NCBI GenBank assembly: GCA_030123625.1
Contig: CP126121.1
Location: 2,520,179-2,584,178 of the forward strand
Length of the DNA: 64,000 nt
Direction of reading: 5' to 3'
Source: Nitrospira sp.
GTDB lineage: Bacteria; Nitrospirota; Nitrospiria; Nitrospirales; Nitrospiraceae
Shown here: piece by piece, positions 1 to 64,000 of the stretch
How the letters are laid out: every line of letters starts with the position of its first letter
Numbering within the stretch: the first letter of the stretch is position 1
Program-made: the position numbers and the translations under genes
The notes under the pieces: generated by a model
Told to the model about the DNA's origin: nothing
What the model saw: only the letters and a program-made list of their open reading frames with translations
The model's database searches: none

Positions 1-233
1 TTGTCCGATTCAGTGGCGCCGCTGGTGAAGACGATTTCTTTTGAGTCGGCCTTGATGAGCTTCGCAATCTGTTTGCGGGCTTGTTCCACCGCTTCTTCTG
101 CGGCCCAGCCAAAGGCATGACTACGACTGGCGGCATTACCGAACTTTTCCACGAAATAGGGCAGCATGGCCTCCAGAACTCGCGGGTCCATGGGAGTGGT
201 GGAATGGTTATCGAGGAAAATGGGAAGCTTCAT
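1..233 (-). CDS. iscS: Cysteine desulfurase IscS, N-terminal part (runs off the left edge)
   Basis: PLP-dependent enzyme that removes sulfur from L-cysteine and hands it to the IscU scaffold for Fe-S cluster assembly in the cytoplasm. About 77 residues are visible. The start reads [20 protein letters not shown], the classic IscS/NifS N-terminus, and the visible part ends in SGATESD, the conserved loop near the PLP phosphate site. The start codon overlaps the iscR stop in an ATGA arrangement (230-233), so the two are very likely co-transcribed and translationally coupled. The C-terminal three quarters, including the PLP lysine and the mobile cysteine, lie outside the window. NifS is the alternative name, but the iscR neighbour favours IscS. 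Confidence 0.93.
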
Positions 234-703
234 CGTTCTACTCCTTGTGCCGAGGGAGACTGAATCGTGATGAGCGGTGTGCCGCCCATCATGTCTCCCA
301 ACGTCATGTTATTCAGTAACTGATAGATGCTGTCTTGGATTTTCAGTAGCGGCGTGCGGATGTTACAGTGTTCAAGCTGCATACAGAATTCGCCATCTTT
401 TTCGTGTGAGCAGTCGGTGATGGCAAGCGGGCCTTCGATGCTTTCGATAATTTGCGCAATCGTAATCTGCCTTGCACTTCGTGCCAGGAGATACCCTCCT
501 TTGGGACCATTATGGCTTTCGATGAGGCCGTTCTTTGAGAGAACCTGAAGGACCTTCGCCAACAATTCCAAGGGAATGTTGTATTCTTCTGCGATCTCTT
601 TCGTATTCACCACGCGGCCAGGAGTCACATCACCGAACTGGACCGAAGCAATGTGCTGCAGTGCCATGAGCGCATAATCGGCCTTTTTTGAAATCTTCAA
701 CAT
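230..703 (-). CDS. iscR: Rrf2-family Fe-S regulator IscR
   Basis: Cluster-sensing transcription factor that tunes Fe-S assembly genes. The 157-residue product has the Rrf2 winged helix at the N-terminus ([19 protein letters not shown], then a recognition helix around residues 45-60 and the GPKGGYLL wing). Three cysteines at 98, 107 and 113 match the [2Fe-2S] ligand region of IscR, so it probably binds a cluster rather than being a cluster-less Rrf2 protein. The spacing C-x8-C-x5-C is slightly wider than the E. coli C-x5-C-x5-C. It is the first gene of the iscR-iscS unit and is divergent from a ferredoxin gene. The shared intergenic palindrome is a natural autoregulatory site. Confidence 0.88.
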
Positions 704-708
704 TCCTA

Positions 709-749
709 TTGCCGATCTGTTTGATCGGAGACTATAATGATCTCCGATC
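709..749. promoter_or_regulatory. Divergent iscR/ferredoxin promoter with palindromic operator
   Basis: A perfect 9-base inverted repeat, GATCGGAGA (723-731) and TCTCCGATC (741-749), has a 9-base centre that contains TATAAT (733-738) on the plus strand. A weak -35 (TTGCCG, 709-714) lies 18 bases upstream. A dyad overlapping a -10 box between iscR and a ferredoxin gene is best explained as a repressor operator, probably for IscR itself. This is inference from position and symmetry. The sequence does not closely match the E. coli type 1 IscR site. Confidence 0.5.
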
Positions 750-837
750 TATCCGGTCGGATTAAGCGTAGCACGCAGGTTTCATTGGTGTCAATACACA
801 GTCAGAGTCCAGCGCTATCTCAGAAAGGAACAGGCAC

Positions 838-1254
838 ATGGGCGGGACAAACCCGTATATTGAAAAGACCGATTATGAGCTTCCCAAAGTCTCCTATACC
901 GTGACATTTATTCAGCCGAATGGGAGTTCGACCGCAGTCTCAGTCGATCCTACAAAGATTCCCTACGGTGTTACTGGCCTGCCGGGAAGCATTTTAGATA
1001 TTGCAATGGGTCACGGAGTGGATTTGGAGCATGTCTGTGGTGGTGTGGTTGCTTGTTCGACCTGTCACGTTATCGTGAAACAGGGATTGGAAACTTGCAA
1101 TGAGGGAACCGACGATGAGTATGATCAGTTGGACGAAGCCCCCATGACGACATTACAGTCTCGTCTGGGGTGTCAGTGTGTGCCGAACGGAACCAAGGAT
1201 ATCGTCGTCGAAATTCCGGCCGTCAATAAAAATCTCGTGCGGGAGGGGCATTGA
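838..1254 (+). CDS. [2Fe-2S] ferredoxin, adrenodoxin/IscFdx type
   Basis: Small electron carrier of 138 residues. Cysteines at 67, 73, 76 and 112 give the C-x5-C-x2-C...C pattern of vertebrate-type [2Fe-2S] ferredoxins (HVCGGVVACSTCHV, then LGCQC). An extra cysteine sits at 114. Such proteins supply electrons for Fe-S assembly, and transcription divergent from iscR-iscS supports that role. The N-terminus carries about 18 extra residues compared with typical IscFdx. The start is preceded by GAAAGGAAC at a workable distance. The convergent downstream gene is a flavin reductase that could be its electron donor, though nothing in the sequence proves the pairing. Confidence 0.88.
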   Translation: MGGTNPYIEKTDYELPKVSYTVTFIQPNGSSTAVSVDPTKIPYGVTGLPGSILDIAMGHGVDLEHVCGGVVACSTCHVIVKQGLETCNEGTDDEYDQLDEAPMTTLQSRLGCQCVPNGTKDIVVEIPAVNKNLVREGH

Positions 1255-1341
1255 TTCATACGCGTTGTTCGTTAAACGTTATTGGTTAAACGCAAGAATG
1301 AGGGTCTCGCGGTTAACGGTTACGATTCACGATAACTCTCT

Positions 1342-2046
1342 CTAATCGTACGTCTCTATCTTCACCTCTTTTCGATCGTACCCTCTCTCCATCAAATATG
1401 CACGCAGGGGCCGGACGAACGCTTTGGTCCCACAGATCATCGGAATCACTTTTGACTGTCCTTGGACCAGCGGCGTGAGCATGGACAAGGTTTTTCCCAC
1501 GGCTTCCGACTCTCCGTTTCGAGCGACCAGCGGAAGATAACGGAAAGAGGGATGTTGCATGGCCATGGTGAGCCATTCTGGATGAAACAGGACCTCATCC
1601 TCTTGGGGCGCTACGGCAATCAATAAAACGGGAGTTTGGATTTTCAAAAAAAACATCTGTTTAAGAAGGCATCGCATTGGGACAAGACCGGTGTAGCGTC
1701 CAATCAGCAGCAGCTCTCGATCCAGTGGTTGAGGCAGGATGAAATTTCCGTAAGGGCCCGACAACGGAACTTCATCTCCAGATCTCAGCTCATAGAGATA
1801 ATTGGAACCCAATCCTTGGGGGACGCGATCAAATATCAGCGTGAGTTCCCCATACGGGGACGAAGGATCGGCCATGGAATATGCGCGGTTGAGCGGCTGC
1901 TTTGGTCCCACCGGCAGTTTGAGAGAGACCCACTGCCCCGCTTGAAAAGGAATCTTGCTAGTCTTGGGCTTGACGACGAGTTGGCGGACGCGGGGCGTGA
2001 GATCGGTGACCGCAAGTACTGTGGCAGGTTGCGTGATCTCCGCCAT
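1342..2046 (-). CDS. FAD/NAD(P)-binding oxidoreductase (ferredoxin-NADP reductase fold)
   Basis: The 234-residue protein has the two-domain ferredoxin-NADP reductase layout. The N-terminal beta barrel contains the RAYSMAD flavin motif (R-x-Y-S) and GPYGNF near the isoalloxazine site. The C-terminal nucleotide domain begins at LLLIGRYTGLVPM and ends with CGTKAFVRPLRAYLMERGY, a typical pyridine-nucleotide half. No Fe-S or globin domain is fused. It probably moves electrons between NAD(P)H and a small carrier such as the ferredoxin at 838-1254, with which it converges. The exact donor and acceptor cannot be read from the sequence. The nucleotide loop (GRYTGLVP) is less glycine-rich than usual. 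Confidence 0.75.
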   Translation of the reverse strand: MAEITQPATVLAVTDLTPRVRQLVVKPKTSKIPFQAGQWVSLKLPVGPKQPLNRAYSMADPSSPYGELTLIFDRVPQGLGSNYLYELRSGDEVPLSGPYGNFILPQPLDRELLLIGRYTGLVPMRCLLKQMFFLKIQTPVLLIAVAPQEDEVLFHPEWLTMAMQHPSFRYLPLVARNGESEAVGKTLSMLTPLVQGQSKVIPMICGTKAFVRPLRAYLMERGYDRKEVKIETYD

Positions 2047-2173
2047 GATCGACTCGCGGCACCGTCATAGCAGAAGCCGTCAGGAGATGGAAGTGGCCGG
2101 GCGATGTACAAGGATTTTCACAGCATGGTATAGATGTTCGGTCGGTTGTGTATGAAGAAGGGGCGACACCCTC

Positions 2174-3589
2174 ATGAGCCAAGTTCGAGTCCGGTTTGCC
2201 CCAAGTCCGACGGGATTTCTTCACATAGGAGGAGTGCGCACAGCTCTGTTCAATTGGCTCTTCGCTCGCCAACAACAGGGTGTGTTTATCCTCCGCATTG
2301 AGGATACCGATCAAAGTCGCTCGACGGATGAATCGATTCAAGCCATCATCGATGGCATGAATTGGGTCGGTCTTGATTGGGACGAGGGGCCGTTTCGCCA
2401 AACGGAACGGATGGATCTCTATCGCAGCCATGGCATGAGGTTGTTCGAGGCGGAGCATGCCTACTGGTGTGTATGTAAGGCCGAAGCGTTGGAGGCTCGG
2501 AGAAAAGAAGCGGAAGCCAAAGGACTCTCCCCTCGCTATGACGGTCGCTGCCGCAATTTGGGAATCACTAACCCGCCGAGAGATGCCGCACTTCGATTCA
2601 AGGCCCCGCGCGAGGGCCAGACGATAATCGATGACCTCATCAAGGGAAAGGTCGTCTTCGATAACACCGTTGTGGACGATTTGATCATTCTCAGGTCCAA
2701 CGGATATCCGACCTACAACTTTTCAGTCGTGGTCGATGACGCCTTGATGGGCATTACACACGTAGTGCGGGGAGATGACCATCTCACGAATACGCCGCGC
2801 CAGATTCCAATTTTCGAGGCCTTGGGGTTTGCCGTCCCGCGGTTCGGGCATCTACCGATGATCCTAGGGGCGGACAAGACGCGGCTCTCTAAGCGCCATG
2901 GTGCCACTTCAATTATGGCTTATAAAGACATGGGTTATTTGCCCGATGCCATGGTCAATTACCTGGTTCGCCTCGGCTGGTCTCACGGAGATCAAGAACT
3001 CTTTTCCCGGCAGGAGTTGATCGACAAATTTTCATGGGATCACGTGCAGAAGTCGGCGGCAGTTTTTAATCCCGACAAGTTGCTCTGGATGAATGCCGAA
3101 TACGTCAAAACCAGTCCCCCGCGTCAAGTCGCCCAAGCGCTCGTGCCATTCTTGGAACAAGCGGGCTTAAAAAAAGAAATCGCGGCCGTTTCGGACGAAT
3201 GGCTCACACAGCTGGTAGTGTTGGTGAAGGAACGGGCAAAAACGTTGGTCGAAATGGTGGAGTGGGTGAAGCCGTATTTTGGGCAGACGGTTACATTCGA
3301 TGAAGAAGCGGTGAAAAAGTTTCTGACGCCGGCCATCGTACCGGTCCTGAGCAAACTGAGTACGCGGTTTGAAAACTTCTCGGTGTTTTCCAAGGCGGAA
3401 TGGGAGAATAGCTTCAAGCAATTGGTTGAGGAAGAGAATATGAAGATGGGTCAGCTCGCTCAGCCGGTCCGCGTTGCTTTGACCGGGCGAACGGCAAGTC
3501 CAGGACTTTTTGAGGTGATGGAAGTGTTGGGTCGTGACCGGACCTTATTTCGCCTCCAAAAAGGGCTTGAGCGTGCCTCCATGGGATGA
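2174..3589 (+). CDS. gltX: Glutamate-tRNA ligase
   Basis: Charges tRNA-Glu with glutamate using ATP. This is a class I synthetase of 471 residues, the usual bacterial length. The HIGH-type motif appears as LHIGG (residues 16-20) and the KMSKS-type motif as RLSKRHG near residue 237. Cysteines at 99, 101 and 126 around YWCVC and YDGRCR match the zinc-binding insert of E. coli-type GluRS. The C-terminal anticodon-binding domain is complete. It is followed directly by two tRNA-Gln genes. Because a separate GlnRS is encoded nearby, this enzyme should be the discriminating kind, though that cannot be confirmed by eye. Confidence 0.95.
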   Translation: MSQVRVRFAPSPTGFLHIGGVRTALFNWLFARQQQGVFILRIEDTDQSRSTDESIQAIIDGMNWVGLDWDEGPFRQTERMDLYRSHGMRLFEAEHAYWCVCKAEALEARRKEAEAKGLSPRYDGRCRNLGITNPPRDAALRFKAPREGQTIIDDLIKGKVVFDNTVVDDLIILRSNGYPTYNFSVVVDDALMGITHVVRGDDHLTNTPRQIPIFEALGFAVPRFGHLPMILGADKTRLSKRHGATSIMAYKDMGYLPDAMVNYLVRLGWSHGDQELFSRQELIDKFSWDHVQKSAAVFNPDKLLWMNAEYVKTSPPRQVAQALVPFLEQAGLKKEIAAVSDEWLTQLVVLVKERAKTLVEMVEWVKPYFGQTVTFDEEAVKKFLTPAIVPVLSKLSTRFENFSVFSKAEWENSFKQLVEEENMKMGQLAQPVRVALTGRTASPGLFEVMEVLGRDRTLFRLQKGLERASMG

Positions 3590-3657
3590 AGGGTTCTCCG
3601 CCAAGCCCGCGTCGATCTTGACGGAATTGCGATTGATATATTACTGTGAATCCCGGT

Positions 3658-3731
3658 TGGGGGATCGTCTAGCGGTAGGACGTCAGTCTCTGGATCTGAC
3701 TACCTAGGTTCGATTCCTAGTCCCCCAGCCA
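3658..3731 (+). tRNA. tRNA-Gln (anticodon CTG)
   Basis: Cloverleaf assembled by hand. The acceptor TGGGGGA pairs with TCCCCCA, the discriminator is G and CCA is encoded. The T arm CTAGGTTCGATTCCTAG is perfect. The anticodon loop CTCTGGA gives CTG, with one T-T mismatch closing the anticodon stem. G73 and the weak first U-A pair are GlnRS identity features. Confidence 0.93.
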
Positions 3732-3778
3732 ATTATCTTTCTTAGCCTTACCGTCAGTGGTTCATTTCCGTACCGCGC

Positions 3779-3852
3779 TGGGGGATCGTCTAGCGGTAGG
3801 ACGCCGGCCTTTGGAGCCGGCTACCTAGGTTCGATTCCTAGTCCCCCAGCCA
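3779..3852 (+). tRNA. tRNA-Gln (anticodon TTG)
   Basis: Near-duplicate of the preceding tRNA gene, about 50 bases downstream. It has the same acceptor (TGGGGGA/TCCCCCA), D arm and T arm, discriminator G and encoded CCA. The anticodon loop CTTTGGA gives TTG, closed by a perfect GCCGGC/GCCGGC stem. The high similarity outside the anticodon stem indicates a tandem duplication followed by anticodon change. Confidence 0.95.
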
Positions 3853-3886
3853 TTTCCTCGCTTGCAATAACTGTTAGCCCACATTG

Positions 3887-4330
3887 TCACGCCAAAACAT
3901 AGCCAAGAAAGGCTGAGCGGCTGAGAGCATGAGAAAATCGTGAGACTGTGAGACCCAGGCGATGCTCGATGGCGAGAACTCGTTGCTCCAAATTCTCCAC
4001 CCGCTGATGGAGTTGTTGATAGGACAAGCGCAGAAGAGCCCGGGTTTCTTTGGTTTCACTTTGCGTTTCTGATCGGAAATCTTCCATGTACTGTCGAGCG
4101 GCCTGTTGTCCTTCAACGAGAAGCGAGATCTTATGTTCCAGATGTTCAACCAGGACGCCGGTATGCCGTTTGACGTCCTCGATTTCCTCTCGAAGCCGGT
4201 CTTCGGTCTGGTGAATTTGGTGGTGAAGCCGGCCCTCGGTCTGTTGAATTTCATGGCGAAGCCGGCCTTCGAGGACTTCAGTGGCTCCGGTGACAATTTG
4301 TTTGATTTGCGCCAGGGATTCTTGATCCAT
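3887..4330 (-). CDS. Coiled-coil protein with 11-residue repeats, function unknown
   Basis: No family is recognised. The 147-residue product is almost entirely charged and helical. After a short lead it has three 11-residue repeats (EGRLRHEIQQT, EGRLHHQIHQT, EDRLREEIEDV), then long heptad-like stretches (VEHLEHKISLLVEGQQ, LHQRVENLEQRVLAIEHRLG), and a weakly hydrophobic tail. No signal peptide or membrane span is seen. An oligomeric rod is the reasonable structural guess. The start at 4330 is chosen because GGAG lies 8 bases upstream on the minus strand. An in-frame TTG at 4381 is the longer alternative. It stands alone between the tRNA pair and the alcohol dehydrogenase. Confidence 0.65.
   Translation of the reverse strand: MDQESLAQIKQIVTGATEVLEGRLRHEIQQTEGRLHHQIHQTEDRLREEIEDVKRHTGVLVEHLEHKISLLVEGQQAARQYMEDFRSETQSETKETRALLRLSYQQLHQRVENLEQRVLAIEHRLGLTVSRFSHALSRSAFLGYVLA
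4172..4270 (-). repeat. Three tandem 33-base repeats inside the coiled-coil gene
   Basis: Units at 4238-4270, 4205-4237 and 4172-4204 encode the three 11-residue repeats of the coiled-coil protein. Shared DNA such as GAAGCCGG and TCGGTCTG recurs every 33 bases, so the repeats are recent enough to be visible at the nucleotide level. Copy-number variation between strains would be expected. Confidence 0.7.
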
Positions 4331-4512
4331 AGCAGGAGCTCCAATCGGCGCTACTGTAGGTGATTGGTCGGGAGAATTCAACGGTCTGAAACTACGATCA
4401 GTCGTCTGCTGTTAGCTTCCGAAAAAAATCTGAAGTCGAGCCTTGGCATTCGCTTCACGAATGCGCATGGCGAATCACGCGAAGAAATGATGGCGCCAGA
4501 ACTATACAGGGG

Positions 4513-5556
4513 TTACGCCAGCGTGCTCATGTCGATCACGAATCGGAACTTCACATCGCCTCGCATGACCCGTTCATAGGCTTCATTGACCTGCTGAATG
4601 GGGATCAGTTCGATGTCCGACTCGATCTGATGCTGTGCGCAGAAGTCGAGCATTTTTTGCGTTTCTTTGATCCCGCCAATGAGAGAGCCGGTGAGGCGCC
4701 GTCGCTTAAAAATGAGTGAGAACGCCTGAACGGGAGTCGGCGTCTCGGGTGCGCCCACGAGGATCATGGTGCCGTCCGTCTTGAGGAGGTTCAGATAGGC
4801 GTTGTAATCGTGTGGTGCGGAGACCGTGTCGAGGATATAATGAAAGTATCCTTGGAACTTGGTAAAGGTCTGAGGGTTTGATGTCACGGCAAAGTTCGCC
4901 GCGCCTAGCCGCTTGGCGTCCTCCCGTTTATTCTCGGATGTGCTCAACACCGTAACCTCGGTTCCCATCGCTTTGGCGATCTTCACCGCCATGTGGCCGA
5001 GACCACCCAGCCCGAGGACGGCTAGTTTGTGATAACGACCCACTCCCCACTGACGCAGGGGAGAGTAGGTCGTAATCCCTGCACAGAGCAGCGGGGCCGC
5101 TCCCGCCGGTGAGAGCGTCGAGGGAATCCGGAGGACATAGTTCTCGTCCACCACGATCTGAGTCGAATAGCCGCCCTGAGTGATCCGCCCTGCTTTATCT
5201 TGCCCGCTGTACGTCCACAGTGTGCCGCCGTCGCAATATTGTTCCAAGCCTTCGCGGCAAGCCGTACAAGTCCGACAGGAATCGACAAAGCAACCGACAC
5301 CGGCTCGATCACCAGCCTTGAAGGAGGTCACCGCCGTGCCGACTTGTGCCACGGTTCCGACAATCTCATGGCCGGGTACCATCGGGAACAGGGAAATGCC
5401 CCACTCGTTACGGGTCTGGTGTATATCTGAGTGACAGATGCCGCAATGCGAAATCGTAATCATGACGTCGTGTGGACCGACTTCGCGCCGTTCGAAGGAA
5501 AACGGTTGCAATCTCTCTTTGGCTGCCATCGCCGCATAGCCTTTAGTCGCGAGCAT
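4513..5556 (-). CDS. Zinc-dependent NAD(P)H alcohol dehydrogenase, YahK/CAD type
   Basis: Medium-chain zinc dehydrogenase of 347 residues that interconverts aldehydes and alcohols. The catalytic zinc site is visible as HCGICHSD and GHEIVGTV. The structural zinc loop has four cysteines in DSCRTCTACREGLEQYC. The Rossmann motif is GLGGLGHMAVKIAKAMG. The pattern is that of the cinnamyl-alcohol/YahK subgroup, which are broad aldehyde reductases usually preferring NADPH. The start at 5556 has GGAGGA about nine bases upstream. A longer start at 5601 lacks such a site. It has no obvious operon partners. The substrate cannot be inferred. Confidence 0.88.
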   Translation of the reverse strand: MLATKGYAAMAAKERLQPFSFERREVGPHDVMITISHCGICHSDIHQTRNEWGISLFPMVPGHEIVGTVAQVGTAVTSFKAGDRAGVGCFVDSCRTCTACREGLEQYCDGGTLWTYSGQDKAGRITQGGYSTQIVVDENYVLRIPSTLSPAGAAPLLCAGITTYSPLRQWGVGRYHKLAVLGLGGLGHMAVKIAKAMGTEVTVLSTSENKREDAKRLGAANFAVTSNPQTFTKFQGYFHYILDTVSAPHDYNAYLNLLKTDGTMILVGAPETPTPVQAFSLIFKRRRLTGSLIGGIKETQKMLDFCAQHQIESDIELIPIQQVNEAYERVMRGDVKFRFVIDMSTLA

Positions 5557-5727
5557 AAAATATTGTCCTCCGAGGGTGAGTTGAAACTGTGACCTTAGCA
5601 AGTTCGCTTCAGCTTGCCAATAGGGAAGAGAGCGGCTCTGTCATAAACAGCGATGTTCGATCACCGTCGAGCGTGTGAGATGCGGCTTGGCGAGGGAACA
5701 TGGCCCCCTCGCTTCCCCTTGTCGTCC

Positions 5728-5925
5728 TTAACTTTTCGCGTGGCCTTCGTCCAGATGCTCGTCGGATTCAGGAGTGATCATCTCAGTTGTGAGCAGTGGC
5801 CCTGGGATACGGTATTGTTCAGAGGCCCACGTTCCTAGATCCGTGATTTGACAACGCTCGGAACAGAAGGGACGCCAGGGATTTGCATCCCAAGTCGTAG
5901 GTTGCTGGCATAGAGGACAGATCAT
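5728..5925 (-). CDS. yacG: DNA gyrase inhibitor / zinc protein YacG
   Basis: The 65-residue protein has the YacG zinc finger: [10 protein letters not shown] near the start and [21 protein letters not shown] after it, giving C-x2-C...C-x3-C with the DLG.W signature that follows. In E. coli the protein binds GyrB and inhibits gyrase. Length and motif spacing are normal for the family. It lies 57 bases downstream of glnS on the same strand and may be read from the same transcript. Confidence 0.9.
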
Positions 5926-5982
5926 GAGTGCAGTGTAACGTCTGAACCTATATGAAGTACATTCGCTGAACGCCGGTTCATA

Positions 5983-7689
5983 TCAGCGCTGGGATCTATG
6001 CTGAGCTTTCTCAACCTTGGCCCAGGCATCTTTGAGAGACACGGTTCGGTTGAAGAGAAGAGCCTCGGGTGATGAGTCGGGATCGACACAAAAGTACCCC
6101 TGCCGCTCGAATTGAAAGCGAGAACCGGGCGCGGTTGAGCGAAGGCTTGGCTCAACCAGGCAGCCGGTGAGGAGTTCCAACGATTGGGGGTTTAACGACC
6201 GTGTCCAGTCCTGTTCAGCCGAAAGTTTGGACTGGTCGGCGAGAAGAAGCGGATGATAGAGACGGATGGTTGCCGGGGCTGCATGTGGTGCCGATACCCA
6301 GTGAATGGTGGCTTTCACTTTCCGTTGCTCTTGCGCCGATCCGCTTCTCGTCTCAGGGTCATAGGTGCAATGCAGTTCGGCGACCGCACCGGTCTGGGGA
6401 TCCTTTGTTGCGCTCACACATTTGATGATGTATCCATAGCGCAGCCGGACTTCCCGGCCGGGCGCGAGGCGGTAGAACTGTTTCGGTGGGTCCTCCCTGA
6501 AATCATCCTGCTCAATGTACAACGTCCTCGAGAAGGGAACCTTTCTTGTTCCGGCTGAGAGGTCCTCAGGGTTATTCACGGCGTCGAGTTCTTCGACAGC
6601 ACCTTCAGGATAGTTGTCGAGTATGACTTTCAACGGTCGGAGTACGGCCATCACGCGCGGTGACCGCTTGTTCAAGTCCTCTCGGATGAAATGTTCGAGC
6701 AGCTGCATTTCCACGATCGCATCACGCTTCGCGACGCCGATATGTTCGCAAAAGGCACGAATCGCTTCAGGAGTCACCCCTCGACGACGGAGGCCTCTCA
6801 AGGTGGGAAGGCGCGGATCATCCCAGCCCGCCACGAATTCCTTGCCGACCAATTCGAGAAGCTTGCGCTTGCTCATCACTGTGGAGGTGAGATTCAGACG
6901 GGCAAATTCGATTTGCTGCGGACGATGTGGAGTGTCGGCTTCGGCAACGACCCAATCATAGAGAGGACGGTGATCTTCAAACTCTAGCGTACAGAGCGAG
7001 TGCGTGATTCCTTCGATGGCGTCAGACAACGGATGGGCAAAGTCATACGAGGGATAGATGCACCATGCCGTTCCCGTCCGATAATGAGTGGCATGGCGAA
7101 TTCGATAGAGGATCGGATCCCGCAGATTGATGTTTGGGGAACCCATATCGATTTTGGCGCGTAGGACGTAGGTTCCGTCGGCAAATTCTCCGGCTCGCAT
7201 GCGGGCAAAAAGATCCAGATTCTCGTCGGCGGATCGGGTTCGATAAGGACTGTCACGACCTGGTTCGGTAAGCGTGCCGCGGTGTTCACGGATTTGATCC
7301 GCCGTGAGACTGTCGACATAGGCTTTGCCTTTCTTGATCAAAACAACCGCAAAAGCATACAGCTGTTCAAAATAATCCGATGCATAGAACATCTTGCCGT
7401 GCCAATTAAACCCCAACCAGCGGACGTCGTCCTGTATGGCTTGAACGTACTCGGGATCTTCGGTGGTGGGATTCGTGTCGTCGAATCTCAGGTGACAGAC
7501 CCCTCCGGGAGTCTCGTGCGCGATCCCAAAATTCAGTACGATGGATTTGGCATGACCGATGTGAAGATATCCATTAGGCTCGGGAGGAAATCGCGTGACG
7601 ACTCGTCCGCCGTGTTTGCCTGCCGCCCGGTCGGCTGCCACGAGATCCCGAATGAAATTAGAAGACGTTGAGGATTCCGGTGTGGTCAT
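5983..7689 (-). CDS. glnS: Glutamine-tRNA ligase
   Basis: Directly charges tRNA-Gln with glutamine. The 568-residue product carries the GlnRS form of the HIGH motif ([15 protein letters not shown], residues 36-49) and the KMSKS-type VMSKRKL. FDDTNP and the full C-terminal beta-barrel anticodon domain are present, so the gene is intact and close to the E. coli length. The start at 7689 ([12 protein letters not shown]) is chosen because homologous sequence begins just after it. The reading frame continues upstream to 7890 with non-conserved sequence. There is no clear ribosome-binding site at either start. Two tRNA-Gln genes lie about 2 kb away. Confidence 0.94.
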
Positions 7690-7786
7690 GCAGTCTTGGA
7701 GGAATGTTTTATCACGGTGATTCTGTGGACGGTGGGTTCCCGATGGAGTTTTACCACAGATAGGCCGACCGGCGGAATGGGGACGA

Positions 7787-8227
7787 TTATGCAGAAGACT
7801 CAGTAGCAGAAGTGTCCGACATCCGTGTCGGCGTGACGTTGAAATCTTTTTGGGCGATGAGATGGCCTTCCATGCGCAGCCGGAATTCATACCGACCGGG
7901 TGCAGGAAAGATCAGCAAAGGAATGTTAATCCCGAAGTCTGAAATCTGGAGGCGATCGCCGATTTCGATGTTGGGCAGCGTGGCTCGGCAGACCAGTTGT
8001 TCGGCGTTGAGGTAGATCAAGTCGATATCAAAATGGTACAGGCCTTCGGCATCGGTGAGGCAGAAGTAGAGGCCCATCTGTTGATGTTGGAACGGAAATG
8101 AGACGGCCTGTAGATGGGTAAAGATTCCGATCAGGCTTTTCTTTTTCGTGAGACTGTCCTCGATCACTTGGTCGCAGACGAGGAATGCTTGAACGGTCGG
8201 TTTGGGAATCTCGGTCATAGTTGCCAT
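7787..8227 (-). CDS. Conserved small protein, DUF6941-like
   Basis: The 146-residue product contains [27 protein letters not shown] and a beta-rich body ending in a tail with [23 protein letters not shown]. From memory this matches the DUF6941 family, small soluble proteins of unknown role, but the assignment was not searched. No signal peptide, membrane span or catalytic motif is evident. The alternating strand pattern suggests a beta-sandwich. It lies about 97 bases upstream of glnS on the same strand, probably by chance. Confidence 0.65.
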
Positions 8228-8361
8228 TCTAGGAAAAGAAGGGATAACGGTAAACGGGTTCTCGCTTTTTCGCAGAGATTAGGAGCGGGCACCCTGTCCC
8301 TCCGGAAAACGGTATGATAGAAAACTCAGATGCCCGAAGATTGGGTGAAAGACGAACAGGA

Positions 8362-8895
8362 TCAATCAAGAACGGCCGGTCCACCTCGAGCTTCCACAAT
8401 ATTTCCGAACAGCGCGGTGCCAGAGCCGATCCTGCAGTAATGAGGAGTGATCTCTATCGGCATTCCCTTGTGCGAGTACAACTTCCCGCGAGTGAGATCT
8501 ACTCTATGCTCCGATGCCATGCGAGCTTCGAGCACGATATGACCCGACTGCAGATCTGTCACCAGAATGAAGCGACCATCAACCGACGAAAGACGTTGGC
8601 CTACCGGAACATCGACGGTAAATCGCCCGCTGTCGTTCAACGTGAGAACGTTTCTACGCAGGTGTGCCATGCGGATGCCGCGCTCGTTGTAGAGATCGAG
8701 CGTGGCGAGAAGGGATCCTTGCTCCGGTTTTACCTCAAAGACCAGGTGCTCTTTCCCATGAATCTTGACGACGCCGTTGGTGCTGCGAAAAATATTCGAT
8801 CCGATACGAAGTTCGAGTCGTGGCTTAGAGATGACGCCGGCTGTTGCCGCATGACCAAAGGGCTCGGTCCTGCGAAACGCTACCGAGTCATCCAT
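8362..8895 (-). CDS. Hypothetical beta-rich protein
   Basis: No family is recognised. The 177-residue product is rich in alternating hydrophobic and polar residues (LELRIGSNIFRS, HLVFEVKPEQGSLLATLDLY, FILVTDLQSGHIVLEAR), suggesting a mainly beta fold. It has no signal peptide or membrane segment. The start is preceded by GAGG eight bases upstream on the minus strand. A 205-codon frame overlaps it on the other strand, but the minus-strand product has the more protein-like composition. Function unknown. Confidence 0.55.
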   Translation of the reverse strand: MDDSVAFRRTEPFGHAATAGVISKPRLELRIGSNIFRSTNGVVKIHGKEHLVFEVKPEQGSLLATLDLYNERGIRMAHLRRNVLTLNDSGRFTVDVPVGQRLSSVDGRFILVTDLQSGHIVLEARMASEHRVDLTRGKLYSHKGMPIEITPHYCRIGSGTALFGNIVEARGGPAVLD

Positions 8896-9142
8896 TTAAC
8901 AACCTCGAACCTCGGCGTTCTCAGGTCGTGAGGGGTTGATGTAGAGCATCTGGAGCTTCATCAAAACAATAGGCACGCTAGGCGTTCTACACTGTTCTGT
9001 CAAGAGCGCCCAATACGGGGAAGCCCTATATTATGGCTCCCTGCAAATGGCCTAGTGGGACGATCCCAAAGAGCTCTCCTTTCAGAGGAGCGGCTTCGTT
9101 GCAAACGGAAAACCGCTTGTGCTACGGTCCATCCTCTGGATG

Positions 9143-9220
9143 GGTCCCATCGTCTAGCCTGGCCTAGGACGGAGCCCTCTCAAGGCTTAAACACGGGTTC
9201 GAATCCCGTTGGGACCACCA
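9143..9220 (+). tRNA. tRNA-Glu (anticodon CTC)
   Basis: The acceptor GGTCCCA pairs with TGGGACC, followed by A and an encoded CCA. The T arm ACGGGTTCGAATCCCGT is perfect. The anticodon loop CTCTCAA gives CTC. The D arm begins TCGTCTAGCC, as in bacterial tRNA-Glu. It lies within 6 kb of gltX, glnS and both tRNA-Gln genes. A short CAACC-TTC-GGTTG hairpin follows, without a T-run. Confidence 0.94.
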
Positions 9221-9421
9221 TACCAACCTTCGGTTGAACCGACGCCTATTTAACGATGTATCGTAATTAATGGCGCCGGATAAACACCTTCTGTCGATAT
9301 TTCCTTCTCCAAGCCAAGCTCGCGTGTGCCGCGGCCAGGAACACCTCCAATGCTCTCAGGCCAGCTTAAGCGTATATCCTTTCAGAAGCATGATAACGAA
9401 GAAAGCGTGTTACTTGACCGG

Positions 9422-9464
9422 AGGGTATGACGATATAGGGTATGACGATATTATGATCGATCAT
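9422..9464 (+). promoter_or_regulatory. Tandem 15-base repeat and palindrome upstream of the VapB remnant
   Basis: AGGGTATGACGATAT occurs twice back to back (9422-9436 and 9437-9451), followed by the perfect palindrome ATGATCGATCAT (9453-9464). A good ribosome-binding site (AAGGAGG) and the antitoxin start at 9488 come next. Iterated boxes or palindromes just before a vapB start are the expected form of an antitoxin operator, so this is probably the old autoregulatory site of the decayed locus. Confidence 0.45.
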
Positions 9465-9487
9465 GAATTTGTAAGGAGGATCTTGAC

Positions 9488-9824
9488 ATGGCCACAGCGA
9501 CGATTTCACCGAAATTTCAAATTGTCATTCCCAAGGAAGTCCGGGAAAAACTCCATCTCGCTCCCAGTCAACGGTTGCAAGTGGTGGAGAAGGGAGACGG
9601 CGTTACTATTCGCAGGACAGCTCAGTGCGACTCAGGTGGTTCACCTGACAGAATCCATTGCATTCCTGGCTGCGGATATGAGTCTCCGGTATGGTTTGGC
9701 GATGGCTGATGCCATCGTGTACGCAACCGCAAAGGATCAGGAAGCTGAGGTGGTCACGGGGGATGCCGATCTAAAGGATCTGTCGGGGGTGGCGGCGTTG
9801 GCGAGACATTCTCGACACGTATAG
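9488..9824 (+). pseudogene. Decayed VapBC toxin-antitoxin locus (VapB start joined to VapC end)
   Basis: The first 41 codons from 9488 encode an AbrB/MazE-type antitoxin N-terminus (MATATISPKFQIVIPKEVRE, then LHLAPSQRLQVVEKGDG). The frame then becomes nonsense. From about 9610, in another frame, comes the C-terminal half of a PIN-domain toxin (LSLRYGL-like stretch, MADAIVYATA, VTGDADLKDL), ending at 9824. The antitoxin C-terminus and the toxin N-terminus are missing, which fits one internal deletion joining the two genes. The toxin half lacks its first acidic active-site residues, so it should be inactive. A truncated antitoxin peptide of 73 residues could still be made. Confidence 0.75.
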
Positions 9825-10118
9825 GAATCTCCGGCAAGCCCGCCCAGTATTATAATTACCAGATCTTCGCTTGCAGTTCCGCAGCCTCTTTATGGCTTTA
9901 TAGAAGAATTGATGGCCGCGGATAAACCCCTCCAGTGTTTCTCTTCTCAACCCTCTCCTGCCGTTGCACTTGGATCCACTGTGACGAATCCATGACAATC
10001 ACCGCGCGAGAGCGTTCGCCTCAACTCTTGCGAGCACAAATGCGGAACCTTTCATTGACGCCTCTGTTCTTGGTTGTGTATAACGAAAGCTCATTTTAGA
10101 ATTTCGATTAAGGATCGT

Positions 10119-11225
10119 ATGTACGCACGCGAGTTTCGTGACGGGGCAAAAGACGGATTGGAAGCGCTCGAACCGCTTGATCCCGACAAGATTACTTCGT
10201 TCGGCGATTTGCTTGAGGCCATGGGTAAGACTGCGTTCGGGGGACGCCATGTCGGCAAGGCGTTCGATGTGCTTTGGGCGATGATCGAGGATCCTGACTG
10301 CCACGTTGTGATGACGTTGTCCGGTGCGATGACGATCGCCAAGATGGGGAAGATCATCACGAAGATGATCGATGAAGGAATGGTGCAATGCATCGTCTCG
10401 ACGGGGGCGTTAATGGCTCATGGCTTGAGTGAGTCGGTCGGCAAGACGCATTATCGACACGATCCTTCAATGAGCGACGAAGAGCTTTTTCGAAAAGGAT
10501 ACAATCGCGTCTACGACACACTCGAGATGGAAGCGAATTTGAATTATGTCGAGCATGTCGTCGCACACACGTTGAAGCGTCTCAATCAAGATCGGCCGCT
10601 CTCATCGGAAGTCCTCACGCGGGAATTGGGAAAGACATTGGCGGAAGAATTAGACGGCGACGGAATCCTCAAAAGCGCGTATTTGAAAAAGGTGCCGGTC
10701 TATATCCCGGCTTTCACTGATTCTGAAGTGGGGTTGGATATGGGAACTTGGGCGATGGCACGAGAGGTTGAGCGAGCCCGATCTCAGGCAGGGCACGGGA
10801 GAGATGTGGACATTTTACGAACAATCCATCAATCGTATCCGTCATTCAATCCGTACCTCGATCTCAACAGCTATGCCGACCATGTCCTCTCCGCGAAACG
10901 ACTTGGAATTTTCACGATCGGAGGAGGTGTCCCGCGTAACTGGGCGCAACAAGTCGGCCCGTACATTGAAATCGGTAATCTTCGGTTGGGCTTGAACGTG
11001 AAGCCGCCTCGATTTCACTATGGAGTGAGAGTTTGTCCCGAACCGGACTACTGGGGCGGACTCAGTGGGTGCACCTATCAAGAAGGGCTTTCTTGGGGGA
11101 AATTTGTAACGCCAAAGGACGGTGGGCGATTCGCGGAAGTGTTGAGCGATGCGACGGTCGTCTGGCCGTTGTTGATCATGGGGATTCTGGAAAAAAAGAA
11201 AGCCGGCGTGGTGCGTGGTTCATGA
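10119..11225 (+). CDS. Deoxyhypusine-synthase-like protein
   Basis: The 368-residue product belongs to the deoxyhypusine synthase fold, NAD-dependent enzymes that move an aminobutyl group from spermidine to an acceptor amine. The lysine that carries the intermediate is present in EGLSWGKF (K328, essentially the position of the human residue). The NAD-binding segments VVMTLSGAMT, STGALMAHG and IFTIGGGVPRNWAQQ are intact. Bacteria lack eIF5A, so the acceptor is probably a polyamine (homospermidine-type chemistry) or unknown. The start at 10119 has AAGGA five bases upstream. An in-frame start at 10074 is the alternative. It overlaps the next gene by ATGA. Arginine decarboxylase and agmatinase genes lie 3 kb downstream. 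Confidence 0.87.
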   Translation: MYAREFRDGAKDGLEALEPLDPDKITSFGDLLEAMGKTAFGGRHVGKAFDVLWAMIEDPDCHVVMTLSGAMTIAKMGKIITKMIDEGMVQCIVSTGALMAHGLSESVGKTHYRHDPSMSDEELFRKGYNRVYDTLEMEANLNYVEHVVAHTLKRLNQDRPLSSEVLTRELGKTLAEELDGDGILKSAYLKKVPVYIPAFTDSEVGLDMGTWAMAREVERARSQAGHGRDVDILRTIHQSYPSFNPYLDLNSYADHVLSAKRLGIFTIGGGVPRNWAQQVGPYIEIGNLRLGLNVKPPRFHYGVRVCPEPDYWGGLSGCTYQEGLSWGKFVTPKDGGRFAEVLSDATVVWPLLIMGILEKKKAGVVRGS

Positions 11226-11863
11226 AGTGGCTGACTGAGCAACGGTTGCTTCTGGGTTTTATTGGCTGCGCCCTCCTGTGGTCTTCTTCGGCTTTTGCCG
11301 GAAACTCCCTCGAGGCTGATGTGCGGGTGCGAGGACAAGCCAACGCACCCCTGACCTTGATCGAGTACTCTGACTTCACATGCGGATATTGTTTAAAATT
11401 TTTCAAACGAACATGGCCACGGATTCAGGCTCGGTACGTCGATACAGGAAAAGTGCGATTTGTCTACCGAGATTTTCCAAGAGGCGATCAAGGTTCCGGC
11501 TTGGACGCAGCGGTGGCGGCACGATGTGCCGGAGCGCAAGGCCAGTATTGGGCGATGCATGATCGGTTGTTTTCTGAAGGTGGTCAGCTGGAAAAGCAGG
11601 TGTATCTTCGACATGCTGCCGCCCTGAATTTGGACCAAGCCGTGTTTGAACAGTGCATGAGCGACGGGCGGTATACGAAGGCAATTTTCGAAGATCGCCG
11701 GGAAGCCAATCAGTGGGGATTCCATGGAACGCCGGGATTCATCCTCGTGCGAACGGCCGGCGAGCCGACGGAAAAAGAACCGGCCGTCGCGATCCCCGGA
11801 GCATTTCCCTTCGAGATGTTCGCAGAAGAAATCGATCGACTGTTGGCGAGCGACAAAAAATAG
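11222..11863 (+). CDS. Secreted DsbA-family thiol-disulfide oxidoreductase
   Basis: A periplasmic thioredoxin-fold protein of 213 residues. A signal peptide (LLLGFIGCALLWSSSAFA, cleavage near residue 26) precedes the domain. The redox motif is C54-G-Y-C57 in DFTCGYCLKF, and the cis-proline loop is GFHGTPGFIL. The helical insertion typical of DsbA/BdbD proteins lies between them. It could oxidise, isomerise or reduce disulfides. The motif alone does not decide. The start codon overlaps the stop of the preceding deoxyhypusine-synthase-like gene, which implies coupled translation, an odd pairing with no evident functional logic. Confidence 0.87.
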   Translation: MKWLTEQRLLLGFIGCALLWSSSAFAGNSLEADVRVRGQANAPLTLIEYSDFTCGYCLKFFKRTWPRIQARYVDTGKVRFVYRDFPRGDQGSGLDAAVAARCAGAQGQYWAMHDRLFSEGGQLEKQVYLRHAAALNLDQAVFEQCMSDGRYTKAIFEDRREANQWGFHGTPGFILVRTAGEPTEKEPAVAIPGAFPFEMFAEEIDRLLASDKK

Positions 11864-11904
11864 CTGAATTGCGCCGGAGCGGAATGAGCCGTTTGCGCGT
11901 GATG

Positions 11905-11937
11905 TTGACATCGGCACGCATGGTACGATGGTAAGAT
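11905..11937 (+). promoter_or_regulatory. Candidate sigma-70 promoter
   Basis: A perfect TTGACA (11905-11910) precedes a TA-rich segment, with TGGTAA at 18 bases or TAAGAT at 21 bases as possible -10 boxes. The next gene starts at 11972, after AAGGTAAGGG. The -35 is convincing and the -10 is not. Confidence 0.4.
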
Positions 11938-11971
11938 AGTCCTCTTCGTCAATAAAGGTAAGGGTATCCAT

Positions 11972-12244
11972 ATGGCTTCGATGCAATCGTTCTGGCCCGT
12001 CTCCCATCGCGATGACGACTTCTGGGTCTGTATGTCTTGCCTCACGGAAGTCTTCTATAGAAAAGTCCCGATGCCGGACTGTCCTTCTTGTCATGGGGTG
12101 TCGACCTACGAGGGATTTACTATGGAGGCGATTCGCGATTGGGGTACGGAAGAATTGATTGCCAAGGCTGTCGCCGCACAAGAAACAGCCACGGTTGCTC
12201 AACCTGCCGCTGAAGCGACTGAGCCGGTTGAAGCGACTGACTAA
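11972..12244 (+). CDS. Small zinc-ribbon-like protein
   Basis: No named family is recognised. The 90-residue product has two cysteine pairs, VCMSCL and DCPSCH, spaced like a zinc ribbon or rubredoxin-like knuckle. A short helical part follows, then an Ala/Glu/Pro/Thr-rich tail that repeats EATEPVEATD-type units. A single structural zinc is the likely ligand. It may be regulatory or a protein-interaction module. It lies between the DsbA-like gene and an aldehyde dehydrogenase, with its own candidate promoter upstream. Confidence 0.65.
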   Translation: MASMQSFWPVSHRDDDFWVCMSCLTEVFYRKVPMPDCPSCHGVSTYEGFTMEAIRDWGTEELIAKAVAAQETATVAQPAAEATEPVEATD

Positions 12245-12279
12245 TGCCAATCTTATTGTAGACTCCAGCGAGTCTCCCC

Positions 12280-13734
12280 GTGCAGGAATCCCGTCCGTTC
12301 CTCGTTCATGGCCGATGGAAGTCGGGTGAGCTCTCGGCTTCCGTTGTTGATCCGTTCACCGGAAAACTCGTCGCCCAAGTCACGCAAGCGACTGAATCTG
12401 ATGTCGAGGAGGCCATAGCGTCCACATGCAGTGCAGCAGCGACGATGGAGCAGCTGCCGTCACATGCCAGATACAATCTCCTCCAGCAGGTCGCCGCCCT
12501 GCTCTATCGGCGCCGAGATGAATTTGTCCAGGCCATCAGGGCCGAGGCCGGCAAACCGATCACCGACGCGAAACGAGAGGTCAGTCGGGCCATTCAAACC
12601 TTTACGGTGGCTGCTGAAGAAGCACGACGGATTTCGGGAGAGGTGATCCCGCTCGATTGGACGCCCGGCTTCGACACTCATCTTGGCATGCTTCGCCGTT
12701 TTCCAATCGGTCCGATTCTCGGCATCACTCCCTTCAACTTTCCGCTGAACCTTGTGACACACAAAGTGGCGCCTGCGCTCGCTTCCGGCAACCCGATTCT
12801 GATCAAGCCGGCTCCTCAGACACCGTTAACGGCTCTCCTCCTTGGGGAAGTGGTCATGGAGGCGGGAATTCCTCCGGGCGGGCTCAATGTGGTGCCATGC
12901 GATAACATCCTCGCCGAACGGATGGTCGTCGATCCACGATTCAAATTGCTGAGCTTCACCGGAAGCGCGTCGGTAGGATGGATGCTGAAGGCCAAGTGCG
13001 GAAAGAAAAAAGTCACGCTTGAACTCGGGGGCAACGCCGGCGTGGTCATCGAGCCTGATGCCGATCTTGAGCTTGCGGCTCAACGTTGCGCCGCAGGTGG
13101 ATTTGGATATGCCGGCCAGACATGCATTTCGGTGCAGCGGGTCTTCGTTCATCATGCGGTCGCCGATGTGTTTACGACCAAGCTGCTCATGCATGTCGCT
13201 CGATTGAAAGTGGGGGATCCCGCCGACGAGACAACGAGCATCGGTCCCCTCATCGATCAGGCAGCGGCTCAGCGGGTGGAGAACTGGATCGGCGAAGCCG
13301 TTTCGGACGGAGCGCGTGTGCTGTTGGGCGGGAAGCGGATGGGATCGCTTGTTGAAGCGACGGTGTTGTCGAATGTAAAGCCCGACATGAAAGTCTCCTG
13401 TAAGGAGGTGTTTGGACCGGTTGTCACCGTCACGCCGTATCGCCAGCTCAGCGAAGCCGTGGCGTTGCTCAATCAATCGGACTACGGATTACAGGCCGGC
13501 CTCTTCACGCAGGACATCAACAAGATCTTTTACGCGTTTCGTCACCTGGAAGTCGGAGCCGTGTTGGCAAATGAAATTCCTACGTTCCGGGCCGACCATA
13601 TGCCGTACGGCGGCGTGAAAGATTCGGGGTTGGGACGGGAGGGCGTTCGTGCTGCGATTGAAGATATGACGGAGCCGCGGATGCTGATCATGAATCTGAA
13701 GGACCCACCTCACTTAGCCGAAAAAAGTGTTTAG
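12280..13734 (+). CDS. NAD(P)-dependent aldehyde dehydrogenase
   Basis: Oxidises an aldehyde to the acid. The 484-residue product is a complete ALDH-superfamily member, with PFNFPLNLVTHKVAPALASG and LIKPAPQTP (cofactor and substrate entrance), FTGSASVG, the general base E248 in LELGGN, and the nucleophile C282 in AGQTCISVQR. FGPVVTV and PYGGVKDSGLGREG close the domain. The start is GTG at 12280, since an in-frame stop lies just upstream. Proximity to arginine decarboxylase and agmatinase would fit an aminoaldehyde substrate from polyamine breakdown, but this is inference. Other ALDH substrates are equally possible. Confidence 0.9.
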   Translation: MQESRPFLVHGRWKSGELSASVVDPFTGKLVAQVTQATESDVEEAIASTCSAAATMEQLPSHARYNLLQQVAALLYRRRDEFVQAIRAEAGKPITDAKREVSRAIQTFTVAAEEARRISGEVIPLDWTPGFDTHLGMLRRFPIGPILGITPFNFPLNLVTHKVAPALASGNPILIKPAPQTPLTALLLGEVVMEAGIPPGGLNVVPCDNILAERMVVDPRFKLLSFTGSASVGWMLKAKCGKKKVTLELGGNAGVVIEPDADLELAAQRCAAGGFGYAGQTCISVQRVFVHHAVADVFTTKLLMHVARLKVGDPADETTSIGPLIDQAAAQRVENWIGEAVSDGARVLLGGKRMGSLVEATVLSNVKPDMKVSCKEVFGPVVTVTPYRQLSEAVALLNQSDYGLQAGLFTQDINKIFYAFRHLEVGAVLANEIPTFRADHMPYGGVKDSGLGREGVRAAIEDMTEPRMLIMNLKDPPHLAEKSV

Positions 13735-13891
13735 AAGATATTGCGAAGCCGGTCCAATCTTGCTACAACAAGCGCCCGATACTATTGTTGATCTGGTCTA
13801 ATGTGTTTGTCCGGCTGACCGCTCTGGGACACGTCACCAAACAACTTCCGAACAACCAGACAGGCCGATTACCAGAGGAAGGGGAAAATGA

Positions 13892-14461
13892 ATGGTACCT
13901 ACGCATATGTTTTTAACAAGAGGGGTAGGGGTCCACAAGGAAAAGCTGGCCTCCTTCGAAGAGGCGTTGCGCAGCGCCGGTGTGGCCTATTGCAACCTCG
14001 TCAGCGTATCGTCCATCCTTCCTCCTCATTGTAAGATCATCCCTCGAAAGCGCGGAGAGAAGCTGCTGAAACCGGGTGAAATCACGTTTTGCGTCATGGC
14101 TCGTTCGGAAACGAATGAGCGGAACCGGCTCATCTCGGCGTCGGTCGGCCTGGCGAAGCCCACAGACCACGGCACCTATGGCTATCTATCGGAACACCAT
14201 GCCCATGGTGAAACAGATGAGGAGACCGGAGAGTATACGGAAGATCTCGCCGCGCAGATGCTTGCGACGACCTTAGGTGTCGAATTCGACCCGAACGTGG
14301 CCTGGAAAGAACGCGAACAGGTCTTTAAGATGGGCGGAAAAATTGTGAGAACCCTAAATATCACCCAATCGGCCGTCGGCAAAAAGGGTAAATGGACGAC
14401 GGTCATCGCATTGGCGGTCTTCATCCCGCCGGAAAATGTGCCCACCCGTTCTCGCAAGTAG
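13892..14461 (+). CDS. Pyruvoyl-dependent arginine decarboxylase
   Basis: Converts arginine to agmatine, the first step of an agmatine route to putrescine. The 189-residue proenzyme carries the self-cleavage site in [10 protein letters not shown], where cleavage between S40 and S41 would create the pyruvoyl group. The [12 protein letters not shown] stretch and the Gly-rich ASVGLAKP segment follow the archaeal-type family pattern. The start is well supported by GAGGAAGGGG seven bases upstream. The agmatinase gene begins 60 bases after its stop, so the two probably form an operon turning arginine into putrescine plus urea. Confidence 0.92.
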
Positions 14462-14521
14462 AGGTTTGCCGGTCTTGACTGTATCTCCTCAGCCGTCGGT
14501 TTAATCAATGGAAGAACGCCC

Positions 14522-15454
14522 ATGACGCTTCCAGCCGGCTGGGAGGGGCCAGACCACAATTTTCTGGGAATCGACGAACCTTGGTGCCATCCGGACCAGG
14601 CGGGTGTCTATGTTCTACCGGCTCCCTACGAGCACACTTCCAGTTATATTCGCGGATCAGACCATGGCCCATCCGCCATCCTGGAAGCATCTTGCCAGGT
14701 TGAATTCTACGACGAGCAGCTCGGGTGTGAACCGTTTCGAGAATGGGGCGGGATCGCGACCGCTTCGCCCTTGGATCTCAAAGGGGACGTCGACCGCGCC
14801 GCAGTCGATGCCATCGAAGCGTTTGTATCCCGCCACGTGGGAACCGGACGATTTCTCATCACGCTGACGGGCGAGCACACTGGTGCATTAGGAGCGATTC
14901 GGGCCCATGCGAAACGATATCCGCAGATGACCGTTGTGCAGATCGATGCCCACGGCGATTTACGGGATGCCTATCAAGGCAATCCGTTCAGCCATGCCAG
15001 CGTCATGGCGCGGGTAGTGGAAGATGGCTTACCCTTGGTGCAAGTGGGGATTCGGTCGATCAGCCCGGAAGAAGTCGCTCGTATTGACGCCACGGCCCGC
15101 ATCAAGACGTTTTTTGCTGCGACCATCCTCGATCCATCCGGTCCCTACGAAGGCAAAGCGTCGAACTGGATCCCTGAAGTGGTCGCAGCCTGCCGAACGC
15201 CCGTGTACCTGACATTCGACTGCGATGGGCTAGACGCGTCAATCGTTCCCGCCCTGGGCACTCCCGAGCCGGGTGGGCTGGGGTGGTACGACACCCTCAA
15301 TCTCATCACGGCGCTGGCCAACGGGCCTGGTATCGTCGGCATGGATGTCAGCGAGATCGCTCCCATCGAAGGATTCGTGGCGCCGCAATTTTCCATCGCG
15401 CGGTTGATCTATCGTATACTGGGTCGTGTCCGGGCCGGCCGTCGCGTGCATTAA
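14522..15454 (+). CDS. speB: Agmatinase (ureohydrolase family)
   Basis: Hydrolyses agmatine to putrescine and urea with a dimanganese centre. The 310-residue product shows the ureohydrolase metal ligands: a histidine in LTGEHTGALGA, D142-A-H144-G-D146 in VQIDAHGDLRD, and D233-x-D235 in LTFDCDGLDAS. The second glycine of the usual GGDH motif is replaced (GEH), a change seen in some agmatinases. It follows the pyruvoyl arginine decarboxylase at a 60-base distance, which strongly supports agmatinase over arginase. The next gene, rluF, starts 35 bases downstream and may share the transcript. Confidence 0.92.
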   Translation: MTLPAGWEGPDHNFLGIDEPWCHPDQAGVYVLPAPYEHTSSYIRGSDHGPSAILEASCQVEFYDEQLGCEPFREWGGIATASPLDLKGDVDRAAVDAIEAFVSRHVGTGRFLITLTGEHTGALGAIRAHAKRYPQMTVVQIDAHGDLRDAYQGNPFSHASVMARVVEDGLPLVQVGIRSISPEEVARIDATARIKTFFAATILDPSGPYEGKASNWIPEVVAACRTPVYLTFDCDGLDASIVPALGTPEPGGLGWYDTLNLITALANGPGIVGMDVSEIAPIEGFVAPQFSIARLIYRILGRVRAGRRVH

Positions 15455-15489
15455 CGATCAGCATCACACATCTATCGTCCCGTCTTCGC

Positions 15490-16203
15490 GTGGCGCAAAC
15501 CATTCGCATCAATAAGTTCTTTACGGAGCATGGGATCTGTTCCCGGCGTGAGGCAGACCGTTTAATTGAGTCGGGCGTCATCACGATCAATGGTCGCGTG
15601 GCCAAACTCGGCGACCAGGTAACGTCCAATGACGTCATTGCCCGCGAGGGCCGTGTGATTCCTTGGGGCAAAGCGAATCTCTATATCAAGTATCATAAGC
15701 CGGTCGGCGTCACGACAACGAGCGAATCGCATGTTCCTCGAAATATTATTGCGGAGATCGGGTACCCGAAGCGGATTTTTCCGATCGGGCGGTTGGACAA
15801 GGATTCGTCCGGTCTCATCTTGCTGACGAACGACGGCGACATCGTGAATGAGATTCTCCGTGCCGAATTCGGACACGAACGAGAGTACCTCGTGCAGGTC
15901 AATCATCCGTTCGGCCAATCCTTTTTGGATCATCTGTCACAGGGTGTGGTGATTCTTGGAAGCCGGACGAAGCCCTGTCGGACGATGCGCATGGGGCGTG
16001 ATCAGTTTCGCATCATTCTGACTGAGGGACGGAACCGGCAAATCAGGCGGATGTGCCAAGCGCTGGGCTATCGAGTGACGATGCTGCACCGCACCAGGAT
16101 CATGCATATGACCATCACAGGGTTGAGCGTCGGCGAGTGGAAAGAGCTCACGAGTCAGGAGCGAGAACAGCTCATACAGGCAGTGGGGCGCAAGCCATCG
16201 TGA
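15490..16203 (+). CDS. rluF: 23S rRNA pseudouridine synthase, RluF type
   Basis: Isomerises a uridine in 23S rRNA (U2604 in E. coli for RluF). The 237-residue product has an N-terminal S4 RNA-binding domain (RINKFFTEHGICSRREADRLI) and the RsuA/RluB/E/F catalytic core with the aspartate in IGRLDKDSSGLILLTNDG. It ends in EGRNRQIRRMCQALGYRV and a TRIMHMTITGL segment that resembles RluF more than RluB or RluE. A GTG start at 15490 is chosen because the conserved S4 domain begins four residues later. Upstream codons belong to the end of the agmatinase gene in another frame. Confidence 0.88.
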   Translation: MAQTIRINKFFTEHGICSRREADRLIESGVITINGRVAKLGDQVTSNDVIAREGRVIPWGKANLYIKYHKPVGVTTTSESHVPRNIIAEIGYPKRIFPIGRLDKDSSGLILLTNDGDIVNEILRAEFGHEREYLVQVNHPFGQSFLDHLSQGVVILGSRTKPCRTMRMGRDQFRIILTEGRNRQIRRMCQALGYRVTMLHRTRIMHMTITGLSVGEWKELTSQEREQLIQAVGRKPS

Positions 16204-16229
16204 TGGATCTCGACCGGAGGGAAAAGCGG

Positions 16230-17129
16230 CTAGTCGAGCAGCGCTTGCCGGGCGGTTCGGATGAGAGCGAGGACGGACGGGTGCTTCAGTCGTCGCTCTG
16301 CAGTGATGGCGTAGAAATGCTGTTTGAGAGTCTCCAACTGTCCGATCAGTTGGACACGGTATTGGCGGCAGATCTCTTTCTCGATCACCGACACGCCGGG
16401 GAAGATCCCATGCCCGTCCTGTCCGAACGCTTTCAATGTCGCACTGTCGTCGAACTCACCCACAATATTCGGATGCAGCCCATGGTTGACCAGCCATTGG
16501 TCGAGCAGCCGCCGAAGCGCGGCATTCGATGTCGGGAGGAGTATAGGGGCTCCGCTTAACGACTGCGGAAATCCTCGGCGATATTGTGCTGCCAACTTGG
16601 CTGTCGCAAATAGAGTCACTCCCGATTCACCTAAGGGATGACTGTAGGTGTGCTCCTTGATGCTTGATGGGGCGGGTGTGTCGGCGATTACCAGATCCAA
16701 TCGATGGGCTGTCAGGTCGGTCAAGAGTTGGCGAAGCTTGTCTTCCTGGCAAATCAACCGCGTCGGCCGATACAGCTTCAAAGCCGATTTGAGGAGCTGA
16801 GTCGCCAACGGTTTCGGCACTGCGTCCGCGATGCCGACGACCAGCCGCGTCGGATGTCCATTGCCCTGCCCCTTCACGGTGTTCATCAGCTCTTGACCGG
16901 TCGCGAAGATGTCCTCCGCGTACTTGAACACGAGCTGGCCCATCTCCGTCAGGGCCAGGCGGCGACCTGTTCGGATGAACAGCTTCTCGCCCAATGTAGT
17001 TTCTAAGAGGTGGATCTGTCCGCTGATGGTGGGCTGTGCGAGGCGGAGTTCTTCGCAGGCTTTGGTCACGGTGCCGTGCCTGGCGACGGACCAGAAGTAC
17101 AGCAGGTGATGATAGTTCAGCCAATCCAT
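16230..17129 (-). CDS. LysR-family transcriptional regulator, NhaR-like
   Basis: The 299-residue product is a full-length LysR regulator. The N-terminal winged helix is clear (LNYHHLLYFWSVARHGTVTKA, AQPTISGQIHLLE, LGEKLFIRTGR). An effector-binding domain of two Rossmann-like lobes follows. The LNYHHLLYFW opening is typical of the NhaR subgroup, which responds to sodium and pH in E. coli, but many NhaR-like proteins have other jobs. It is transcribed divergently from the three TolC-like genes with a LysR-type box in between, so it probably controls that export locus and itself. Confidence 0.88.
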   Translation of the reverse strand: MDWLNYHHLLYFWSVARHGTVTKACEELRLAQPTISGQIHLLETTLGEKLFIRTGRRLALTEMGQLVFKYAEDIFATGQELMNTVKGQGNGHPTRLVVGIADAVPKPLATQLLKSALKLYRPTRLICQEDKLRQLLTDLTAHRLDLVIADTPAPSSIKEHTYSHPLGESGVTLFATAKLAAQYRRGFPQSLSGAPILLPTSNAALRRLLDQWLVNHGLHPNIVGEFDDSATLKAFGQDGHGIFPGVSVIEKEICRQYRVQLIGQLETLKQHFYAITAERRLKHPSVLALIRTARQALLD

Positions 17130-17165
17130 ATGGCCCTGGGCCTCGAATTAGGGAAGACACTATAC

Positions 17166-17180
17166 ATCGGATTAGCCGAT
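17166..17180. promoter_or_regulatory. LysR-type T-N11-A box between the regulator and the export locus
   Basis: ATCGG and CCGAT form a perfect 5-base inverted repeat around ATTAG, with T17167 and A17179 giving the T-N11-A pattern of LysR sites. It sits 37 bases upstream of the regulator start and 92 bases upstream of the first TolC-like gene. An AT-rich tract suited to a promoter follows at 17190-17212. Confidence 0.55.
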
Positions 17181-17271
17181 AACTCCAATCCGTTTTATCT
17201 ATTTTAAAATATCAGCGCGAGGTTGCTACTGTGAGCGCCGTCCGCCACCCAATGTGAAAGGAGCATCCCGC

Positions 17272-18825
17272 ATGATCGCTCTGGTATTGGCCGTTGTGAC
17301 TCTCCTGCCAATGACCGCACTGGCGGAACCGGTGATCGACTCGCGTGCCGTGCAGGCCCAGTCGACTCGCACCGCACCACTGACCATCGGAGAAGTGCTG
17401 GCTCGAATCGAGTTGACGCATCCGCTGCTTCGGGGGATGGGAGCCGAGCGAGCGAAGGCCCGGGCGAAGATCCTCAAGGCGCTCGGGGCCTGGGAACCGA
17501 CGGTCAAGAGCTATTCACAGACCGAACGTTATCAAACGTGGAATCTCACGACGGCTTTCGACATTCCGAGTCAACATACGGGAGGATATAACGACAGCAC
17601 GATCCAGATCGGGCATCCCTGGGGGTTCCGGGTCGAAGGCGGCCTTCGCAGCGGCTACGGGGACGCCGGCAATAACAACCGCATTGCTTTTCCCTCTGAG
17701 CTACTGGCCACTTATCATACGCAACATTTCTACTACGGCGGGTCGTTCCACCTGCTACGAGGCCTCATGGTCAATGAGGAGAACGCCCAGTTTCAACAGG
17801 CCGAACTTGCGGGGCCGCAAGCGGAGATCAAGGTGGCGCAGAAACGGCAAGACCTCTATCTCGCCGGCGCCGTGCAGTACTGGGATTGGCAGGTCGCCGT
17901 CAAGCAAGCCGACGTTGTGAAGCGCGCTTTGGCCGTGGCCGAAGAACGGTTCACGCAGATCGAGGGTCAGGCCAAGCGTGGGCTGTCCTCGCCGCTCGAC
18001 GTGATCGAAGCCAATCAAGAAGTCCAGCGACGCCGAGAGGCAGCCATCGCCGCGCAACGGAAGGTGGAGTATGAGCAGTACAAGCTGTCCCTCTTTCTCT
18101 GGGAGAACAACGAGCCGGTGACGCCGCGACCGGAATGGGCGCCTGAATTCCAGGGCGAAACGCCGCTCCCGACCGAGGACGAGGTTGCGGCCTATAAAGT
18201 GGAGGCGAAAGAAGCGCGGCCGGAAGTGCAGGAGCTCTACATCGAAGCCAAGATGAACAATATCGACATCAAGCTCGCCAAGAACAAACTGCTCCCAAAG
18301 TTGGATTTGGAAGGGGCGCCGCAACCTAACTTCGCGGATTGGATGGTGGGATACCAGTGGCGGCTCGGCCTGCACGCTGAGATGCCGCTGTTCCAGCGGG
18401 AAGCGCGTGGGAAGGTCATGGCCGCGGAAGTGAGCCAGCAGCAATTGGCATTGAAGCAGCACTATGCAGAGCAGCAAGTCACCTTCGACGTGGACAACTG
18501 GCTCTCGGCTCAAGTGCGCGCCAGAGACAGGGTGGCAGCGGCGACGGAAGCGCTGCGGTTGGCCAAGACGTTGGAAGAAGGTGAGCGCACGAGGTTTAAC
18601 ATGGGGGCCACCACCGTGTTATTCGTGAACCTCCGTGAGCGCAACGTGGTGCAACAGGCGTACCAGCTGTATCGGGCGCAGGCCGACTACGCCGTGTCGC
18701 GTGGAGGGATGCTGTGGGCAAGGGGCTCGTTGTCGAAGCCCTGGCCCGAAAGGGAGCTGGCCAGGTACGGGAATCCTCTGACAGCGGCGGGCATGAACGG
18801 CTACAAACAACCGGGACGCGATTAA
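17272..18825 (+). CDS. TolC-like outer-membrane efflux protein, copy 1
   Basis: Forms the trimeric outer-membrane channel of a tripartite exporter. The 517-residue product has a signal peptide (MIALVLAVVTLLPMTALA) and two outer-membrane-efflux-protein repeats rich in long helices (AEERFTQIEGQAKRG, EAALAAQRKVEYEQYKLSLF-type segments, LRLAKTLEEGERTRFN). The start at 17272 is favoured by AAAGGAG eight bases upstream over an in-frame GTG at 17254. The middle of the gene is nearly identical in DNA to copy 2, while residues of about 80-150 and the segment before MPLFQRE differ. First of three tandem paralogues; an ABC exporter and HlyD adaptor follow. Confidence 0.88.
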   Translation: MIALVLAVVTLLPMTALAEPVIDSRAVQAQSTRTAPLTIGEVLARIELTHPLLRGMGAERAKARAKILKALGAWEPTVKSYSQTERYQTWNLTTAFDIPSQHTGGYNDSTIQIGHPWGFRVEGGLRSGYGDAGNNNRIAFPSELLATYHTQHFYYGGSFHLLRGLMVNEENAQFQQAELAGPQAEIKVAQKRQDLYLAGAVQYWDWQVAVKQADVVKRALAVAEERFTQIEGQAKRGLSSPLDVIEANQEVQRRREAAIAAQRKVEYEQYKLSLFLWENNEPVTPRPEWAPEFQGETPLPTEDEVAAYKVEAKEARPEVQELYIEAKMNNIDIKLAKNKLLPKLDLEGAPQPNFADWMVGYQWRLGLHAEMPLFQREARGKVMAAEVSQQQLALKQHYAEQQVTFDVDNWLSAQVRARDRVAAATEALRLAKTLEEGERTRFNMGATTVLFVNLRERNVVQQAYQLYRAQADYAVSRGGMLWARGSLSKPWPERELARYGNPLTAAGMNGYKQPGRD

Positions 18826-18847
18826 TTCGGCACAAGGAGTACCGTCG

Positions 18848-20392
18848 ATGGCCGCTCTATTACTCCTGATCCTCATCTTGCTTCCCGTGGCGACACTGGC
18901 GGAACCGGTGCACGATTCAAGCGCGTTGAAGGCGCAGTCCGCCCGCACCGAGCCGCTGACCATCAGCGAAGTGCTCGCCCGTATTGAGTTGACGCATCCG
19001 CTGCTTCGGGCGACGGGGGTTGAGCGGATGGAGGCCCGGGCGAAGATCCTGAAGGCGCTCGGGGCCTGGGAACCGATCTTCAGGAACGAGACAGAGGCGG
19101 GTCGATATCAGAGTTGGAATTTCCTGGCCGTCGAGCTTGAGGCTACGGGGGGATTTAACGACACCACGCTCGAGATGGGGCATCCTTGGGGCTTTACGAT
19201 GAAAGGCGGGATCCGTAACGGATTTGGGGATCGCTACACGCAAAACGCCACTACGTTCATCCCTGATCTAAATCTCTTCTATGCTCAGCAACAAGCGCTC
19301 TTCGGTGGGTCGGCCCACCTGCTGCGCGGCTTCATGATGAACGAGGAGTACGCCGACTTCCAGAAGGCCGAACTCGCGGGGCCGCAGGCGGAGATCGCGG
19401 TGGCGCAGAAACGGCAAGACCTCTATCTCGCCGGCGCCGTGCAGTACTGGGATTGGCAAGTGGCTGTGAAGCAGAACGAAGTGCAGCAGCGGACTCTGGC
19501 CGTGGCCGAAGAACGGCTCACGCAGATTGAAGGGCAGGCCAAGCGCGGGCTGTCTTCGCCGCTCGATGTGATCGAAGCCAATAAAGAAGTTCAGCGACGT
19601 CGAGAGGCAGCCATCGCCGCCCAGCGGAAGGTGGAGTATGAGCAGTACAAACTGTCCCTCTTTCTCTGGCAGGACGGCGAGCCGGTCACGCCGCGACCGG
19701 AATGGGCGCCGGAATTCCAGGGCGAAACACCACTCCCGACCAAAGAGGAGGTCGCGGCCTATAAAGTGGAGGCGAAAGAAGATCGGCCGGAAGTGAGGGA
19801 GCTCTACATCGAAGCCAAGATGAACAATATCGACATCAAGCTTGCCAAGAACCACCTGCTCCCAAAGTTCGATTTTCGGGGGGGACAAATGCCGTTCGCC
19901 CTGGACTGGCTTGTGGGAATCGGGTATCGGTTCGAAGCGGACTTTGAGATGCCGCTGTTCCAGCGGAAAGGGCGGGGGGAGGTCATGTATGCGGAAGCGG
20001 ACCAGCAACAATTGGTCATGAAACAGCTGTACACCGAGCAACAAGTCAGCGTCGACGTGGACAACTGGCTCTCGGCCCAAGTGCGGGCCAGAGACCGGGT
20101 GAAGGCGGCGACGGAAGCGCTGCGGTTGGCTAAGACGCTGGAGGAGGGCGAACGGACCCGATTCAACATGGGCGCGAGTACCGTCCTCTTTGTGAACGTC
20201 CGTGAGCGCAACGTGGTGGAACAGGCGTACCAGCTGTATCGGGCGCAGGCCGACTATGCAATATCTAAAGGCGGTATGCTGTGGGCCAAGGGAGCCTTGT
20301 CGAAGCCGTGGCCCGAAAGCGAGTTGGCCAAGTACGGGAACCCGGTGACGGCGGCGGGTATGAACGGCTACAAACGACCGGGGCGCGATTAA
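18848..20392 (+). CDS. TolC-like outer-membrane efflux protein, copy 2
   Basis: The 514-residue paralogue of the preceding gene has the same architecture: a signal peptide (MAALLLLILILLPVATLA), then two helical-barrel repeats. It shares long stretches with copy 1, including the LYLAGAVQYWDWQVAVKQ, RGLSSPLDVIEAN and RPEWAPEFQGETPLPT segments. The C-terminal GMNGYKRPGRD end and the following TTAATTCGGC intergenic sequence are also shared, so the duplicated unit includes the spacer. Differences cluster near residues 80-155 and 340-375, which in TolC would fall toward the extracellular barrel and the channel wall. It starts 22 bases after copy 1, with AAGGAG upstream. Confidence 0.88.
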   Translation: MAALLLLILILLPVATLAEPVHDSSALKAQSARTEPLTISEVLARIELTHPLLRATGVERMEARAKILKALGAWEPIFRNETEAGRYQSWNFLAVELEATGGFNDTTLEMGHPWGFTMKGGIRNGFGDRYTQNATTFIPDLNLFYAQQQALFGGSAHLLRGFMMNEEYADFQKAELAGPQAEIAVAQKRQDLYLAGAVQYWDWQVAVKQNEVQQRTLAVAEERLTQIEGQAKRGLSSPLDVIEANKEVQRRREAAIAAQRKVEYEQYKLSLFLWQDGEPVTPRPEWAPEFQGETPLPTKEEVAAYKVEAKEDRPEVRELYIEAKMNNIDIKLAKNHLLPKFDFRGGQMPFALDWLVGIGYRFEADFEMPLFQRKGRGEVMYAEADQQQLVMKQLYTEQQVSVDVDNWLSAQVRARDRVKAATEALRLAKTLEEGERTRFNMGASTVLFVNVRERNVVEQAYQLYRAQADYAISKGGMLWAKGALSKPWPESELAKYGNPVTAAGMNGYKRPGRD

Positions 20393-20417
20393 TTCGGCAA
20401 CAAAGGAGCATCCTTCC

Positions 20418-22016
20418 TTGATCCTTCTCTTGCTGTTGTCATTGATGAGTGTGCCGGCGACCGCATTGGCGGACCCGGTGATCGACTCGAGTGCCGTGCG
20501 GGCTCAGTCGACTCGCACCGCTCCCCTGACCATTGAAGAGGTGCTGGCCAGGATTGAGTTGACCCATCCGCTGCTCCGAGCAATGGGACTGGAGCGGGCG
20601 CAGGCCCGGGCGAAAGTCCTGAAAGCGTTGGGTGCCTGGGAGCCGAAGGTTCGGAACGAGCTCGAATTCGATCGGTATGAAACGTATAATCTGACGAACG
20701 TTTCAGGCGCTCCGAATAAATTGAGTGTTGGCTATAACGATACCTATCTCCAGGTCGGGCACCCCTGGGGGTGGGAGATCTTCGGCGGCATCCGTAACGG
20801 CTTTGGGGATAGAGCCACTCTCATTGGCAGTGGCAACACCCTCACTCCGACTCATGTCCCACAGAGTCCCGCTGTGGCAATCCCGCAAGACCTGCAACTG
20901 TTCTATCCGCAGCAATCGGCCATCGTCGGCGGAGCGTTTAATCTCCTGCGGGGATTCATGGTCAACGAAGCGTATGCCGGGTTGCAACAGGCGGAGATCG
21001 CCGGGCCGCAAGCCGAGGTGAAGGTGGCTCAGAAACGGCAAGATCTCTATCTCGCCGGGGCCGTTCAATACTGGGATTGGCAGGTCGCCGTCAAACAAGC
21101 CGATGTGGTGAAGCGTGCGCTGGCAGTCGCGGAAGAGCGCTATCGCATGGTTGAGGGGAGAGCCAAAGCCGGCGCGGTCGCCCCGATCGACGTGGTCGAA
21201 GCCCGAGAAGAAGTTCAGCGCCGTCGAGAAGCTGCCATTGCCGCGCAACGGAAGGTGGAGTATGAGCAATATAAGCTGGCGCTTTTTCTCTGGGAAAACG
21301 GCGAGCCGGTGACGCCGAGACCGGAATGGGCCCCCGAATTTCAGGGGGAAACGCCGTTACCGAGCGAAGCGGATGTGGCGGCATTCAAGGTGGAAGCTGC
21401 GGAAGACCGTCCAGAAGTGCGCGATCTCTACATTGAAGCCAAATTGAACCTTGTCGAACTGAAACTGGCGAAGAATAATCTGCTTCCAAAGCTAACGCTT
21501 GAGGGGGGGCCGCAAACGGGCGCTATCTATGTTTTTGGCGGGTTCGCTTACAAAGTAGGTGTTTTCTTCAGTATGCCGTTGTTCAATCGGGCTGCCCGAG
21601 GGAAGGTCCTTCACGCGGAGGCTGAGCAGGAACGATTGGCCTATAAGCAAGCCTATACCGAGCGACAAGTTCAGATCGACATTGATAACTGGCTCTCAGC
21701 GATGGTTCGAGCCCGAGACCGAGTGAAAGCCTCGACAGAGGCTCTGCGCTTGGCCAAGACCTTAGAAGAAGGCGAACGAGCCCGGTTTAATATGGGAGCA
21801 ACGAGCGTACTCTTCGTCAACATACGAGAGCGTGCGGTGGTCGAAGCGGCTTATGAGCTCTACCGTGCCCAAGCCGACTATGCGGTGTCTCGGGGAGGGA
21901 TGCTCTGGGCAAGGGGAGCGCTATCGAAGCCGCTGGCCGACAATGTGCTGGCCAAGTATGGGGATGCACTGCACGCAGCCGGTTCGTCCGGACGCAAACT
22001 GTTAGGGCGGGATTGA
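20418..22016 (+). CDS. TolC-like outer-membrane efflux protein, copy 3
   Basis: The 532-residue third paralogue is clearly more diverged in DNA than copies 1 and 2 but keeps the same domain plan. It has a signal peptide (LLLLSLMSVPATALA), the LYLAGAVQYWDWQVAVKQ and RPEWAPEFQGETPLP landmarks and the LAKTLEEGERARFNMG segment. The difference hot spot near residues 80-170 carries an insertion of about 15 residues. The start is TTG at 20418, with AAAGGAG upstream, the same spacing motif as in the other copies. It ends LGRKLLGRD-like, without the GMNGYK end of the first two. A 9-base inverted repeat follows, then the ABC exporter. Confidence 0.87.
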   Translation: MILLLLLSLMSVPATALADPVIDSSAVRAQSTRTAPLTIEEVLARIELTHPLLRAMGLERAQARAKVLKALGAWEPKVRNELEFDRYETYNLTNVSGAPNKLSVGYNDTYLQVGHPWGWEIFGGIRNGFGDRATLIGSGNTLTPTHVPQSPAVAIPQDLQLFYPQQSAIVGGAFNLLRGFMVNEAYAGLQQAEIAGPQAEVKVAQKRQDLYLAGAVQYWDWQVAVKQADVVKRALAVAEERYRMVEGRAKAGAVAPIDVVEAREEVQRRREAAIAAQRKVEYEQYKLALFLWENGEPVTPRPEWAPEFQGETPLPSEADVAAFKVEAAEDRPEVRDLYIEAKLNLVELKLAKNNLLPKLTLEGGPQTGAIYVFGGFAYKVGVFFSMPLFNRAARGKVLHAEAEQERLAYKQAYTERQVQIDIDNWLSAMVRARDRVKASTEALRLAKTLEEGERARFNMGATSVLFVNIRERAVVEAAYELYRAQADYAVSRGGMLWARGALSKPLADNVLAKYGDALHAAGSSGRKLLGRD

Positions 22017-22022
22017 GGTGGT

Positions 22023-22071
22023 GAATGAACTTTTTGGGATCGGTATTTCGGTATTAGCGTATAGTTCATTC
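22023..22071 (+). terminator. Stem-loop between the third TolC gene and the ABC exporter
   Basis: GAATGAACT (22023-22031) and AGTTCATTC (22063-22071) are perfect 9-base complements around a 31-base loop that holds a repeated CGGTATT. It starts six bases after the TolC stop. No T-run follows the right arm, so it may be a weak terminator, a processing or stability hairpin, or a regulatory element for the ABC gene. Confidence 0.4.
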
Positions 22072-22173
22072 GTTGGGCTTGGATGTAGGTTCCCAAACGT
22101 GATGTAGTTCAGCCGTCATTAAGTTCAGCAAGGTGCCGATCAATCACATTCTGACTTATTACTGGGGGTGCTC

Positions 22174-23850
22174 ATGAAAGAACCTCAGGGCGAAAGTTAT
22201 CAGGGCCTGTTCGAAGCACTGATGAAACAGCTTTCCGTGGCTATGCGGGCTGAGAAAAAAATCATGAGTCTGATTTTTTCTTATGCCCTGGCCGTTGGGT
22301 TCTTTTCTCTTATCATCCCGTTGACCGTGCAGGAGTTGGTCAGCACCTTTTCCTATGCGGTTCAGCCGGTCATGATTTGGACTCTGACCAGCATCATGCT
22401 GGCAGTTCTGTTGTTTGTCGGTCTTTTTAAGACGTTTCATTTCTATGCGGTTGATGTCGTGCAACGCCGGATCTTTGCAAGAGTAGCCGTGGCGATGGTT
22501 GAACAGCTTCCTCGAAATCGATTTAAAGGAGCGCGATCCGATCTTTCGAATTACTTCATCGAAACGGTCTTCATGCAACGTGCCTTGTCCACGCTGCTCA
22601 TTGACCTGTTGAACGTCGTGGTGGGTGGAACGGTCGGCATGATCGTGTTGGTCGTGTATCACCCGTATTTTCTTGTGTACAACCTTCTGCTCATGGCCGG
22701 GTTTGGGCTCACGTTTTTCGTGCTCTCTCGGGGAGCACTGAAGACAACCCTCGCCATGTCTCACGCGAAGTACGACGTCTTCAATTGGATTCAAGAAATT
22801 TCGCGGAATGCGTTGCAGTTGAAAGCCACCGACAGCCGCCCATTTCTCATGCAGAAGACGAATGATCTTGTCAATCGGTACGTCGAAACCCGGAAGGCTC
22901 GGTTTGCCGTTCTCGTGCGGCAGTATATCGGTTCAGTGGGCGGACAAGCGATTGCACAATCCGGCGCTCTTGCCCTTGCAGCCTATCTCATGGCATCAGG
23001 GCAATTGACCCTTGGGCAGTTAGTCGCTGTTCAGGCGGTGGTCGGCGCACTCGTCATCAATTTCGATTCTCTGATCAAAAACATGGGATATGTGTATTAT
23101 TTTTTCACGTCCCTGACACATCTCGATGAGGTCTTTAGGCAGGAGCAGGATTACGTCTCAGTCGAATCCGCTGTGGCCCTGCCTAAACATTTGACTCAAG
23201 GAGTGCGCGTCACCTGTAAGGGCGTCAGTTTGGTTCATGGCGGAGTGTCTGTCTTTGACGGCTTCAATCTAGATGTCGCACCGGGCGAGAAGCTGGGGAT
23301 CTACGCGCGGACAACGGGGGCAAAAACCGCTTTGGCTAGAGTACTGGGGGGACTCGAAACACCGACCAATGGAGTCGTTCAGTACAATGGCGTGGATCTC
23401 CGGTATATCGATCCAAATGCCATCAACCAATGCCGCAGTGTCATGATCGACTCGCAGTTATCGTTGATTAAGGGAACCATTGAAGAAAATATCGTCATGG
23501 GGCGTTCCTATGTTACCTATGATGATCTGAACTGGGCTCTCCGTTTCACAGAGCTTGAGGAAGATGTCGAGGGGTTGGCACGCGGTGTTAAGTCCGATAT
23601 TTCCATGCTGGGAGAATCACTTTCGCCCACTCACATTGTGCAGATTCTTTTGGCTCGAGCGATTCTAGGACGTCCACAAGTCCTTATATTTGACGGCTTG
23701 ATTCACTCGCTTGAGCCAGCGTTGCGCGAGCGTGTGCTTCGTCGGTTGTGCTCTAAAGATGAAGCATGGTCGGTTATCTTCGTATCGACGGATCCCAATC
23801 TTACGGATCATGCCGATCGTCGTATTATGCTGCACCATGCTCATGCGTAA
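22174..23850 (+). CDS. ABC exporter, permease-ATPase fusion with eroded ATPase motifs
   Basis: The 558-residue protein has a type I ABC transmembrane domain (residues about 25-310, several clear spans) fused to a nucleotide-binding domain. By position it should be the inner-membrane motor of the TolC/HlyD locus. However, the ATPase motifs are degraded. The Walker A region reads ARTTGAKT (K and T kept, glycines shifted or lost). The signature is LSPTH instead of LSGGQ, Walker B is LIFDG with the catalytic Glu replaced by Gly, and the H-loop reads VSTDP without the His. The fold itself looks intact (GTIEENI, LLARAIL). ATP binding may be weak and hydrolysis is doubtful. The ATG start has GGGGGTG upstream. 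Confidence 0.8.
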   Translation: MKEPQGESYQGLFEALMKQLSVAMRAEKKIMSLIFSYALAVGFFSLIIPLTVQELVSTFSYAVQPVMIWTLTSIMLAVLLFVGLFKTFHFYAVDVVQRRIFARVAVAMVEQLPRNRFKGARSDLSNYFIETVFMQRALSTLLIDLLNVVVGGTVGMIVLVVYHPYFLVYNLLLMAGFGLTFFVLSRGALKTTLAMSHAKYDVFNWIQEISRNALQLKATDSRPFLMQKTNDLVNRYVETRKARFAVLVRQYIGSVGGQAIAQSGALALAAYLMASGQLTLGQLVAVQAVVGALVINFDSLIKNMGYVYYFFTSLTHLDEVFRQEQDYVSVESAVALPKHLTQGVRVTCKGVSLVHGGVSVFDGFNLDVAPGEKLGIYARTTGAKTALARVLGGLETPTNGVVQYNGVDLRYIDPNAINQCRSVMIDSQLSLIKGTIEENIVMGRSYVTYDDLNWALRFTELEEDVEGLARGVKSDISMLGESLSPTHIVQILLARAILGRPQVLIFDGLIHSLEPALRERVLRRLCSKDEAWSVIFVSTDPNLTDHADRRIMLHHAHA

Positions 23851-23895
23851 ACGGTTGGAATGGCAAATCAACACCGGTAAATTAATGGAGGCTCC

Positions 23896-25341
23896 ATGGC
23901 TAGCCTAGGTCGCGGTGTCGAAGGCAGCGGGGAACGTGCGCTGGTCAAGCGAGGGGTGGGCTTGGAAGCGATCACGATCGAACAGGGACCCACATTGTCC
24001 AAGTTGCCATGCTGGGAAGCGGTACAGATTCCAGGAGGAATGTTTACGGCATCTCGTGCCATACTGACAATTCTTCTGCTCTTTCTCATCGTCCTTGAGT
24101 TCGTCCCATGGACGCAGACCATCGCTGTGAACGGGAAAGTTTCTGCTTATACTCCCTATGACCGTCCGCAGCAGATCGAATCTCGGATAACGGGCCGTGT
24201 CAAGGCGTGGCATATTTATGAAGGAGTGAAGGTCAAAAAAGGCGATCTCGTCGGCGAATTGGAGGACTACGACCCGACCTTCATGGCACCCGAGATCCTC
24301 CCGCTCTTCGAACAACGGAAGGTAGCCCTGGAACAGACGCGCCAAGCAGCACTCGCGAGGGCGGATCAGCTCAATAAGAGAATCGGGGAGATGAAGAAGC
24401 TGGTCCAAGCCGCCGTGCCCTCCGCTGAAGCAAGAGTGGTGGAAGCTGACAACAAAGTGCGGGAAGCACAGCAGAAGGTGGAACAACTTAAGATCGATGT
24501 GCATACAGCGCAACTCAATGTCGACCGGCACCGGCAACTTGTCAGGGACGGGTTGGTTTCACAACGGGAACTTGAGTTAACGATTCAGACGGAAATCGGT
24601 ACAAAAGCAGGTTTGCAGGCAGCACAGGCCAGTCTGTTGGCCGCGGAGCAGGCTCGGTCCGCCTTGAGCTTCGGACGTGATCAAATCACTGCAGATGTGC
24701 AGCAACGGCTCATGGATGCAATAGCATCCCGCGATGCTGCGGTGGCAGAGGCTGCCAAAGCTACGGAGCAGCTGGCGGATATCTCCTATAGACAGCAGGG
24801 GGTTCAGCAACGGATTGAAGCCGCTAAGCTCATAGCGCCGATGGATGGGACTGTCGTCAAGATGGCTAAGGTCGGTATCAATGAAACGGTCAAGCAGGGA
24901 GAGAACCTTGTCACCATTTCTCCACTTGCCTCAGATCCTGCCATCGAAATGGTCGCTGAGGGGTTGGACGCCCCACTTTTGAAACCCGGGCGGAAGGTTC
25001 GGATCTTGTTCTTCGGGGTGCCGGCCATCCCGCTGCCGGCCTGGCCATCATTGATGGCAGGGACGCGTGGAGGTGTCATCAAAGTGGTTGATCAAATCGA
25101 CGATGGAAAAGGAAATTATCGATTCTGGGTCGTTCCTGACCCGGATGATCCTCAACCATGGCCTGAGCAGGCTCAAGTGAGGCAGGGCACAAAGGTATTG
25201 GGTTGGGTGATTATGAATCGTGTTCCTCTTTGGTACGAACTGTGGCGGCGCTTTAACTTCTTCCCCCCGGATTATATTGAGCGGTCACCAAGTGTGTTCG
25301 AGATGTTCGCACCCAAGGTGGCGGCTCCTGGCGGTAAATAG
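23896..25341 (+). CDS. HlyD-family membrane-fusion (adaptor) protein
   Basis: Periplasmic adaptor that joins an inner-membrane transporter to a TolC channel. The 481-residue product starts with a 50-residue cytoplasmic stretch, then one membrane span (AILTILLLFLIVLEFVPW). A lipoyl-like half follows (SRITGRVKAWHIYEGVKVKKGD), then a long coiled-coil hairpin (residues about 130-310), then the second lipoyl half (LIAPMDGTVVKMAKVGINETVKQG) and a beta-barrel domain. The order TolC-ABC-HlyD matches a type I secretion or efflux operon. The start has GGAGG nearby. Two strong hairpins directly after the stop mark the end of the transcription unit. Confidence 0.9.
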   Translation: MASLGRGVEGSGERALVKRGVGLEAITIEQGPTLSKLPCWEAVQIPGGMFTASRAILTILLLFLIVLEFVPWTQTIAVNGKVSAYTPYDRPQQIESRITGRVKAWHIYEGVKVKKGDLVGELEDYDPTFMAPEILPLFEQRKVALEQTRQAALARADQLNKRIGEMKKLVQAAVPSAEARVVEADNKVREAQQKVEQLKIDVHTAQLNVDRHRQLVRDGLVSQRELELTIQTEIGTKAGLQAAQASLLAAEQARSALSFGRDQITADVQQRLMDAIASRDAAVAEAAKATEQLADISYRQQGVQQRIEAAKLIAPMDGTVVKMAKVGINETVKQGENLVTISPLASDPAIEMVAEGLDAPLLKPGRKVRILFFGVPAIPLPAWPSLMAGTRGGVIKVVDQIDDGKGNYRFWVVPDPDDPQPWPEQAQVRQGTKVLGWVIMNRVPLWYELWRRFNFFPPDYIERSPSVFEMFAPKVAAPGGK

Positions 25342-25347
25342 CCGATC

Positions 25348-25370
25348 GTGCGGCACCGATGATGCCGCAC
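25348..25370 (+). terminator. Hairpin just after the HlyD stop
   Basis: GTGCGGCA and TGCCGCAC form a perfect 8-base stem with a 7-base loop, starting six bases after the stop codon. No T-run follows. It probably protects or helps end the export-operon mRNA together with the next hairpin. Confidence 0.5.
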
Positions 25371-25384
25371 ATAGATCATTACTG

Positions 25385-25416
25385 AGGATGGCTCAGGGGA
25401 ATCCCTGAGCCATCCT
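25385..25416 (+). terminator. Strong 14-base hairpin ending the export locus
   Basis: AGGATGGCTCAGGG (25385-25398) and CCCTGAGCCATCCT (25403-25416) pair perfectly around GAAT. The stem is among the most stable in the window, but only TTGCG follows, so it is not a classic T-run terminator. It lies between the HlyD gene and purE. The remaining sequence to purE holds only a candidate short frame with a good ribosome-binding site. Confidence 0.6.
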
Positions 25417-25599
25417 TGCGATCAGTGGTAACTGCAAGCTTTATCCCTCTGTAAATTTTTTGGTGTAACCTCATTTCTCCAACGCATAGCGATCGTAAAC
25501 ATACCTATTACAGCCGACTTCTTCCTACTGGCGATTATTACGAGTGCCTTGTCCCGCTGAGCAGCGCAAAGCGAGCAGATTGCAGGAGGGATAATTGCC

Positions 25600-25719
25600 A
25601 TGACTCCCATCTCCTTGACCTCATTAAATGGACTCGCTAAGGTGCCGCTATGTATTTTATTGCTGGTGGAAACAGAGGTAGACGATGACAAGAGTACAGC
25701 GGGTAGCGAGCCGATCTAG
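25600..25719 (+). CDS. Possible 39-residue upstream reading frame overlapping the purE start
   Basis: A 39-codon frame starts at 25600 with AGGAGGG about ten bases upstream, a better ribosome-binding site than that of purE. It encodes [20 protein letters not shown] followed by an acidic tail and ends 35 bases inside purE in a different frame. No family is recognised. It may be chance, a leader peptide influencing purE, or a remnant of an older gene start. Confidence 0.25.
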
Positions 25720-26236
25720 GCAAAAGACAAGCCGAGAGGTCAAGAGTCGTAAACCGTTTGTCGGGATTTTGGGGGGTAGTAAATCAGATTTCCCTATTTT
25801 AAAAAAATCCGGAGCGATCTTGGATGAACTTGGCATTTCCTATGAACTACTCGTCGTTTCAGCCCATCGAACGCCGGATCGCCTTTTCGAGTACGCCACA
25901 AGCGCTCCTGGCCGAGGGGTCAAAGTCATCATTGCAGGAGCTGGAGGAGCAGCTCACCTTCCTGGTATGTTGGCTGCTAAGACCTACATCCCAGTGATCG
26001 GTGTCCCAATTCCAACAGAAAATCTTCGGGGGCTCGATTCCTTATTATCAATTGTCCAGATGCCCAAAGGCATTCCCGTAGCCACCGTTGCGATCGGGGG
26101 TGCTGAGAATGCAGGGCTCCTCGCAGGCCAAATTCTCGCAGGAAGCTATCCTGAAATTGCCGAGCGCATCAAGAACTACCGGGCGACTCAAACGAGGAGC
26201 GTTCTCAATTCTCCAGAGGCCAAAGGCACAAAATGA
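25685..26236 (+). CDS. purE: N5-carboxyaminoimidazole ribonucleotide mutase PurE
   Basis: Converts N5-CAIR to CAIR in purine synthesis. The 183-residue product shows GGSKSDFPI (the GSxSD loop), [10 protein letters not shown] with the catalytic His, and [13 protein letters not shown] for the phosphate site, all of the class I PurE form that works with PurK. The first 20 residues (basic, Arg/Lys-rich) are an extension beyond the usual start. A later internal start is possible, but none with a convincing ribosome-binding site was found. purK starts 10 bases after the stop, forming a purEK pair. Confidence 0.93.
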
Positions 26237-26246
26237 GCCGGCAGCT

Positions 26247-27410
26247 GTGACCGAGCGAATCCTTGAGCCAGGCTCCACTGTGGGAGTATTGGGTGGTGGA
26301 CAATTAGGAACTATGTTTGCGGGGACTGCCCTTCGCATGGGTTACCAGGTAGCTGTCTGGGATCCAGATACCGACGCGCCCGCTCATCGGATTGCTACCC
26401 ACTCTTTTACAGCGCCATTCACGGATCTTGGCGTACGCGACCAATTCGCAAGTGTTGCCGATGCCGTTACTCTGGAATGGGAAAATGTGCCTGCGGAACT
26501 CTGCGAATGGTTGGAAGGCCGTTGTCCAATGCGACCTTCCAGTGCTGTTCTCCGGATACTTCAGGACAGGATTGAACAAAAACAATACTTGTCGTCACGG
26601 CACCTCTCTGTTCCAGCTTTCGCTATCGTCGAATCGACCCGTCAACTGGTCTCAGCTGTCGAACATCTTGGCTTTCCCATTGTTTGTAAAACAGCAAAGA
26701 GCGGGTACGATGGGAAAGGTCAGTGGCTACTTCGAGATACTCCCGACATGCGGGAAGTTGAACAAATATTGGAAACAACCAAGGCCGGTCGCCGGTGGAT
26801 TCTTGAACAATTCATAGACTATGTTAGAGAGCTCTCGGTTCTTGTCGTGCGAAGCGAGAGTGGAGCGTGCTGTGCGTATCCTGTGGTTGAGAATCGGCAC
26901 GAGCTGGGCATCTTACGAGAAACCCGCGTGCCTGCTCCTATTCCCATTGACCTCGCTGAGACGGCGACGGAACTTTCGAAACAAGCCGTAGCAGCGTTAC
27001 AGGGTATCGGCGTTTTCTGCGTGGAACTCTTTCAGGCCAAAGATGGTTCCCTTCTGATTAACGAGATTGCGCCTCGTCCTCACAACTCGGGTCACTATAC
27101 ACTAGACGTTTGTACGGTATCTCAATTCGAGCAGCAGGTAAGAGTAACCTGTGGTCTTCCATTGGGAGAAACAAGGCTCTTAAGTTGTGCGATCATGGTG
27201 AATCTCATTGGTGAGGAAGTAAGATCCGTGACATCCAAGGAAGGGGCCTCTGCACTTCATGCAACAGCAGGAGCAGTGCTTTATCTGTACGGCAAGCGAA
27301 TGATGCGTCCTGGTAGAAAGATGGGACATGTGACATTTACTGCTTCCGAAGCTCTGACCGCGGAAGAATCGGCTCGCCGGTTCATCAAGCGCACCCGGAG
27401 ACCCGCTTAA
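26247..27410 (+). CDS. purK: N5-carboxyaminoimidazole ribonucleotide synthase PurK
   Basis: ATP-grasp ligase that makes N5-CAIR from AIR, bicarbonate and ATP, feeding PurE. The 387-residue product opens with VGVLGGGQLGTMFAGTALRMG, followed by EWENVPAELCEWL. It continues with the ATP-grasp segments VCKTAKSGYDGKGQW and INEIAPRPHNSGHYTLD, both diagnostic of PurK. The GTG start at 26247 is chosen because homology begins within eight residues. The open frame continues back inside purE with no conserved sequence. No strong ribosome-binding site is visible, consistent with translation coupled to purE. Confidence 0.92.
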   Translation: MTERILEPGSTVGVLGGGQLGTMFAGTALRMGYQVAVWDPDTDAPAHRIATHSFTAPFTDLGVRDQFASVADAVTLEWENVPAELCEWLEGRCPMRPSSAVLRILQDRIEQKQYLSSRHLSVPAFAIVESTRQLVSAVEHLGFPIVCKTAKSGYDGKGQWLLRDTPDMREVEQILETTKAGRRWILEQFIDYVRELSVLVVRSESGACCAYPVVENRHELGILRETRVPAPIPIDLAETATELSKQAVAALQGIGVFCVELFQAKDGSLLINEIAPRPHNSGHYTLDVCTVSQFEQQVRVTCGLPLGETRLLSCAIMVNLIGEEVRSVTSKEGASALHATAGAVLYLYGKRMMRPGRKMGHVTFTASEALTAEESARRFIKRTRRPA

Positions 27411-27508
27411 GTTTACACCCTCCGTATACGTCGTGAAAAGGCAACAAGCGTTCTGCAGCGAGTGATGAGCGACGGCTGGCGATGGGAGCGGTTCTGGAAG
27501 GTACGCTC

Positions 27509-28207
27509 TTATGGAGACCACGTCGACCGGCCCGGCGAAAAAAACTGCACCTCCTTGCGCTTGAAGAGGCCGATCAGCGTCATGCCCGCAATGAACCCAC
27601 CGATATGAGCGAAAAAGGCGACACCACCGCTGGCTCCCACGCTCATGCCTCCGCTGATCAGCTGTGTGATGAACCACATGCCGAGGACGATTCCCGCCGG
27701 CACTCGGGTCATCCCGATCATTGGAAGCAAAACCAGCACGTGAGCGCGTGGAAATAACAGGAGATAAGCGCCGAGTACTGCCGAGATGGCGCCGCTCGCC
27801 CCCACCATTGGGATTTGGGAAGAAGGGTCTGTAAGGGCATGGCTCAGAGCAGCGAGGATACCGGATAAGATATAGAAGACGATGAATTTTGTGTGACCCA
27901 TCACATCTTCAATATTATTGCCGAAAATCCAGAGATAAAGCATATTCCCGAGTAGATGCATCCAGCTTCCGTGGAGAAACATGCTGGTCACGAGGGTGAG
28001 GGATGCGGGAATCACAATGGCTTCTTCAGGAAGCGAAGCTTGCCCGAAGACAATGGCTGGGATGGCACCGTATTGAAATGAGAAAAGTTCGGCCGCTTCG
28101 TGAGGGAGATTCACTTGGTGGAGAAATACAGCGATACAGATGCCAATGAAGAGCATCGTGATGATGGGAGTCCGTTGGGTAGGATTATCGTCGTGGAGCG
28201 GGATCAC
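27509..28207 (-). CDS. Rhomboid-family intramembrane serine protease
   Basis: The 232-residue membrane protein has six or so spans and the rhomboid active site: S138 in MVGASGAISAV, H201 in FFAHIGGFIAG, and the HGSWMHLLGN loop (H79, H84, N88) that forms the oxyanion region. It therefore looks catalytically intact and should cleave transmembrane substrates. The substrate is unknown. It lies 11 bases downstream of the DHH phosphoesterase gene on the same strand and is probably co-transcribed with it. Confidence 0.92.
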   Translation of the reverse strand: MIPLHDDNPTQRTPIITMLFIGICIAVFLHQVNLPHEAAELFSFQYGAIPAIVFGQASLPEEAIVIPASLTLVTSMFLHGSWMHLLGNMLYLWIFGNNIEDVMGHTKFIVFYILSGILAALSHALTDPSSQIPMVGASGAISAVLGAYLLLFPRAHVLVLLPMIGMTRVPAGIVLGMWFITQLISGGMSVGASGGVAFFAHIGGFIAGMTLIGLFKRKEVQFFSPGRSTWSP

Positions 28208-28218
28208 GATGTCCGATA

Positions 28219-29091
28219 TTATTGAGTTCGTCGGCGATCGGAGACTGCGCGAGGCAGTCTGGGATCGGCCGGAGGTGTTCCGTCGATTCCGAGTGGAACG
28301 GAAAAGCCGGCAGCATGAGTATGGCCTCCGCCTCCGAATGAAGCGGCGATTCCGCCGACATCCGTACCGTCAGATCGCGAACGCATGCTGAAATAGCGAC
28401 GGCCATCACGATCATGCCAGATCAGGCAAAAGGGATGATGGGGTGACAGACGTTCGCCGATTTGGCTGGTCAAGATTGAACTGTGCACCGCAGGAACGAC
28501 GATACCCTGGAATTCCACCATCGGAGCCTGTGCCGCAAGCTTTCCAACGAGCTCATGCTCATAACGCAAGATAGCTCGACCTTCCTGCTCAAGTGTCGGC
28601 TGAGTAAAATTATCCCATACGTTGAAGTCAAACGGGTAGGAGGCCAACGCCGCGTTGATTTCTCGACTCCTCGGCAAGGCCCAGGTCCATAAATCCTTGT
28701 CTTGAATGTACTGAAGCAGCCATGGAGCCGCCGTGCCATGTGCCCATTCCCAACTCAGGACGGCACCGGACTTTGTTTGATCGAAGTAGGCGTTTGAGAA
28801 GCCGTCCAAGGTCCGCTCGGCGGTGATATGGTGATCCAAAACAAGGAGTTCCTTAGTCTCGGAGGCCATGATTTCCAAGATTGGTCGGGCATAGCTGAAG
28901 TCAACGATTACGACACGGCGATCCTTCAGGTTGGGAGGGGGAGGGTGGCCGTGTTTGACGGGCAAAAAATTCGCAGTCGGAAACTTTTTCCAAAGAGCCC
29001 ATGCCGCCCCGAACCCATCGGAACATTCGGCATGATAGAGAACAATGTCGGGAGATCCATGGAATGGAGGCGCAGAGGATACGTTACCCAT
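28219..29091 (-). CDS. DHH-family phosphoesterase
   Basis: The 290-residue product has the DHH domain (ECSDGFGAA with the metal-binding Asp, VVIVDFSYARP, and LVLDHH at 84-88) and a DHHA1 nucleic-acid-binding end with GGGGHTHAAGF. This layout is shared by small DHH phosphodiesterases acting on nanoRNA or cyclic dinucleotides. The loop that separates those activities cannot be judged by eye. Metal ligands appear complete. It precedes the rhomboid gene closely on the same strand. Confidence 0.85.
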   Translation of the reverse strand: MGNVSSAPPFHGSPDIVLYHAECSDGFGAAWALWKKFPTANFLPVKHGHPPPPNLKDRRVVIVDFSYARPILEIMASETKELLVLDHHITAERTLDGFSNAYFDQTKSGAVLSWEWAHGTAAPWLLQYIQDKDLWTWALPRSREINAALASYPFDFNVWDNFTQPTLEQEGRAILRYEHELVGKLAAQAPMVEFQGIVVPAVHSSILTSQIGERLSPHHPFCLIWHDRDGRRYFSMRSRSDGTDVGGIAASFGGGGHTHAAGFSVPLGIDGTPPADPRLPRAVSDRRRTQ

Positions 29092-29163
29092 AAGAGTTTG
29101 GAAAGAATAGCATGTCCAGATCAGGACTAAAAGGCGTCTGTCATGTCCACTATTAAAGATGGC

Positions 29164-30219
29164 TCACAGCTCGTTCAGATGACTGATCAATTGGCGAAGT
29201 CGGCCGGCGCTGCGTCGGTTAAAATTAAACACGAGTCGAGGAAGATCGCGCAAGGCCGGTTCATCCAGCTCTTCATCGAGTGGACCACGAAGTTCGAATG
29301 TGCCGTCTGATAGGAGATCGGCGAATCGGCCGCGGAGCTGCTCAAGCTGTTCGGGTGTAATGGTCTGTTTGAGTCGCATTGCGAGCTCACGTCCCACAAA
29401 ACGTATGGAATGGTAGCGCCGGTAGAATTTGAGGATCTGGCTCACAGCCGCTTCTGCGGAATTGACGATTGCAAAGAGGCCCATGTCTTCTTCATTGATC
29501 AGCTTCCGGTTCAGCAGTTGCCTCCTCACAAAGGCCGACCAATCGTCCCAATAGTCACAACCGGGAGCCTGAAGGCAGATGATCGGTTGGGGATCGCTCT
29601 TGCCGGTCTGGGCTAAGGTGAGGATTTCAAAACCTTCATCGTGTGTGCCGAATCCGCCCGGGAAGAGAGCGATGGCGTTCGCTTCCTTTTGAAACATCAA
29701 CTTCCGGGTGAAAAAATATTTGAAGGTAATGAGCTTCGGGTCGTCGGCGATCGTGGAGTTAGGACCTTGTTCGAACGGCAGCATGATGTTGACGCCGAAG
29801 CTGTTCTCGCGTCCGGCACCTTCTTGAGCGGCACGCATAATCCCATCCGCTCCGCCGGTGATGACCATAAACCCCTCCCGGACGATGGCTTGGGCGAACT
29901 GGTAGGCCAGCTCATAATTGGGATCATCGGAGAGCATTCGTGCTGAGCCGAAGATGCTGACTTTCTGACGATTGCGATATCCGTGGAAGACACTGAATGC
30001 ATGACGCAATTCTTTGACGGCACGGTTCACGATTTTCACATCCAGAAGGTCTAAGTGCGCCTCGTGGAGTTTCAGTAATCCCGTCAGGAGTTCTGTCATA
30101 AGACCGGCATGCAGGTCATCTTCACGACTATCAAGAAGGGCGCTGATTTGATGCATGATTTCATCTCGCGATAAGGCGGGACGGGGTCGAATCTGCGGAG
30201 ATCTGCCGGTCGTATTCAT
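29164..30219 (-). CDS. LOG-family nucleotide-binding protein (TIGR00730-like)
   Basis: The 351-residue protein contains the LOG/lysine-decarboxylase-like Rossmann core with VSIFGSAR, ITGGADGIMRAAQEGA (GGxxGxM) and LFPGGFGTHDEGFEIL (PGGxGTxxE). These motifs define phosphoribohydrolases acting on nucleoside monophosphates. Flanking domains of about 90 residues at the N-terminus and 80 at the C-terminus make it longer than the short LOG proteins and closer in size to PpnN-type nucleosidases. The start at 30219 has AGAGG upstream. It is followed at a 72-base distance by the DHH gene, with no known functional link. Confidence 0.83.
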   Translation of the reverse strand: MNTTGRSPQIRPRPALSRDEIMHQISALLDSREDDLHAGLMTELLTGLLKLHEAHLDLLDVKIVNRAVKELRHAFSVFHGYRNRQKVSIFGSARMLSDDPNYELAYQFAQAIVREGFMVITGGADGIMRAAQEGAGRENSFGVNIMLPFEQGPNSTIADDPKLITFKYFFTRKLMFQKEANAIALFPGGFGTHDEGFEILTLAQTGKSDPQPIICLQAPGCDYWDDWSAFVRRQLLNRKLINEEDMGLFAIVNSAEAAVSQILKFYRRYHSIRFVGRELAMRLKQTITPEQLEQLRGRFADLLSDGTFELRGPLDEELDEPALRDLPRLVFNFNRRSAGRLRQLISHLNEL

Positions 30220-30297
30220 GGTGTCCTCTCTAGGTGGAGACAAAAATTGTACCAATGGATCGGACGTTGGTCAAAGATTGGCGAAATCTGGTCCGGT

Positions 30298-31074
30298 CTA
30301 AGAAGGGTCGAAAGACGTAGGGAGATTGGCTAGCACCCAGGCTTTGACCCTGGACTGGTCTGCAGGAGAGAGATCGACGAACTGTATCTCTATACCTCGG
30401 GGTGTCGCCATAAGCGAACCGGTCGTGCCGGACACCGGCTCAACTCTCGCATTATTCAAGACGGTCCCACGGATGGTCAAAGGACTCATCATCTCAGAGA
30501 GGCAAAAGCTTACGAGGACTTTGGTCCCCGGCAATAACAGCGCGGAAGACTCCACCTTGGCTCCGGCATGGCTGAGTTGTGAGATGGCGACCTGATGCTC
30601 AGCTTCAACGCGCTCTCCCTCCATGACACTGATGGTGGCGGAGATGTTCGTCGCGCATCGCTTTGGAGAAAGAATCAGGTCTCTCGCAGTGAGGACGCCA
30701 ACCGGTTGATCTTGTTTCGTGACGATGAGGATCGGTGTCCCGGCTGACATCATAAGCGCCGAGGCTTCATCCATCGCTCGATCGTACTCGATGAATTGAA
30801 CAGGTCGTGTCATGATGGTTCGGACTTCGATGTCGTCCGGTTCGAGGCCCTGCGCGACGACCTTTTTGACGATGTCGGTCGGTGTCATGAGTCCGAACCG
30901 AGACTCCGTATCCTTGACCAGAAGACAAGGCATGCGCTCGCGTTCCAGGAGCAATGCCGCCTCGGTGACCGATACATCCCCTGGAATCTGAACGACGCCG
31001 GGTGTCATCATATGTGCAACCAATATGGTCTGATGATCAGCGGCTTTTTGCTGATAATCGCCCTTGTCCGCCAT
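30298..31074 (-). CDS. CBS-pair protein with a PilZ-like C-terminal domain
   Basis: The 258-residue cytoplasmic protein begins with two CBS motifs (MMTPGVVQIPGDVSVTEAA, then GLMTPTDIVKK, IMTRPVQFIEYDRAMDEAS and GVLTARDLIL), a ligand-sensing unit that usually binds adenine nucleotides. The C-terminal part (about residues 145-250) is beta-rich, with ISQLSHAGAKVESS and GIEIQFVDLS, resembling PilZ domains that bind cyclic di-GMP. The leading RxxxR motif of PilZ is not obvious, so c-di-GMP binding is uncertain. The combination suggests coupling of nucleotide state to a c-di-GMP-type output. Confidence 0.72.
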   Translation of the reverse strand: MADKGDYQQKAADHQTILVAHMMTPGVVQIPGDVSVTEAALLLERERMPCLLVKDTESRFGLMTPTDIVKKVVAQGLEPDDIEVRTIMTRPVQFIEYDRAMDEASALMMSAGTPILIVTKQDQPVGVLTARDLILSPKRCATNISATISVMEGERVEAEHQVAISQLSHAGAKVESSALLLPGTKVLVSFCLSEMMSPLTIRGTVLNNARVEPVSGTTGSLMATPRGIEIQFVDLSPADQSRVKAWVLANLPTSFDPS

Positions 31075-31242
31075 TCCTTAGCGAGGTCCTCTCTTCTCAC
31101 GAATCTGCCCCTCTCCTGGTCGCAATGTATGCCAAGTATAGCAGAAGGTCCCTTGGAACAATGAGAGGGTGAAAGCCTTGTCATCCAATGGTTTGACGGC
31201 ATACACTAAGAACGCATTTTGATCGAAGGCAAGTGAGAAACG

Positions 31243-32718
31243 ATGGTGCCGAGTGGGCCTTATCATAGAGAGTTCATTCAACGGCTTGGGACAATTCCGG
31301 TGCATGGGCTGGGGCTTTCCGTCGATATTCATGCTCCGGACCTCGCTAGCTTGCGGCGAAGTCTACAAGAACGTCAAGTGCCTCCTGCCTACCTTGAAGT
31401 GTTCCGTACGACACCCACGGCTTTGGCATCCACCAGGAAAGAGGTCGGCGCCGGTCTGCTGACATACCATGGCGAAGGGTTGTGGATCACCCAGCCCGAA
31501 ATGGCCCATTCTGCGTCGTTTAGACAGGAAATCTCTGAAGCTGCGGAACAACTGGTGATCTTGCAAAGTGCCTGGCTGAATCATGAATGTGCGACAAAAT
31601 ATCTGGCCGGCTATTATTATGGGACCTATCTTCCCCCCCTCTACACTCCGTTAAGCGCAAAGGTGGTGGCTGATAATACACGATTGATCCAACGTCTGCT
31701 CGATCAACAGTGTCGTTTGGCCAATGGAAGCACGCCGTTGGTCCTGCTTGAAATGCCGCCACTCACCTACTTTGTCGCTGGGACAATGTCCATCCCAAAT
31801 TTTTTTCGGGTCGTCAGCGAACAGGCGCCCTGTGGTCTGGTCTTGGACGTGGGCCATCTCTGGACGGTGTTTCGATATTCCGGAGCGCATCGAGCCATGT
31901 CGCTCACACGATTTGTCGATGAATTCCTCAACGAGTTTCCTATGGATCGTGTGGTGGAGATTCACGTGGCGGGTCTGGCCGTTCACGCATCACACCGAGC
32001 CCTCGCGCCACGGCTGAGCGGTGGCATGGGTGATGATGCGCTTCCTGCCTGGATCGATGACCATGCCGCCCCCATTCCGACCGTCTTGTTCGAGATGCTC
32101 GATCAGATTCTATGTCATCCTGCGCTCACCAGCCTGAAAGGCCTTGCCTTGGAAGTAGATACAAAACCGGTCGAATTGATCGTGGACGAATTTGCAGAAT
32201 TCTCCACACGCTATGGGCCGTTGTTCAGCCGACCGAGCTACACGGAGGCGGAACTGGATTCCGAGGTCCGCTCATTGCCAGAAGGGCAGAGGGCGATACC
32301 CGACATGCCTATTCTACAGGCGGCCTATGATCGATACGCGCGCGTACTGGCGGGCAAAACCGAGCCGGTAGGAATGGAATGGAGCCTAGGCACGGCCGGT
32401 ATTCAGGATTTGGATCTTTATCGCTCCGTCTATCTTCCTTATGAGATTCTTCACTGGGGAGGAAAGGTGGAGGACATGTTTGTCGAATCTTGTCGTCGGC
32501 TCAGAGAGCGTGAAGTATCACTTGATGAATTTGTGGCGTTCTGGTTCAGAGAGCCTCGACCTTTCTCCGGCATCTATGATTTCTTTTTGCTGAAAGTCGA
32601 ACGGTTCGTGGAGTTTGTCCGTGAGGTGGCGCCGGAGTTGCAAGGCATTGCCGAAACAGAGGCTCAGGAGCTTCGTCGCGCCTACCGTTTTGCCAATGAA
32701 CCCGCCGTCCCAGTGTAA
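31243..32718 (+). CDS. Divergent DUF692/MNIO-like TIM-barrel protein with extra C-terminal domain
   Basis: The 491-residue product follows the layout of DUF692 multinuclear iron oxygenases: an opening GLGLSVDIHAPDL, H76 in LLTYHGEGLW, H114 in WLNHECA, E170 in LLEMPP, D202 and H205 in LVLDVGHLW, H241 in VEIHVAGL, and D272/D273-H274 in WIDDHAAPIP. These align with the metal-ligand positions of the family, though LDVNN and HLAGH are altered. Family members modify cysteine or other residues in ribosomal peptides. An additional 180-residue helical C-terminal region is unusual and could stand in for a partner protein. No precursor peptide is seen nearby. The following dihydrouridine-synthase gene starts 10 bases later. 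Confidence 0.65.
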   Translation: MVPSGPYHREFIQRLGTIPVHGLGLSVDIHAPDLASLRRSLQERQVPPAYLEVFRTTPTALASTRKEVGAGLLTYHGEGLWITQPEMAHSASFRQEISEAAEQLVILQSAWLNHECATKYLAGYYYGTYLPPLYTPLSAKVVADNTRLIQRLLDQQCRLANGSTPLVLLEMPPLTYFVAGTMSIPNFFRVVSEQAPCGLVLDVGHLWTVFRYSGAHRAMSLTRFVDEFLNEFPMDRVVEIHVAGLAVHASHRALAPRLSGGMGDDALPAWIDDHAAPIPTVLFEMLDQILCHPALTSLKGLALEVDTKPVELIVDEFAEFSTRYGPLFSRPSYTEAELDSEVRSLPEGQRAIPDMPILQAAYDRYARVLAGKTEPVGMEWSLGTAGIQDLDLYRSVYLPYEILHWGGKVEDMFVESCRRLREREVSLDEFVAFWFREPRPFSGIYDFFLLKVERFVEFVREVAPELQGIAETEAQELRRAYRFANEPAVPV

Positions 32719-32728
32719 GAGAGCCGAT

Positions 32729-33901
32729 ATGAATTTTTGGCTGAGCCTTCCACGCCCAATCATAGGGTTGTCCCCAATGGACGGCGTGACCGATGCCTGC
32801 TTTCGATCCGTCATTGCCCAGCAGGGGAAGCCGGACGTCAGCTTTACAGAGTTTACGCATGTCCATGACGTCTGTCACGGAGCGGAGGTTCACATGGAGA
32901 CACTCCTGTACAGCGAGAGGGAGCGTCCGATCGTGGCGCAGCTTTATGGGAAAGACCCGAATCTCTTTTATTTGGCGGCACAGGCTGTGTGCGAACTGGG
33001 ATTCGACGGATTGGACATCAACATGGGTTGTCCGTCGAAGAGCGTGGCATCGTCCGGGTCTGGTGCCGGGCTGATCCGCACTCCGGAACTGGCTCGCACG
33101 ATTATGCAAGCAGCCCAACGTGGAATCGAGGATTGGGCCGGCGGACAGACACTTGAGCGGGCAGGCTTTAAGCCGGCGCGAGTGGCTGTCTTTGAACGTT
33201 TGAATCGGCAACGCGGAAAAATCGGTCCAACCCCGCGGCGCCGACTACCCCTTTCCGTCAAGACACGCCTTGGCTATGAGACGGTGACGGTGGAGGGATG
33301 GGTCGAAGAGCTTTTGATGGAACAACCCGCCGTGATCTCGCTCCACGGGCGAACGCTCCGGCAAATGTATCGAGGCACGGCGGACTGGTCGGCCATTGGG
33401 CGCGCGGCCTCGTTGGTGAAGGGAACCGGAACATTGTTGGTGGGAAATGGAGACATTCAAGGCCTTGACGACATCGGGGTACGAGTTCGTGAAACCGGCG
33501 TTGATGGAGTGTTGGTCGGGCGCGGTGTGCTCGGCGCACCGTGGTTCTTTCGTTCAAAAGAGCGGGCCCGCATGCGAGCCCGTGGTATGGGCGGTGCGAA
33601 CGTCGGACGAGATCCCGGTGAGGTTTCGCTGAACGAGCGCTTCGCCGTGTTGGTCGATCATGCGCAACAATTCCAGGCACTGGTTGGGGAAAAGCAATTC
33701 TATCGTATGCGGAAACATCTCGGCTGGTATTGTAAAGGCTTTCCACATGCCGCCTTGCTTCGTGCACAGATGGTACGAGTCTCTTCTGTCGAAGAACTCC
33801 ATGCCCTCCTCGAAGATTTTCAAAATCGACCGGAAGTAACGGACATACCCCAGGCTGAATCAGCCGATGAGCCCGGCGCGTTGGTCTCACGATGCAGCTA
33901 G
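32729..33901 (+). CDS. tRNA-dihydrouridine synthase family protein
   Basis: FMN enzyme that reduces uridines in tRNA. The 390-residue product has the Dus opening PIIGLSPMDGVTDACFR, the active-site C101 in DINMGCPSKSVASSGSGAG, ISLHGRT and VGNGDI with GVLVGRG for the phosphate site. A segment of roughly 40 basic residues at about 134-172 is inserted before LPLSVKTRLGY and is not part of the usual Dus fold. The subfamily (A, B or C) cannot be settled by eye. The start at 32729 follows the MNIO-like gene by 10 bases, and the 3' end overlaps maf by 10 bases, so the three are probably co-transcribed. Confidence 0.87.
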   Translation: MNFWLSLPRPIIGLSPMDGVTDACFRSVIAQQGKPDVSFTEFTHVHDVCHGAEVHMETLLYSERERPIVAQLYGKDPNLFYLAAQAVCELGFDGLDINMGCPSKSVASSGSGAGLIRTPELARTIMQAAQRGIEDWAGGQTLERAGFKPARVAVFERLNRQRGKIGPTPRRRLPLSVKTRLGYETVTVEGWVEELLMEQPAVISLHGRTLRQMYRGTADWSAIGRAASLVKGTGTLLVGNGDIQGLDDIGVRVRETGVDGVLVGRGVLGAPWFFRSKERARMRARGMGGANVGRDPGEVSLNERFAVLVDHAQQFQALVGEKQFYRMRKHLGWYCKGFPHAALLRAQMVRVSSVEELHALLEDFQNRPEVTDIPQAESADEPGALVSRCS

Positions 33902-34524
33902 TGTTGGCGTCCAGTTCGCCACGTCGCCGAGAGGTTCTTGCGCTGTTGGGTCTTTCCTTCGAGATATGCCCGTCTGAGTTTGACGAGCAACCCACGGCAG
34001 GAGTGTCACCTATTGAGCAGGTCAGGCGCTTCGCTCTCGAAAAAGCCCGATCCGTGGCACTTGTGAGACCACGAGCCCTCGTGCTCGGCAGCGACACGGT
34101 GATTGATCTTGAGGGTCAACTGCTCGGGAAACCGGTGGATCTTGAAGACGCACGCACCATGCTGACACGTCTGGCTGGCCGCTCCCATCATGTCCATACT
34201 GCCGTCGCCTTATGCGATTGCGAGCGAAACATTGAGTCGATGGAGGTTGCCACGGCGGAAGTCTGGATGAAAGCGGACGATGGACAGATTTATGAGCGGT
34301 ATCTTGCAACAGAGGAATCGCTGGACAAAGCCGGTGCCTATGCAATCCAAGGGGTCGGAGGAGACCTGGTGGAACGGATCGGCGGCGACTATACGACCGT
34401 GGTGGGATTTCCGCTGAAGCTGGTGGCGCACCTGCTTCGGTCAGTCGGCTATCCGATTCTCATGAACGTCGAAGACCTGTATCGACACAAGCCGTATGCG
34501 AACTGGAATCGGTTCGCGGCCTAA
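33892..34524 (+). CDS. maf: Maf-family nucleotide pyrophosphatase
   Basis: Hydrolyses non-canonical or modified nucleoside triphosphates to monophosphates. The 210-residue product starts LVLASSSPRRREVLALLGL, the Maf signature, and contains LGSDTVIDLEGQLLGKP and DKAGAYAIQGVGGDLVERIGG with a normal catalytic lysine and aspartate arrangement. The subfamily (dTTP/UTP versus m7GTP) is not decided. It overlaps the upstream dihydrouridine-synthase gene by 10 bases, indicating coupled translation. Confidence 0.93.
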   Translation: MQLVLASSSPRRREVLALLGLSFEICPSEFDEQPTAGVSPIEQVRRFALEKARSVALVRPRALVLGSDTVIDLEGQLLGKPVDLEDARTMLTRLAGRSHHVHTAVALCDCERNIESMEVATAEVWMKADDGQIYERYLATEESLDKAGAYAIQGVGGDLVERIGGDYTTVVGFPLKLVAHLLRSVGYPILMNVEDLYRHKPYANWNRFAA

Positions 34525-34616
34525 TTGCAAAGGCATAACGGTTTCCCTACAATGCACACCATTCATCTGATTTTGCGTTGGACCGTCGCCATGCTGGCGC
34601 TGTATAAAAGGAAGGC

Positions 34617-35264
34617 ATGACTTTTTGCAAACAGACAGCGGCACTGTTGGGCCTCATTGCAATCCTTGCGGCGGGAAACAGCGGCGTATGGGCGATCGAT
34701 GTCAATCTCTCGTCAGACGAGGCGCACAAAGCACTGGAGATTGGGCGAATTCCGATGGAAAAGGCCAATTCGCCCGAAGATGTGAAGAAGGTCCTTCAGC
34801 AGGCGTCCTTAGCGACTCGCGTAGGGGCTGATCCGGAGAAAGAACCTTGTGGCGCGAGCGCTGTTCTTCGCACCAAGCGGTATCGGCTGGAAGCCTTTGG
34901 TCGCCAAGAGGCGGCAGAATCGAAGAAGCGGAAGACGGACGTGCGCATGCCCGAAGAGTTCATCCAAAAAGTGATGGACATGCCCAATATGGAAATGGAT
35001 GTGCAGTTGTGCGGCGATGACGAGTATTTCGCCGAGGGCGCATTGATTGAATTGCAGCAAGGATCGAAGCGCATTAAGCCTATCGATATCGGCAAGGCGG
35101 AACGCGGGCGAAAGAACGAAGGCAGCGGCCCGGTCTACCGGTCACGGTTCACGGCGCTCTTCGCCTACGAACAGTTTGACCCCGTTGCATCGTCGGTGTT
35201 TGTCATCAATCTGCAAGACGGAAAAGAAATCAGAATTCCCGCCGATTTCTCCAAAGTGAAGTAA
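34617..35264 (+). CDS. Secreted hypothetical protein
   Basis: No family is recognised. The 215-residue product begins with a signal peptide (CKQTAALLGLIAILAAGNSGVWA), followed by a charged mature domain with two isolated cysteines (EPCGAS and VQLCGDD) that could form a disulfide in the periplasm. The centre (FGRQEAAESKKRKTD) is very basic and the end is beta-rich. The ribosome-binding site AAAGGAAGG is strong. It stands between maf and a convergent minus-strand group. Confidence 0.65.
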   Translation: MTFCKQTAALLGLIAILAAGNSGVWAIDVNLSSDEAHKALEIGRIPMEKANSPEDVKKVLQQASLATRVGADPEKEPCGASAVLRTKRYRLEAFGRQEAAESKKRKTDVRMPEEFIQKVMDMPNMEMDVQLCGDDEYFAEGALIELQQGSKRIKPIDIGKAERGRKNEGSGPVYRSRFTALFAYEQFDPVASSVFVINLQDGKEIRIPADFSKVK

Positions 35265-35271
35265 GTTTCGT

Positions 35272-35370
35272 TCAGTCCCAAACCTTCTTGCCCCGTTTCA
35301 GCAACTTCTTGAACAGCGGTTTCATGTCCTTGCGGACGGTTTCACGCCGGTGACGCTGCCGTCCGGCCAT
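35272..35370 (-). CDS. Possible 32-residue basic protein
   Basis: A 32-codon frame encodes MAGRQRHRRETVRKDMKPLF and then a Lys-rich end (LLKRGKKVWD). The frame is open further upstream, back to the stop codon of the CBS gene, and is in phase with it. The extra residues (FEYSTSVRAAFLAGR) also look protein-like. It may be a real small gene, a product of stop-codon read-through, or a separated C-terminal piece. There is no clear ribosome-binding site. Confidence 0.3.
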   Translation of the reverse strand: MAGRQRHRRETVRKDMKPLFKKLLKRGKKVWD

Positions 35371-35424
35371 GCGTCCGGCGAGGAATGCAGCGCGGACACT
35401 CGTCGAGTACTCAAATCGGGGGCC

Positions 35425-35808
35425 CTAGAAGTCGTCGATGGACACCGGTCGGAGAAAGTCCCGAACCGACACCAGACCGATGAGCGAACCGCCCTTCGTC
35501 ACGCCGAGATGGAGCGTACGATGTTTATCCATGAGATCGGCGGCTTCCGTCAATGGCCGCCGCTCTTCGATACCAGGCACCGGACTGCTCATGATGTCCT
35601 CTACCGGAACGAAGTAGGACACTTTCTCGGCCCCCACGAACTTCTTGACGACATCCGATTCGGTTACCATGCCGATGATCTGGGCTTGGCGGGCTACGAG
35701 CACGCTTTCGACGTTGCAGGCTTTCATCAATTTCGCAACTTCTACGACCGACGTGCCTGCGTCCACCGTCACTGGTTCCTTCTGCATTAAGTTGCCGACT
35801 GTGACCAT
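35425..35808 (-). CDS. Two-CBS-domain protein
   Basis: The 127-residue product is a bare Bateman module with two CBS repeats: VGNLMQKEPVTVDAGTSVVEVAKLM ending in IIGMVTESDVVKKF, and VEDIMSSPVPGIEERRPLTEAADLM ending in LIGLVSVRDFL. These dimerise and usually bind AMP, ATP or related nucleotides to signal energy state. The start has a near-perfect AAGGAGG site. No effector domain is attached, so it must act through partners. A short in-phase frame follows its stop. Confidence 0.85.
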   Translation of the reverse strand: MVTVGNLMQKEPVTVDAGTSVVEVAKLMKACNVESVLVARQAQIIGMVTESDVVKKFVGAEKVSYFVPVEDIMSSPVPGIEERRPLTEAADLMDKHRTLHLGVTKGGSLIGLVSVRDFLRPVSIDDF

Positions 35809-35953
35809 GCTGACCTCCTTATTATTTGTGATATGACACCGAGCCTATCGCGGGCACATTGCGCCACAGTTAGGAGAACGTTACAAACCGGTAAAATCTA
35901 TGGGAAGAGGAGTCCACTATTGGAAGTGGTTCAAGAAGAGGCCTCTGTTGCCT

Positions 35954-36604
35954 TCATTCGAATTCCTCCCATCCGCTCAAACGGCTGCCGAAGACCAGCG
36001 TGCGTCTGGTCGTGGAAACGACGATGAGGCCGCTTTCGTTCTCGACGCCCACGACTCGCTCGTGTACATCTAAAGGCTTCGATGCGAACCCGCCGAGGAG
36101 CGGCGTGAATCCAACCAATCGCTCATTGGTGATGAAGACCGCTCCATAGTCGTTGCTGTGGAAGCGAGTCACCTTTTCTCGCACACCTAACGCTTCTTCG
36201 AGCCACTGACCGTTGACGCCGCGAAATCCATACAGATGCCGATCCGTCCTGATGAGGCTGAAGGTTGGGAGGATTTCCCGTTCGAGGACCTTTTCATTCA
36301 CGTCCAGGTCTTTCTTGGTCCAGGTCAACGCACGGCTCGAAAACCCTAAGAGCCGACGGGATGTCACCACCATGCCGTTGATCCCGCTTGAGCCGGAACT
36401 GATCACGACTTCCTGCGCACCCAACGGGATTTCCCTTCGTCCGCTCAGTTGACTGGTCGCGATGGCCATACCCGATTCGAACCGTAAAGTGATCTCAGCT
36501 TGCGGGTTTGCCATAGCGACGACTGGTGGAACTATCAAAGCCATAGAAAGGGAGGTCGTGCAGAAGAACCGGGCGAAAGAGTGAAAGAGCTCAGTCGCGT
36601 TCAT
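35954..36604 (-). CDS. Secreted protein with four tandem beta repeats
   Basis: No family is recognised. After a signal-like N-terminus (SLSMALIVPPVVAMA), the 216-residue product contains four similar units of about 40 residues, each with a core of the form V-x-T-x-R-x-L-x-G-F: MVVTSRRLLGFSS, SLIRTDRHLYGFRG, VFITNERLVGFTP and VVSTTRRTLVFGS. Each is followed by a loop and a (L-x-V-x-E-x-V) strand. A small propeller-like or beta-barrel fold is likely. Function unknown. It lies just after the RMD1-like gene on the same strand. Confidence 0.6.
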   Translation of the reverse strand: MNATELFHSFARFFCTTSLSMALIVPPVVAMANPQAEITLRFESGMAIATSQLSGRREIPLGAQEVVISSGSSGINGMVVTSRRLLGFSSRALTWTKKDLDVNEKVLEREILPTFSLIRTDRHLYGFRGVNGQWLEEALGVREKVTRFHSNDYGAVFITNERLVGFTPLLGGFASKPLDVHERVVGVENESGLIVVSTTRRTLVFGSRLSGWEEFE

Positions 36605-36667
36605 ATTCCTCGGAGATAGATGCGTATCGGTCCTAAGATTTCTCCACTAAATGAGCGGACAAAATCC

Positions 36668-37771
36668 TTAGTGCCTTGCCCCCATTGGGAGAAATGAAAT
36701 GGCGATGGAAAGCGTGATTAAAATGATGATAATCCACTCCAGCACCTCCATCCGTCTGGTCCCGGCCCGGTCGGACATCTTGCCGTAGATGCTTTCCAGT
36801 GTCTGCAACTTACGAAGGATGCTGGCGTCCCACGCCTCCAAATGAAAGCGCTGTGAAACGAGTCGATAGACACGCGCGAGATACTGATCTCCCAATAATT
36901 TCAAGGTGTTGGTGACGCGCTCAAAGAGCAATGCGCTGTCAACCTGCAGCTGGGCGATGTGCATCATGTCTTTTTCATGAGAGCCCGGCAGCGACAGGAG
37001 GCGCGGTTTTCGAGACAAGGCTTCGTACCCCTCGTCCAGTGCGCGATCGAGCTGTTCATCGAGCATCCGCATCTCCAGCAACTCCACGTTGGCGAATTCC
37101 AAGACCGCACGGACGTCATCCATTTCTTTCCCGAACAGGACGGCGGAATGCCAGTCGATGACGGCTGCGTCGTCTTGCCCAAACGAGATCCGGCATGATA
37201 CGGCGTCGGCCACTTCTTGCTCAGAGAAGGAAGTCCGTTCAGCACGCAGAATCTGAGCCAAATCGATTTCGTTGCTCGTCCACAACGGGGCGTCGTCCGG
37301 CGCATAGGACTCGATTGAGAAAATGATGTAATCCTCCACCTCCTGTGCAATGGCCGGTCGCTCGACCGAGGGACCCAGCACTTGAAGCAGCTGTTCTACG
37401 CGAGTGCGCGACTCGGCCAACAGTTGTTCATTCTCGTAAAGCGTCTCACTCAGGTCCAGCAACCGAGTGAATGGTCCGTCGATCGGGAAGCGGTAGGTGA
37501 TGGTGACCGCCCCGAAGTCATATACCATCGCTTCGACAGTCGAATTGGGCTGATATCGACTGACGTCGAGGACGATTCCCTCCTGGACCAACCGGAGCGG
37601 CGCCGGTCGGTACTCAAAATACTGAGGGGCCCTGGTTTTATGGCGGAGACGTCCACGTTCCGTTCCGGCGGTGATTCGCCCTTCTGCGTCGGTTAGGTTG
37701 ATGGAGTGTCCGATATCGTAAGCGAAGAGGGCGAAGCAGGTTCCTTTGGTGATGGTGTCATGTCTCGGCAT
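36668..37771 (-). CDS. RMD1/YagE-family (DUF155) membrane protein
   Basis: The 367-residue product matches the DUF155 pattern: FALFAYDIG near the start, YFEYRPAPLRL, VYDFGAVTITYRFPI, then a helical region (LFGKEMDDVRAVLEFANVELLEMRMLDEQLD). It ends with one membrane span at the extreme C-terminus (VLEWIIIILITLSIAISFL). Relatives in yeast (Rmd1, Rmd8) and mitochondria (RMND1) are tail-anchored and tied to meiosis or mitochondrial translation. The bacterial role is unknown. The start at 37771 (MPRHDT) is chosen because the upstream frame is not conserved-looking. Confidence 0.8.
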   Translation of the reverse strand: MPRHDTITKGTCFALFAYDIGHSINLTDAEGRITAGTERGRLRHKTRAPQYFEYRPAPLRLVQEGIVLDVSRYQPNSTVEAMVYDFGAVTITYRFPIDGPFTRLLDLSETLYENEQLLAESRTRVEQLLQVLGPSVERPAIAQEVEDYIIFSIESYAPDDAPLWTSNEIDLAQILRAERTSFSEQEVADAVSCRISFGQDDAAVIDWHSAVLFGKEMDDVRAVLEFANVELLEMRMLDEQLDRALDEGYEALSRKPRLLSLPGSHEKDMMHIAQLQVDSALLFERVTNTLKLLGDQYLARVYRLVSQRFHLEAWDASILRKLQTLESIYGKMSDRAGTRRMEVLEWIIIILITLSIAISFLPMGARH

Positions 37772-37942
37772 GGCAATTTCTCGCACGCCAACATTGTAAC
37801 AGTTTCCCCGCTTGCCTCTGGTTCGCATGCCTGATGAACGGCAAGAGTGCGAGCTCCGTACCAGAAGTTGTGACGCCTCGAATCCCTATATCTGAGGAAC
37901 ATAAGGCCTGGATCAACAAAGGATGGGTGTGGAGCGACTGAT

Positions 37943-39673
37943 TCAAATGGGCGATTCGTTCAATCGAACGGTATACAGGTAGTGGTACAGACCTTTACGG
38001 TCCAGAAGTTGGGCGTGTGTGCCTTCCTCGACCAATTCCCCCTTATCCAGGACCAGAATTCTGTCGGCACGCTGAATGGTCGACAGTCGGTGGGCGACGA
38101 CGAAGGTTGTGCGGCCTTCCATGAGGCGTTGAAGGGCTTCCTGAACCAGCCGTTCCGATTCGGTATCCAGCGACGAGGTCGCTTCATCCAGTAACAAAAT
38201 GCGAGGATTCTTCAAGATCGCCCGAGCGATCGCGATTCGTTGGCGTTGTCCCCCTGAGAGGTTGACTCCCTTCTCGCCCACCAGAGTTTGATAGCCGTCC
38301 GGCAAGCTCGTGATGAAGCCATGAGCATGAGCAGCTTTGCTTGCTTCCACTATCTTGGCTTCATTTGCTGCCATATTGCCGTAGCGGATGTTGTCGAGGA
38401 TGGTACCCCCAAAAAGGATTGTTTCTTGTGGGACGAGAGCAATCTGTCGGTACCAGCTCTCAACGGTGACATGGCGCAAGTCTTTGCCGTCGATCGTGAT
38501 GCGACCTTCCGTTGGGTCATAGAAACGGTGAAGGAGGTTGATCAGAGTGGTCTTGCCCGCACCGGTAGGTCCAACCAAGGCGACGAGTTCGCCGGCTTTC
38601 GCTTCGAATGAGAGATTTGATAATACCGGGTGTTGAGGATCGTAGCCAAAGCCGACCCCCTCGACCCGGACATGGCCTTCAACTATGGAGAGACTCTGTG
38701 CCTCGGGTTGATCCGCAATTTCCGGCTGTGCATCGAGAATCTCAAAGACACGCTGCATGGCACCTTGTGCTTCTTTGAGCTGCGTAAAGATGCGAGCTCC
38801 TGAACTGAATGGACCGATCAGGATGCCGGCAAAGAGAACGAAGGCGAAAAGCTCCCCCGGCGTGACGCTTCCTTCGATGACCTGCCGACCGCCGTACCAC
38901 AGCACCGCTGCTGCTGCGGAAAACGTGACCAGGCTGATCACCGGAATGAACACGGCCATGATGCCTGCCCGATGCAGGGTGAGACGAAGAGTGTCGTTCA
39001 CCTGGGCGGCGAAGCGGGTTTCTTCCCGTTGCATCTGCACGAACGATTTGACGATGCGAATGCCGGATATCACTTCTTCGACAAGGGTGCTGAGCGCGGC
39101 GGTGTGGTCTTGAATCGACGTGGAAAGAGATTTCAGCCTGCGACCGAATACCTTGGCGACAAGGACCAACAACGGGAGCAGGATCAGAATCAGGAGGCAA
39201 AGACGCCAATTCATCATCAGCAGAAACGTGATGCCGCCAACGAACGTCACGAGTTGTTTGACACTGTCGATGGGAGTTTCTGTGACAATGGATTGAATGA
39301 CTGTGACGTCGTTCATCACGCGCGATAGCAACTCTCCGGTTCGTCGCCGGGCGAAAAAACTGACCGCTAATGTCTGCAGATGGGCGAAGAGATGTTTGCG
39401 GAAGTCGGCGACAATGTACTGAGAAACCCACGCAGTCAGGTAGCTATGGCCCATTGAACACAAACCCTGCAAGATCACCAGGCCAAGGAACAGGCCGATC
39501 GACCGAGTCATCTGGTCGGCGTCGTGTTGAATAGTGACGATATCCCAAAGGGTGCCGGCCAGCCGCACCAAGGCCAGATTAATGAGCGCAACCCCGCTCA
39601 CCAAGAGCCCGGCCAGCATCAAACGTGTCAGATAAGGGCGGACGAACGGAAGAAATCGTTTGAAGATCAACAT
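37943..39673 (-). CDS. ABC exporter, MsbA-like permease-ATPase
   Basis: The 576-residue protein has six membrane spans (residues about 15-310) and a full ATPase domain with Walker A GPTGAGKTT, Q-loop VPQETILFGGTILDNI, signature LSGGQRQRIAIARAI, Walker B ILLLDEATSSLD and the H-loop VAHRLST. It is a typical homodimeric lipid or drug exporter, with MsbA lipid flippase the closest familiar relative. Its intact motifs contrast with the degenerate exporter at 22174-23850. No strong ribosome-binding site is visible. It appears to stand alone. Confidence 0.9.
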   Translation of the reverse strand: MLIFKRFLPFVRPYLTRLMLAGLLVSGVALINLALVRLAGTLWDIVTIQHDADQMTRSIGLFLGLVILQGLCSMGHSYLTAWVSQYIVADFRKHLFAHLQTLAVSFFARRRTGELLSRVMNDVTVIQSIVTETPIDSVKQLVTFVGGITFLLMMNWRLCLLILILLPLLVLVAKVFGRRLKSLSTSIQDHTAALSTLVEEVISGIRIVKSFVQMQREETRFAAQVNDTLRLTLHRAGIMAVFIPVISLVTFSAAAAVLWYGGRQVIEGSVTPGELFAFVLFAGILIGPFSSGARIFTQLKEAQGAMQRVFEILDAQPEIADQPEAQSLSIVEGHVRVEGVGFGYDPQHPVLSNLSFEAKAGELVALVGPTGAGKTTLINLLHRFYDPTEGRITIDGKDLRHVTVESWYRQIALVPQETILFGGTILDNIRYGNMAANEAKIVEASKAAHAHGFITSLPDGYQTLVGEKGVNLSGGQRQRIAIARAILKNPRILLLDEATSSLDTESERLVQEALQRLMEGRTTFVVAHRLSTIQRADRILVLDKGELVEEGTHAQLLDRKGLYHYLYTVRLNESPI

Positions 39674-39762
39674 GGTGGTTGCGCGGTGTGATTGGACACG
39701 GGATCGTGTTTCGGCTTACAGCTGACGCTGAAAGTATACGCTGACGGGGTGGGGACGAACGA

Positions 39763-39981
39763 CTAGAGTTGAGCGATCGACTCGATCAGATTCTTATTGA
39801 TCGCGACGAAATCCGACCGGTCTTTGTCGTCGATCACGACGTCGGTCAGGCTGATGAAGAGACGTGCTTCTTCGTTGATCGCATCGGAGACACGATTCCG
39901 CATCGGAGGGACCAGGAAGTCTCCTACGTAGGTACAATTGACCGTCCGTACGCGGATGCGGACTTTCTTCCCCTCGGCCAC
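39763..39981 (-). CDS. Small conserved beta protein, function unknown
   Basis: The 72-residue product reads as a compact beta domain (VRIRVRTVNCTYVGDFLVPP, then a helix and FISLTDVVIDDKD). I recall similar short proteins under a DUF label in Nitrospira but cannot name it with confidence. The GTG start has an excellent GGGAGGAAGG site upstream. It lies 30 bases after the 31-residue COX24-type gene on the same strand, so the two are probably one transcript. Confidence 0.6.
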   Translation of the reverse strand: MAEGKKVRIRVRTVNCTYVGDFLVPPMRNRVSDAINEEARLFISLTDVVIDDKDRSDFVAINKNLIESIAQL

Positions 39982-40011
39982 GGTTCCTTCCTCCCGCCAC
40001 GCCGGTTGAGC

Positions 40012-40107
40012 TTAACTTTTTCGGCGAAGAAATTTCTGGCGTTGGCGCAGCTTCTTGTACTTGTGCTTGCGCATTTTCTTTCGTCGTTTCTTCAGGACGC
40101 TTGACAT
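40012..40107 (-). CDS. AURKAIP1/COX24-domain small basic protein
   Basis: A 31-residue, extremely basic product: MSSVLKKRRKKMRKHKYKKL followed by a short RQRQKFLRRKS end. This is the pattern of the AURKAIP1/COX24 domain found in mitochondrial ribosomal protein mS38 and in many tiny bacterial proteins thought to bind the ribosome. The start has GGAGAT eight bases upstream. It is too short for standard gene callers and is easily missed. Its first-in-unit position before the 72-residue gene suggests a small operon. Confidence 0.82.
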   Translation of the reverse strand: MSSVLKKRRKKMRKHKYKKLRQRQKFLRRKS

Positions 40108-40182
40108 GTCTGTATCTCCAAGGAGGCCCGAGTCTAGAGGCTTTACGCTGAAAATGCAAGCTCACGGCGCCTTTTCCCCTTA

Positions 40183-40191
40183 TGCTATACT
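40183..40191 (+). promoter_or_regulatory. Extended -10 promoter for the lipoprotein gene
   Basis: TGCTATACT supplies an extended -10 (TG-N-TATACT). No TTGACA-like box lies at the right distance. Transcription would begin near 40198, only one or two bases before the likely start codon at 40200, which has no ribosome-binding site. This arrangement suggests a leaderless mRNA. Confidence 0.4.
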
Positions 40192-40199
40192 GCACCGCC

Positions 40200-40715
40200 A
40201 TGTTCTTCCGGAGGATTGGTTTTTCACAACCCTCATCCATCGTGTGGCTCATCGTGCTCGCCGTGGTGGTAGGTGGGTGTCCGTCTAAGACCATCCGATA
40301 CCCGGCCGAGCACGAGCGACTCCTTCGTATCGATCAGGCACTGGAATCCTTGCGGAGCGCGTATGAGCGAAAGGATCGGTCCGGGTTCCACGCCATGCTG
40401 TTGCCGCTGGACCAGCTGGACGAACTGAAACGGCAGGTCGATATGGATTTCGAAGCCTTTTCCGCCATCTCTCTTGAGTTCAAGATTGAACGGGTCGTGA
40501 TTGAAAAAGACGATATCGACGTCTTCATCCATTGGCAAGGGACGTGGAAAAGGGATGATCATGAGATGGGTATCCGGCAGCGTGGCCACGCACGGTTGCA
40601 ATGGGTTGGTACGAACTCGATTCTCTTGCATAGCGCGCAGGGAGATTTACCCTTCGGAATGAAAACGAAACAGATGTTGTCGGAACCTTCCTCACCGTCG
40701 ATCCAACCACGATAA
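40200..40715 (+). CDS. Putative lipoprotein, function unknown
   Basis: The 171-residue product has a type II signal: a positively charged start (MFFRR), a hydrophobic core (SSIVWLIVLAVVV) and a lipobox VGGC with lipidation on the cysteine. The mature part is a helix plus beta domain with long alternating hydrophobic and charged residues (RIDQALESLRSAYERKD). It resembles NTF2-like or DUF4440-type folds loosely, but no motif is decisive. It ends just before nadB and may be transcribed with it. Confidence 0.68.
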   Translation: MFFRRIGFSQPSSIVWLIVLAVVVGGCPSKTIRYPAEHERLLRIDQALESLRSAYERKDRSGFHAMLLPLDQLDELKRQVDMDFEAFSAISLEFKIERVVIEKDDIDVFIHWQGTWKRDDHEMGIRQRGHARLQWVGTNSILLHSAQGDLPFGMKTKQMLSEPSSPSIQPR

Positions 40716-40717
40716 CG

Positions 40718-42352
40718 ATGCCGCGAAGTATGCAGGAAGCAGACTTTCTTGTCATCGGTAGCGGAGTCGCCGGGCTACGAGCTGCCTTGGAACTCTGCCG
40801 AGTGGGTCGGGTGATCATTCTCACCAAGGGCCATCCCTTACAAAGCAATTCTATTTTCGCGCAAGGAGGTGTGGCCGTGGCCTTGAGCGAGGAAGATGAT
40901 GTCGCCATCCATTTGACGGATACTCTCAAGGCCGGACACGGTCTGTGTCGTCGTGAAGCGGTGCGCGTGTTGGTCGAGGAAGGGCCGGATCGCATTCAAG
41001 AGCTCATCCGCTGGGGCGCGAAGTTCGACAAGGCCGGCGGGAAATTCGCCTTTGCTCGTGAAGCGGCTCACAGCCGCAGCCGAATCCTTCGTGCAAGAGG
41101 CGATGCGACAGGGAACGAAATGGTGAGGGTTTTGATGGCGCAGGCCGCCCGACAAAAGCGGATAGTCAGGCTGGATTACCACTTCACCGTCGATCTCGTG
41201 GTTGAGGAAGGCCGATGTTGCGGAGCGGTGGTGCTCGATGAGCGTTCAGAAGAACATTTCATCATACCCGCAAAGGCCGTCGTCCTATCGACAGGGGGAG
41301 CAGGACAGATTTTTGCCCGCACCACCAATCCGCCCAATGCGACCGGCGACGGCATGGCCATGGCATTTCGTGCGGGGGCTGAACTCCAGGACATGGAATT
41401 CGTCCAGTTTCACCCGACGTCGCTGTATCTGCCGTCGAGCCCGCCTTTTTTGTTGTCGGAAGCCATGCGGGGAGAAGGAGGTCAACTGCGTAACAACAGA
41501 GGAGAGACGTTCATGCAGCGGTATCATCCCCTCGGCGTCTTGGCTCCACGGGATATCGTTGCGCGGGCTATCTGGGCGGAAATGGCGACGACGCGTGCGC
41601 GGCATGTCTATCTTGATGTGACGCACTTGGGATCGAATTTTGTCAAACGGCGATTTCCGACCATCTATGCGACCTGTCTACGCCATGATATCGATATCAC
41701 GGAAGAATGGATCCCGGTCTCCCCGAGCGCCCATTACATGATGGGGGGGGTGGCGACCGACATCAACGGGGCCACGACATTGCCGGGCCTTTTTGCGGCG
41801 GGCGAGGTGGCTTGCAGCGGCGTGCACGGCGCCAACCGGCTGGCCAGCAATTCATTGCTGGAAGGATTGGTATTTGGGATGCGGGCCGGCGTTGCCGCTG
41901 TCGCGTGGGCCTCTCGTCGTTCGATGCCCGATTTGACCCACCAAGCGGAGCGCTTGGCACGCCGTCGGTTGGAACGATTGGAAGATGCCGAAAAGGTACG
42001 CAGCTCCCTTCGACGGACCATGTGGGGACAAGTGGGGCTCGTCCGTTCCCGGGAATCGCTCGTACGCGCCACCGCTCAGCTTGCTCGATGGGAACGGATG
42101 GTATCGGAATCCTTTGCGGGGAGAGCCGACCTGGAGGTCAAAAATATGGTGCAAGTGGCTCATTGCGTGGCGGAAGCTGCGCTCTGGAGAGAAAACAGTG
42201 TGGGCGCCCATTACCGATCCGATTTCCCCGGATCCAAACGAGCGGGCTGGAACCAGCATAGTCGAGTGTGTCGGGGAGTCCGAACTACTGGGCGGATTGA
42301 ATCGAAGACACAGAGGCAGGTCGTGGCATTGCGGACTCCGAAGACGGGATGA
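40718..42352 (+). CDS. nadB: L-aspartate oxidase
   Basis: FAD enzyme that oxidises L-aspartate to iminoaspartate for NAD synthesis. The 544-residue product has the dinucleotide fold VIGSGVAGLRAALEL, the QGGVAVALSEEDD segment, HSRSRILRARGDATG, and VSPSAHYMMGGVATD with the catalytic His and Arg region of the succinate dehydrogenase/aspartate oxidase group. GEVACSGVHGANRLASNSLLEGLVFG is the NadB C-terminal FAD signature. The last 68 bases overlap a convergent lytic-transglycosylase gene. nadA and nadC are not adjacent. Confidence 0.94.
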   Translation: MPRSMQEADFLVIGSGVAGLRAALELCRVGRVIILTKGHPLQSNSIFAQGGVAVALSEEDDVAIHLTDTLKAGHGLCRREAVRVLVEEGPDRIQELIRWGAKFDKAGGKFAFAREAAHSRSRILRARGDATGNEMVRVLMAQAARQKRIVRLDYHFTVDLVVEEGRCCGAVVLDERSEEHFIIPAKAVVLSTGGAGQIFARTTNPPNATGDGMAMAFRAGAELQDMEFVQFHPTSLYLPSSPPFLLSEAMRGEGGQLRNNRGETFMQRYHPLGVLAPRDIVARAIWAEMATTRARHVYLDVTHLGSNFVKRRFPTIYATCLRHDIDITEEWIPVSPSAHYMMGGVATDINGATTLPGLFAAGEVACSGVHGANRLASNSLLEGLVFGMRAGVAAVAWASRRSMPDLTHQAERLARRRLERLEDAEKVRSSLRRTMWGQVGLVRSRESLVRATAQLARWERMVSESFAGRADLEVKNMVQVAHCVAEAALWRENSVGAHYRSDFPGSKRAGWNQHSRVCRGVRTTGRIESKTQRQVVALRTPKTG

Positions 42353-42983
42353 CGTGACCGGTTACCGCAAGATCACGAGCGAGAAAAAGTCGATAATACC
42401 GTAAGACCTTGCGGACATAGTGGCGGGTTTCGTCGATCGGTGGAAGAGTTCGGTAACGATCGACGACACGCTCTCCAGCGTTATAGGCAGCGAGTGCCAG
42501 TGGAAGGTTGCCTCGGAATCGGTCGAGCAACTGGCGTAAGTACTTCGTTCCTCCTCCGATATTGTCCTCGGGATCGTAGAGGTCCCGGACGTCCAATCTC
42601 ACTGCGGTTTGCGGCATCAACTGCATCAATCCGACGGCTCCCGCTCGTGATACCGCACGAGGGTCAAAATCCGATTCGGCCTTGATGATGGCGCGAATAA
42701 GCGCAGGGTGGAGTTGATGCTGCCGTGAGAATCGACGGATCACCGGTTCCAACTCTTCTTCCGAGAGAACGGGATGCAGCCGATTCGGGTGGAGGTCGAT
42801 TCGGCGGTACCGCGTGTCGGAGGGAACGTTGGTAAGCGATATCGTCCCTTTGGCATCGATATATTGGTAAATCTCTGCCTGACTGTCGCTTGGAACAGTC
42901 AGCAGGACGCTGCCGCTCAATGTGACGAGGATGGCCATGCCGGGCCGGCTGATTGAGCGATGCAATTTATCCGGTTTCGGCAT
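42285..42983 (-). CDS. Secreted lytic transglycosylase with DUF4124-like lead
   Basis: Cleaves peptidoglycan glycan strands in the periplasm. The 232-residue product has a signal sequence, a short DUF4124-type segment (AEIYQYIDAKGTISLTNVPSDTRYR), then an SLT domain with the catalytic Glu in IIKAESDFDPRAVSRAGAVG, the LMQLMPQTA motif and AYNAGERVV. The start at 42983 is preferred over an in-frame GTG at 43007. The 3' end overlaps nadB, read from the other strand, by 68 bases. Confidence 0.88.
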   Translation of the reverse strand: MPKPDKLHRSISRPGMAILVTLSGSVLLTVPSDSQAEIYQYIDAKGTISLTNVPSDTRYRRIDLHPNRLHPVLSEEELEPVIRRFSRQHQLHPALIRAIIKAESDFDPRAVSRAGAVGLMQLMPQTAVRLDVRDLYDPEDNIGGGTKYLRQLLDRFRGNLPLALAAYNAGERVVDRYRTLPPIDETRHYVRKVLRYYRLFLARDLAVTGHVIPSSESAMPRPASVSSIQSAQ

Positions 42984-43104
42984 GGTCAAACGATAGCAGT
43001 CTGGCACTGACTGTCAAGGAAATGTAGATCCTGTGCCTTGAGAGAGATCTGTAGAGTTTGAGGGAAAACAGGAAGATGAAGTTTTATCGACGCGGAAGAC
43101 TGTC

Positions 43105-43971
43105 CTAAAATCGACCTCGCACCGCTACGAATTGCTCTTTTAGCTTCAGGGTAAACGGACCCGGTTTTCCATCGCCGACCGGTCTACGATCGACGGAAGT
43201 CACCGGCATGATTTCCATGCTGGTGTTCGTCAGAAAACATTCGTCGGCCCGGTACAATTGGTCAACGGTATAGCGGCCTTCTTCGACGTGCAGGTTGAGT
43301 TCCCCGGCCAACCGAATCACGAGGCTTCTCGTGATGCCGTCCAGTAAGCCGCATTCCAGAGCAGGCGTTCGCAGCGTGCCGTCCGTCACAAAAAATACAT
43401 TGCTGACGGTGCATTCGGTCAGATGCTGTTCCCAATTGAGCAGGATACTGTCGAATGCGCCTGCTGCAATCGCTTCGCGTTTAGCCTGAATATTGTTCAA
43501 GAAGTTTGTGGTTTTGATCTGTGGTGACAAGGCGCTCGGTAAATTCCGCTTCGTGGAAGCCACGATCACGTTGACGCCCCTTCCATAGAGATGGGATGCC
43601 GGAGGCACGAGAGGTTTGGCCATCACGACCACGGTGGGCGAAGAACAGAGTGCCGGGTCCAGTCCGATATCCCCGGCTCCTCGGGAAACCGTGATCCTCA
43701 GATAGGCATCACGCAGACCAGTCCCGACGTCGTTGCGTATCATCGACTCAAGCAGAATGTCTCCCCAGTTTTTCATCGGAATCGGGATCGTCAGGCCGAT
43801 TTCCTCCGCGGAATGGAACAGCCGCGATAGATGTTTGTCTTGCATGAAGATGCGGGGACCGTACGAGCGAATCGTTTCATACACTCCATCGCCGTAGAGA
43901 AATCCATGGTCGAAGACAGAGACCACCGCCTCTTTGTCGGTGACGAACCTATTGTTCAGGTATATCCACAT
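43105..43971 (-). CDS. pabC: Class IV aminotransferase fold enzyme, probably aminodeoxychorismate lyase
   Basis: PLP enzyme of 288 residues. The fold-type IV pattern is clear: FLYGDGVYETIRSYGPRIF, the PLP lysine in PQIKTTNFLNNI, LLNWEQHLTECTVSNVFFV with the conserved Glu, and GLLDGITRSLVI. D-amino-acid and branched-chain aminotransferases share these, so substrate specificity is open. Its start lies three bases from the end of a chorismate-binding PabB/TrpE-like gene, which favours 4-amino-4-deoxychorismate lyase in folate (p-aminobenzoate) synthesis. Confidence 0.75.
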   Translation of the reverse strand: MWIYLNNRFVTDKEAVVSVFDHGFLYGDGVYETIRSYGPRIFMQDKHLSRLFHSAEEIGLTIPIPMKNWGDILLESMIRNDVGTGLRDAYLRITVSRGAGDIGLDPALCSSPTVVVMAKPLVPPASHLYGRGVNVIVASTKRNLPSALSPQIKTTNFLNNIQAKREAIAAGAFDSILLNWEQHLTECTVSNVFFVTDGTLRTPALECGLLDGITRSLVIRLAGELNLHVEEGRYTVDQLYRADECFLTNTSMEIMPVTSVDRRPVGDGKPGPFTLKLKEQFVAVRGRF

Positions 43972-43974
43972 GGG

Positions 43975-45453
43975 CTATGAAAAGGCGCTGAAGAAAGCCT
44001 GGGCCTTATGGATCGTTTCCTCATATTCGCGCGCCGGATCTGAATCGGCCACGATTCCTGCTCCGACCTGAAGATAGCCGGCGGCGTTACTCATAACCAA
44101 CGTGCGTATTAGGATATTGAAGTCGAGGTCTCCGCTCCAGCTGAGATAGCCCATTGAGCCGGTGTACGGACCGCGGCGTACGGGCTCCAACTCCTCGATA
44201 ATCTCCATGCAGCGGATCTTGGGTACGCCGGTAATCGTTCCACCAGGAAACATGGCTTTCAGCAGGTCGAAACCCGTCGCGTGATCCGTGAGGGAGCCCG
44301 CCACATGCGAGACCAGATGGCTGACATGAGAATATTGCTCCACCGCCATCAATTCATCCACCCGGACGCTTCCGAAACGACAGACTCGGCCGAGATCGTT
44401 CCGCTCAAGGTCGACTAACATGACATGTTCGGCGCGTTCTTTTTCATCGACCCGCAACTCATTGATCAGTCGCTGATCGTCGGCGGTGCTTCTTCCACGA
44501 GGCCTGGTTCCCGCGATCGGTCTCGTATCGGCTCGACGACCCTCCAGGCGCACGAGCCGTTCTGGCGAGGAACTGATGAGCCGGACCGTATCGAACCGGA
44601 GTATCCCTGAGAAAGGCGAGGGATTCAACGCACGCAAGCGACTATAGGCGGAGAGATCGGTTTGAAGGGGTCCTAAAGAAGAGAATGCCGCACAGGTCAC
44701 ATGGAAACGGTGGGAGAGATTGGCTTGATAGATATCACCGGCTGCAATGTATTCCTGGCAACGGCTCACGTTCCGACTATAAACCGCGTGTTCCTGTTCC
44801 GGTGTAAACGTCAGGCGACCGAGATTGCTCCAGTGCGTGTCAGTCTTGTCAGGCCTTGTCAATCTGGCTTCGAATTCAGCCAGTCGATCCCTTCCCTCGC
44901 GAAACAGCTTTTCCCGAGGTTCACCCAAAAATCGTTCGAGCGGCGGACAGAACATGAGCACCAGGCGGTTCAACTCGTGATCGATTGCCGCGACGAGATC
45001 GAAAAATGCGAATTCCAAATCAGGCCCGGCAAGATCGTCGAAAGCCAAGGACGGCAACTTCTCGAACTTGCGTGCGAGGTCATAACTCAAGTAACCGACG
45101 GCTCCCCCGAAAAATGGTGGAACATCGGAAGGACGAACGATCCGCTGGCGGTTCAGAATGTGACCCAAGTGTTGGAACGGAGATGTGCCTGAGTTCATGT
45201 GGCCTTCAATCGATCGGCACACAAACGTATCACCCTTCCCGTACAACGTGTGATAGGGATCGGCGCCAAAATACGAATACCGCCCCATGGCACCCTCGCC
45301 GTTGCCGCTCTCAAAGAGAAACGAAGGGTGCCGAGCCGAGGCGATCTTCGCGTACAGTTCAAACGGGCTGGCTACAGGAGAGGGGCGCGATAGGATGAGA
45401 GGTGAAGGAGAACCGTCCAAAAATGGGATCGACGAAGGTGAAGTTCTCGGCAT
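43975..45453 (-). CDS. pabB: Chorismate-utilising synthase component I (PabB/TrpE family)
   Basis: The 492-residue protein has an N-terminal TrpE/PabB domain and a C-terminal chorismate-binding core: LISSSPERLVRLEGRR, PIAGTRPRGRS, DEKERAEHVMLVDLERNDLGRVC, FPGGTITGVPKIRCMEIIEELEP and GPYTGSMGYLSWSGDLDFN. It makes aminodeoxychorismate or anthranilate using ammonia from a glutaminase partner. PIAGT (Ala, not the Lys of E. coli PabB PIKGT) is the form seen in anthranilate synthases and in some PabB proteins. The adjacent pabC-like gene argues for p-aminobenzoate synthesis. An in-frame GTG at 45486 is the alternative start. Confidence 0.82.
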   Translation of the reverse strand: MPRTSPSSIPFLDGSPSPLILSRPSPVASPFELYAKIASARHPSFLFESGNGEGAMGRYSYFGADPYHTLYGKGDTFVCRSIEGHMNSGTSPFQHLGHILNRQRIVRPSDVPPFFGGAVGYLSYDLARKFEKLPSLAFDDLAGPDLEFAFFDLVAAIDHELNRLVLMFCPPLERFLGEPREKLFREGRDRLAEFEARLTRPDKTDTHWSNLGRLTFTPEQEHAVYSRNVSRCQEYIAAGDIYQANLSHRFHVTCAAFSSLGPLQTDLSAYSRLRALNPSPFSGILRFDTVRLISSSPERLVRLEGRRADTRPIAGTRPRGRSTADDQRLINELRVDEKERAEHVMLVDLERNDLGRVCRFGSVRVDELMAVEQYSHVSHLVSHVAGSLTDHATGFDLLKAMFPGGTITGVPKIRCMEIIEELEPVRRGPYTGSMGYLSWSGDLDFNILIRTLVMSNAAGYLQVGAGIVADSDPAREYEETIHKAQAFFSAFS

Positions 45454-45615
45454 AGTCGGCGCATTCCAACCCGAAAGCGAGATCACTATACCGCACCGAT
45501 TTCTGCGCGCATAGGCCTCTAACCGCTTGACATTCCAAACATGGTTTTGCTTAAATTGCGAACCCCATCAGGGGCAGAGTTCTGCTCACGTGCTCTCGCC
45601 GTCCGTGGGTTTGGG

Positions 45616-45861
45616 ATGCCCCCTCAACAAGATCCCTTATATACGGGGCTTGGTCAGGCCGTTCGAATCGGAACGGAACTGCTGGCTGCGCTGATCGTCG
45701 GAGGTGGGCTTGGATGGGTCGTCGATACATATCTCTTCGGGACCACTCCGTGGGGACTCGTCATGGGATTGGTCTTCGGTTTGGCTGCGGGTATGAGGAA
45801 CGCTTATCGATCGGCACAGCGGTGGCAAGGCCCGTCGGACAACGCGAATAAGCAGGAGTAG
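45616..45861 (+). CDS. ATP synthase protein I / AtpZ-like
   Basis: The 81-residue product has two membrane spans (LLAALIVGGGLGWVVDTYLFG and WGLVMGLVFGLAAGMRNAY) with the GxGWxxD and GxxxGxxxA pattern of AtpI/AtpZ-type assembly proteins that precede F0 genes. These help build the c-ring and may handle magnesium or calcium transport. The start at 45616 (MPPQQD) is preferred over an in-frame TTG-type extension from 45541. The next gene, atpB, starts two bases after the stop. Confidence 0.8.
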   Translation: MPPQQDPLYTGLGQAVRIGTELLAALIVGGGLGWVVDTYLFGTTPWGLVMGLVFGLAAGMRNAYRSAQRWQGPSDNANKQE

Positions 45862-45863
45862 TC

Positions 45864-46613
45864 ATGGAAGAAAGTCCCCTCCATCAGTTCGAACTTCATA
45901 ACTGGATCCCGATCTCGTTCGGCGGAGTGGATATTTCCATCAATCAAGCCGTCGTTTTCATGTGGATTATTGTCGCCCTCGCGTCGATGGTCATGGTGAT
46001 GGCGGGATCGTCGCGCAGACTGGTACCCGGCAAATTGCAAAGCCTGGCGGAAATGATGGTGGAGTTCATTCGCAACATGATCCTGGATACGATGGGGAAG
46101 GAGGGCATGCGATTTTTCCCGTTCGTCGCCACTCTCTTCTTATTTATTCTTTTCTCAAATTATATTGGGCTGATTCCCGGTACCTATACAGTGACGAGTC
46201 AGATCATTGTGACGGCTGCGTTCTCTTTCTTGGTGTACGGAATCAGCTTGGTTATTGGATTCTGGTTACATGGGATAAAGTTTTTGGGCATTCTCGTTCC
46301 GCCTGGGACTCCCGGATGGCTGGTGCCGTTGATGATCCCGATCGAGATCATTAGTCAGATCGCACGGCCTGTTTCGTTGGCCGTTCGGTTGTTCGCCAAT
46401 ATGACGGCAGGCCATGTGATGCTCGCGGTGCTGTTCAGCCTCACGATTGGTGGGGGACTATTGATCGGATGGTTGCCCTTTGTGTTTACGGTGGCGATCT
46501 ACGGACTGGAGTTTGGTATCGCATTCATCCAAGCCTATATTTTTACCATCTTGACCTGTGTCTACTTGGGAGACGCGTTTCATTTGCATGGTCATGAGGA
46601 GCACGCGCATTAG
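45864..46613 (+). CDS. atpB: F0F1 ATP synthase subunit a
   Basis: Membrane stator subunit that forms the two proton half-channels. The 249-residue product has five to six spans and the conserved arginine in PVSLAVRLFANMTAGHVML, which faces the c-ring carboxylate. LIGWLPFVFTVAIYGLEFGIAFIQAYIF completes the channel helices. A strong AGGAG lies upstream. Ends with a His-rich tail (HLHGHEEHAH). Second gene of an F0-only cluster. Confidence 0.95.
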   Translation: MEESPLHQFELHNWIPISFGGVDISINQAVVFMWIIVALASMVMVMAGSSRRLVPGKLQSLAEMMVEFIRNMILDTMGKEGMRFFPFVATLFLFILFSNYIGLIPGTYTVTSQIIVTAAFSFLVYGISLVIGFWLHGIKFLGILVPPGTPGWLVPLMIPIEIISQIARPVSLAVRLFANMTAGHVMLAVLFSLTIGGGLLIGWLPFVFTVAIYGLEFGIAFIQAYIFTILTCVYLGDAFHLHGHEEHAH

Positions 46614-46651
46614 CGCATGCGGGTTTAGCAAAAAGGGAGGAGTAAGACATA

Positions 46652-46882
46652 ATGGATTCAGCAGCAGCAGGATTGATCGGTATGGGATGTGCCGCGGCCG
46701 GATTTGCGGGGGCCGGCGTTGGGATCGGCTACATCTTCGGGAAAATGATTGAAGTGGTGGCACGCCAGCCTGAGGCAGAAGCCCGCGTCACGAAGTACAT
46801 GTGGATCGGGTTCGCGCTGGTAGAAGCCATTGCGCTGTACGGCTTGGTCATCGCCTTCATCATCATGGGCTTCCGGAAATAG
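46652..46882 (+). CDS. atpE: F0F1 ATP synthase subunit c
   Basis: The 76-residue c-ring subunit forms a two-helix hairpin: helix one has GCAAAGFAGAGVGIGYIFGK, the polar loop has ARQPEAE, and helix two carries the ion-binding Glu in FALVEAIALYGLVIAF. Glu followed by Ala-Ile rather than a sodium-type Glu-Ser/Thr, with no polar Gln in helix one, suggests proton coupling. The start has GGGAGGAG upstream. Confidence 0.95.
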   Translation: MDSAAAGLIGMGCAAAGFAGAGVGIGYIFGKMIEVVARQPEAEARVTKYMWIGFALVEAIALYGLVIAFIIMGFRK

Positions 46883-46886
46883 GGAC

Positions 46887-46950
46887 AGGCTTAGGTTTAG
46901 GTCAAGGCCGAGGAGGGAATGGATCTCAACCTCAGCCTGAACCTCAGCCT
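46887..46950 (+). repeat. Imperfect inverted repeat between atpE and atpF
   Basis: AGGCTTAGGTTTAGG (46887-46901) and CCTGAACCTCAGCCT (46936-46950) can pair with 13 Watson-Crick pairs, one G-U and one mismatch, around a 34-base loop. The right half is itself built of repeated CCTCAGCCTGAA units. It follows the atpE stop by a few bases, so it could form an intercistronic mRNA hairpin that adjusts the c:b expression ratio. Confidence 0.45.
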
Positions 46951-46964
46951 TCCTGAAAGAAACC

Positions 46965-47468
46965 ATGCCACAGTTTGAATCAACCTTTTTTTCTTCATTG
47001 ATTTTCTGGGAGGTCATCTCGTTCGGTATTCTCTTGTTCGTGCTCTATAAGTACGCATTTCCCGGCATCTTGAGCGCCTTGGAAGAGCGCGAAAAGAAAA
47101 TTAAAGACAGCCTCGATCAGGCCGAGCAACATCGATCCGAAGCGGAGCGACGGCTCAAAGAGTATGAGGCCAAGCTCAATGCGGCAGGGAAAGAAGCTGA
47201 GAGCATTCTCGCGGCGGCAAAAGAACGCGCTCAACGGTTGCTCGATGAAAACGAACAACGGTTGACCGCGGAGGCGGAGCGTATCAAGGGTGATGCGACG
47301 CGCGAGATCGAACAAGAGCGCCGTAAAGCGCTACAAGATATTCGAACACAGACGACGGAACTGGCCCTTATGGTAGCCGAAAAAGTGGTGCAACGGAGTT
47401 TGACAGAAGCCGATCAGCGAAAATTCGCGGACGAAGCACTCTCGGCGCTTTCCAAGTCTTACCGATAA
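46965..47468 (+). CDS. atpF: F0F1 ATP synthase subunit b
   Basis: Peripheral stalk subunit of 167 residues. A single N-terminal membrane span (LIFWEVISFGILLFVLYKYAF) is followed by a long right-handed coiled coil (ALEEREKKIKDSLDQAEQHR onward) and a delta-binding C-terminal part. The homology is clear despite low sequence conservation in the family. This is the last gene of the F0 group. atpHAGDC would normally follow but a convergent larE lies there instead. Confidence 0.92.
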   Translation: MPQFESTFFSSLIFWEVISFGILLFVLYKYAFPGILSALEEREKKIKDSLDQAEQHRSEAERRLKEYEAKLNAAGKEAESILAAAKERAQRLLDENEQRLTAEAERIKGDATREIEQERRKALQDIRTQTTELALMVAEKVVQRSLTEADQRKFADEALSALSKSYR

Positions 47469-47495
47469 TAATGCGTCATCAATTGCAGGGTGGGG

Positions 47496-48305
47496 TCAAC
47501 TCAGAGCGACTCCACCCGGCCGATAGCCTTCCAAATCCAGCGTCACGAATTTGAACCCCAGCGCTTTCAGCCTCGCACTGATCTCTGCGCACCGATCTGA
47601 TTCCATCAACCGAGGGAGTTCGTCCGGTGCCAATTCAATCCGCGCGATCTCCCCATGGTTTCGAACCCGAAAATGACGGAATCCCCGGCGATGGAGCACG
47701 GCTTCCGCTCTTTCGACGCGGCGTAGTTGTTCGCTGGTAATCATGATTCCACGCGGAATCCTTGACGAAAGACAAGCAGCGGCCGGCTTGTCCCAATTCG
47801 AAAGCCCCAGCTCTTTGGCAAGAATACGGATGTTGGCCTTTGATAGTTCGGCCTCCACGAGCGGGCTGCGCACTCCCCATTCCCGTGCGGCTTTGATGCC
47901 GGGGCGATCATCTCCCAGGTCGTCCAGATTGGTTCCATCAACGACATAGGCGGCAGCCTTGGATTGCCGCACATTCCCAAGGAGTCGGTACAGGTCGGTC
48001 TTACAGTGAAAACAGCGAGTCGCGTCATTTCTCACGAAGTCATCAATGATCAACTGATCCGTCTGTACGGTTTCATGGCGGGCGCCGATCTCCTGAGCGA
48101 CCCGTTCGGCGGCTTCCAACTCGATGGATGGAAACGTCGGTGAGATGGCCGTGATGCCGATTACCTTCTCCTGGAGTTGGTCGTGCGCAACTTTAAGCAC
48201 GAAGGTGCTGTCGATTCCGCCGGAATATGCGACCACGACCGAGCCCATCTCCATCAGAAGAGTTCGGAGCCGGTGGAGCTTCTGTTGAAGAAGGGCCGCT
48301 TGCAT
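47496..48305 (-). CDS. larE: ATP-dependent sacrificial sulfur transferase LarE
   Basis: Donates a sulfur from its own cysteine when building the nickel-pincer nucleotide cofactor. The 269-residue product has the PP-loop SGGIDS (residues 28-33) and C178 in PAAACLSSRIPRG, the sacrificial cysteine position (C176 in L. plantarum LarE). A GGAAG site precedes the ATG at 48305. An upstream in-frame ATG at 48320 is possible. No larB or larC gene is nearby, so partners must be elsewhere if the cofactor is made. Other PP-loop sulfur transferases of the same family are a possible alternative. Confidence 0.85.
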   Translation of the reverse strand: MQAALLQQKLHRLRTLLMEMGSVVVAYSGGIDSTFVLKVAHDQLQEKVIGITAISPTFPSIELEAAERVAQEIGARHETVQTDQLIIDDFVRNDATRCFHCKTDLYRLLGNVRQSKAAAYVVDGTNLDDLGDDRPGIKAAREWGVRSPLVEAELSKANIRILAKELGLSNWDKPAAACLSSRIPRGIMITSEQLRRVERAEAVLHRRGFRHFRVRNHGEIARIELAPDELPRLMESDRCAEISARLKALGFKFVTLDLEGYRPGGVALS

Positions 48306-48324
48306 GATATGAGCTTCCATGAGT

Positions 48325-49710
48325 CTAGTTGCGAACTTTCGCCTTTGCGATATTGCCGACCACGACGAGCGCGTAGTGCTGAGGGTCCAGGTACTGTTTG
48401 GCCACGCGCTGCACATCCTCTTTTGTCACTCGTTCAATCCATTTTGGGTACTGACTAAAATAGTCGAGCCCCAACCCAAAAAATTCTACTTGTGCCAAGA
48501 CTGTCGCCAACTTCGCCGTAGTATCCAGCCGTAAGGGAAAGCTGCCCATCAAAAATGATTTGGCATCAGCCAATTCTTGATCGCTCACCGGAGCCTCTCG
48601 GATCGCCTTCATTTCAGCCAAGGCGCTGGTAATGGCCTGATTGGTGGTTTCAGTACGAGTTTGGAGGTTGATCCAGAAAGAGCCCGGCATCGATCGGGCA
48701 TCGTAATGACTGGTAATGCCATAGGCAAGCCCCTGCTTGTCTCGAATGCTATCCATGAGTCGTGAGGAAAATCCCCCGGCCCCTAGCACATGGTTCATGA
48801 CGGTGACGGCATAAAAATCCGGGTTGGTCCGACTGATTCCATGGTGACCGATCACAATAGTCGATTGCGTCAGATCCTTTTCGATGAGCTGCACAATTTT
48901 TTTGTCGATGACACCCGGCTTCTTAACCGTTCTGGGTTGCACCGCCCCTTTTTTCCAGGATCCGAAATGGGTTTGGACGAGCGTCGTCGCTTGTTCCACC
49001 GTGACATCACCGACGATGGCGAGGATGATTTGATTGGGAAGATATTCTTTGGCGTAGAAGGTCTGCACATCCGCCACGGTGATCTTGCCTAACGTATCCT
49101 CCGTCCCGTTGACCGGCCAACGATAGGGGTGATTCTGAAAGACCAACTGATTGAAGGTCTTCATAGCGACATGCCCAGGATCGTCCTTATCGCTGGCAAT
49201 TTCTCCGAGAATCTGCGCTCGGACGCGTTCGAACTCTGGTTTGGGAAAAGCGGGGCGCTGGAGAATATCGGCGAGAAGGGTGAACCCCAGGTCGATGTCC
49301 TTCTTCAGTATGCGCGCCGACGCGGTCGTGAAATCTTCGTCCGCCTGGACTCCCAATGAACCTCCGACGAAGTCAATCTGTTCCGCCAACTGTTTAGAGG
49401 ATCTGGTTGTGGTGCCTTCATCGAGGAGGCTGGCGACTAAATTCGCCAGACCGGCCCTTTCCGGAGGATCCTGCGCTGAGCCGGTCTTGATAAGGGCATG
49501 GATTTCAACGATGGGAACGAAATGTTGCTCCAACACGAGAACGGTCATTCCATTCGGGGTGATGAACCTGGTGGGCGAAATGTCCGCGGCGTCGCTTGAA
49601 CTCGCGGCGCACAGGCTGCACAGAGCCAACATTACCATGCTGGTTACCGACCAGCGTGAAATGGAACGAGGAGCGGGAGAATGGCGTGTTTGGTGTCTTG
49701 GCTCGGCCAT
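48325..49710 (-). CDS. M16-family peptidase homologue, inactive-type subunit
   Basis: The 461-residue secreted protein (signal segment SVTSMVMLALCSLCAASSSDA) has the two-lobed M16 fold. The zinc motif HxxEH is lost. The aligned positions read N90, A93 and S94 in GLANLVASLLDEGT. The second-domain Arg/Tyr element region (GLAYGITSHYD) is present. In bacterial M16B pairs, the non-catalytic partner lacks zinc ligands and supplies this substrate-binding region. It is preceded at a 10-base distance by the catalytic partner (49721-51133), supporting a heterodimer. Confidence 0.87.
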   Translation of the reverse strand: MAEPRHQTRHSPAPRSISRWSVTSMVMLALCSLCAASSSDAADISPTRFITPNGMTVLVLEQHFVPIVEIHALIKTGSAQDPPERAGLANLVASLLDEGTTTRSSKQLAEQIDFVGGSLGVQADEDFTTASARILKKDIDLGFTLLADILQRPAFPKPEFERVRAQILGEIASDKDDPGHVAMKTFNQLVFQNHPYRWPVNGTEDTLGKITVADVQTFYAKEYLPNQIILAIVGDVTVEQATTLVQTHFGSWKKGAVQPRTVKKPGVIDKKIVQLIEKDLTQSTIVIGHHGISRTNPDFYAVTVMNHVLGAGGFSSRLMDSIRDKQGLAYGITSHYDARSMPGSFWINLQTRTETTNQAITSALAEMKAIREAPVSDQELADAKSFLMGSFPLRLDTTAKLATVLAQVEFFGLGLDYFSQYPKWIERVTKEDVQRVAKQYLDPQHYALVVVGNIAKAKVRN

Positions 49711-49720
49711 TATGATTCTT

Positions 49721-51133
49721 CTATGACTTCCCTTCATGGACGGCTGTGGGAAGCGAGTCCGAGGGAGCAGGGGGCAAAGGAATGAGAATTCCGACGGTCC
49801 GATTGTCTGGGGTGAGATATTGCTTCGCAACACGCTGGATGTCCTTTGCCGTAACCGCATGGATGCGTTCCACGAATTGATCGATCCGTCGCCAGCCCGC
49901 GCCGACGGATTCCGCTTGCCCTATCAACATGGCATGACGAAAATTCGAATCTTGCTCGAAGATGCGCGCCGCCTCAACTTGGTTCTTGGCCCGTTGCAGT
50001 TCCTGCTCGGACGGCGGCTCATTCTGCAGCCGAAGGATTTCGCGCTGGATGGCTTCTTCGACCCCTTCGATCTTCGCGCCCGGGTTCACCAGTGAGTAGA
50101 AATAAAACAGGCCGGGATCCGTCTGCAGCACACTGTACTCAGCGCCGACCGCCAACGAATTCTTCTGGTCATAGACCAAGCTCTGGTAGAGCCGGGAGCT
50201 TTTTCCGTGAGACAGGATCGATTCGAGGATGTCGAGAGCATACGAATCCTCGCTCGAATAGTTGGGTACGCGAAACCCCATCATGACAAACGGGACCTGC
50301 GCTTCGCGCTTCAGGAGAAATCGGCGTTCGCCTCGCTGTTCCGGTTCCGGCGGCAAGGCTTGCTTGGGGAAAGGGCCTCTGGGTATCGGTTCAAACAGAC
50401 GTTTGATCGTCGGAAGGAGAGATTCGGTTTTGATATCGCCCACGACCACTAGTGTGGCATTGTTGGGAGAGTAAAAGGTATCGTAGTGGCGTTGTAAGTC
50501 TTCGAGAGACATCGCATCGAGATCGGCGAACCATCCGATGACGGGCCAATGGTAGGGATGGCTGAGAAAGGCCTGGGCAAACAACGCTTCAACCAGTGCA
50601 CCCTGCGGATCATCCTCGGATCTGAGCCGGCGTTCTTCTTTTACGACCTCGCGCTCGGTCTGGAACTCGCTGTTATCCAGGATGAGGCCCTGCATTCGGT
50701 CGGCCTCCAGTTCGAGTGCCAGTCCGACACGATCAGCCGCCACGTTCTCAAAGTAGGCGGTAAAGTCTTGGCTGGTAAATGCGTTGTCAATCCCACCGTT
50801 CTTTCTGATGATTCGAGAAAACGAGCCTTTTGGATGTCTTGCCGTGCCTTTGAACATCATATGTTCGAGCATGTGTGAAAGTCCTGCCCGCCCCATGACC
50901 TCGTTTCGCGAACCGACTCTGTACCACACCTGCACCGTGGCCACCGGAGCCTTGGGCACCTCGACCAGCAGCACTTTCATGCCGTTTGTGAGGATGTACT
51001 CGCTCGGTTCTGCTGAGAGCGAGATCGAGGTCGATCCGGAGACGAGAAACGCCGCTAATAACGCTAATAAGAAGTGGATACGCCAATGATTCTGAATAGT
51101 CCGCATGATCATGATGAGGGTAGAACTCGCCAT
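49721..51133 (-). CDS. M16-family zinc metallopeptidase, catalytic subunit
   Basis: The 470-residue protein is the catalytic partner. The inverted zinc motif is intact as H87-M-L-E90-H91 in GLSHMLEHMMFKGT, with the distal Glu in TEREVVKEERR. A signal peptide or anchor (RIHFLLALLAAFLVSGSTSISLS) directs it to the periplasm. It probably degrades peptides together with the inactive partner downstream. Its start is within a few bases of the rlmN stop, suggesting a minus-strand unit rlmN-M16-M16. Several in-frame ATG codons (51112, 51106) could also serve as starts. Confidence 0.9.
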   Translation of the reverse strand: MASSTLIMIMRTIQNHWRIHFLLALLAAFLVSGSTSISLSAEPSEYILTNGMKVLLVEVPKAPVATVQVWYRVGSRNEVMGRAGLSHMLEHMMFKGTARHPKGSFSRIIRKNGGIDNAFTSQDFTAYFENVAADRVGLALELEADRMQGLILDNSEFQTEREVVKEERRLRSEDDPQGALVEALFAQAFLSHPYHWPVIGWFADLDAMSLEDLQRHYDTFYSPNNATLVVVGDIKTESLLPTIKRLFEPIPRGPFPKQALPPEPEQRGERRFLLKREAQVPFVMMGFRVPNYSSEDSYALDILESILSHGKSSRLYQSLVYDQKNSLAVGAEYSVLQTDPGLFYFYSLVNPGAKIEGVEEAIQREILRLQNEPPSEQELQRAKNQVEAARIFEQDSNFRHAMLIGQAESVGAGWRRIDQFVERIHAVTAKDIQRVAKQYLTPDNRTVGILIPLPPAPSDSLPTAVHEGKS

Positions 51134-51134
51134 G

Positions 51135-52220
51135 CTAACAACGAGTTTCGATAGGTGTCAAGGTAAGGGCGCAGGAGGGGTTACTGGAGAGTTCTCCAAG
51201 TTGTCCGCAGGCGCCGAATACGTCCCGTCCACGGCTCTTTCGAACAAACGCATCGAGGCCGGCGTCGCGGAGGAGGGATTGAAAGCAAAGAATCGCTCGT
51301 TCGGACGGGCGATGGAAAGGACTGGTTGGAAATTCATTGAACGGAATCAAATTGATCTTGCACCGCATGCCTCTCAGCAATTGAACGAGCCTGCGGGCAT
51401 CAGTCGCATGATCGTTTACACCGGCGAGCAATACATATTCGAAAGTCAGTCGTTGGTGAGAGGCGAGCGGATAGCGGCGACAGGCAGCCAGAAGAGAACT
51501 CAGTGAAGCAATTTCGCTGGCCGCAGGCATCAGCTCTCGCCGCTGTTCTTCTGTAGTGGCATTGAGTGAGATGGCGAGATTGACGCCCAGCGCCGCGACG
51601 TCCGGGAGACGGGACGCCAGCCCCGCCGTCGACACCGTCACGCGTCTACGCGACCATCCAAGGCCCCACGACTTGTTGGTCAAGGCGGTTACGGCAGCCT
51701 TGAGACAATCCAAATTGGCCAGGGGTTCTCCCATCCCCATGAACACGAGATTCGTAATGTGTTCATCGGAACGCAGCATATCTTGTGCGGTGAGGATCTG
51801 ATCGATGATCTCATGGAGCTTGAGGTTGCGTTTAAGTCCCATTCGTCCGGTCAGGCAAAACCCGCAATCCAACATACAACCGACCTGAGTTGACACGCAG
51901 AGCGTCAGCCGATCCTCATCCGGGATCAGGACGGCTTCAATCGACATGCCGTCGTTGAGCGTCAACAGCAATTTACGCGTCCCGTCCCGGGAAGACAGAA
52001 CCGCGACATGGGGCGAGCGTCCGATCGTGGCCGATTGAGACAGCGCTATGCGATCGTGCATAGGGAGATCAGTCATGTCGGTGATCGTTCGAAGTCGCCG
52101 TTGATAGATCCAGCGCAAGATTTGCTTTGCACGATAGTCAGGCCAGCGATGCGTGCGGACAAACTTCACCATCTGCGGTTCGGTGAAGCTCAAGAGCGTT
52201 GTCACGGTAGCGGGAGTCAT
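51135..52220 (-). CDS. rlmN: 23S rRNA (A2503-C2)/tRNA (A37-C2) methyltransferase RlmN
   Basis: Radical-SAM enzyme that methylates C2 of A2503 in 23S rRNA and A37 in some tRNAs. The 361-residue product has C115-x3-C119-x2-C122 (GCMLDCGFCLTG) for the 4Fe-4S cluster, FMGMGEPLANLD, and the resolving cysteine in DVFGACGQL near the C-terminus. The methyl-carrying cysteine is also in this C-terminal and radical-SAM region. The start at 52220 (MTPATV) is preferred over an upstream in-frame ATG at 52298, because the extra lead is not conserved-looking. Confidence 0.92.
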   Translation of the reverse strand: MTPATVTTLLSFTEPQMVKFVRTHRWPDYRAKQILRWIYQRRLRTITDMTDLPMHDRIALSQSATIGRSPHVAVLSSRDGTRKLLLTLNDGMSIEAVLIPDEDRLTLCVSTQVGCMLDCGFCLTGRMGLKRNLKLHEIIDQILTAQDMLRSDEHITNLVFMGMGEPLANLDCLKAAVTALTNKSWGLGWSRRRVTVSTAGLASRLPDVAALGVNLAISLNATTEEQRRELMPAASEIASLSSLLAACRRYPLASHQRLTFEYVLLAGVNDHATDARRLVQLLRGMRCKINLIPFNEFPTSPFHRPSERAILCFQSLLRDAGLDAFVRKSRGRDVFGACGQLGELSSNPSCALTLTPIETRC

Positions 52221-52339
52221 TGGCGAGTCCGCAAACTCCGTTCGAAACCAGAAGCCTACCATAGCGGAAGCCATACCGCATACGGTTATGTCCATCATAA
52301 TAGGGTCCTGAAACTTCTTCCATTGCTGACGGCTCCGTA

Positions 52340-52345
52340 TATAAT
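52340..52345 (+). promoter_or_regulatory. Perfect -10 box upstream of slt
   Basis: TATAAT lies 12 bases before the first ATG (52357) and 27 before the second (52372). No good -35 is seen at 17 bases. If used, transcription starts near 52352, favouring either a very short leader or the second ATG. Confidence 0.35.
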
Positions 52346-52356
52346 GAATCCGGCAG

Positions 52357-54672
52357 ATGTCGCAGGCCGTTATGAAGACTTATCATATGTATCGTTCGAT
52401 CAATGGTTGCAGGCCGGCGGTTGTATCCGGCCTGGTGCTCGTGTTCGGATGTTTTCTCTCCGGCATCGGATATACAGCGCAAGTGGAGACGTCCGAACAA
52501 TCGACGGCCAATAGTTGTATGACGGCGGAGGATTGCTTTGCAGCGGCGGCCTGGCCGAAGGAGCGGCTGGGGCGTGCGCTGACGAAAGATCAAGTGGTGG
52601 CGCTCAAGCTGGAACGTCTCCGAAAGGTCATGGAGAGATTTCCCGCCACGATGTGGGCCAAACGTGCTGGATTACTGTCCGGAGTGATCTTGATCGATCG
52701 GAATCCCGCAGGCGCTCTGCCCTACCTTCGAGCAGCCCAGCGGGATTTTCTCGTGCTCGACGATTATATCCGATTTTGGATCGGAGAGGCGTTGCTGCGT
52801 TTAGGGGATGGAAGGGAAGCGGCCGCCATGTTTGAAGGGGTGCCGCAAGCGATCCCCGATTCCAATCTTCTCAATCAGGTGGCGCTCCGTGCCGGGGAAG
52901 CGTGGTATCAAGCGTCCAGCTGTCCTGAGGCCGTGCCTTGGTTCGTCAAGGCCGTCAATGTCAATGATAAAGACCCGCAGATCTCTCAGGCTTGGTTACG
53001 GCTGGCGTCTTGTTATCTTCGAGAGAATCAATTGACGGAAGGGCGAGAAACGCTGAAGCAGCTTTGGACGAGGTTTCCACAGACAAAAGAAGGCAAGGAA
53101 GCCGAGGCTCTGCTCGGAAGCATTGGAGGAGGACCGTGGATAGCGGCGCCCGACGCGCATTACGAGCGCGCCCAGGCTTTTCTCGGACAGTCTCTCCACG
53201 CGGAAGCAATCGAGGAGTTGAAAAAGTTCTTGGCGCAAGATCCGTCTTCTTCCCAGCGCGTGGATGCCAAGCTTAAATTAGGGGTCGCCCAAGTCCGGCT
53301 GAAGCTTTACGATCAGGCCCGCGATACCTTCCATGCACTGACCACTGAACAAGGACCTCGGTCGGATGAAGCGAGTGTATGGCTGGGAAGGGTTTATCTC
53401 AGACAAGGACTGGGGGAAAAGCTATTGGATCTCTGCCGGACAGTCCCGAAGCGAACGATGACTCCCGAACAAAAAGGGCAGATCAATTTATTTGCCGGGA
53501 TCTGGTTGGAAGATGAGGCGCGATTCGATGAGGCGATCGCAAGATATCGACAGGTAGCCAAGTTCGGAGAGCCGGCTGCTCAACGAACGGAAGCACAATG
53601 GCGGGAAGGGTGGGTGCTTTACCGAACGGCTCGTTATCGTGAGGCGATCACCGCGTGGAGCCAAATCGTCGATCAGAAGGACAACGACTTTGAACCCCAG
53701 GCGCTCTACTGGACTGCTCGTTCCTACGGCTATGTGGAAGAGGTGAAGTCAAAAGAGATATTTGCACTCCTCTGTCAACGGTTTCCATATACCTACTACT
53801 GCCAGCTGGCGCGCGAACAGACAGACCAGTCGGTTTTCGGGCAGGCGAAACGGCAAGGCTCCGTTGTCGCTGCCTCGTCCACTCAGCCCATCCCCGAGGT
53901 CACTCAGCTGTCGGTTCAGGACAATCAGACCAGCAGCCGTATGCAGATCGAGCTACAGCCGGCGTACCGGCGGGCGGTGGAACTCAGGACCCTCGGCCTC
54001 GAGCGCGATGCCGCCAGAGAGCTCGGCGCGCTGACCGATCGGTATAGCCGTGATCCAGAGGTGTTGGCGGCGTTATCAATGATGCTGAACGAAGTCGGCG
54101 CCTATCATCATGCCCTGCGCCTGGTGCGGTCCCGATTCCGTGAGAAATTGGAGCGAACCGGCGGAGCAGTTGCGGATGGACTTTGGAATGTGGCCTATCC
54201 GACCGGATTGATCCCCACGATTAAAATGTCGGGAGCCAAGGGGGTTGATCCTTTTCTTGTTGCAGCGATCATTCGGGAAGAGAGTCAATATGATTGGAGA
54301 GCGGTCTCGCGCGTCGGGGCAATCGGATTGATGCAGGTCATGCCTGCCACCGCCAACGCTGTGGCTCAACAACACCGTCTTCCAAGCCTATCCCGAGAAG
54401 ATTTGTTCGATCAAGAAATCAATATCAGAATCGGGGCCCGGTATGTTGAGCAACTGTTTACGCAGTTTGGGGGCAATATGGTGCAGACGATCGCGGCGTA
54501 CAATGCCGGCCCAATCGTTGTGGGAACCTGGGCGGCGACCTTTCGGGAACGGAGCGAGGACGAATTCGTCGAGTTGATCCAGTACCAGGAGACCAGGCAA
54601 TACGTCAAACGCGTCCTACGTAGCTACAAGGAATACCTGCGTCTGGCAGGAGTTCAAAAGACCGTTTCTTGA
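52357..54672 (+). CDS. slt: Soluble lytic murein transglycosylase
   Basis: The 771-residue periplasmic enzyme has a signal segment (VVSGLVLVFGCFLSGIGYTA), a long alpha-helical superhelix of TPR-like repeats (residues about 60-560, for example AQAFLGQSLHAEAIEELKKF) and a C-terminal SLT domain. The catalytic Glu is in AIIREESQYDWRAVSRVGAIG, followed by LMQVMPATA and IAAYNAGPIVV. It resembles E. coli Slt70 in plan but is longer. It likely takes part in cell-wall turnover. The second ATG at 52372 is an alternative start. Confidence 0.92.
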   Translation: MSQAVMKTYHMYRSINGCRPAVVSGLVLVFGCFLSGIGYTAQVETSEQSTANSCMTAEDCFAAAAWPKERLGRALTKDQVVALKLERLRKVMERFPATMWAKRAGLLSGVILIDRNPAGALPYLRAAQRDFLVLDDYIRFWIGEALLRLGDGREAAAMFEGVPQAIPDSNLLNQVALRAGEAWYQASSCPEAVPWFVKAVNVNDKDPQISQAWLRLASCYLRENQLTEGRETLKQLWTRFPQTKEGKEAEALLGSIGGGPWIAAPDAHYERAQAFLGQSLHAEAIEELKKFLAQDPSSSQRVDAKLKLGVAQVRLKLYDQARDTFHALTTEQGPRSDEASVWLGRVYLRQGLGEKLLDLCRTVPKRTMTPEQKGQINLFAGIWLEDEARFDEAIARYRQVAKFGEPAAQRTEAQWREGWVLYRTARYREAITAWSQIVDQKDNDFEPQALYWTARSYGYVEEVKSKEIFALLCQRFPYTYYCQLAREQTDQSVFGQAKRQGSVVAASSTQPIPEVTQLSVQDNQTSSRMQIELQPAYRRAVELRTLGLERDAARELGALTDRYSRDPEVLAALSMMLNEVGAYHHALRLVRSRFREKLERTGGAVADGLWNVAYPTGLIPTIKMSGAKGVDPFLVAAIIREESQYDWRAVSRVGAIGLMQVMPATANAVAQQHRLPSLSREDLFDQEINIRIGARYVEQLFTQFGGNMVQTIAAYNAGPIVVGTWAATFRERSEDEFVELIQYQETRQYVKRVLRSYKEYLRLAGVQKTVS

Positions 54673-54738
54673 CAAGGTCTAGTGAAGTTTTTATAGTGCG
54701 CCACAATCCGTAGGGGCAATAACGAGGAAAGGTTGATT

Positions 54739-54993
54739 ATGTCGTTGGATCGGCTTGATGCATTGGAAACTCGAATTCGTGACTTGGTGAAGCTCGTCCA
54801 AGAACTCAAGCGAAAGAATGCACTATTGGAGGAGGAGCTCCAGACCGCCCGCCAGCGGTTGGCTGTGCAGGATGATATGAACCGAAAATGGGAAAAGGAA
54901 CGGATGGACATCAAGGCGCGAATCGAAAAAGTCATGAATGAAATGGAGCTGCTTGAGTGTGTCGACGATCCTAAGGAGGTGGCCATTGACTAA
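54739..54993 (+). CDS. zapB: Coiled-coil cell-division protein, ZapB-like
   Basis: The 84-residue product is one long coiled coil (LDALETRIRDLVKLVQELKR, ALLEEELQTARQRLAVQ), with no other features. Size, coiled-coil character and position directly before zapA fit ZapB, which links ZapA-bound FtsZ rings to MatP in E. coli. Sequence alone is too simple to exclude another small coiled-coil protein. AGGAAAGG lies upstream. It overlaps the zapA start by eight bases. Confidence 0.7.
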   Translation: MSLDRLDALETRIRDLVKLVQELKRKNALLEEELQTARQRLAVQDDMNRKWEKERMDIKARIEKVMNEMELLECVDDPKEVAID

Positions 54994-55282
54994 GACCATT
55001 GATGTCGAAATTTATGGTCAACGGTACGCGATCACAGGAGACGGCGATGATGCTTATATCCGACGGCTGGCCCATTTCGTCGACGATCATATGAAACACC
55101 TGGCGGAAGGGATGAAGACGACGACGCCATCGAAGTTGGCGGTGTTGACGGCGATCAACCTTGCCCATCAGCTGTTTGAGTCCGAAAAAAAACGAATCCA
55201 GGGGGAGGCTGATGTCGAACGGCGGATGGTGACGTTGATGGAATCGATCGACGAGCAAATGCCGACATCGCTCTTTCGGTAG
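54986..55282 (+). CDS. zapA: FtsZ-ring-associated protein ZapA
   Basis: Stabilises FtsZ protofilaments at the division site. The 98-residue product begins TKTIDVEIYGQRYAITGDGDD, the ZapA opening, and continues with YIRRLAHFVDDHMKHL, a TPSKLAVLTAINLAHQLFE helix and a terminal coiled coil. The start is TTG at 54986, supported by AGGAGG seven bases upstream. It overlaps the end of zapB. A large structured gap follows before rny. Confidence 0.85.
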   Translation: MTKTIDVEIYGQRYAITGDGDDAYIRRLAHFVDDHMKHLAEGMKTTTPSKLAVLTAINLAHQLFESEKKRIQGEADVERRMVTLMESIDEQMPTSLFR

Positions 55283-55439
55283 TGGTAATTCACCTTGCTT
55301 TCGAAGAGTCCCTTTGTTATCATATAGATAAGTGATTGTGCGGTGACAGAAGAAGAGTGATATCGTCGATTGTCGATCCACTGGAAACGAGTATTGGGAT
55401 TAGAGAGAACGTCTACTTGATGGGATACGAAATGTGGGT

Positions 55440-55725
55440 TGAGTGGATACTCATGGTATGGGTCGTGCTTAGGCGGAGGGGTCAATCGGCCATGCCATGG
55501 CCAATTTTTGAAATTGACGCGATCCGGCAGATATCTGCCGGTCAGAGTGAGTATCTACTTTCCATGCCTGTTTCGACAGCTGCCTCTTTCCGCTGGCTGA
55601 TGTCTGAAAACCGACGGTCGAGGAAAGGCAGGCAGAGAAATCTACCGGGTGTGGTATCGTACCCCGACGATCTCTTACATTTCCAGGCGGGACGGCTCGC
55701 GGTCTCCTAAGCTCTCCATTTTTTT
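55440..55725 (+). ncRNA. Candidate structured RNA in the gap between zapA and rny
   Basis: The 527-base gap holds no convincing gene but a run of inverted repeats: TGAGT/ACTCA (55440-55453), GTCAAT/ATTGAC (55481-55518) enclosing GGCCATG/CATGGCC (55488-55502), the perfect 18-base palindrome at 55524-55541 (CCGGCAGAT/ATCTGCCGG), CTGCCTCTTTCC with GGAAAGGCAG (55580-55631), and ATCGT/ACGAT near 55656-55671. A T7 run ends at 55725. In many bacteria 6S RNA (ssrS) follows zapA, so this is a candidate by position. A 6S-like central bubble was not confirmed. It may instead be an rny leader or a repeat cluster. Confidence 0.35.
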
Positions 55726-55809
55726 ACCGCACATCGTGATTGGCGCCTATTCCACGATCTGTGGCGGGTGCCAGTGGCGCGTTTCTGCTCGTACCGTTTT
55801 TAAAAGGGG

Positions 55810-57390
55810 GTGACTCCCATTTCTACCGCAATTGTAGTTTACATTATTCTATCGATGGTCTTCGGCGCCGTGGTTGGTGCGGGGATATTTGAAGTCCTGC
55901 GACGACGGATGACGGGTGCCAAACAGGCTGAGACAGAAGACTTGGCCAAGCAAGTTGTCCAGAATGCACAACGAGAAGCAGAGAATATTCTCAAGGAAGC
56001 GAGGTTCGAAGCCAAGGATCTGGTATTCAAAGCAAAGTCTGAATTCGAAGAAGAGCAGAAAGCCAAGCTTAGTGAACTGTCGGCGATGGAGAAACGTCTT
56101 ATCCAACGAGAAGGCGGACTTGAGGGAAAGCTTGCCGCTCTGGAAAAGCGGGACAATGAGTCACGCAAGCGCGAGGCGGATTTCGCAAAACGAGAAGAGG
56201 GACTGATGGCCAAAGAATCTGCCTGCGCCAAGGCTGAGCGCGAACATCGAGACGCGCTGGAGCGGGTGGCCGGGATGACGGCCGATGAAGCCAAAAAACA
56301 ATTAATCCTCGAAATGGAGTCGCAGGCGAAACTTGATGCCGTCGGCATAGCAAAACGGACGATCGAAGAAGCCCGTGAGAATGCCGAACGAGAGGCCCGG
56401 GAGATCATTACCACTTCGATTCAACGCGTCGTTCGCGACTATGTATCGGAGTCCACGATCTCGGTGGTTCCCATCCCAAACGACGCCATGAAAGGACGAA
56501 TCATCGGTCGGGAGGGACGGAATATCCGTGCGCTCGAAGCAGCGACGGGCATTGATCTGATCATCGATGAGACCCCAGAAGCTGTGATTGTTTCCGGGTT
56601 TGATCCGTTGCGGCGCGAGATTGCCAAAGTGTCGCTGGAACGGCTGATGCATGATGGGCGCATTCATCCCACGCGCATCGAGGAAATTGTCGAAAAGGTT
56701 AAGGTCGACATCGACAAGCTGATGTATGAAGAGGCGGAGAAAATTATTTTTGAGCTGGGGCTCTCAGATTTTCATCCTGAGTTGATCAAGGTGTTGGGGC
56801 GTCTCAAATATCGAACGAGTTACGGGCAAAATAACCTCTATCATGCCCGCGAAGCATCGTATATTTGCGGTATCATGGCGTCGGAGTTAGGTCTTGATGT
56901 TAGACTGGCTCGGCGAGGGGCCTTGCTCCATGACATCGGCAAGGCGGTCAGCCATGAAGAAGAGGGACCGCATGCCATGCTGGGGGCAGAAATCGCCAAG
57001 AAATACGGCGAATCTCCCCAAATTGTCAATGCGATCGCCGCGCATCATGAGCAGGTGGAACCAATTTGTCCTGAGAGTGTCTTGGTGGCGGCTGCCGAGG
57101 CGCTGTCGGCGGCACGGCCTGGCGCACGGCGGGAAGCTCTTGAGTCCTATGTGAAGCGGTTGGAAAAGCTGGAATCGCTGGCTACCGGTCACAAGGGGGT
57201 GCAGAAAGCGTACGCCATCCAAGCCGGGCGTGAAATTCGCGTCATTGTGCGGCAAGAAGACATTACCGATGCCGAGTCGTTCCAACTTTCTCGTGAACTT
57301 GCTAAGAAAATCGAACAGGAGTTGACCTATCCGGGACAGATCAAGGTGACGGTCATTCGGGAAAGCCGATACGTGGAATACGCCAAATGA
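55810..57390 (+). CDS. rny: Ribonuclease Y
   Basis: Membrane-anchored endoribonuclease that starts bulk mRNA decay. The 526-residue product has one N-terminal span (IVVYIILSMVFGAVVGAGIF), a coiled coil (about 35-200), a KH domain (KGRIIGREGRNIRALEAATG) and an HD domain (ALLHDIGKAV, with AIAAHHEQVEP). All metal-ligand residues are seen. The GTG at 55810 overlaps its own AGGGGG, so an ATT at 55819 is another possible start. The stop overlaps the start of ymdB. Confidence 0.95.
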   Translation: MTPISTAIVVYIILSMVFGAVVGAGIFEVLRRRMTGAKQAETEDLAKQVVQNAQREAENILKEARFEAKDLVFKAKSEFEEEQKAKLSELSAMEKRLIQREGGLEGKLAALEKRDNESRKREADFAKREEGLMAKESACAKAEREHRDALERVAGMTADEAKKQLILEMESQAKLDAVGIAKRTIEEARENAEREAREIITTSIQRVVRDYVSESTISVVPIPNDAMKGRIIGREGRNIRALEAATGIDLIIDETPEAVIVSGFDPLRREIAKVSLERLMHDGRIHPTRIEEIVEKVKVDIDKLMYEEAEKIIFELGLSDFHPELIKVLGRLKYRTSYGQNNLYHAREASYICGIMASELGLDVRLARRGALLHDIGKAVSHEEEGPHAMLGAEIAKKYGESPQIVNAIAAHHEQVEPICPESVLVAAAEALSAARPGARREALESYVKRLEKLESLATGHKGVQKAYAIQAGREIRVIVRQEDITDAESFQLSRELAKKIEQELTYPGQIKVTVIRESRYVEYAK

Positions 57391-58166
57391 AGGTGCTATG
57401 TATCGGGGACATCATGGGGGAGCCTGGCCGCCGGGCTGTCAGTCGGGCGGTTCCTCGGCTGATCGCCCAGCACCGTATCGATGCGGTCGTTGCCAACGGT
57501 GAAAACTTGGCCGGAGGCTTCGGGATCACGCCTGAGTTGGCCGAGGAACTGTTCGAGACGGGTGTATCGGTTATCACGACCGGAAATCATGCCTGGGATA
57601 AGAAAGAGGCGGTCGATTACTTTTCGCGGGAACCCCGATTGTTGCGTCCGGCGAATTATCCGGCGGGAGTCCCTGGAAACGGGAGTGTCGTCATTGAGAC
57701 TGCAGGCGGGGAGAAGCTGGCAGTTCTCCAGCTGATGGGTCGGGTGTATATGCCGACGATCGATTGCCCGTTTCAGACGGCAAAACGCGAGTTGTCACGG
57801 TTGAAGCGCGAGACTTCCGCGATCATCGTCGACATGCATGCGGAGGCCACATCTGAAAAAATGGCCATGGGGCATTTCCTGGACGGGGAAGTGATTGCTG
57901 TCGTCGGGACGCATACGCATGTCCAAACTGCCGATGAACAACTCCTTCCCAAGGGGACTGCCTACATCACGGATATCGGCATGACGGGACCGCTCCATTC
58001 GGTGATTGGGGTCAAAAAGGAATTGGCTATTGAAAAGTTTTTAACCGCGATGCCGCGGCGGTTTGAGGTCGCTTCAGGACCGTCCGTCTTTTGCGCGGTC
58101 CTGCTCGAGCTCGATCCTCGCTTGGGCAAGGCGATCGCGTTTGAACGAATTCGCCTCATCGATTAA
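57387..58166 (+). CDS. ymdB: YmdB-family metallophosphoesterase
   Basis: Phosphodiesterase of 259 residues, active on 2',3'-cyclic nucleotides in Bacillus relatives. Metal-binding motifs are GDIMGEPGRR, ANGENLAGGFG, TGNHAWDKKE, VDMHAEATSEK and VGTHTHVQTAD. All calcineurin-like ligands are present. Its start overlaps the rny stop (ATGA), the same order as in Firmicutes and many other bacteria, so RNase Y and YmdB should be co-produced. Confidence 0.93.
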   Translation: MKVLCIGDIMGEPGRRAVSRAVPRLIAQHRIDAVVANGENLAGGFGITPELAEELFETGVSVITTGNHAWDKKEAVDYFSREPRLLRPANYPAGVPGNGSVVIETAGGEKLAVLQLMGRVYMPTIDCPFQTAKRELSRLKRETSAIIVDMHAEATSEKMAMGHFLDGEVIAVVGTHTHVQTADEQLLPKGTAYITDIGMTGPLHSVIGVKKELAIEKFLTAMPRRFEVASGPSVFCAVLLELDPRLGKAIAFERIRLID

Positions 58167-58225
58167 GCGAGACGCTGCAATAGTCTGCGAGCCCTGTACC
58201 CATACCCATCGACTCGCAGCGATCG

Positions 58226-59674
58226 ATGGATACTTTGGATACTTTGCGAGCTTCAAAGAGAGGACACACGACTACGTACTCTCACCCGTCTCTTTCTCCT
58301 TCCGAGTTGATCTCGAGACAAGTCCTCACCGTCTCGGAGCTGACCGCCATGGTTCGGGTTTCACTCGAAACCAACTTTGCCGAAGTATGGCTTGAAGGGG
58401 AGATTTCGAACCTGCGCGCACCAGTGTCCGGGCATCTCTACTGTACACTCAAGGACCAGGCGAGCCAAATCAGGGCGGTGATCTTCCGTTCGACAGCCGT
58501 TCGTTTACGATTCGGCCTGGAGGAGGGGCTGTATGTCGTCGTGCGAGGGCGACTCTCTGTGTATGAGCCGCGTGGAGAATACCAGGTCATTCTCGACCAT
58601 CTTGAACCTAAAGGGCGGGGTGCCCTTCAGTTGGCGTTTGAGCAATTGAAGCGTCGTCTGGAGGCCGAAGGGCTTTTCGACAGGGAGAGCAAACGATCAT
58701 TACCGGCGTTTCCCAGGACCGTTGGAATCGTGACCTCGCCGACCGGAGCGGCGGTTCGTGATTTGATCACCGTGTTGCACCGTCGCTGTCCCATCTTGAA
58801 TATCATCATCGCGCCTGTACAGGTGCAAGGGCCTGGATCGGCTGAACAGATCGCAGCCGCCATTCAGGCATTGAACAGGCTGGGCGTCGTTGATGTCATG
58901 ATCATTGGACGGGGAGGCGGATCGTTGGAAGATCTGTGGAGCTTCAACGAAGAAGCCGTCGTACGAGCCATCGCCGCGTCGCAGGTTCCCATCGTATCGG
59001 CCGTTGGACATGAGACAGACGTAACCCTGGCCGACTTTGCGGCAGACGTACGGGCTCCCACACCATCGGCTGCCGCGGAAATGGTTGCCCCCGTGTTGAC
59101 AGAGGCGGCTGAGCGGCTGGGTATGCTTACCGCCCGCTGCCGGCAAGCTATGACCTCGCGATGTATGGAACTGCATCAGCGGCGCGATCTTCTGCTTGCC
59201 CATATGGGAAGCATCCGGTTTAGGGTTCTCAAAGAAGCTCAGCGAGTGGATGACGCCGTGACAGGCATGCGAGAAGCCGTCCGCGCACGGCTGAAACAAG
59301 CAATCGTGAATGCGCAAACATGGACGCAGGCACTGATATCGAGGGGTCCGGTGTTTCAGGTGCGTCGCGATCTGGTGATCGTCCCCCAGTTGCGGTCGCG
59401 TCTGGTCGCGGCCATGAACCATGGTCTCAAACGAAAGGCAGAGCGTACCCATGCCTATCTCGGCCGATTCAACGGGCTGAGCCCGCTCGCCATTCTGGAT
59501 CGGGGTTATGGGATTCTCGAGACGATGTCTGGGCGCCGGATCATTCGGGATGCTGGACAGGTCTCAGTCGGTGAAGAGATTCTGGCGCGTCTTGCCAGGG
59601 GTCAGATCCGATGTACCGTGGAGGAAGTCAGGTTGGATCAGTCGGTTTCAAAGCCGGCTGAGACTTCGTTATAA
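58226..59674 (+). CDS. xseA: Exodeoxyribonuclease VII large subunit
   Basis: Single-strand exonuclease subunit of 482 residues. The OB fold is near the N-terminus (VLTVSELTAMVRVSLE, AEVWLEGEISNLRAPVSGHLYCTLKD), then the catalytic region with VGIVTSPTGAAVRDLITVL, IGRGGGSLEDLWSFNEE and SAVGHETDVTLADFAADVRAPTPSAAAE. Long helices and a C-terminal segment (LDRGYGILE) complete it. The first 30 residues are not conserved. The small-subunit gene xseB lies 364 bases downstream, separated by a repeat element. Confidence 0.94.
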   Translation: MDTLDTLRASKRGHTTTYSHPSLSPSELISRQVLTVSELTAMVRVSLETNFAEVWLEGEISNLRAPVSGHLYCTLKDQASQIRAVIFRSTAVRLRFGLEEGLYVVVRGRLSVYEPRGEYQVILDHLEPKGRGALQLAFEQLKRRLEAEGLFDRESKRSLPAFPRTVGIVTSPTGAAVRDLITVLHRRCPILNIIIAPVQVQGPGSAEQIAAAIQALNRLGVVDVMIIGRGGGSLEDLWSFNEEAVVRAIAASQVPIVSAVGHETDVTLADFAADVRAPTPSAAAEMVAPVLTEAAERLGMLTARCRQAMTSRCMELHQRRDLLLAHMGSIRFRVLKEAQRVDDAVTGMREAVRARLKQAIVNAQTWTQALISRGPVFQVRRDLVIVPQLRSRLVAAMNHGLKRKAERTHAYLGRFNGLSPLAILDRGYGILETMSGRRIIRDAGQVSVGEEILARLARGQIRCTVEEVRLDQSVSKPAETSL

Positions 59675-59769
59675 TGAACTGCATATAGGCTTAACAGGTT
59701 GCGCAAACACTCTGTTGATGCCGACAATATAGCTGGGATGTTCTGTATGGTTCTATGCCTGAATAACTT

Positions 59770-60023
59770 CAGGATGCTCAAAAAGGCTGTCCAGCAAGGC
59801 CACAGCGAGGTCCGCGACGCGATGAAGAAGGAGCGTCATGCTTGCGGACGGGCGCCCTCGGCTTCGCCGCGAGGCGAGCGAGTCGGTGAGCGCCCCAGTG
59901 TCTTCTTGGGCAAGGCGTAACCTTTCTCACCCACCCCGAGCTGCTTTAGCAGCTCTAACCCGGTGGTACGTTGAGCCGCTGGGCGATGCGAGAACGCCGC
60001 TGGCGGACTTTTTCAGCATCCTG
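59770..60023. repeat. 254-base repeat element with inverted ends, REPIN/MITE-like
   Basis: The ends are inverted copies: CAGGATGCTCAAAAAG at 59770-59785 and, on the other strand at 60008-60023, CAGGATGCTGAAAAAG, one mismatch in 16, with similarity continuing into CTGTCCAGC. Inside are a perfect GAGCTGCT/AGCAGCTC hairpin (59938-59955) and a GC-rich GGGCGC...GCGCCC cruciform near 59855-59920. It carries no gene. The remaining xseA-xseB gap holds nothing else apparent. I recall similar CAGGATGCT-ended dispersed repeats in Nitrospira genomes. Its right end abuts the xseB ribosome-binding site. Confidence 0.65.
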
Positions 60024-60038
60024 TTAAAGGAGATTGTT

Positions 60039-60296
60039 GTGGCAGGCGTCAAGTTTGAACAGGCGATGGCTCGACTAGAAGCCATCGTGGGTGAATTAGA
60101 GAAGGGAGATCTGCCGCTCGATGAATCGCTGAAGATTTTTGAGGAGGGTATCCGGCTGTCTAAGAACTGCCTACGAGTATTGGAAGAGGCCGAACGGAAA
60201 GTGGAAGTTCTGGTTCAGGACAAGAATGGAAAGAAACAGTTACGCGCCTTCACGTCCGATGACATTGATGTACCGGAATCCGCTGAAGACTCATAA
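60039..60296 (+). CDS. xseB: Exodeoxyribonuclease VII small subunit
   Basis: The 85-residue helical protein matches XseB: KFEQAMARLEAIVGELEKGD, PLDESLKIFEEGIRLSKNC and RVLEEAERKVEVLVQ. The GTG start is well defined by AAGGAG six bases upstream. The reading frame extends far upstream through the repeat element but with non-protein-like sequence. It pairs with XseA to form the enzyme. Separation from xseA by an inserted repeat is unusual, since the two often overlap. Confidence 0.93.
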   Translation: MAGVKFEQAMARLEAIVGELEKGDLPLDESLKIFEEGIRLSKNCLRVLEEAERKVEVLVQDKNGKKQLRAFTSDDIDVPESAEDS

Positions 60297-60351
60297 CAGC
60301 TCACTCTACTGATCATCGTTCTTTTCTGAACTCCCTCCTTTTTTGATTGTC

Positions 60352-61122
60352 ATGGGTACGGACAGACGACGCGGTAGGGATCGTTGCGACCATGTGCTGA
60401 CGGATCAGGGATTGGCACAGAGCCGAGATGCTGCCGTTCGGATGATTCTCGCGGGTAAAGTCAAGAGCAACGGGACGATCGTCGACAAGCCGTCCAGGGT
60501 GATTCCCACCGATGCAGTCATCGAGATCATTGGAGAAAACAAGCCGTTCGTCAGCCGTGGCGGAGAAAAACTGGCAGCCGCTTTGGACACCTATTCAATC
60601 GTACCTCGAGGAATGGTCTGTCTCGATGTCGGGTGCTCGACCGGGGGGTTCACCGACTGTTTGCTCCAAAGAGGCGTTGCGAGGGTCTACGCGGTTGACG
60701 TGGGATATGGTCAGTTCGATTGGCGGCTTCGGCAAGACCCACGCGTCGTGTTGATCGAACGGACCAATATCCGCTATATGGCTCCTTCTGCCATTCCGGA
60801 GCCGGTCGATTTGGCCGCCATCGATGTCTCATTTATCTCATTGACAAAGGTGCTTCCTCCCGTCACGCAATTTCTTCGTTCTCCAGCCCATGTCATCGCC
60901 TTGATCAAACCACAGTTTGAAGTGGGAAAGGGGCAAGTGGGCCGGGGGGGCATCGTGCGAGACGACGCACAGCGAGCGGAGGCGGCTCAGAGAGTTGTAC
61001 GGTTCGCGGCACACATGGGGCTGCAGACAATGAAGATTATCGCATCACCAATCAAAGGGAAAAAAGGCAATCAGGAAATATTAGCAATCTTTGAGTACAA
61101 CACCCCGTTTCATGGTATGTAA
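60352..61122 (+). CDS. tlyA: TlyA-family rRNA 2'-O-methyltransferase
   Basis: The 256-residue product has an N-terminal S4 domain (RCDHVLTDQGLAQSRDAAVR) and an FtsJ-like methyltransferase core with VCLDVGCSTGGFTDCLLQRG, YAVDVGYGQFDWRL, DLAAIDVSFISL and IALIKPQFEVGK. TlyA methylates C1409 of 16S and C1920 of 23S rRNA in mycobacteria. Short and long forms differ in target range. This one has the normal length. ATG at 60352 is preferred over an in-frame TTG at 60343. It follows xseB closely, a common arrangement. Confidence 0.92.
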   Translation: MGTDRRRGRDRCDHVLTDQGLAQSRDAAVRMILAGKVKSNGTIVDKPSRVIPTDAVIEIIGENKPFVSRGGEKLAAALDTYSIVPRGMVCLDVGCSTGGFTDCLLQRGVARVYAVDVGYGQFDWRLRQDPRVVLIERTNIRYMAPSAIPEPVDLAAIDVSFISLTKVLPPVTQFLRSPAHVIALIKPQFEVGKGQVGRGGIVRDDAQRAEAAQRVVRFAAHMGLQTMKIIASPIKGKKGNQEILAIFEYNTPFHGM

Positions 61123-61161
61123 GGGATGTCATAACTGTTGAGAGTTCATTCAGGAGGGCCA

Positions 61162-62085
61162 ATGAAAGTACTCGTGACGGGCGGCGCAGGATTTATCGGA
61201 TCTCATGTGGTGGACCGACTCGTTGAAGAGGGGCATCAAGTTGTCGTCGTCGACAATCTGGCCACTGGAAAACGGAAGAACGTCAACCGTGCGGCGAGCC
61301 TTTACAAAACCGACATTACCAGCTGGCGTCTCGAACGGGTCTTTCGCAATGAACGGCCCAACATTGTCCTCCACCTGGCGGCTCAGATCAGTGTCCGTCG
61401 TTCGGTAGAGGATCCGGTGTTCGATGCGCAGGTCAATGTCTTGGGAACCATGAACGTGTTGCAACAGGCTGTTCGGTATGGTTGCCGAAAGGTCGTATTC
61501 TCCTCATCCGGTGGGGCAATCTACGGTGAACAGGAAACATTTCCGGCCGCCGAATCTCACGTCACTAACCCACTTTCACCCTATGGCATCAGTAAACTGT
61601 GCGGTGAACATTACTTGTCCTACTTCCAACGGACAAGCGGGATTCCGGTAGTCAGCCTACGGTACGCCAACGTGTACGGACCGAGACAGGATCCGGAGGG
61701 AGAAGCAGGGGTCGTCGCCATTTTCATCCAAAAGATGTTGAACAACGAGCAGCCCATTATTAACGGAAACGGCCGCCAAACGCGTGACTTCGTATTCGTC
61801 GACGACGTGGCGGAAGCTAATCTAGCCGCCATGGGGCAGAATGCGCACGGAGTGTACAACGTCGGAACAGGTACCGAGACATCCATCAATGAGTTGTTCC
61901 GGATGCTTGCCGGTCTAACCGCTTCGGGCGCCAAGGAAGTTCATGGCCCGGCCAAGGCCGGCGAGCAGATTCGCAGTGTGGTAGACCCATCCAGAATCAA
62001 ACAAGACCTTGGATGGGAGGTCAAGGCGGACCTTGCTGAAGGACTGAAGCAGACAGTGGAATTCTTCCAAGGGAAAAGCCGATAA
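61162..62085 (+). CDS. NAD-dependent sugar-nucleotide epimerase/dehydratase
   Basis: Extended SDR protein of 307 residues, probably a UDP-glucose/UDP-GlcNAc 4-epimerase relative. It has MKVLVTGGAGFIGSHVVDRL for NAD, the Asp in VVDNLATGKR, HLAAQISVRRSVEDP, SSSGGAIYGE, and the catalytic Tyr-Lys in LSPYGISKLCGE. The substrate cannot be settled by sequence inspection. The start at 61162 follows AGGAGGGCC, an excellent site. It stands apart from tlyA by 39 bases and may be in the same transcript. Confidence 0.88.
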   Translation: MKVLVTGGAGFIGSHVVDRLVEEGHQVVVVDNLATGKRKNVNRAASLYKTDITSWRLERVFRNERPNIVLHLAAQISVRRSVEDPVFDAQVNVLGTMNVLQQAVRYGCRKVVFSSSGGAIYGEQETFPAAESHVTNPLSPYGISKLCGEHYLSYFQRTSGIPVVSLRYANVYGPRQDPEGEAGVVAIFIQKMLNNEQPIINGNGRQTRDFVFVDDVAEANLAAMGQNAHGVYNVGTGTETSINELFRMLAGLTASGAKEVHGPAKAGEQIRSVVDPSRIKQDLGWEVKADLAEGLKQTVEFFQGKSR

Positions 62086-62176
62086 CTCACCCCTGATCGA
62101 GGAATCGAACCGCGCGCCGATCTCTACAATCTCAGACGAATCGTCGACTCGGGACGAGCGGTATCATCTCATTGGG

Positions 62177-62497
62177 TCAGTATCGAGGGACGCTGCCATC
62201 CACTTGGATAGACCAAGCATCGATCCCGCCGATCAGGTTCTTCACGTTAGAAAATCCCTGCTGTAACAAGAATTCCGTCGCGTCTCCGCTGCGCATTCCA
62301 TGATGGCAATAGGCAATGATTTCGGCCTTTCTATCCAATTTGGAAAGGGAGTTGGGCAGCGTGCCGAGCGGAATGAGAATGGAGTTGTCCAGCTTGGCGA
62401 GTTGATTTTCCCAAGGCTCTCGCACATCCAGAAGCACCAATTTGTCCCCTTTATCGAGTCGGTCCTTCAGCTCTTTTGGTGTAATGGCAACGCTCAT
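62177..62497 (-). CDS. Rhodanese-like domain protein
   Basis: The 106-residue single-domain rhodanese has LLDVREPWENQLAKL and the catalytic C64 in AYCHHGMRSGDATEFLLQQG, typical of GlpE/PspE-like sulfurtransferases that move sulfane sulfur from thiosulfate or persulfides. The CHHGMRS loop is the short type seen in low-molecular-weight members. GAGGAGGAC precedes the start. It is transcribed toward the epimerase gene and sits at the left border of the AT-rich segment. Confidence 0.9.
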   Translation of the reverse strand: MSVAITPKELKDRLDKGDKLVLLDVREPWENQLAKLDNSILIPLGTLPNSLSKLDRKAEIIAYCHHGMRSGDATEFLLQQGFSNVKNLIGGIDAWSIQVDGSVPRY

Positions 62498-62542
62498 GTA
62501 ATGTCCTCCTCATGACCAGGACGGAATCATAAGCGACCGATG

Positions 62543-62567
62543 AAAAGGCTGTCAAATGCAGCCTTTT
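62543..62567. terminator. Bidirectional T-run hairpin at the island border
   Basis: AAAAGGCTG (62543-62551) and CAGCCTTTT (62559-62567) pair perfectly around TCAAATG, followed by TTAAATTT on the plus strand and by a four-T run on the minus strand. It is a good two-way terminator, but no annotated transcript ends here on the plus strand except one passing through the rhodanese region. It separates the normal-GC core from the AT-rich restriction-modification region. Confidence 0.6.
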
Positions 62568-62643
62568 TAAATTTGAAGATGTGTTGGGCAAAAGACAAGA
62601 GGTAACCGTTATTTTGTTGAATCAAAGGAAGTTCTACATATTA

Positions 62644-62673
62644 TTGACAGGTCGATGACCTAGACAGTAGCCT
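62644..62673 (+). promoter_or_regulatory. Promoter with an internal operator for the restriction gene
   Basis: A perfect TTGACA (62644-62649) and a weak TAGCCT (62668-62673) are separated by 18 bases. Between them lies the dyad AGGTC-GAT-GACCT (62649-62661), symmetrical and overlapping the spacer, as expected for a repressor or C-protein site. The putative endonuclease starts at 62705. Confidence 0.45.
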
Positions 62674-62704
62674 TGCCCATCTTTGTAGAGTTTGGAGAAT
62701 ATTG

Positions 62705-63592
62705 ATGCCGAGTGCTATTAAGGTTGTGGCAAGCCTATTAAACGATTACACTACCTTAAAGAGTATGTCGGCTCGCGATTCCCGTTCCGAGGAAGTTGCA
62801 AAACTTGTAACACGGCTAACAGAGACTTCGTTAGATTTCCTATTGTCCGACTGTGCGAAAGTTCAGCTGACTTCTAAGGTCATAGGCAAGAATTATTTTT
62901 CATTCTCCACCAAAAGGGGACCATACAAACTCTCTCGGGCCGTAAACGAAGATCTGTTTAAGTTTATACCTGGCCACGCGGCGCATTTTTTATCGGGGAA
63001 GATCAACGGTCTTCAAGAGAGCGATCGTTTGCGCCTTTTATATGTGTTGGCAATTTCCTATTGCTGTGCTTCCGACCTATTGCGAAGTGGTGATCAGAAA
63101 AGTCCCGCTACATATTTTGAGTGTCTCAACGGGCATTTGTTTTCTCAAATGCTGGGAGTCAATCCGAGAACTCAGGTAGAGGTACTTCGGTTAGAGGAAG
63201 AAGCCGGTACACTTCCTACCGATTTCATATTTGATCTTGGAAAGGGGGCTCCAAAGTTTCATGTGCCAATAAAGATATCCACACGCGAAAGAGTGATCCA
63301 GGTTTTCGCACATCAAAGGGTATTAGATGGAGTGCACGGATTCGGAAAGTTCAAGGGTATACTGGTTTGTTTAACAGAAACCAAGTTGGATCATAAAAAG
63401 CAAGAGGTCGTCGAGATTTGTGTTCCTAAGCAGTGGAATTTGTATCAACGGTTTATCGCTCCAATGTACCGCTTCTATTACTATGACTTGCCTCAGAAAT
63501 ATGCGGCACTAGCTGCCGGTGATCCACCTATGAATGTAAGCCCATTTACCAGATTCTTTGACGAGATTCAGGATTTGAAATTAAGTAGATAA
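62705..63592 (+). CDS. Putative type II restriction endonuclease
   Basis: The 295-residue protein has no close family I can name, but its centre is endonuclease-like: E139 in TYFECLNGHL, D173 in LPTDFIFDLG, and K190 in KFHVPIKISTRERV, giving an E...D...xxK layout of PD-(D/E)xK nucleases. STRERVIQVFAHQRVLDGVHGFGKFKG and ETKLD are reminiscent of conserved segments in type II enzymes. Low-GC DNA and AT-rich codon use differ from the neighbours. The start has GGAGA upstream. A convergent DNA methyltransferase overlaps its end by 12 bases, which makes a restriction-modification pair the best explanation. Confidence 0.6.
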   Translation: MPSAIKVVASLLNDYTTLKSMSARDSRSEEVAKLVTRLTETSLDFLLSDCAKVQLTSKVIGKNYFSFSTKRGPYKLSRAVNEDLFKFIPGHAAHFLSGKINGLQESDRLRLLYVLAISYCCASDLLRSGDQKSPATYFECLNGHLFSQMLGVNPRTQVEVLRLEEEAGTLPTDFIFDLGKGAPKFHVPIKISTRERVIQVFAHQRVLDGVHGFGKFKGILVCLTETKLDHKKQEVVEICVPKQWNLYQRFIAPMYRFYYYDLPQKYAALAAGDPPMNVSPFTRFFDEIQDLKLSR

Positions 63593-64000
63593 GGGTTTAG
63601 GACCCGTCCATCGTGCCTTTCCTGTACTTTTTCGGAAAACAAGAAAATATGAATGGTTCTTCCTCGCATGTACCTGTTTCAATATTCTGCTCACCCCTGG
63701 TCTATTCGCTCTCGTTAGCACAAACAAATCCTCGATAACGAAGCCATTCGAACTATATTCATTTGTAAGTTCTATGTGAGTCAACCTTTGTTGGTTTGCA
63801 CAAACCTCATCGGCGCACTTCACAATGAAAATGCCTTCGTTTCCAAGGACTCGATGGGCTTCTCGTCCTGCCTGAAAATATAAGTCAAGGACCGCCTCAT
63901 GATACTTTTTTGCGGAGCCATTCTGCGCGACGTTGTTTTTATAGTATCCCTCATAGTTCTGATGACCGACGTGCGCCGTTCCACCAGGCGTGTGCATGTA
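63581..64000 (-). CDS. DNA methyltransferase, C-terminal part (runs off the right edge)
   Basis: About 139 residues are visible, the C-terminal half of an amino-methyltransferase. The window edge falls at a tyrosine just before MHTPGGTAHVGHQNYEGYYK, the segment that follows the catalytic DPPY motif in many N6-adenine/N4-cytosine DNA methyltransferases. GNEGIFIVKCADEV and HARKNHSYFLVFRK are typical later strands. The gene continues beyond the window, so the true start and the SAM motif are not seen. It overlaps the putative endonuclease tail to tail by 12 bases. Confidence 0.75.
   Translation of the reverse strand, partial: YMHTPGGTAHVGHQNYEGYYKNNVAQNGSAKKYHEAVLDLYFQAGREAHRVLGNEGIFIVKCADEVCANQQRLTHIELTNEYSSNGFVIEDLFVLTRANRPGVSRILKQVHARKNHSYFLVFRKSTGKARWTGPKPLST

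Follow-up and report, generated by a model that had tools for sequence, protein, structure and literature searches.

The window, by which we mean the whole analyzed stretch of 64,000 nucleotides from Nitrospira sp., contains a gene cluster that reads TolC-TolC-TolC-pseudo-ABC-HlyD on one strand, with a LysR gene of the NhaR type transcribed divergently (Table 1). Placement of triplicated TolC genes on one side of the ABC-like gene and an HlyD gene on the other had been proposed in an earlier inspection made without database searches (here called the sequence-only reading), and matches to the Pfam families OEP and HlyD_3 confirm it. The HlyD-like gene also scored 58 bits against the NCBIfam model TIGR01843 (type_I_hlyD), below the cutoff of 209. 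The locus brings together the ABC, HlyD, and TolC genes that characterize type I secretion systems (T1SS) by gene content. Counts of promoters and terminators around the pseudo-ABC region were not above chance.

Table 1. Positions, in window coordinates, of the genes, domains, and motifs of the pseudo-ABC cluster
Feature	Position	Strand	Evidence or remark
NhaR-type LysR regulator, divergent from operon	16230..17129	-	NCBIfam NF008284 NhaR 245 bits, cutoff 219
TolC-like outer-membrane channel, copy 1	17254..18825	+	Pfam OEP E 4e-30
TolC-like outer-membrane channel, copy 2	18848..20392	+	Pfam OEP E 9e-28; 73% identical to copy 1
TolC-like outer-membrane channel, copy 3	20418..22016	+	Pfam OEP E 6e-34; 66% identical to copy 1
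Pseudo-ABC exporter, 558 aa	22174..23850	+	Predicted type IV ABC exporter fold, degenerate NBD
Pseudo-ABC membrane domain, residues 1-335	22174..23178	+	More widely conserved part; stands alone in three relatives
Pseudo-nucleotide-binding domain (pseudo-NBD), residues 336-558	23179..23847	+	Pfam ABC_tran 35.6 bits
Degenerate Walker A, ARTTGAKT, residues 378-385	23305..23328	+	Alignment with same-genome exporters
Q-loop position, Asp (D426) replacing Gln	23449..23451	+	Asp in 142/153 family members, Gln in 0/153
Degenerate ABC signature, LSPTH, residues 483-487	23620..23634	+	Alignment with same-genome exporters
Degenerate Walker B, VLIFDG; catalytic Glu replaced by Gly508, Asp507 kept	23680..23697	+	Alignment with same-genome exporters
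Degenerate H-loop, VSTDP, no His	23782..23796	+	Alignment with same-genome exporters
HlyD-like periplasmic adaptor (membrane fusion protein)	23896..25341	+	Pfam HlyD_3 E 9.5e-05

The pseudo-ABC reading frame (22168/22174-23850, + strand) is uninterrupted and free of frameshifts; a frameshift or a motif hidden on the opposite strand was ruled out, the reverse strand being interrupted by stops. Pfam recovered ABC_tran in the protein above the cutoff, with 35.6 bits compared to 121 bits for the window's intact exporter, and ABC_membrane below the cutoff, with 18.9 bits. An AlphaFold2 model had a mean pLDDT of 73, with most of the NBD above 80 and lower values in the membrane part, and resembled ABC exporters over its whole length, in keeping with the intact exporter fold described in the sequence-only reading. 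The best Foldseek match of the model was an HlyB chain (8dck_A, E 1e-19), while VIA-align gave Z values of about 23 to 25 for TAP, TM287/288, IrtAB, and PCAT1, the best being TAP (Z about 25); comparison of the model thus places HlyB, PCAT1, and TAP as the closest solved relatives. By its predicted fold the protein is a type IV ABC exporter. The NCBIfam models for T1SS permease/ATPases TIGR01846, TIGR01842, and TIGR03375 scored 82, 95, and 107 bits, all three below their cutoffs of 726, 510, and 693 bits, and the 558-aa protein has no C39-like domain.

Motif positions in the pseudo-NBD were assigned by aligning it with five exporters from the same genome, which at the aligned columns carry GxxGxGK[ST], Q, LSGGQ/LSGGE/LSVGQ/LSIGE, DE, and H, the signature variants LSGGE, LSVGQ, and LSIGE occurring in three of the five. 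The losses listed in the sequence-only reading (ARTTGAKT at Walker A, LSPTH at the signature, LIFDG at Walker B, and VSTDP at the H-loop) all fell at the correct columns, and the alignment added another, the exchange of the Q-loop Gln for Asp (D426). All three glycines of the Walker A motif are gone, and its Lys and Thr are retained; because these two residues and the Walker B Asp survive, weak nucleotide binding by the window copy may persist. An MsbA-like ABC exporter with all motifs present is encoded in the same window (37943-39673, - strand), which argues against a general sequence error.

Relatives of pseudo-ABC were identified by protein search in 39 of 59 related genomes, and a profile search matched 111 of the 395 Nitrospirota genomes sampled; the listed carriers fall into two families within a single order. 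Two individual records stand apart: a Nitrospira-like pseudo-ABC gene lies on a contig titled Acidimicrobiia, possibly misbinned (L130), and the gene of one low-completeness genome is interrupted by a TAA (L042:5873-7657). We surveyed the motifs in 153 distinct family NBDs that are full length or nearly so, and none of them has a complete Walker A, an LSGGQ, a Q-loop Gln, or an H-loop His, whereas these are intact in 5/5 of the same-genome exporters. A Glu occupies the Walker B Glu column in only 2/153, both of which lack the preceding Asp. Retention is greatest for the Walker A Lys (122/153) and the Walker B Asp (117/153), and GK[ST] is kept in 18/153, some paralogues among them. The designation "pseudo-ATPase" made from the window alone is therefore well supported by sequence, with no intact motif set among these NBDs and a degeneracy that is shared among orthologues and not confined to one strain. 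These proteins are also a warning for pipelines that annotate an "ABC transporter ATP-binding protein."

Because the motifs for ATP hydrolysis were lost together, hydrolysis at the family's pseudo-NBDs is unlikely. The retained Lys, Asp, and GK[ST] residues would be what one expects if the pseudo-NBD still bound ATP, and perhaps slowly hydrolyzed it, by a noncanonical mechanism; we consider this improbable, as no member keeps the signature, the Q-loop Gln, or the H-loop His and almost none the catalytic Glu, the sphingomonad members described below have lost the Lys as well, and three members have lost the whole domain.

The domain nevertheless does not appear to be decaying. Pairwise Nei-Gojobori comparisons of the window gene with 12 orthologues of its clade, which are mutually nonindependent and include one saturated NBD pair, gave a median dN/dS of 0.033 in the NBD and of 0.078 in the membrane domain, values which indicate that strong purifying selection acts on the pseudo-NBD and that it is maintained and used. 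Decay or a sequencing artifact in a single strain is refuted as the source of the degeneracy, its likelihood being close to nil: the degenerate state is conserved over 38 to 96% identity in many independent assemblies, the NBD dN/dS is about 0.03, and an intact exporter is present in the same window.

The gene neighborhood is conserved together with the degeneracy. Among the Nitrospirota loci with at least 7.5 kb of flank on each side (46, the window included), HlyD and TolC genes occur within 8.5 kb of pseudo-ABC in 46/46, so that orthologues with degenerate motifs keep the neighbors on which the sequence-only reading had based its view of the locus. Within the window's own clade NhaR is found in 22/22 loci and three TolC copies in 21/22.

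Relatives also occur beyond this phylum. A tblastn search of plasmid records, made with the whole protein and then with membrane domains only, returned a coherent group of relatives from Bacteroidota (Persicobacter, Aureibacter, and Riemerella) and from Alphaproteobacteria (Novosphingobium, Sphingobium, Sphingomonas, Sphingopyxis, and Croceicoccus), and same-strand HlyD-like and TolC-like genes follow pseudo-ABC in 10 of the 11 plasmid records examined. In the record of Sphingobium sp. TKS pTK1 (L192) an IS3 transposase is annotated about where the pseudo-ABC reading frame ends and no HlyD or TolC gene follows, so this operon may be broken. The NBDs are degenerate in 11/11 plasmid records, most strongly in the sphingomonads, which have lost the Walker A Lys too. 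Pfam ABC_tran scores form a gradient that falls from 121 bits for the intact window exporter through Riemerella (62) and Persicobacter (55) to the window protein (36), ending with 17 bits in Novosphingobium and no match in Sphingobium. Common descent cannot rest on identity, since the pseudo-ABC proteins share only 23 to 27% across phyla; our case for it rests on shared positions, the operon, and the specificity of the search, and not on a tree. The family shows little or no variation at positions such as P49, Q53, H163, F166, Q250, G281, and A285, and most of these residues are absent from the intact exporters of the genome. As judged from these comparisons, pseudo-ABC is an ancient family that spans three bacterial phyla, with no checked ATPase domain intact, and it is both conserved and unusual.

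In three genomes of a single genus (G054, G056, and G378) the reduction goes further: their genes, of 337 to 346 aa, encode the membrane domain only and stand in the order HlyD-TolC-membrane domain; no NBD remnant was found downstream of these genes in the two loci L049 and L050. We compared the three NBD-less proteins with six full-length sisters over the presumed coupling-helix regions (residues 105-125 and 203-223). Invariant positions were changed in the NBD-less members at 8/13 sites in these segments compared to 10/137 elsewhere (Fisher P 8e-6), and positions changed in all three at 5/13 compared to 6/137 (P 8e-4), P values that are indicative only, the segments having been picked with the alignment in view and the three genomes being closely related. 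This erosion fits a history in which the NBD was lost and constraint on the docking surface then weakened; by implication, the pseudo-NBD of full-length members probably still docks.

The sequence-only reading had left three roles for the protein, as a regulatory pseudo-ATPase, as a partner of another ATPase, or as a transporter with a different energy source. The last of these gains from the NBD-less members, which keep the operon. The second loses ground, as no dedicated partner ATPase was found in the neighborhood or by co-conservation; the smallest carrier genomes (G213 and G340) have only two intact exporters in common. An exporter energized in trans, in which ATP hydrolysis would come from an intact ABC exporter encoded elsewhere and paired with pseudo-ABC, has the attraction that heterodimeric exporters with a single degenerate site are familiar, TmrAB being an example (PMC8277102). 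Those two shared exporters, moreover, are intact orthologues of window 37943-39673 and of L211, and the former lies roughly 13 to 23 kb from pseudo-ABC in several genomes of the same taxonomic family. Both look like general housekeeping genes, however, and the operon contains no intact ABC gene. Tandem pseudo-ABC pairs in other genera are degenerate in both copies, the NBD-less members are unable to form an NBD heterodimer, and degenerate partners in the known heterodimers generally retain Walker A, unlike this family. We regard pairing of this kind as unlikely. The HlyB encoded in the same genome was ruled out as a partner, as it is absent from the small carrier genomes.

Downstream of the stand-alone pseudo-ABC paralogues in four loci (L040, L173, L174, and L178) lie genes for a histidine kinase and a sigma-54 response regulator. 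In three other loci (L046, L048, and L172) the stand-alone paralogue adjoins a gene for a CPA2 cation/H+ antiporter, and neither HlyD nor TolC was detected in the vicinity. The tandem pairs (L164:6838-10416, L166, L167, L169, and L170) are mostly followed by a gene for a 4HB_MCP-type membrane sensor, which also follows the operon in many loci, and an NhaR or other LysR gene adjoins the operon in several lineages. These associations with signaling genes (kinase and response regulator, membrane sensor, and LysR gene) would suit a passive or gated conduit, or an envelope-spanning sensor, that no longer pumps and in which the pseudo-NBD is a regulatory domain. The conserved triad with HlyD and TolC is pump architecture, however; paralogues without HlyD/TolC may have separate roles, and LysR neighbors are common for efflux pumps too. 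A conduit or sensor therefore seems doubtful to us, if slightly less so than energizing by a partner in trans.

A second recurrent association is with DabA, an inorganic-carbon transporter subunit. DabA lies within 12 kb of pseudo-ABC in 4 of 56 gene pairs of related genomes compared to 0.39 expected by chance (P about 0.008 when counted as three events, two of the four being close relatives), and the NBD-less genome G378 (L216) adds another linkage of the same arrangement. DabA/DabB genes lie beside the pseudo-ABC cluster in three Nitrospirota groups (L049, L050, L216, L217, and L218), and in a second phylum, in Sphingobium sp. KCTC 72723 pHAL16 (L193:5-8942), they form part of a single cluster, DabB-DabA-pseudo-ABC-HlyD-TolC-LysR. 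In the window's own genome DabA is unlinked to pseudo-ABC. NhaR is described as a high-salt and high-pH regulator in Escherichia coli (PMC6307784), and by genomic association the NhaR-type regulator and the recurrent DabA/DabB linkage hint at a role in pH, Na+, or inorganic-carbon physiology.

We propose that pseudo-ABC, descended from type I secretion ABC exporters, serves as the inner-membrane component of a tripartite exporter whose other parts are an HlyD-type adaptor and a TolC-type channel. The pseudo-NBDs would form a structural or regulatory cytoplasmic dimer docked onto the coupling helices, and alternating access of the membrane domain would be powered by an ion gradient (H+ or Na+) and not by hydrolysis at the pseudo-NBDs, so that the machine would work as a pump resembling a secondary transporter that feeds the HlyD/TolC conduit. 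We put the probability of this reading, an exporter driven by an ion gradient without ATP hydrolysis of its own, at about one in two. An extension of it is more tentative and, in our estimate, somewhat more likely wrong than right: tripartite exporters in several phyla would record the passage of an ABC-derived pump to an ion-driven secondary transporter that still docks HlyD and TolC, with successive states of the NBD, from partly to fully degenerate to absent, preserved in living members and with a tie to DAB inorganic-carbon uptake. An ion gradient is the most likely driving force in our analysis because of the ionic gene context, which comprises the NhaR-type regulator, the CPA2 antiporter beside stand-alone paralogues, and the DabA/DabB neighbors, together with two precedents: LmrA without its NBD is described as a proton-coupled secondary transporter (PMC2704374), and SbmA, a natural protein related to the ABC membrane domain, is reported to lack an NBD and to be driven by protons (PMC13316013).

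By definition, type I secretion and ABC exporters are regarded as ATP-driven, and a widespread family linked to HlyD and TolC whose ATPase is dead or absent would be a natural case for testing how the membrane domain of an ABC protein can be powered without ATP. Our search of open-licence literature, limited and judged mostly by titles and abstracts, showed no description of this family among the papers listed, and its novelty is accordingly provisional. Its parts are already known (the ABC exporter fold, HlyD, and TolC), and NBD-independent transport by ABC-type proteins has precedents.

Among characterized systems, the HlyB/HlyD/TolC type I secretion apparatus is similar in having the same three gene classes per locus and in supplying the HlyB chain that tops the Foldseek list, but pseudo-ABC lacks the NBD motifs and the C39-like domain and scores far under the NCBIfam T1SS cutoffs. 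The heterodimers TmrAB and TM287/288 are likewise exporters with a degenerate NBD; ATP binding is kept at their degenerate site, and they have an intact partner subunit, whereas none adjoins the pseudo-ABC genes. EmrAB-TolC is a tripartite pump that uses protons to drive efflux by way of an HlyD-type adaptor and TolC, an architecture that the pseudo-ABC operon shares, but its inner-membrane pump is an MFS protein and not ABC-derived. The isolated membrane domain of LmrA (LmrA-MD) is reported as an ABC exporter membrane domain able to run as a secondary transporter (PMC2704374), although it is engineered, Gram-positive, and without adaptor or channel, while the pseudo-ABC family lost its ATPase or its NBD naturally.

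SbmA/BacA proteins (SLiPTs) are proton-driven peptide transporters; they are described as ATP-independent, with a membrane domain of the ABC exporter type, and are proposed to have originated by loss of the NBD from a full ABC transporter (PMC13316013); for pseudo-ABC, ATP-free operation is our inference. Membership of the family in SbmA/BacA was ruled out, as the Pfam model matched neither the window protein (E up to 0.1) nor two of the membrane-domain-only proteins (E up to 1). SLiPTs are NBD-less importers with a TM0 and a glutamate ladder, whereas pseudo-ABC sits in HlyD/TolC operons, and the window protein, unlike SLiPTs, keeps a pseudo-NBD, although three of its relatives have none. If our proposal is true, pseudo-ABC exporters would be a second natural route, in the direction of export, to what SbmA shows for import.
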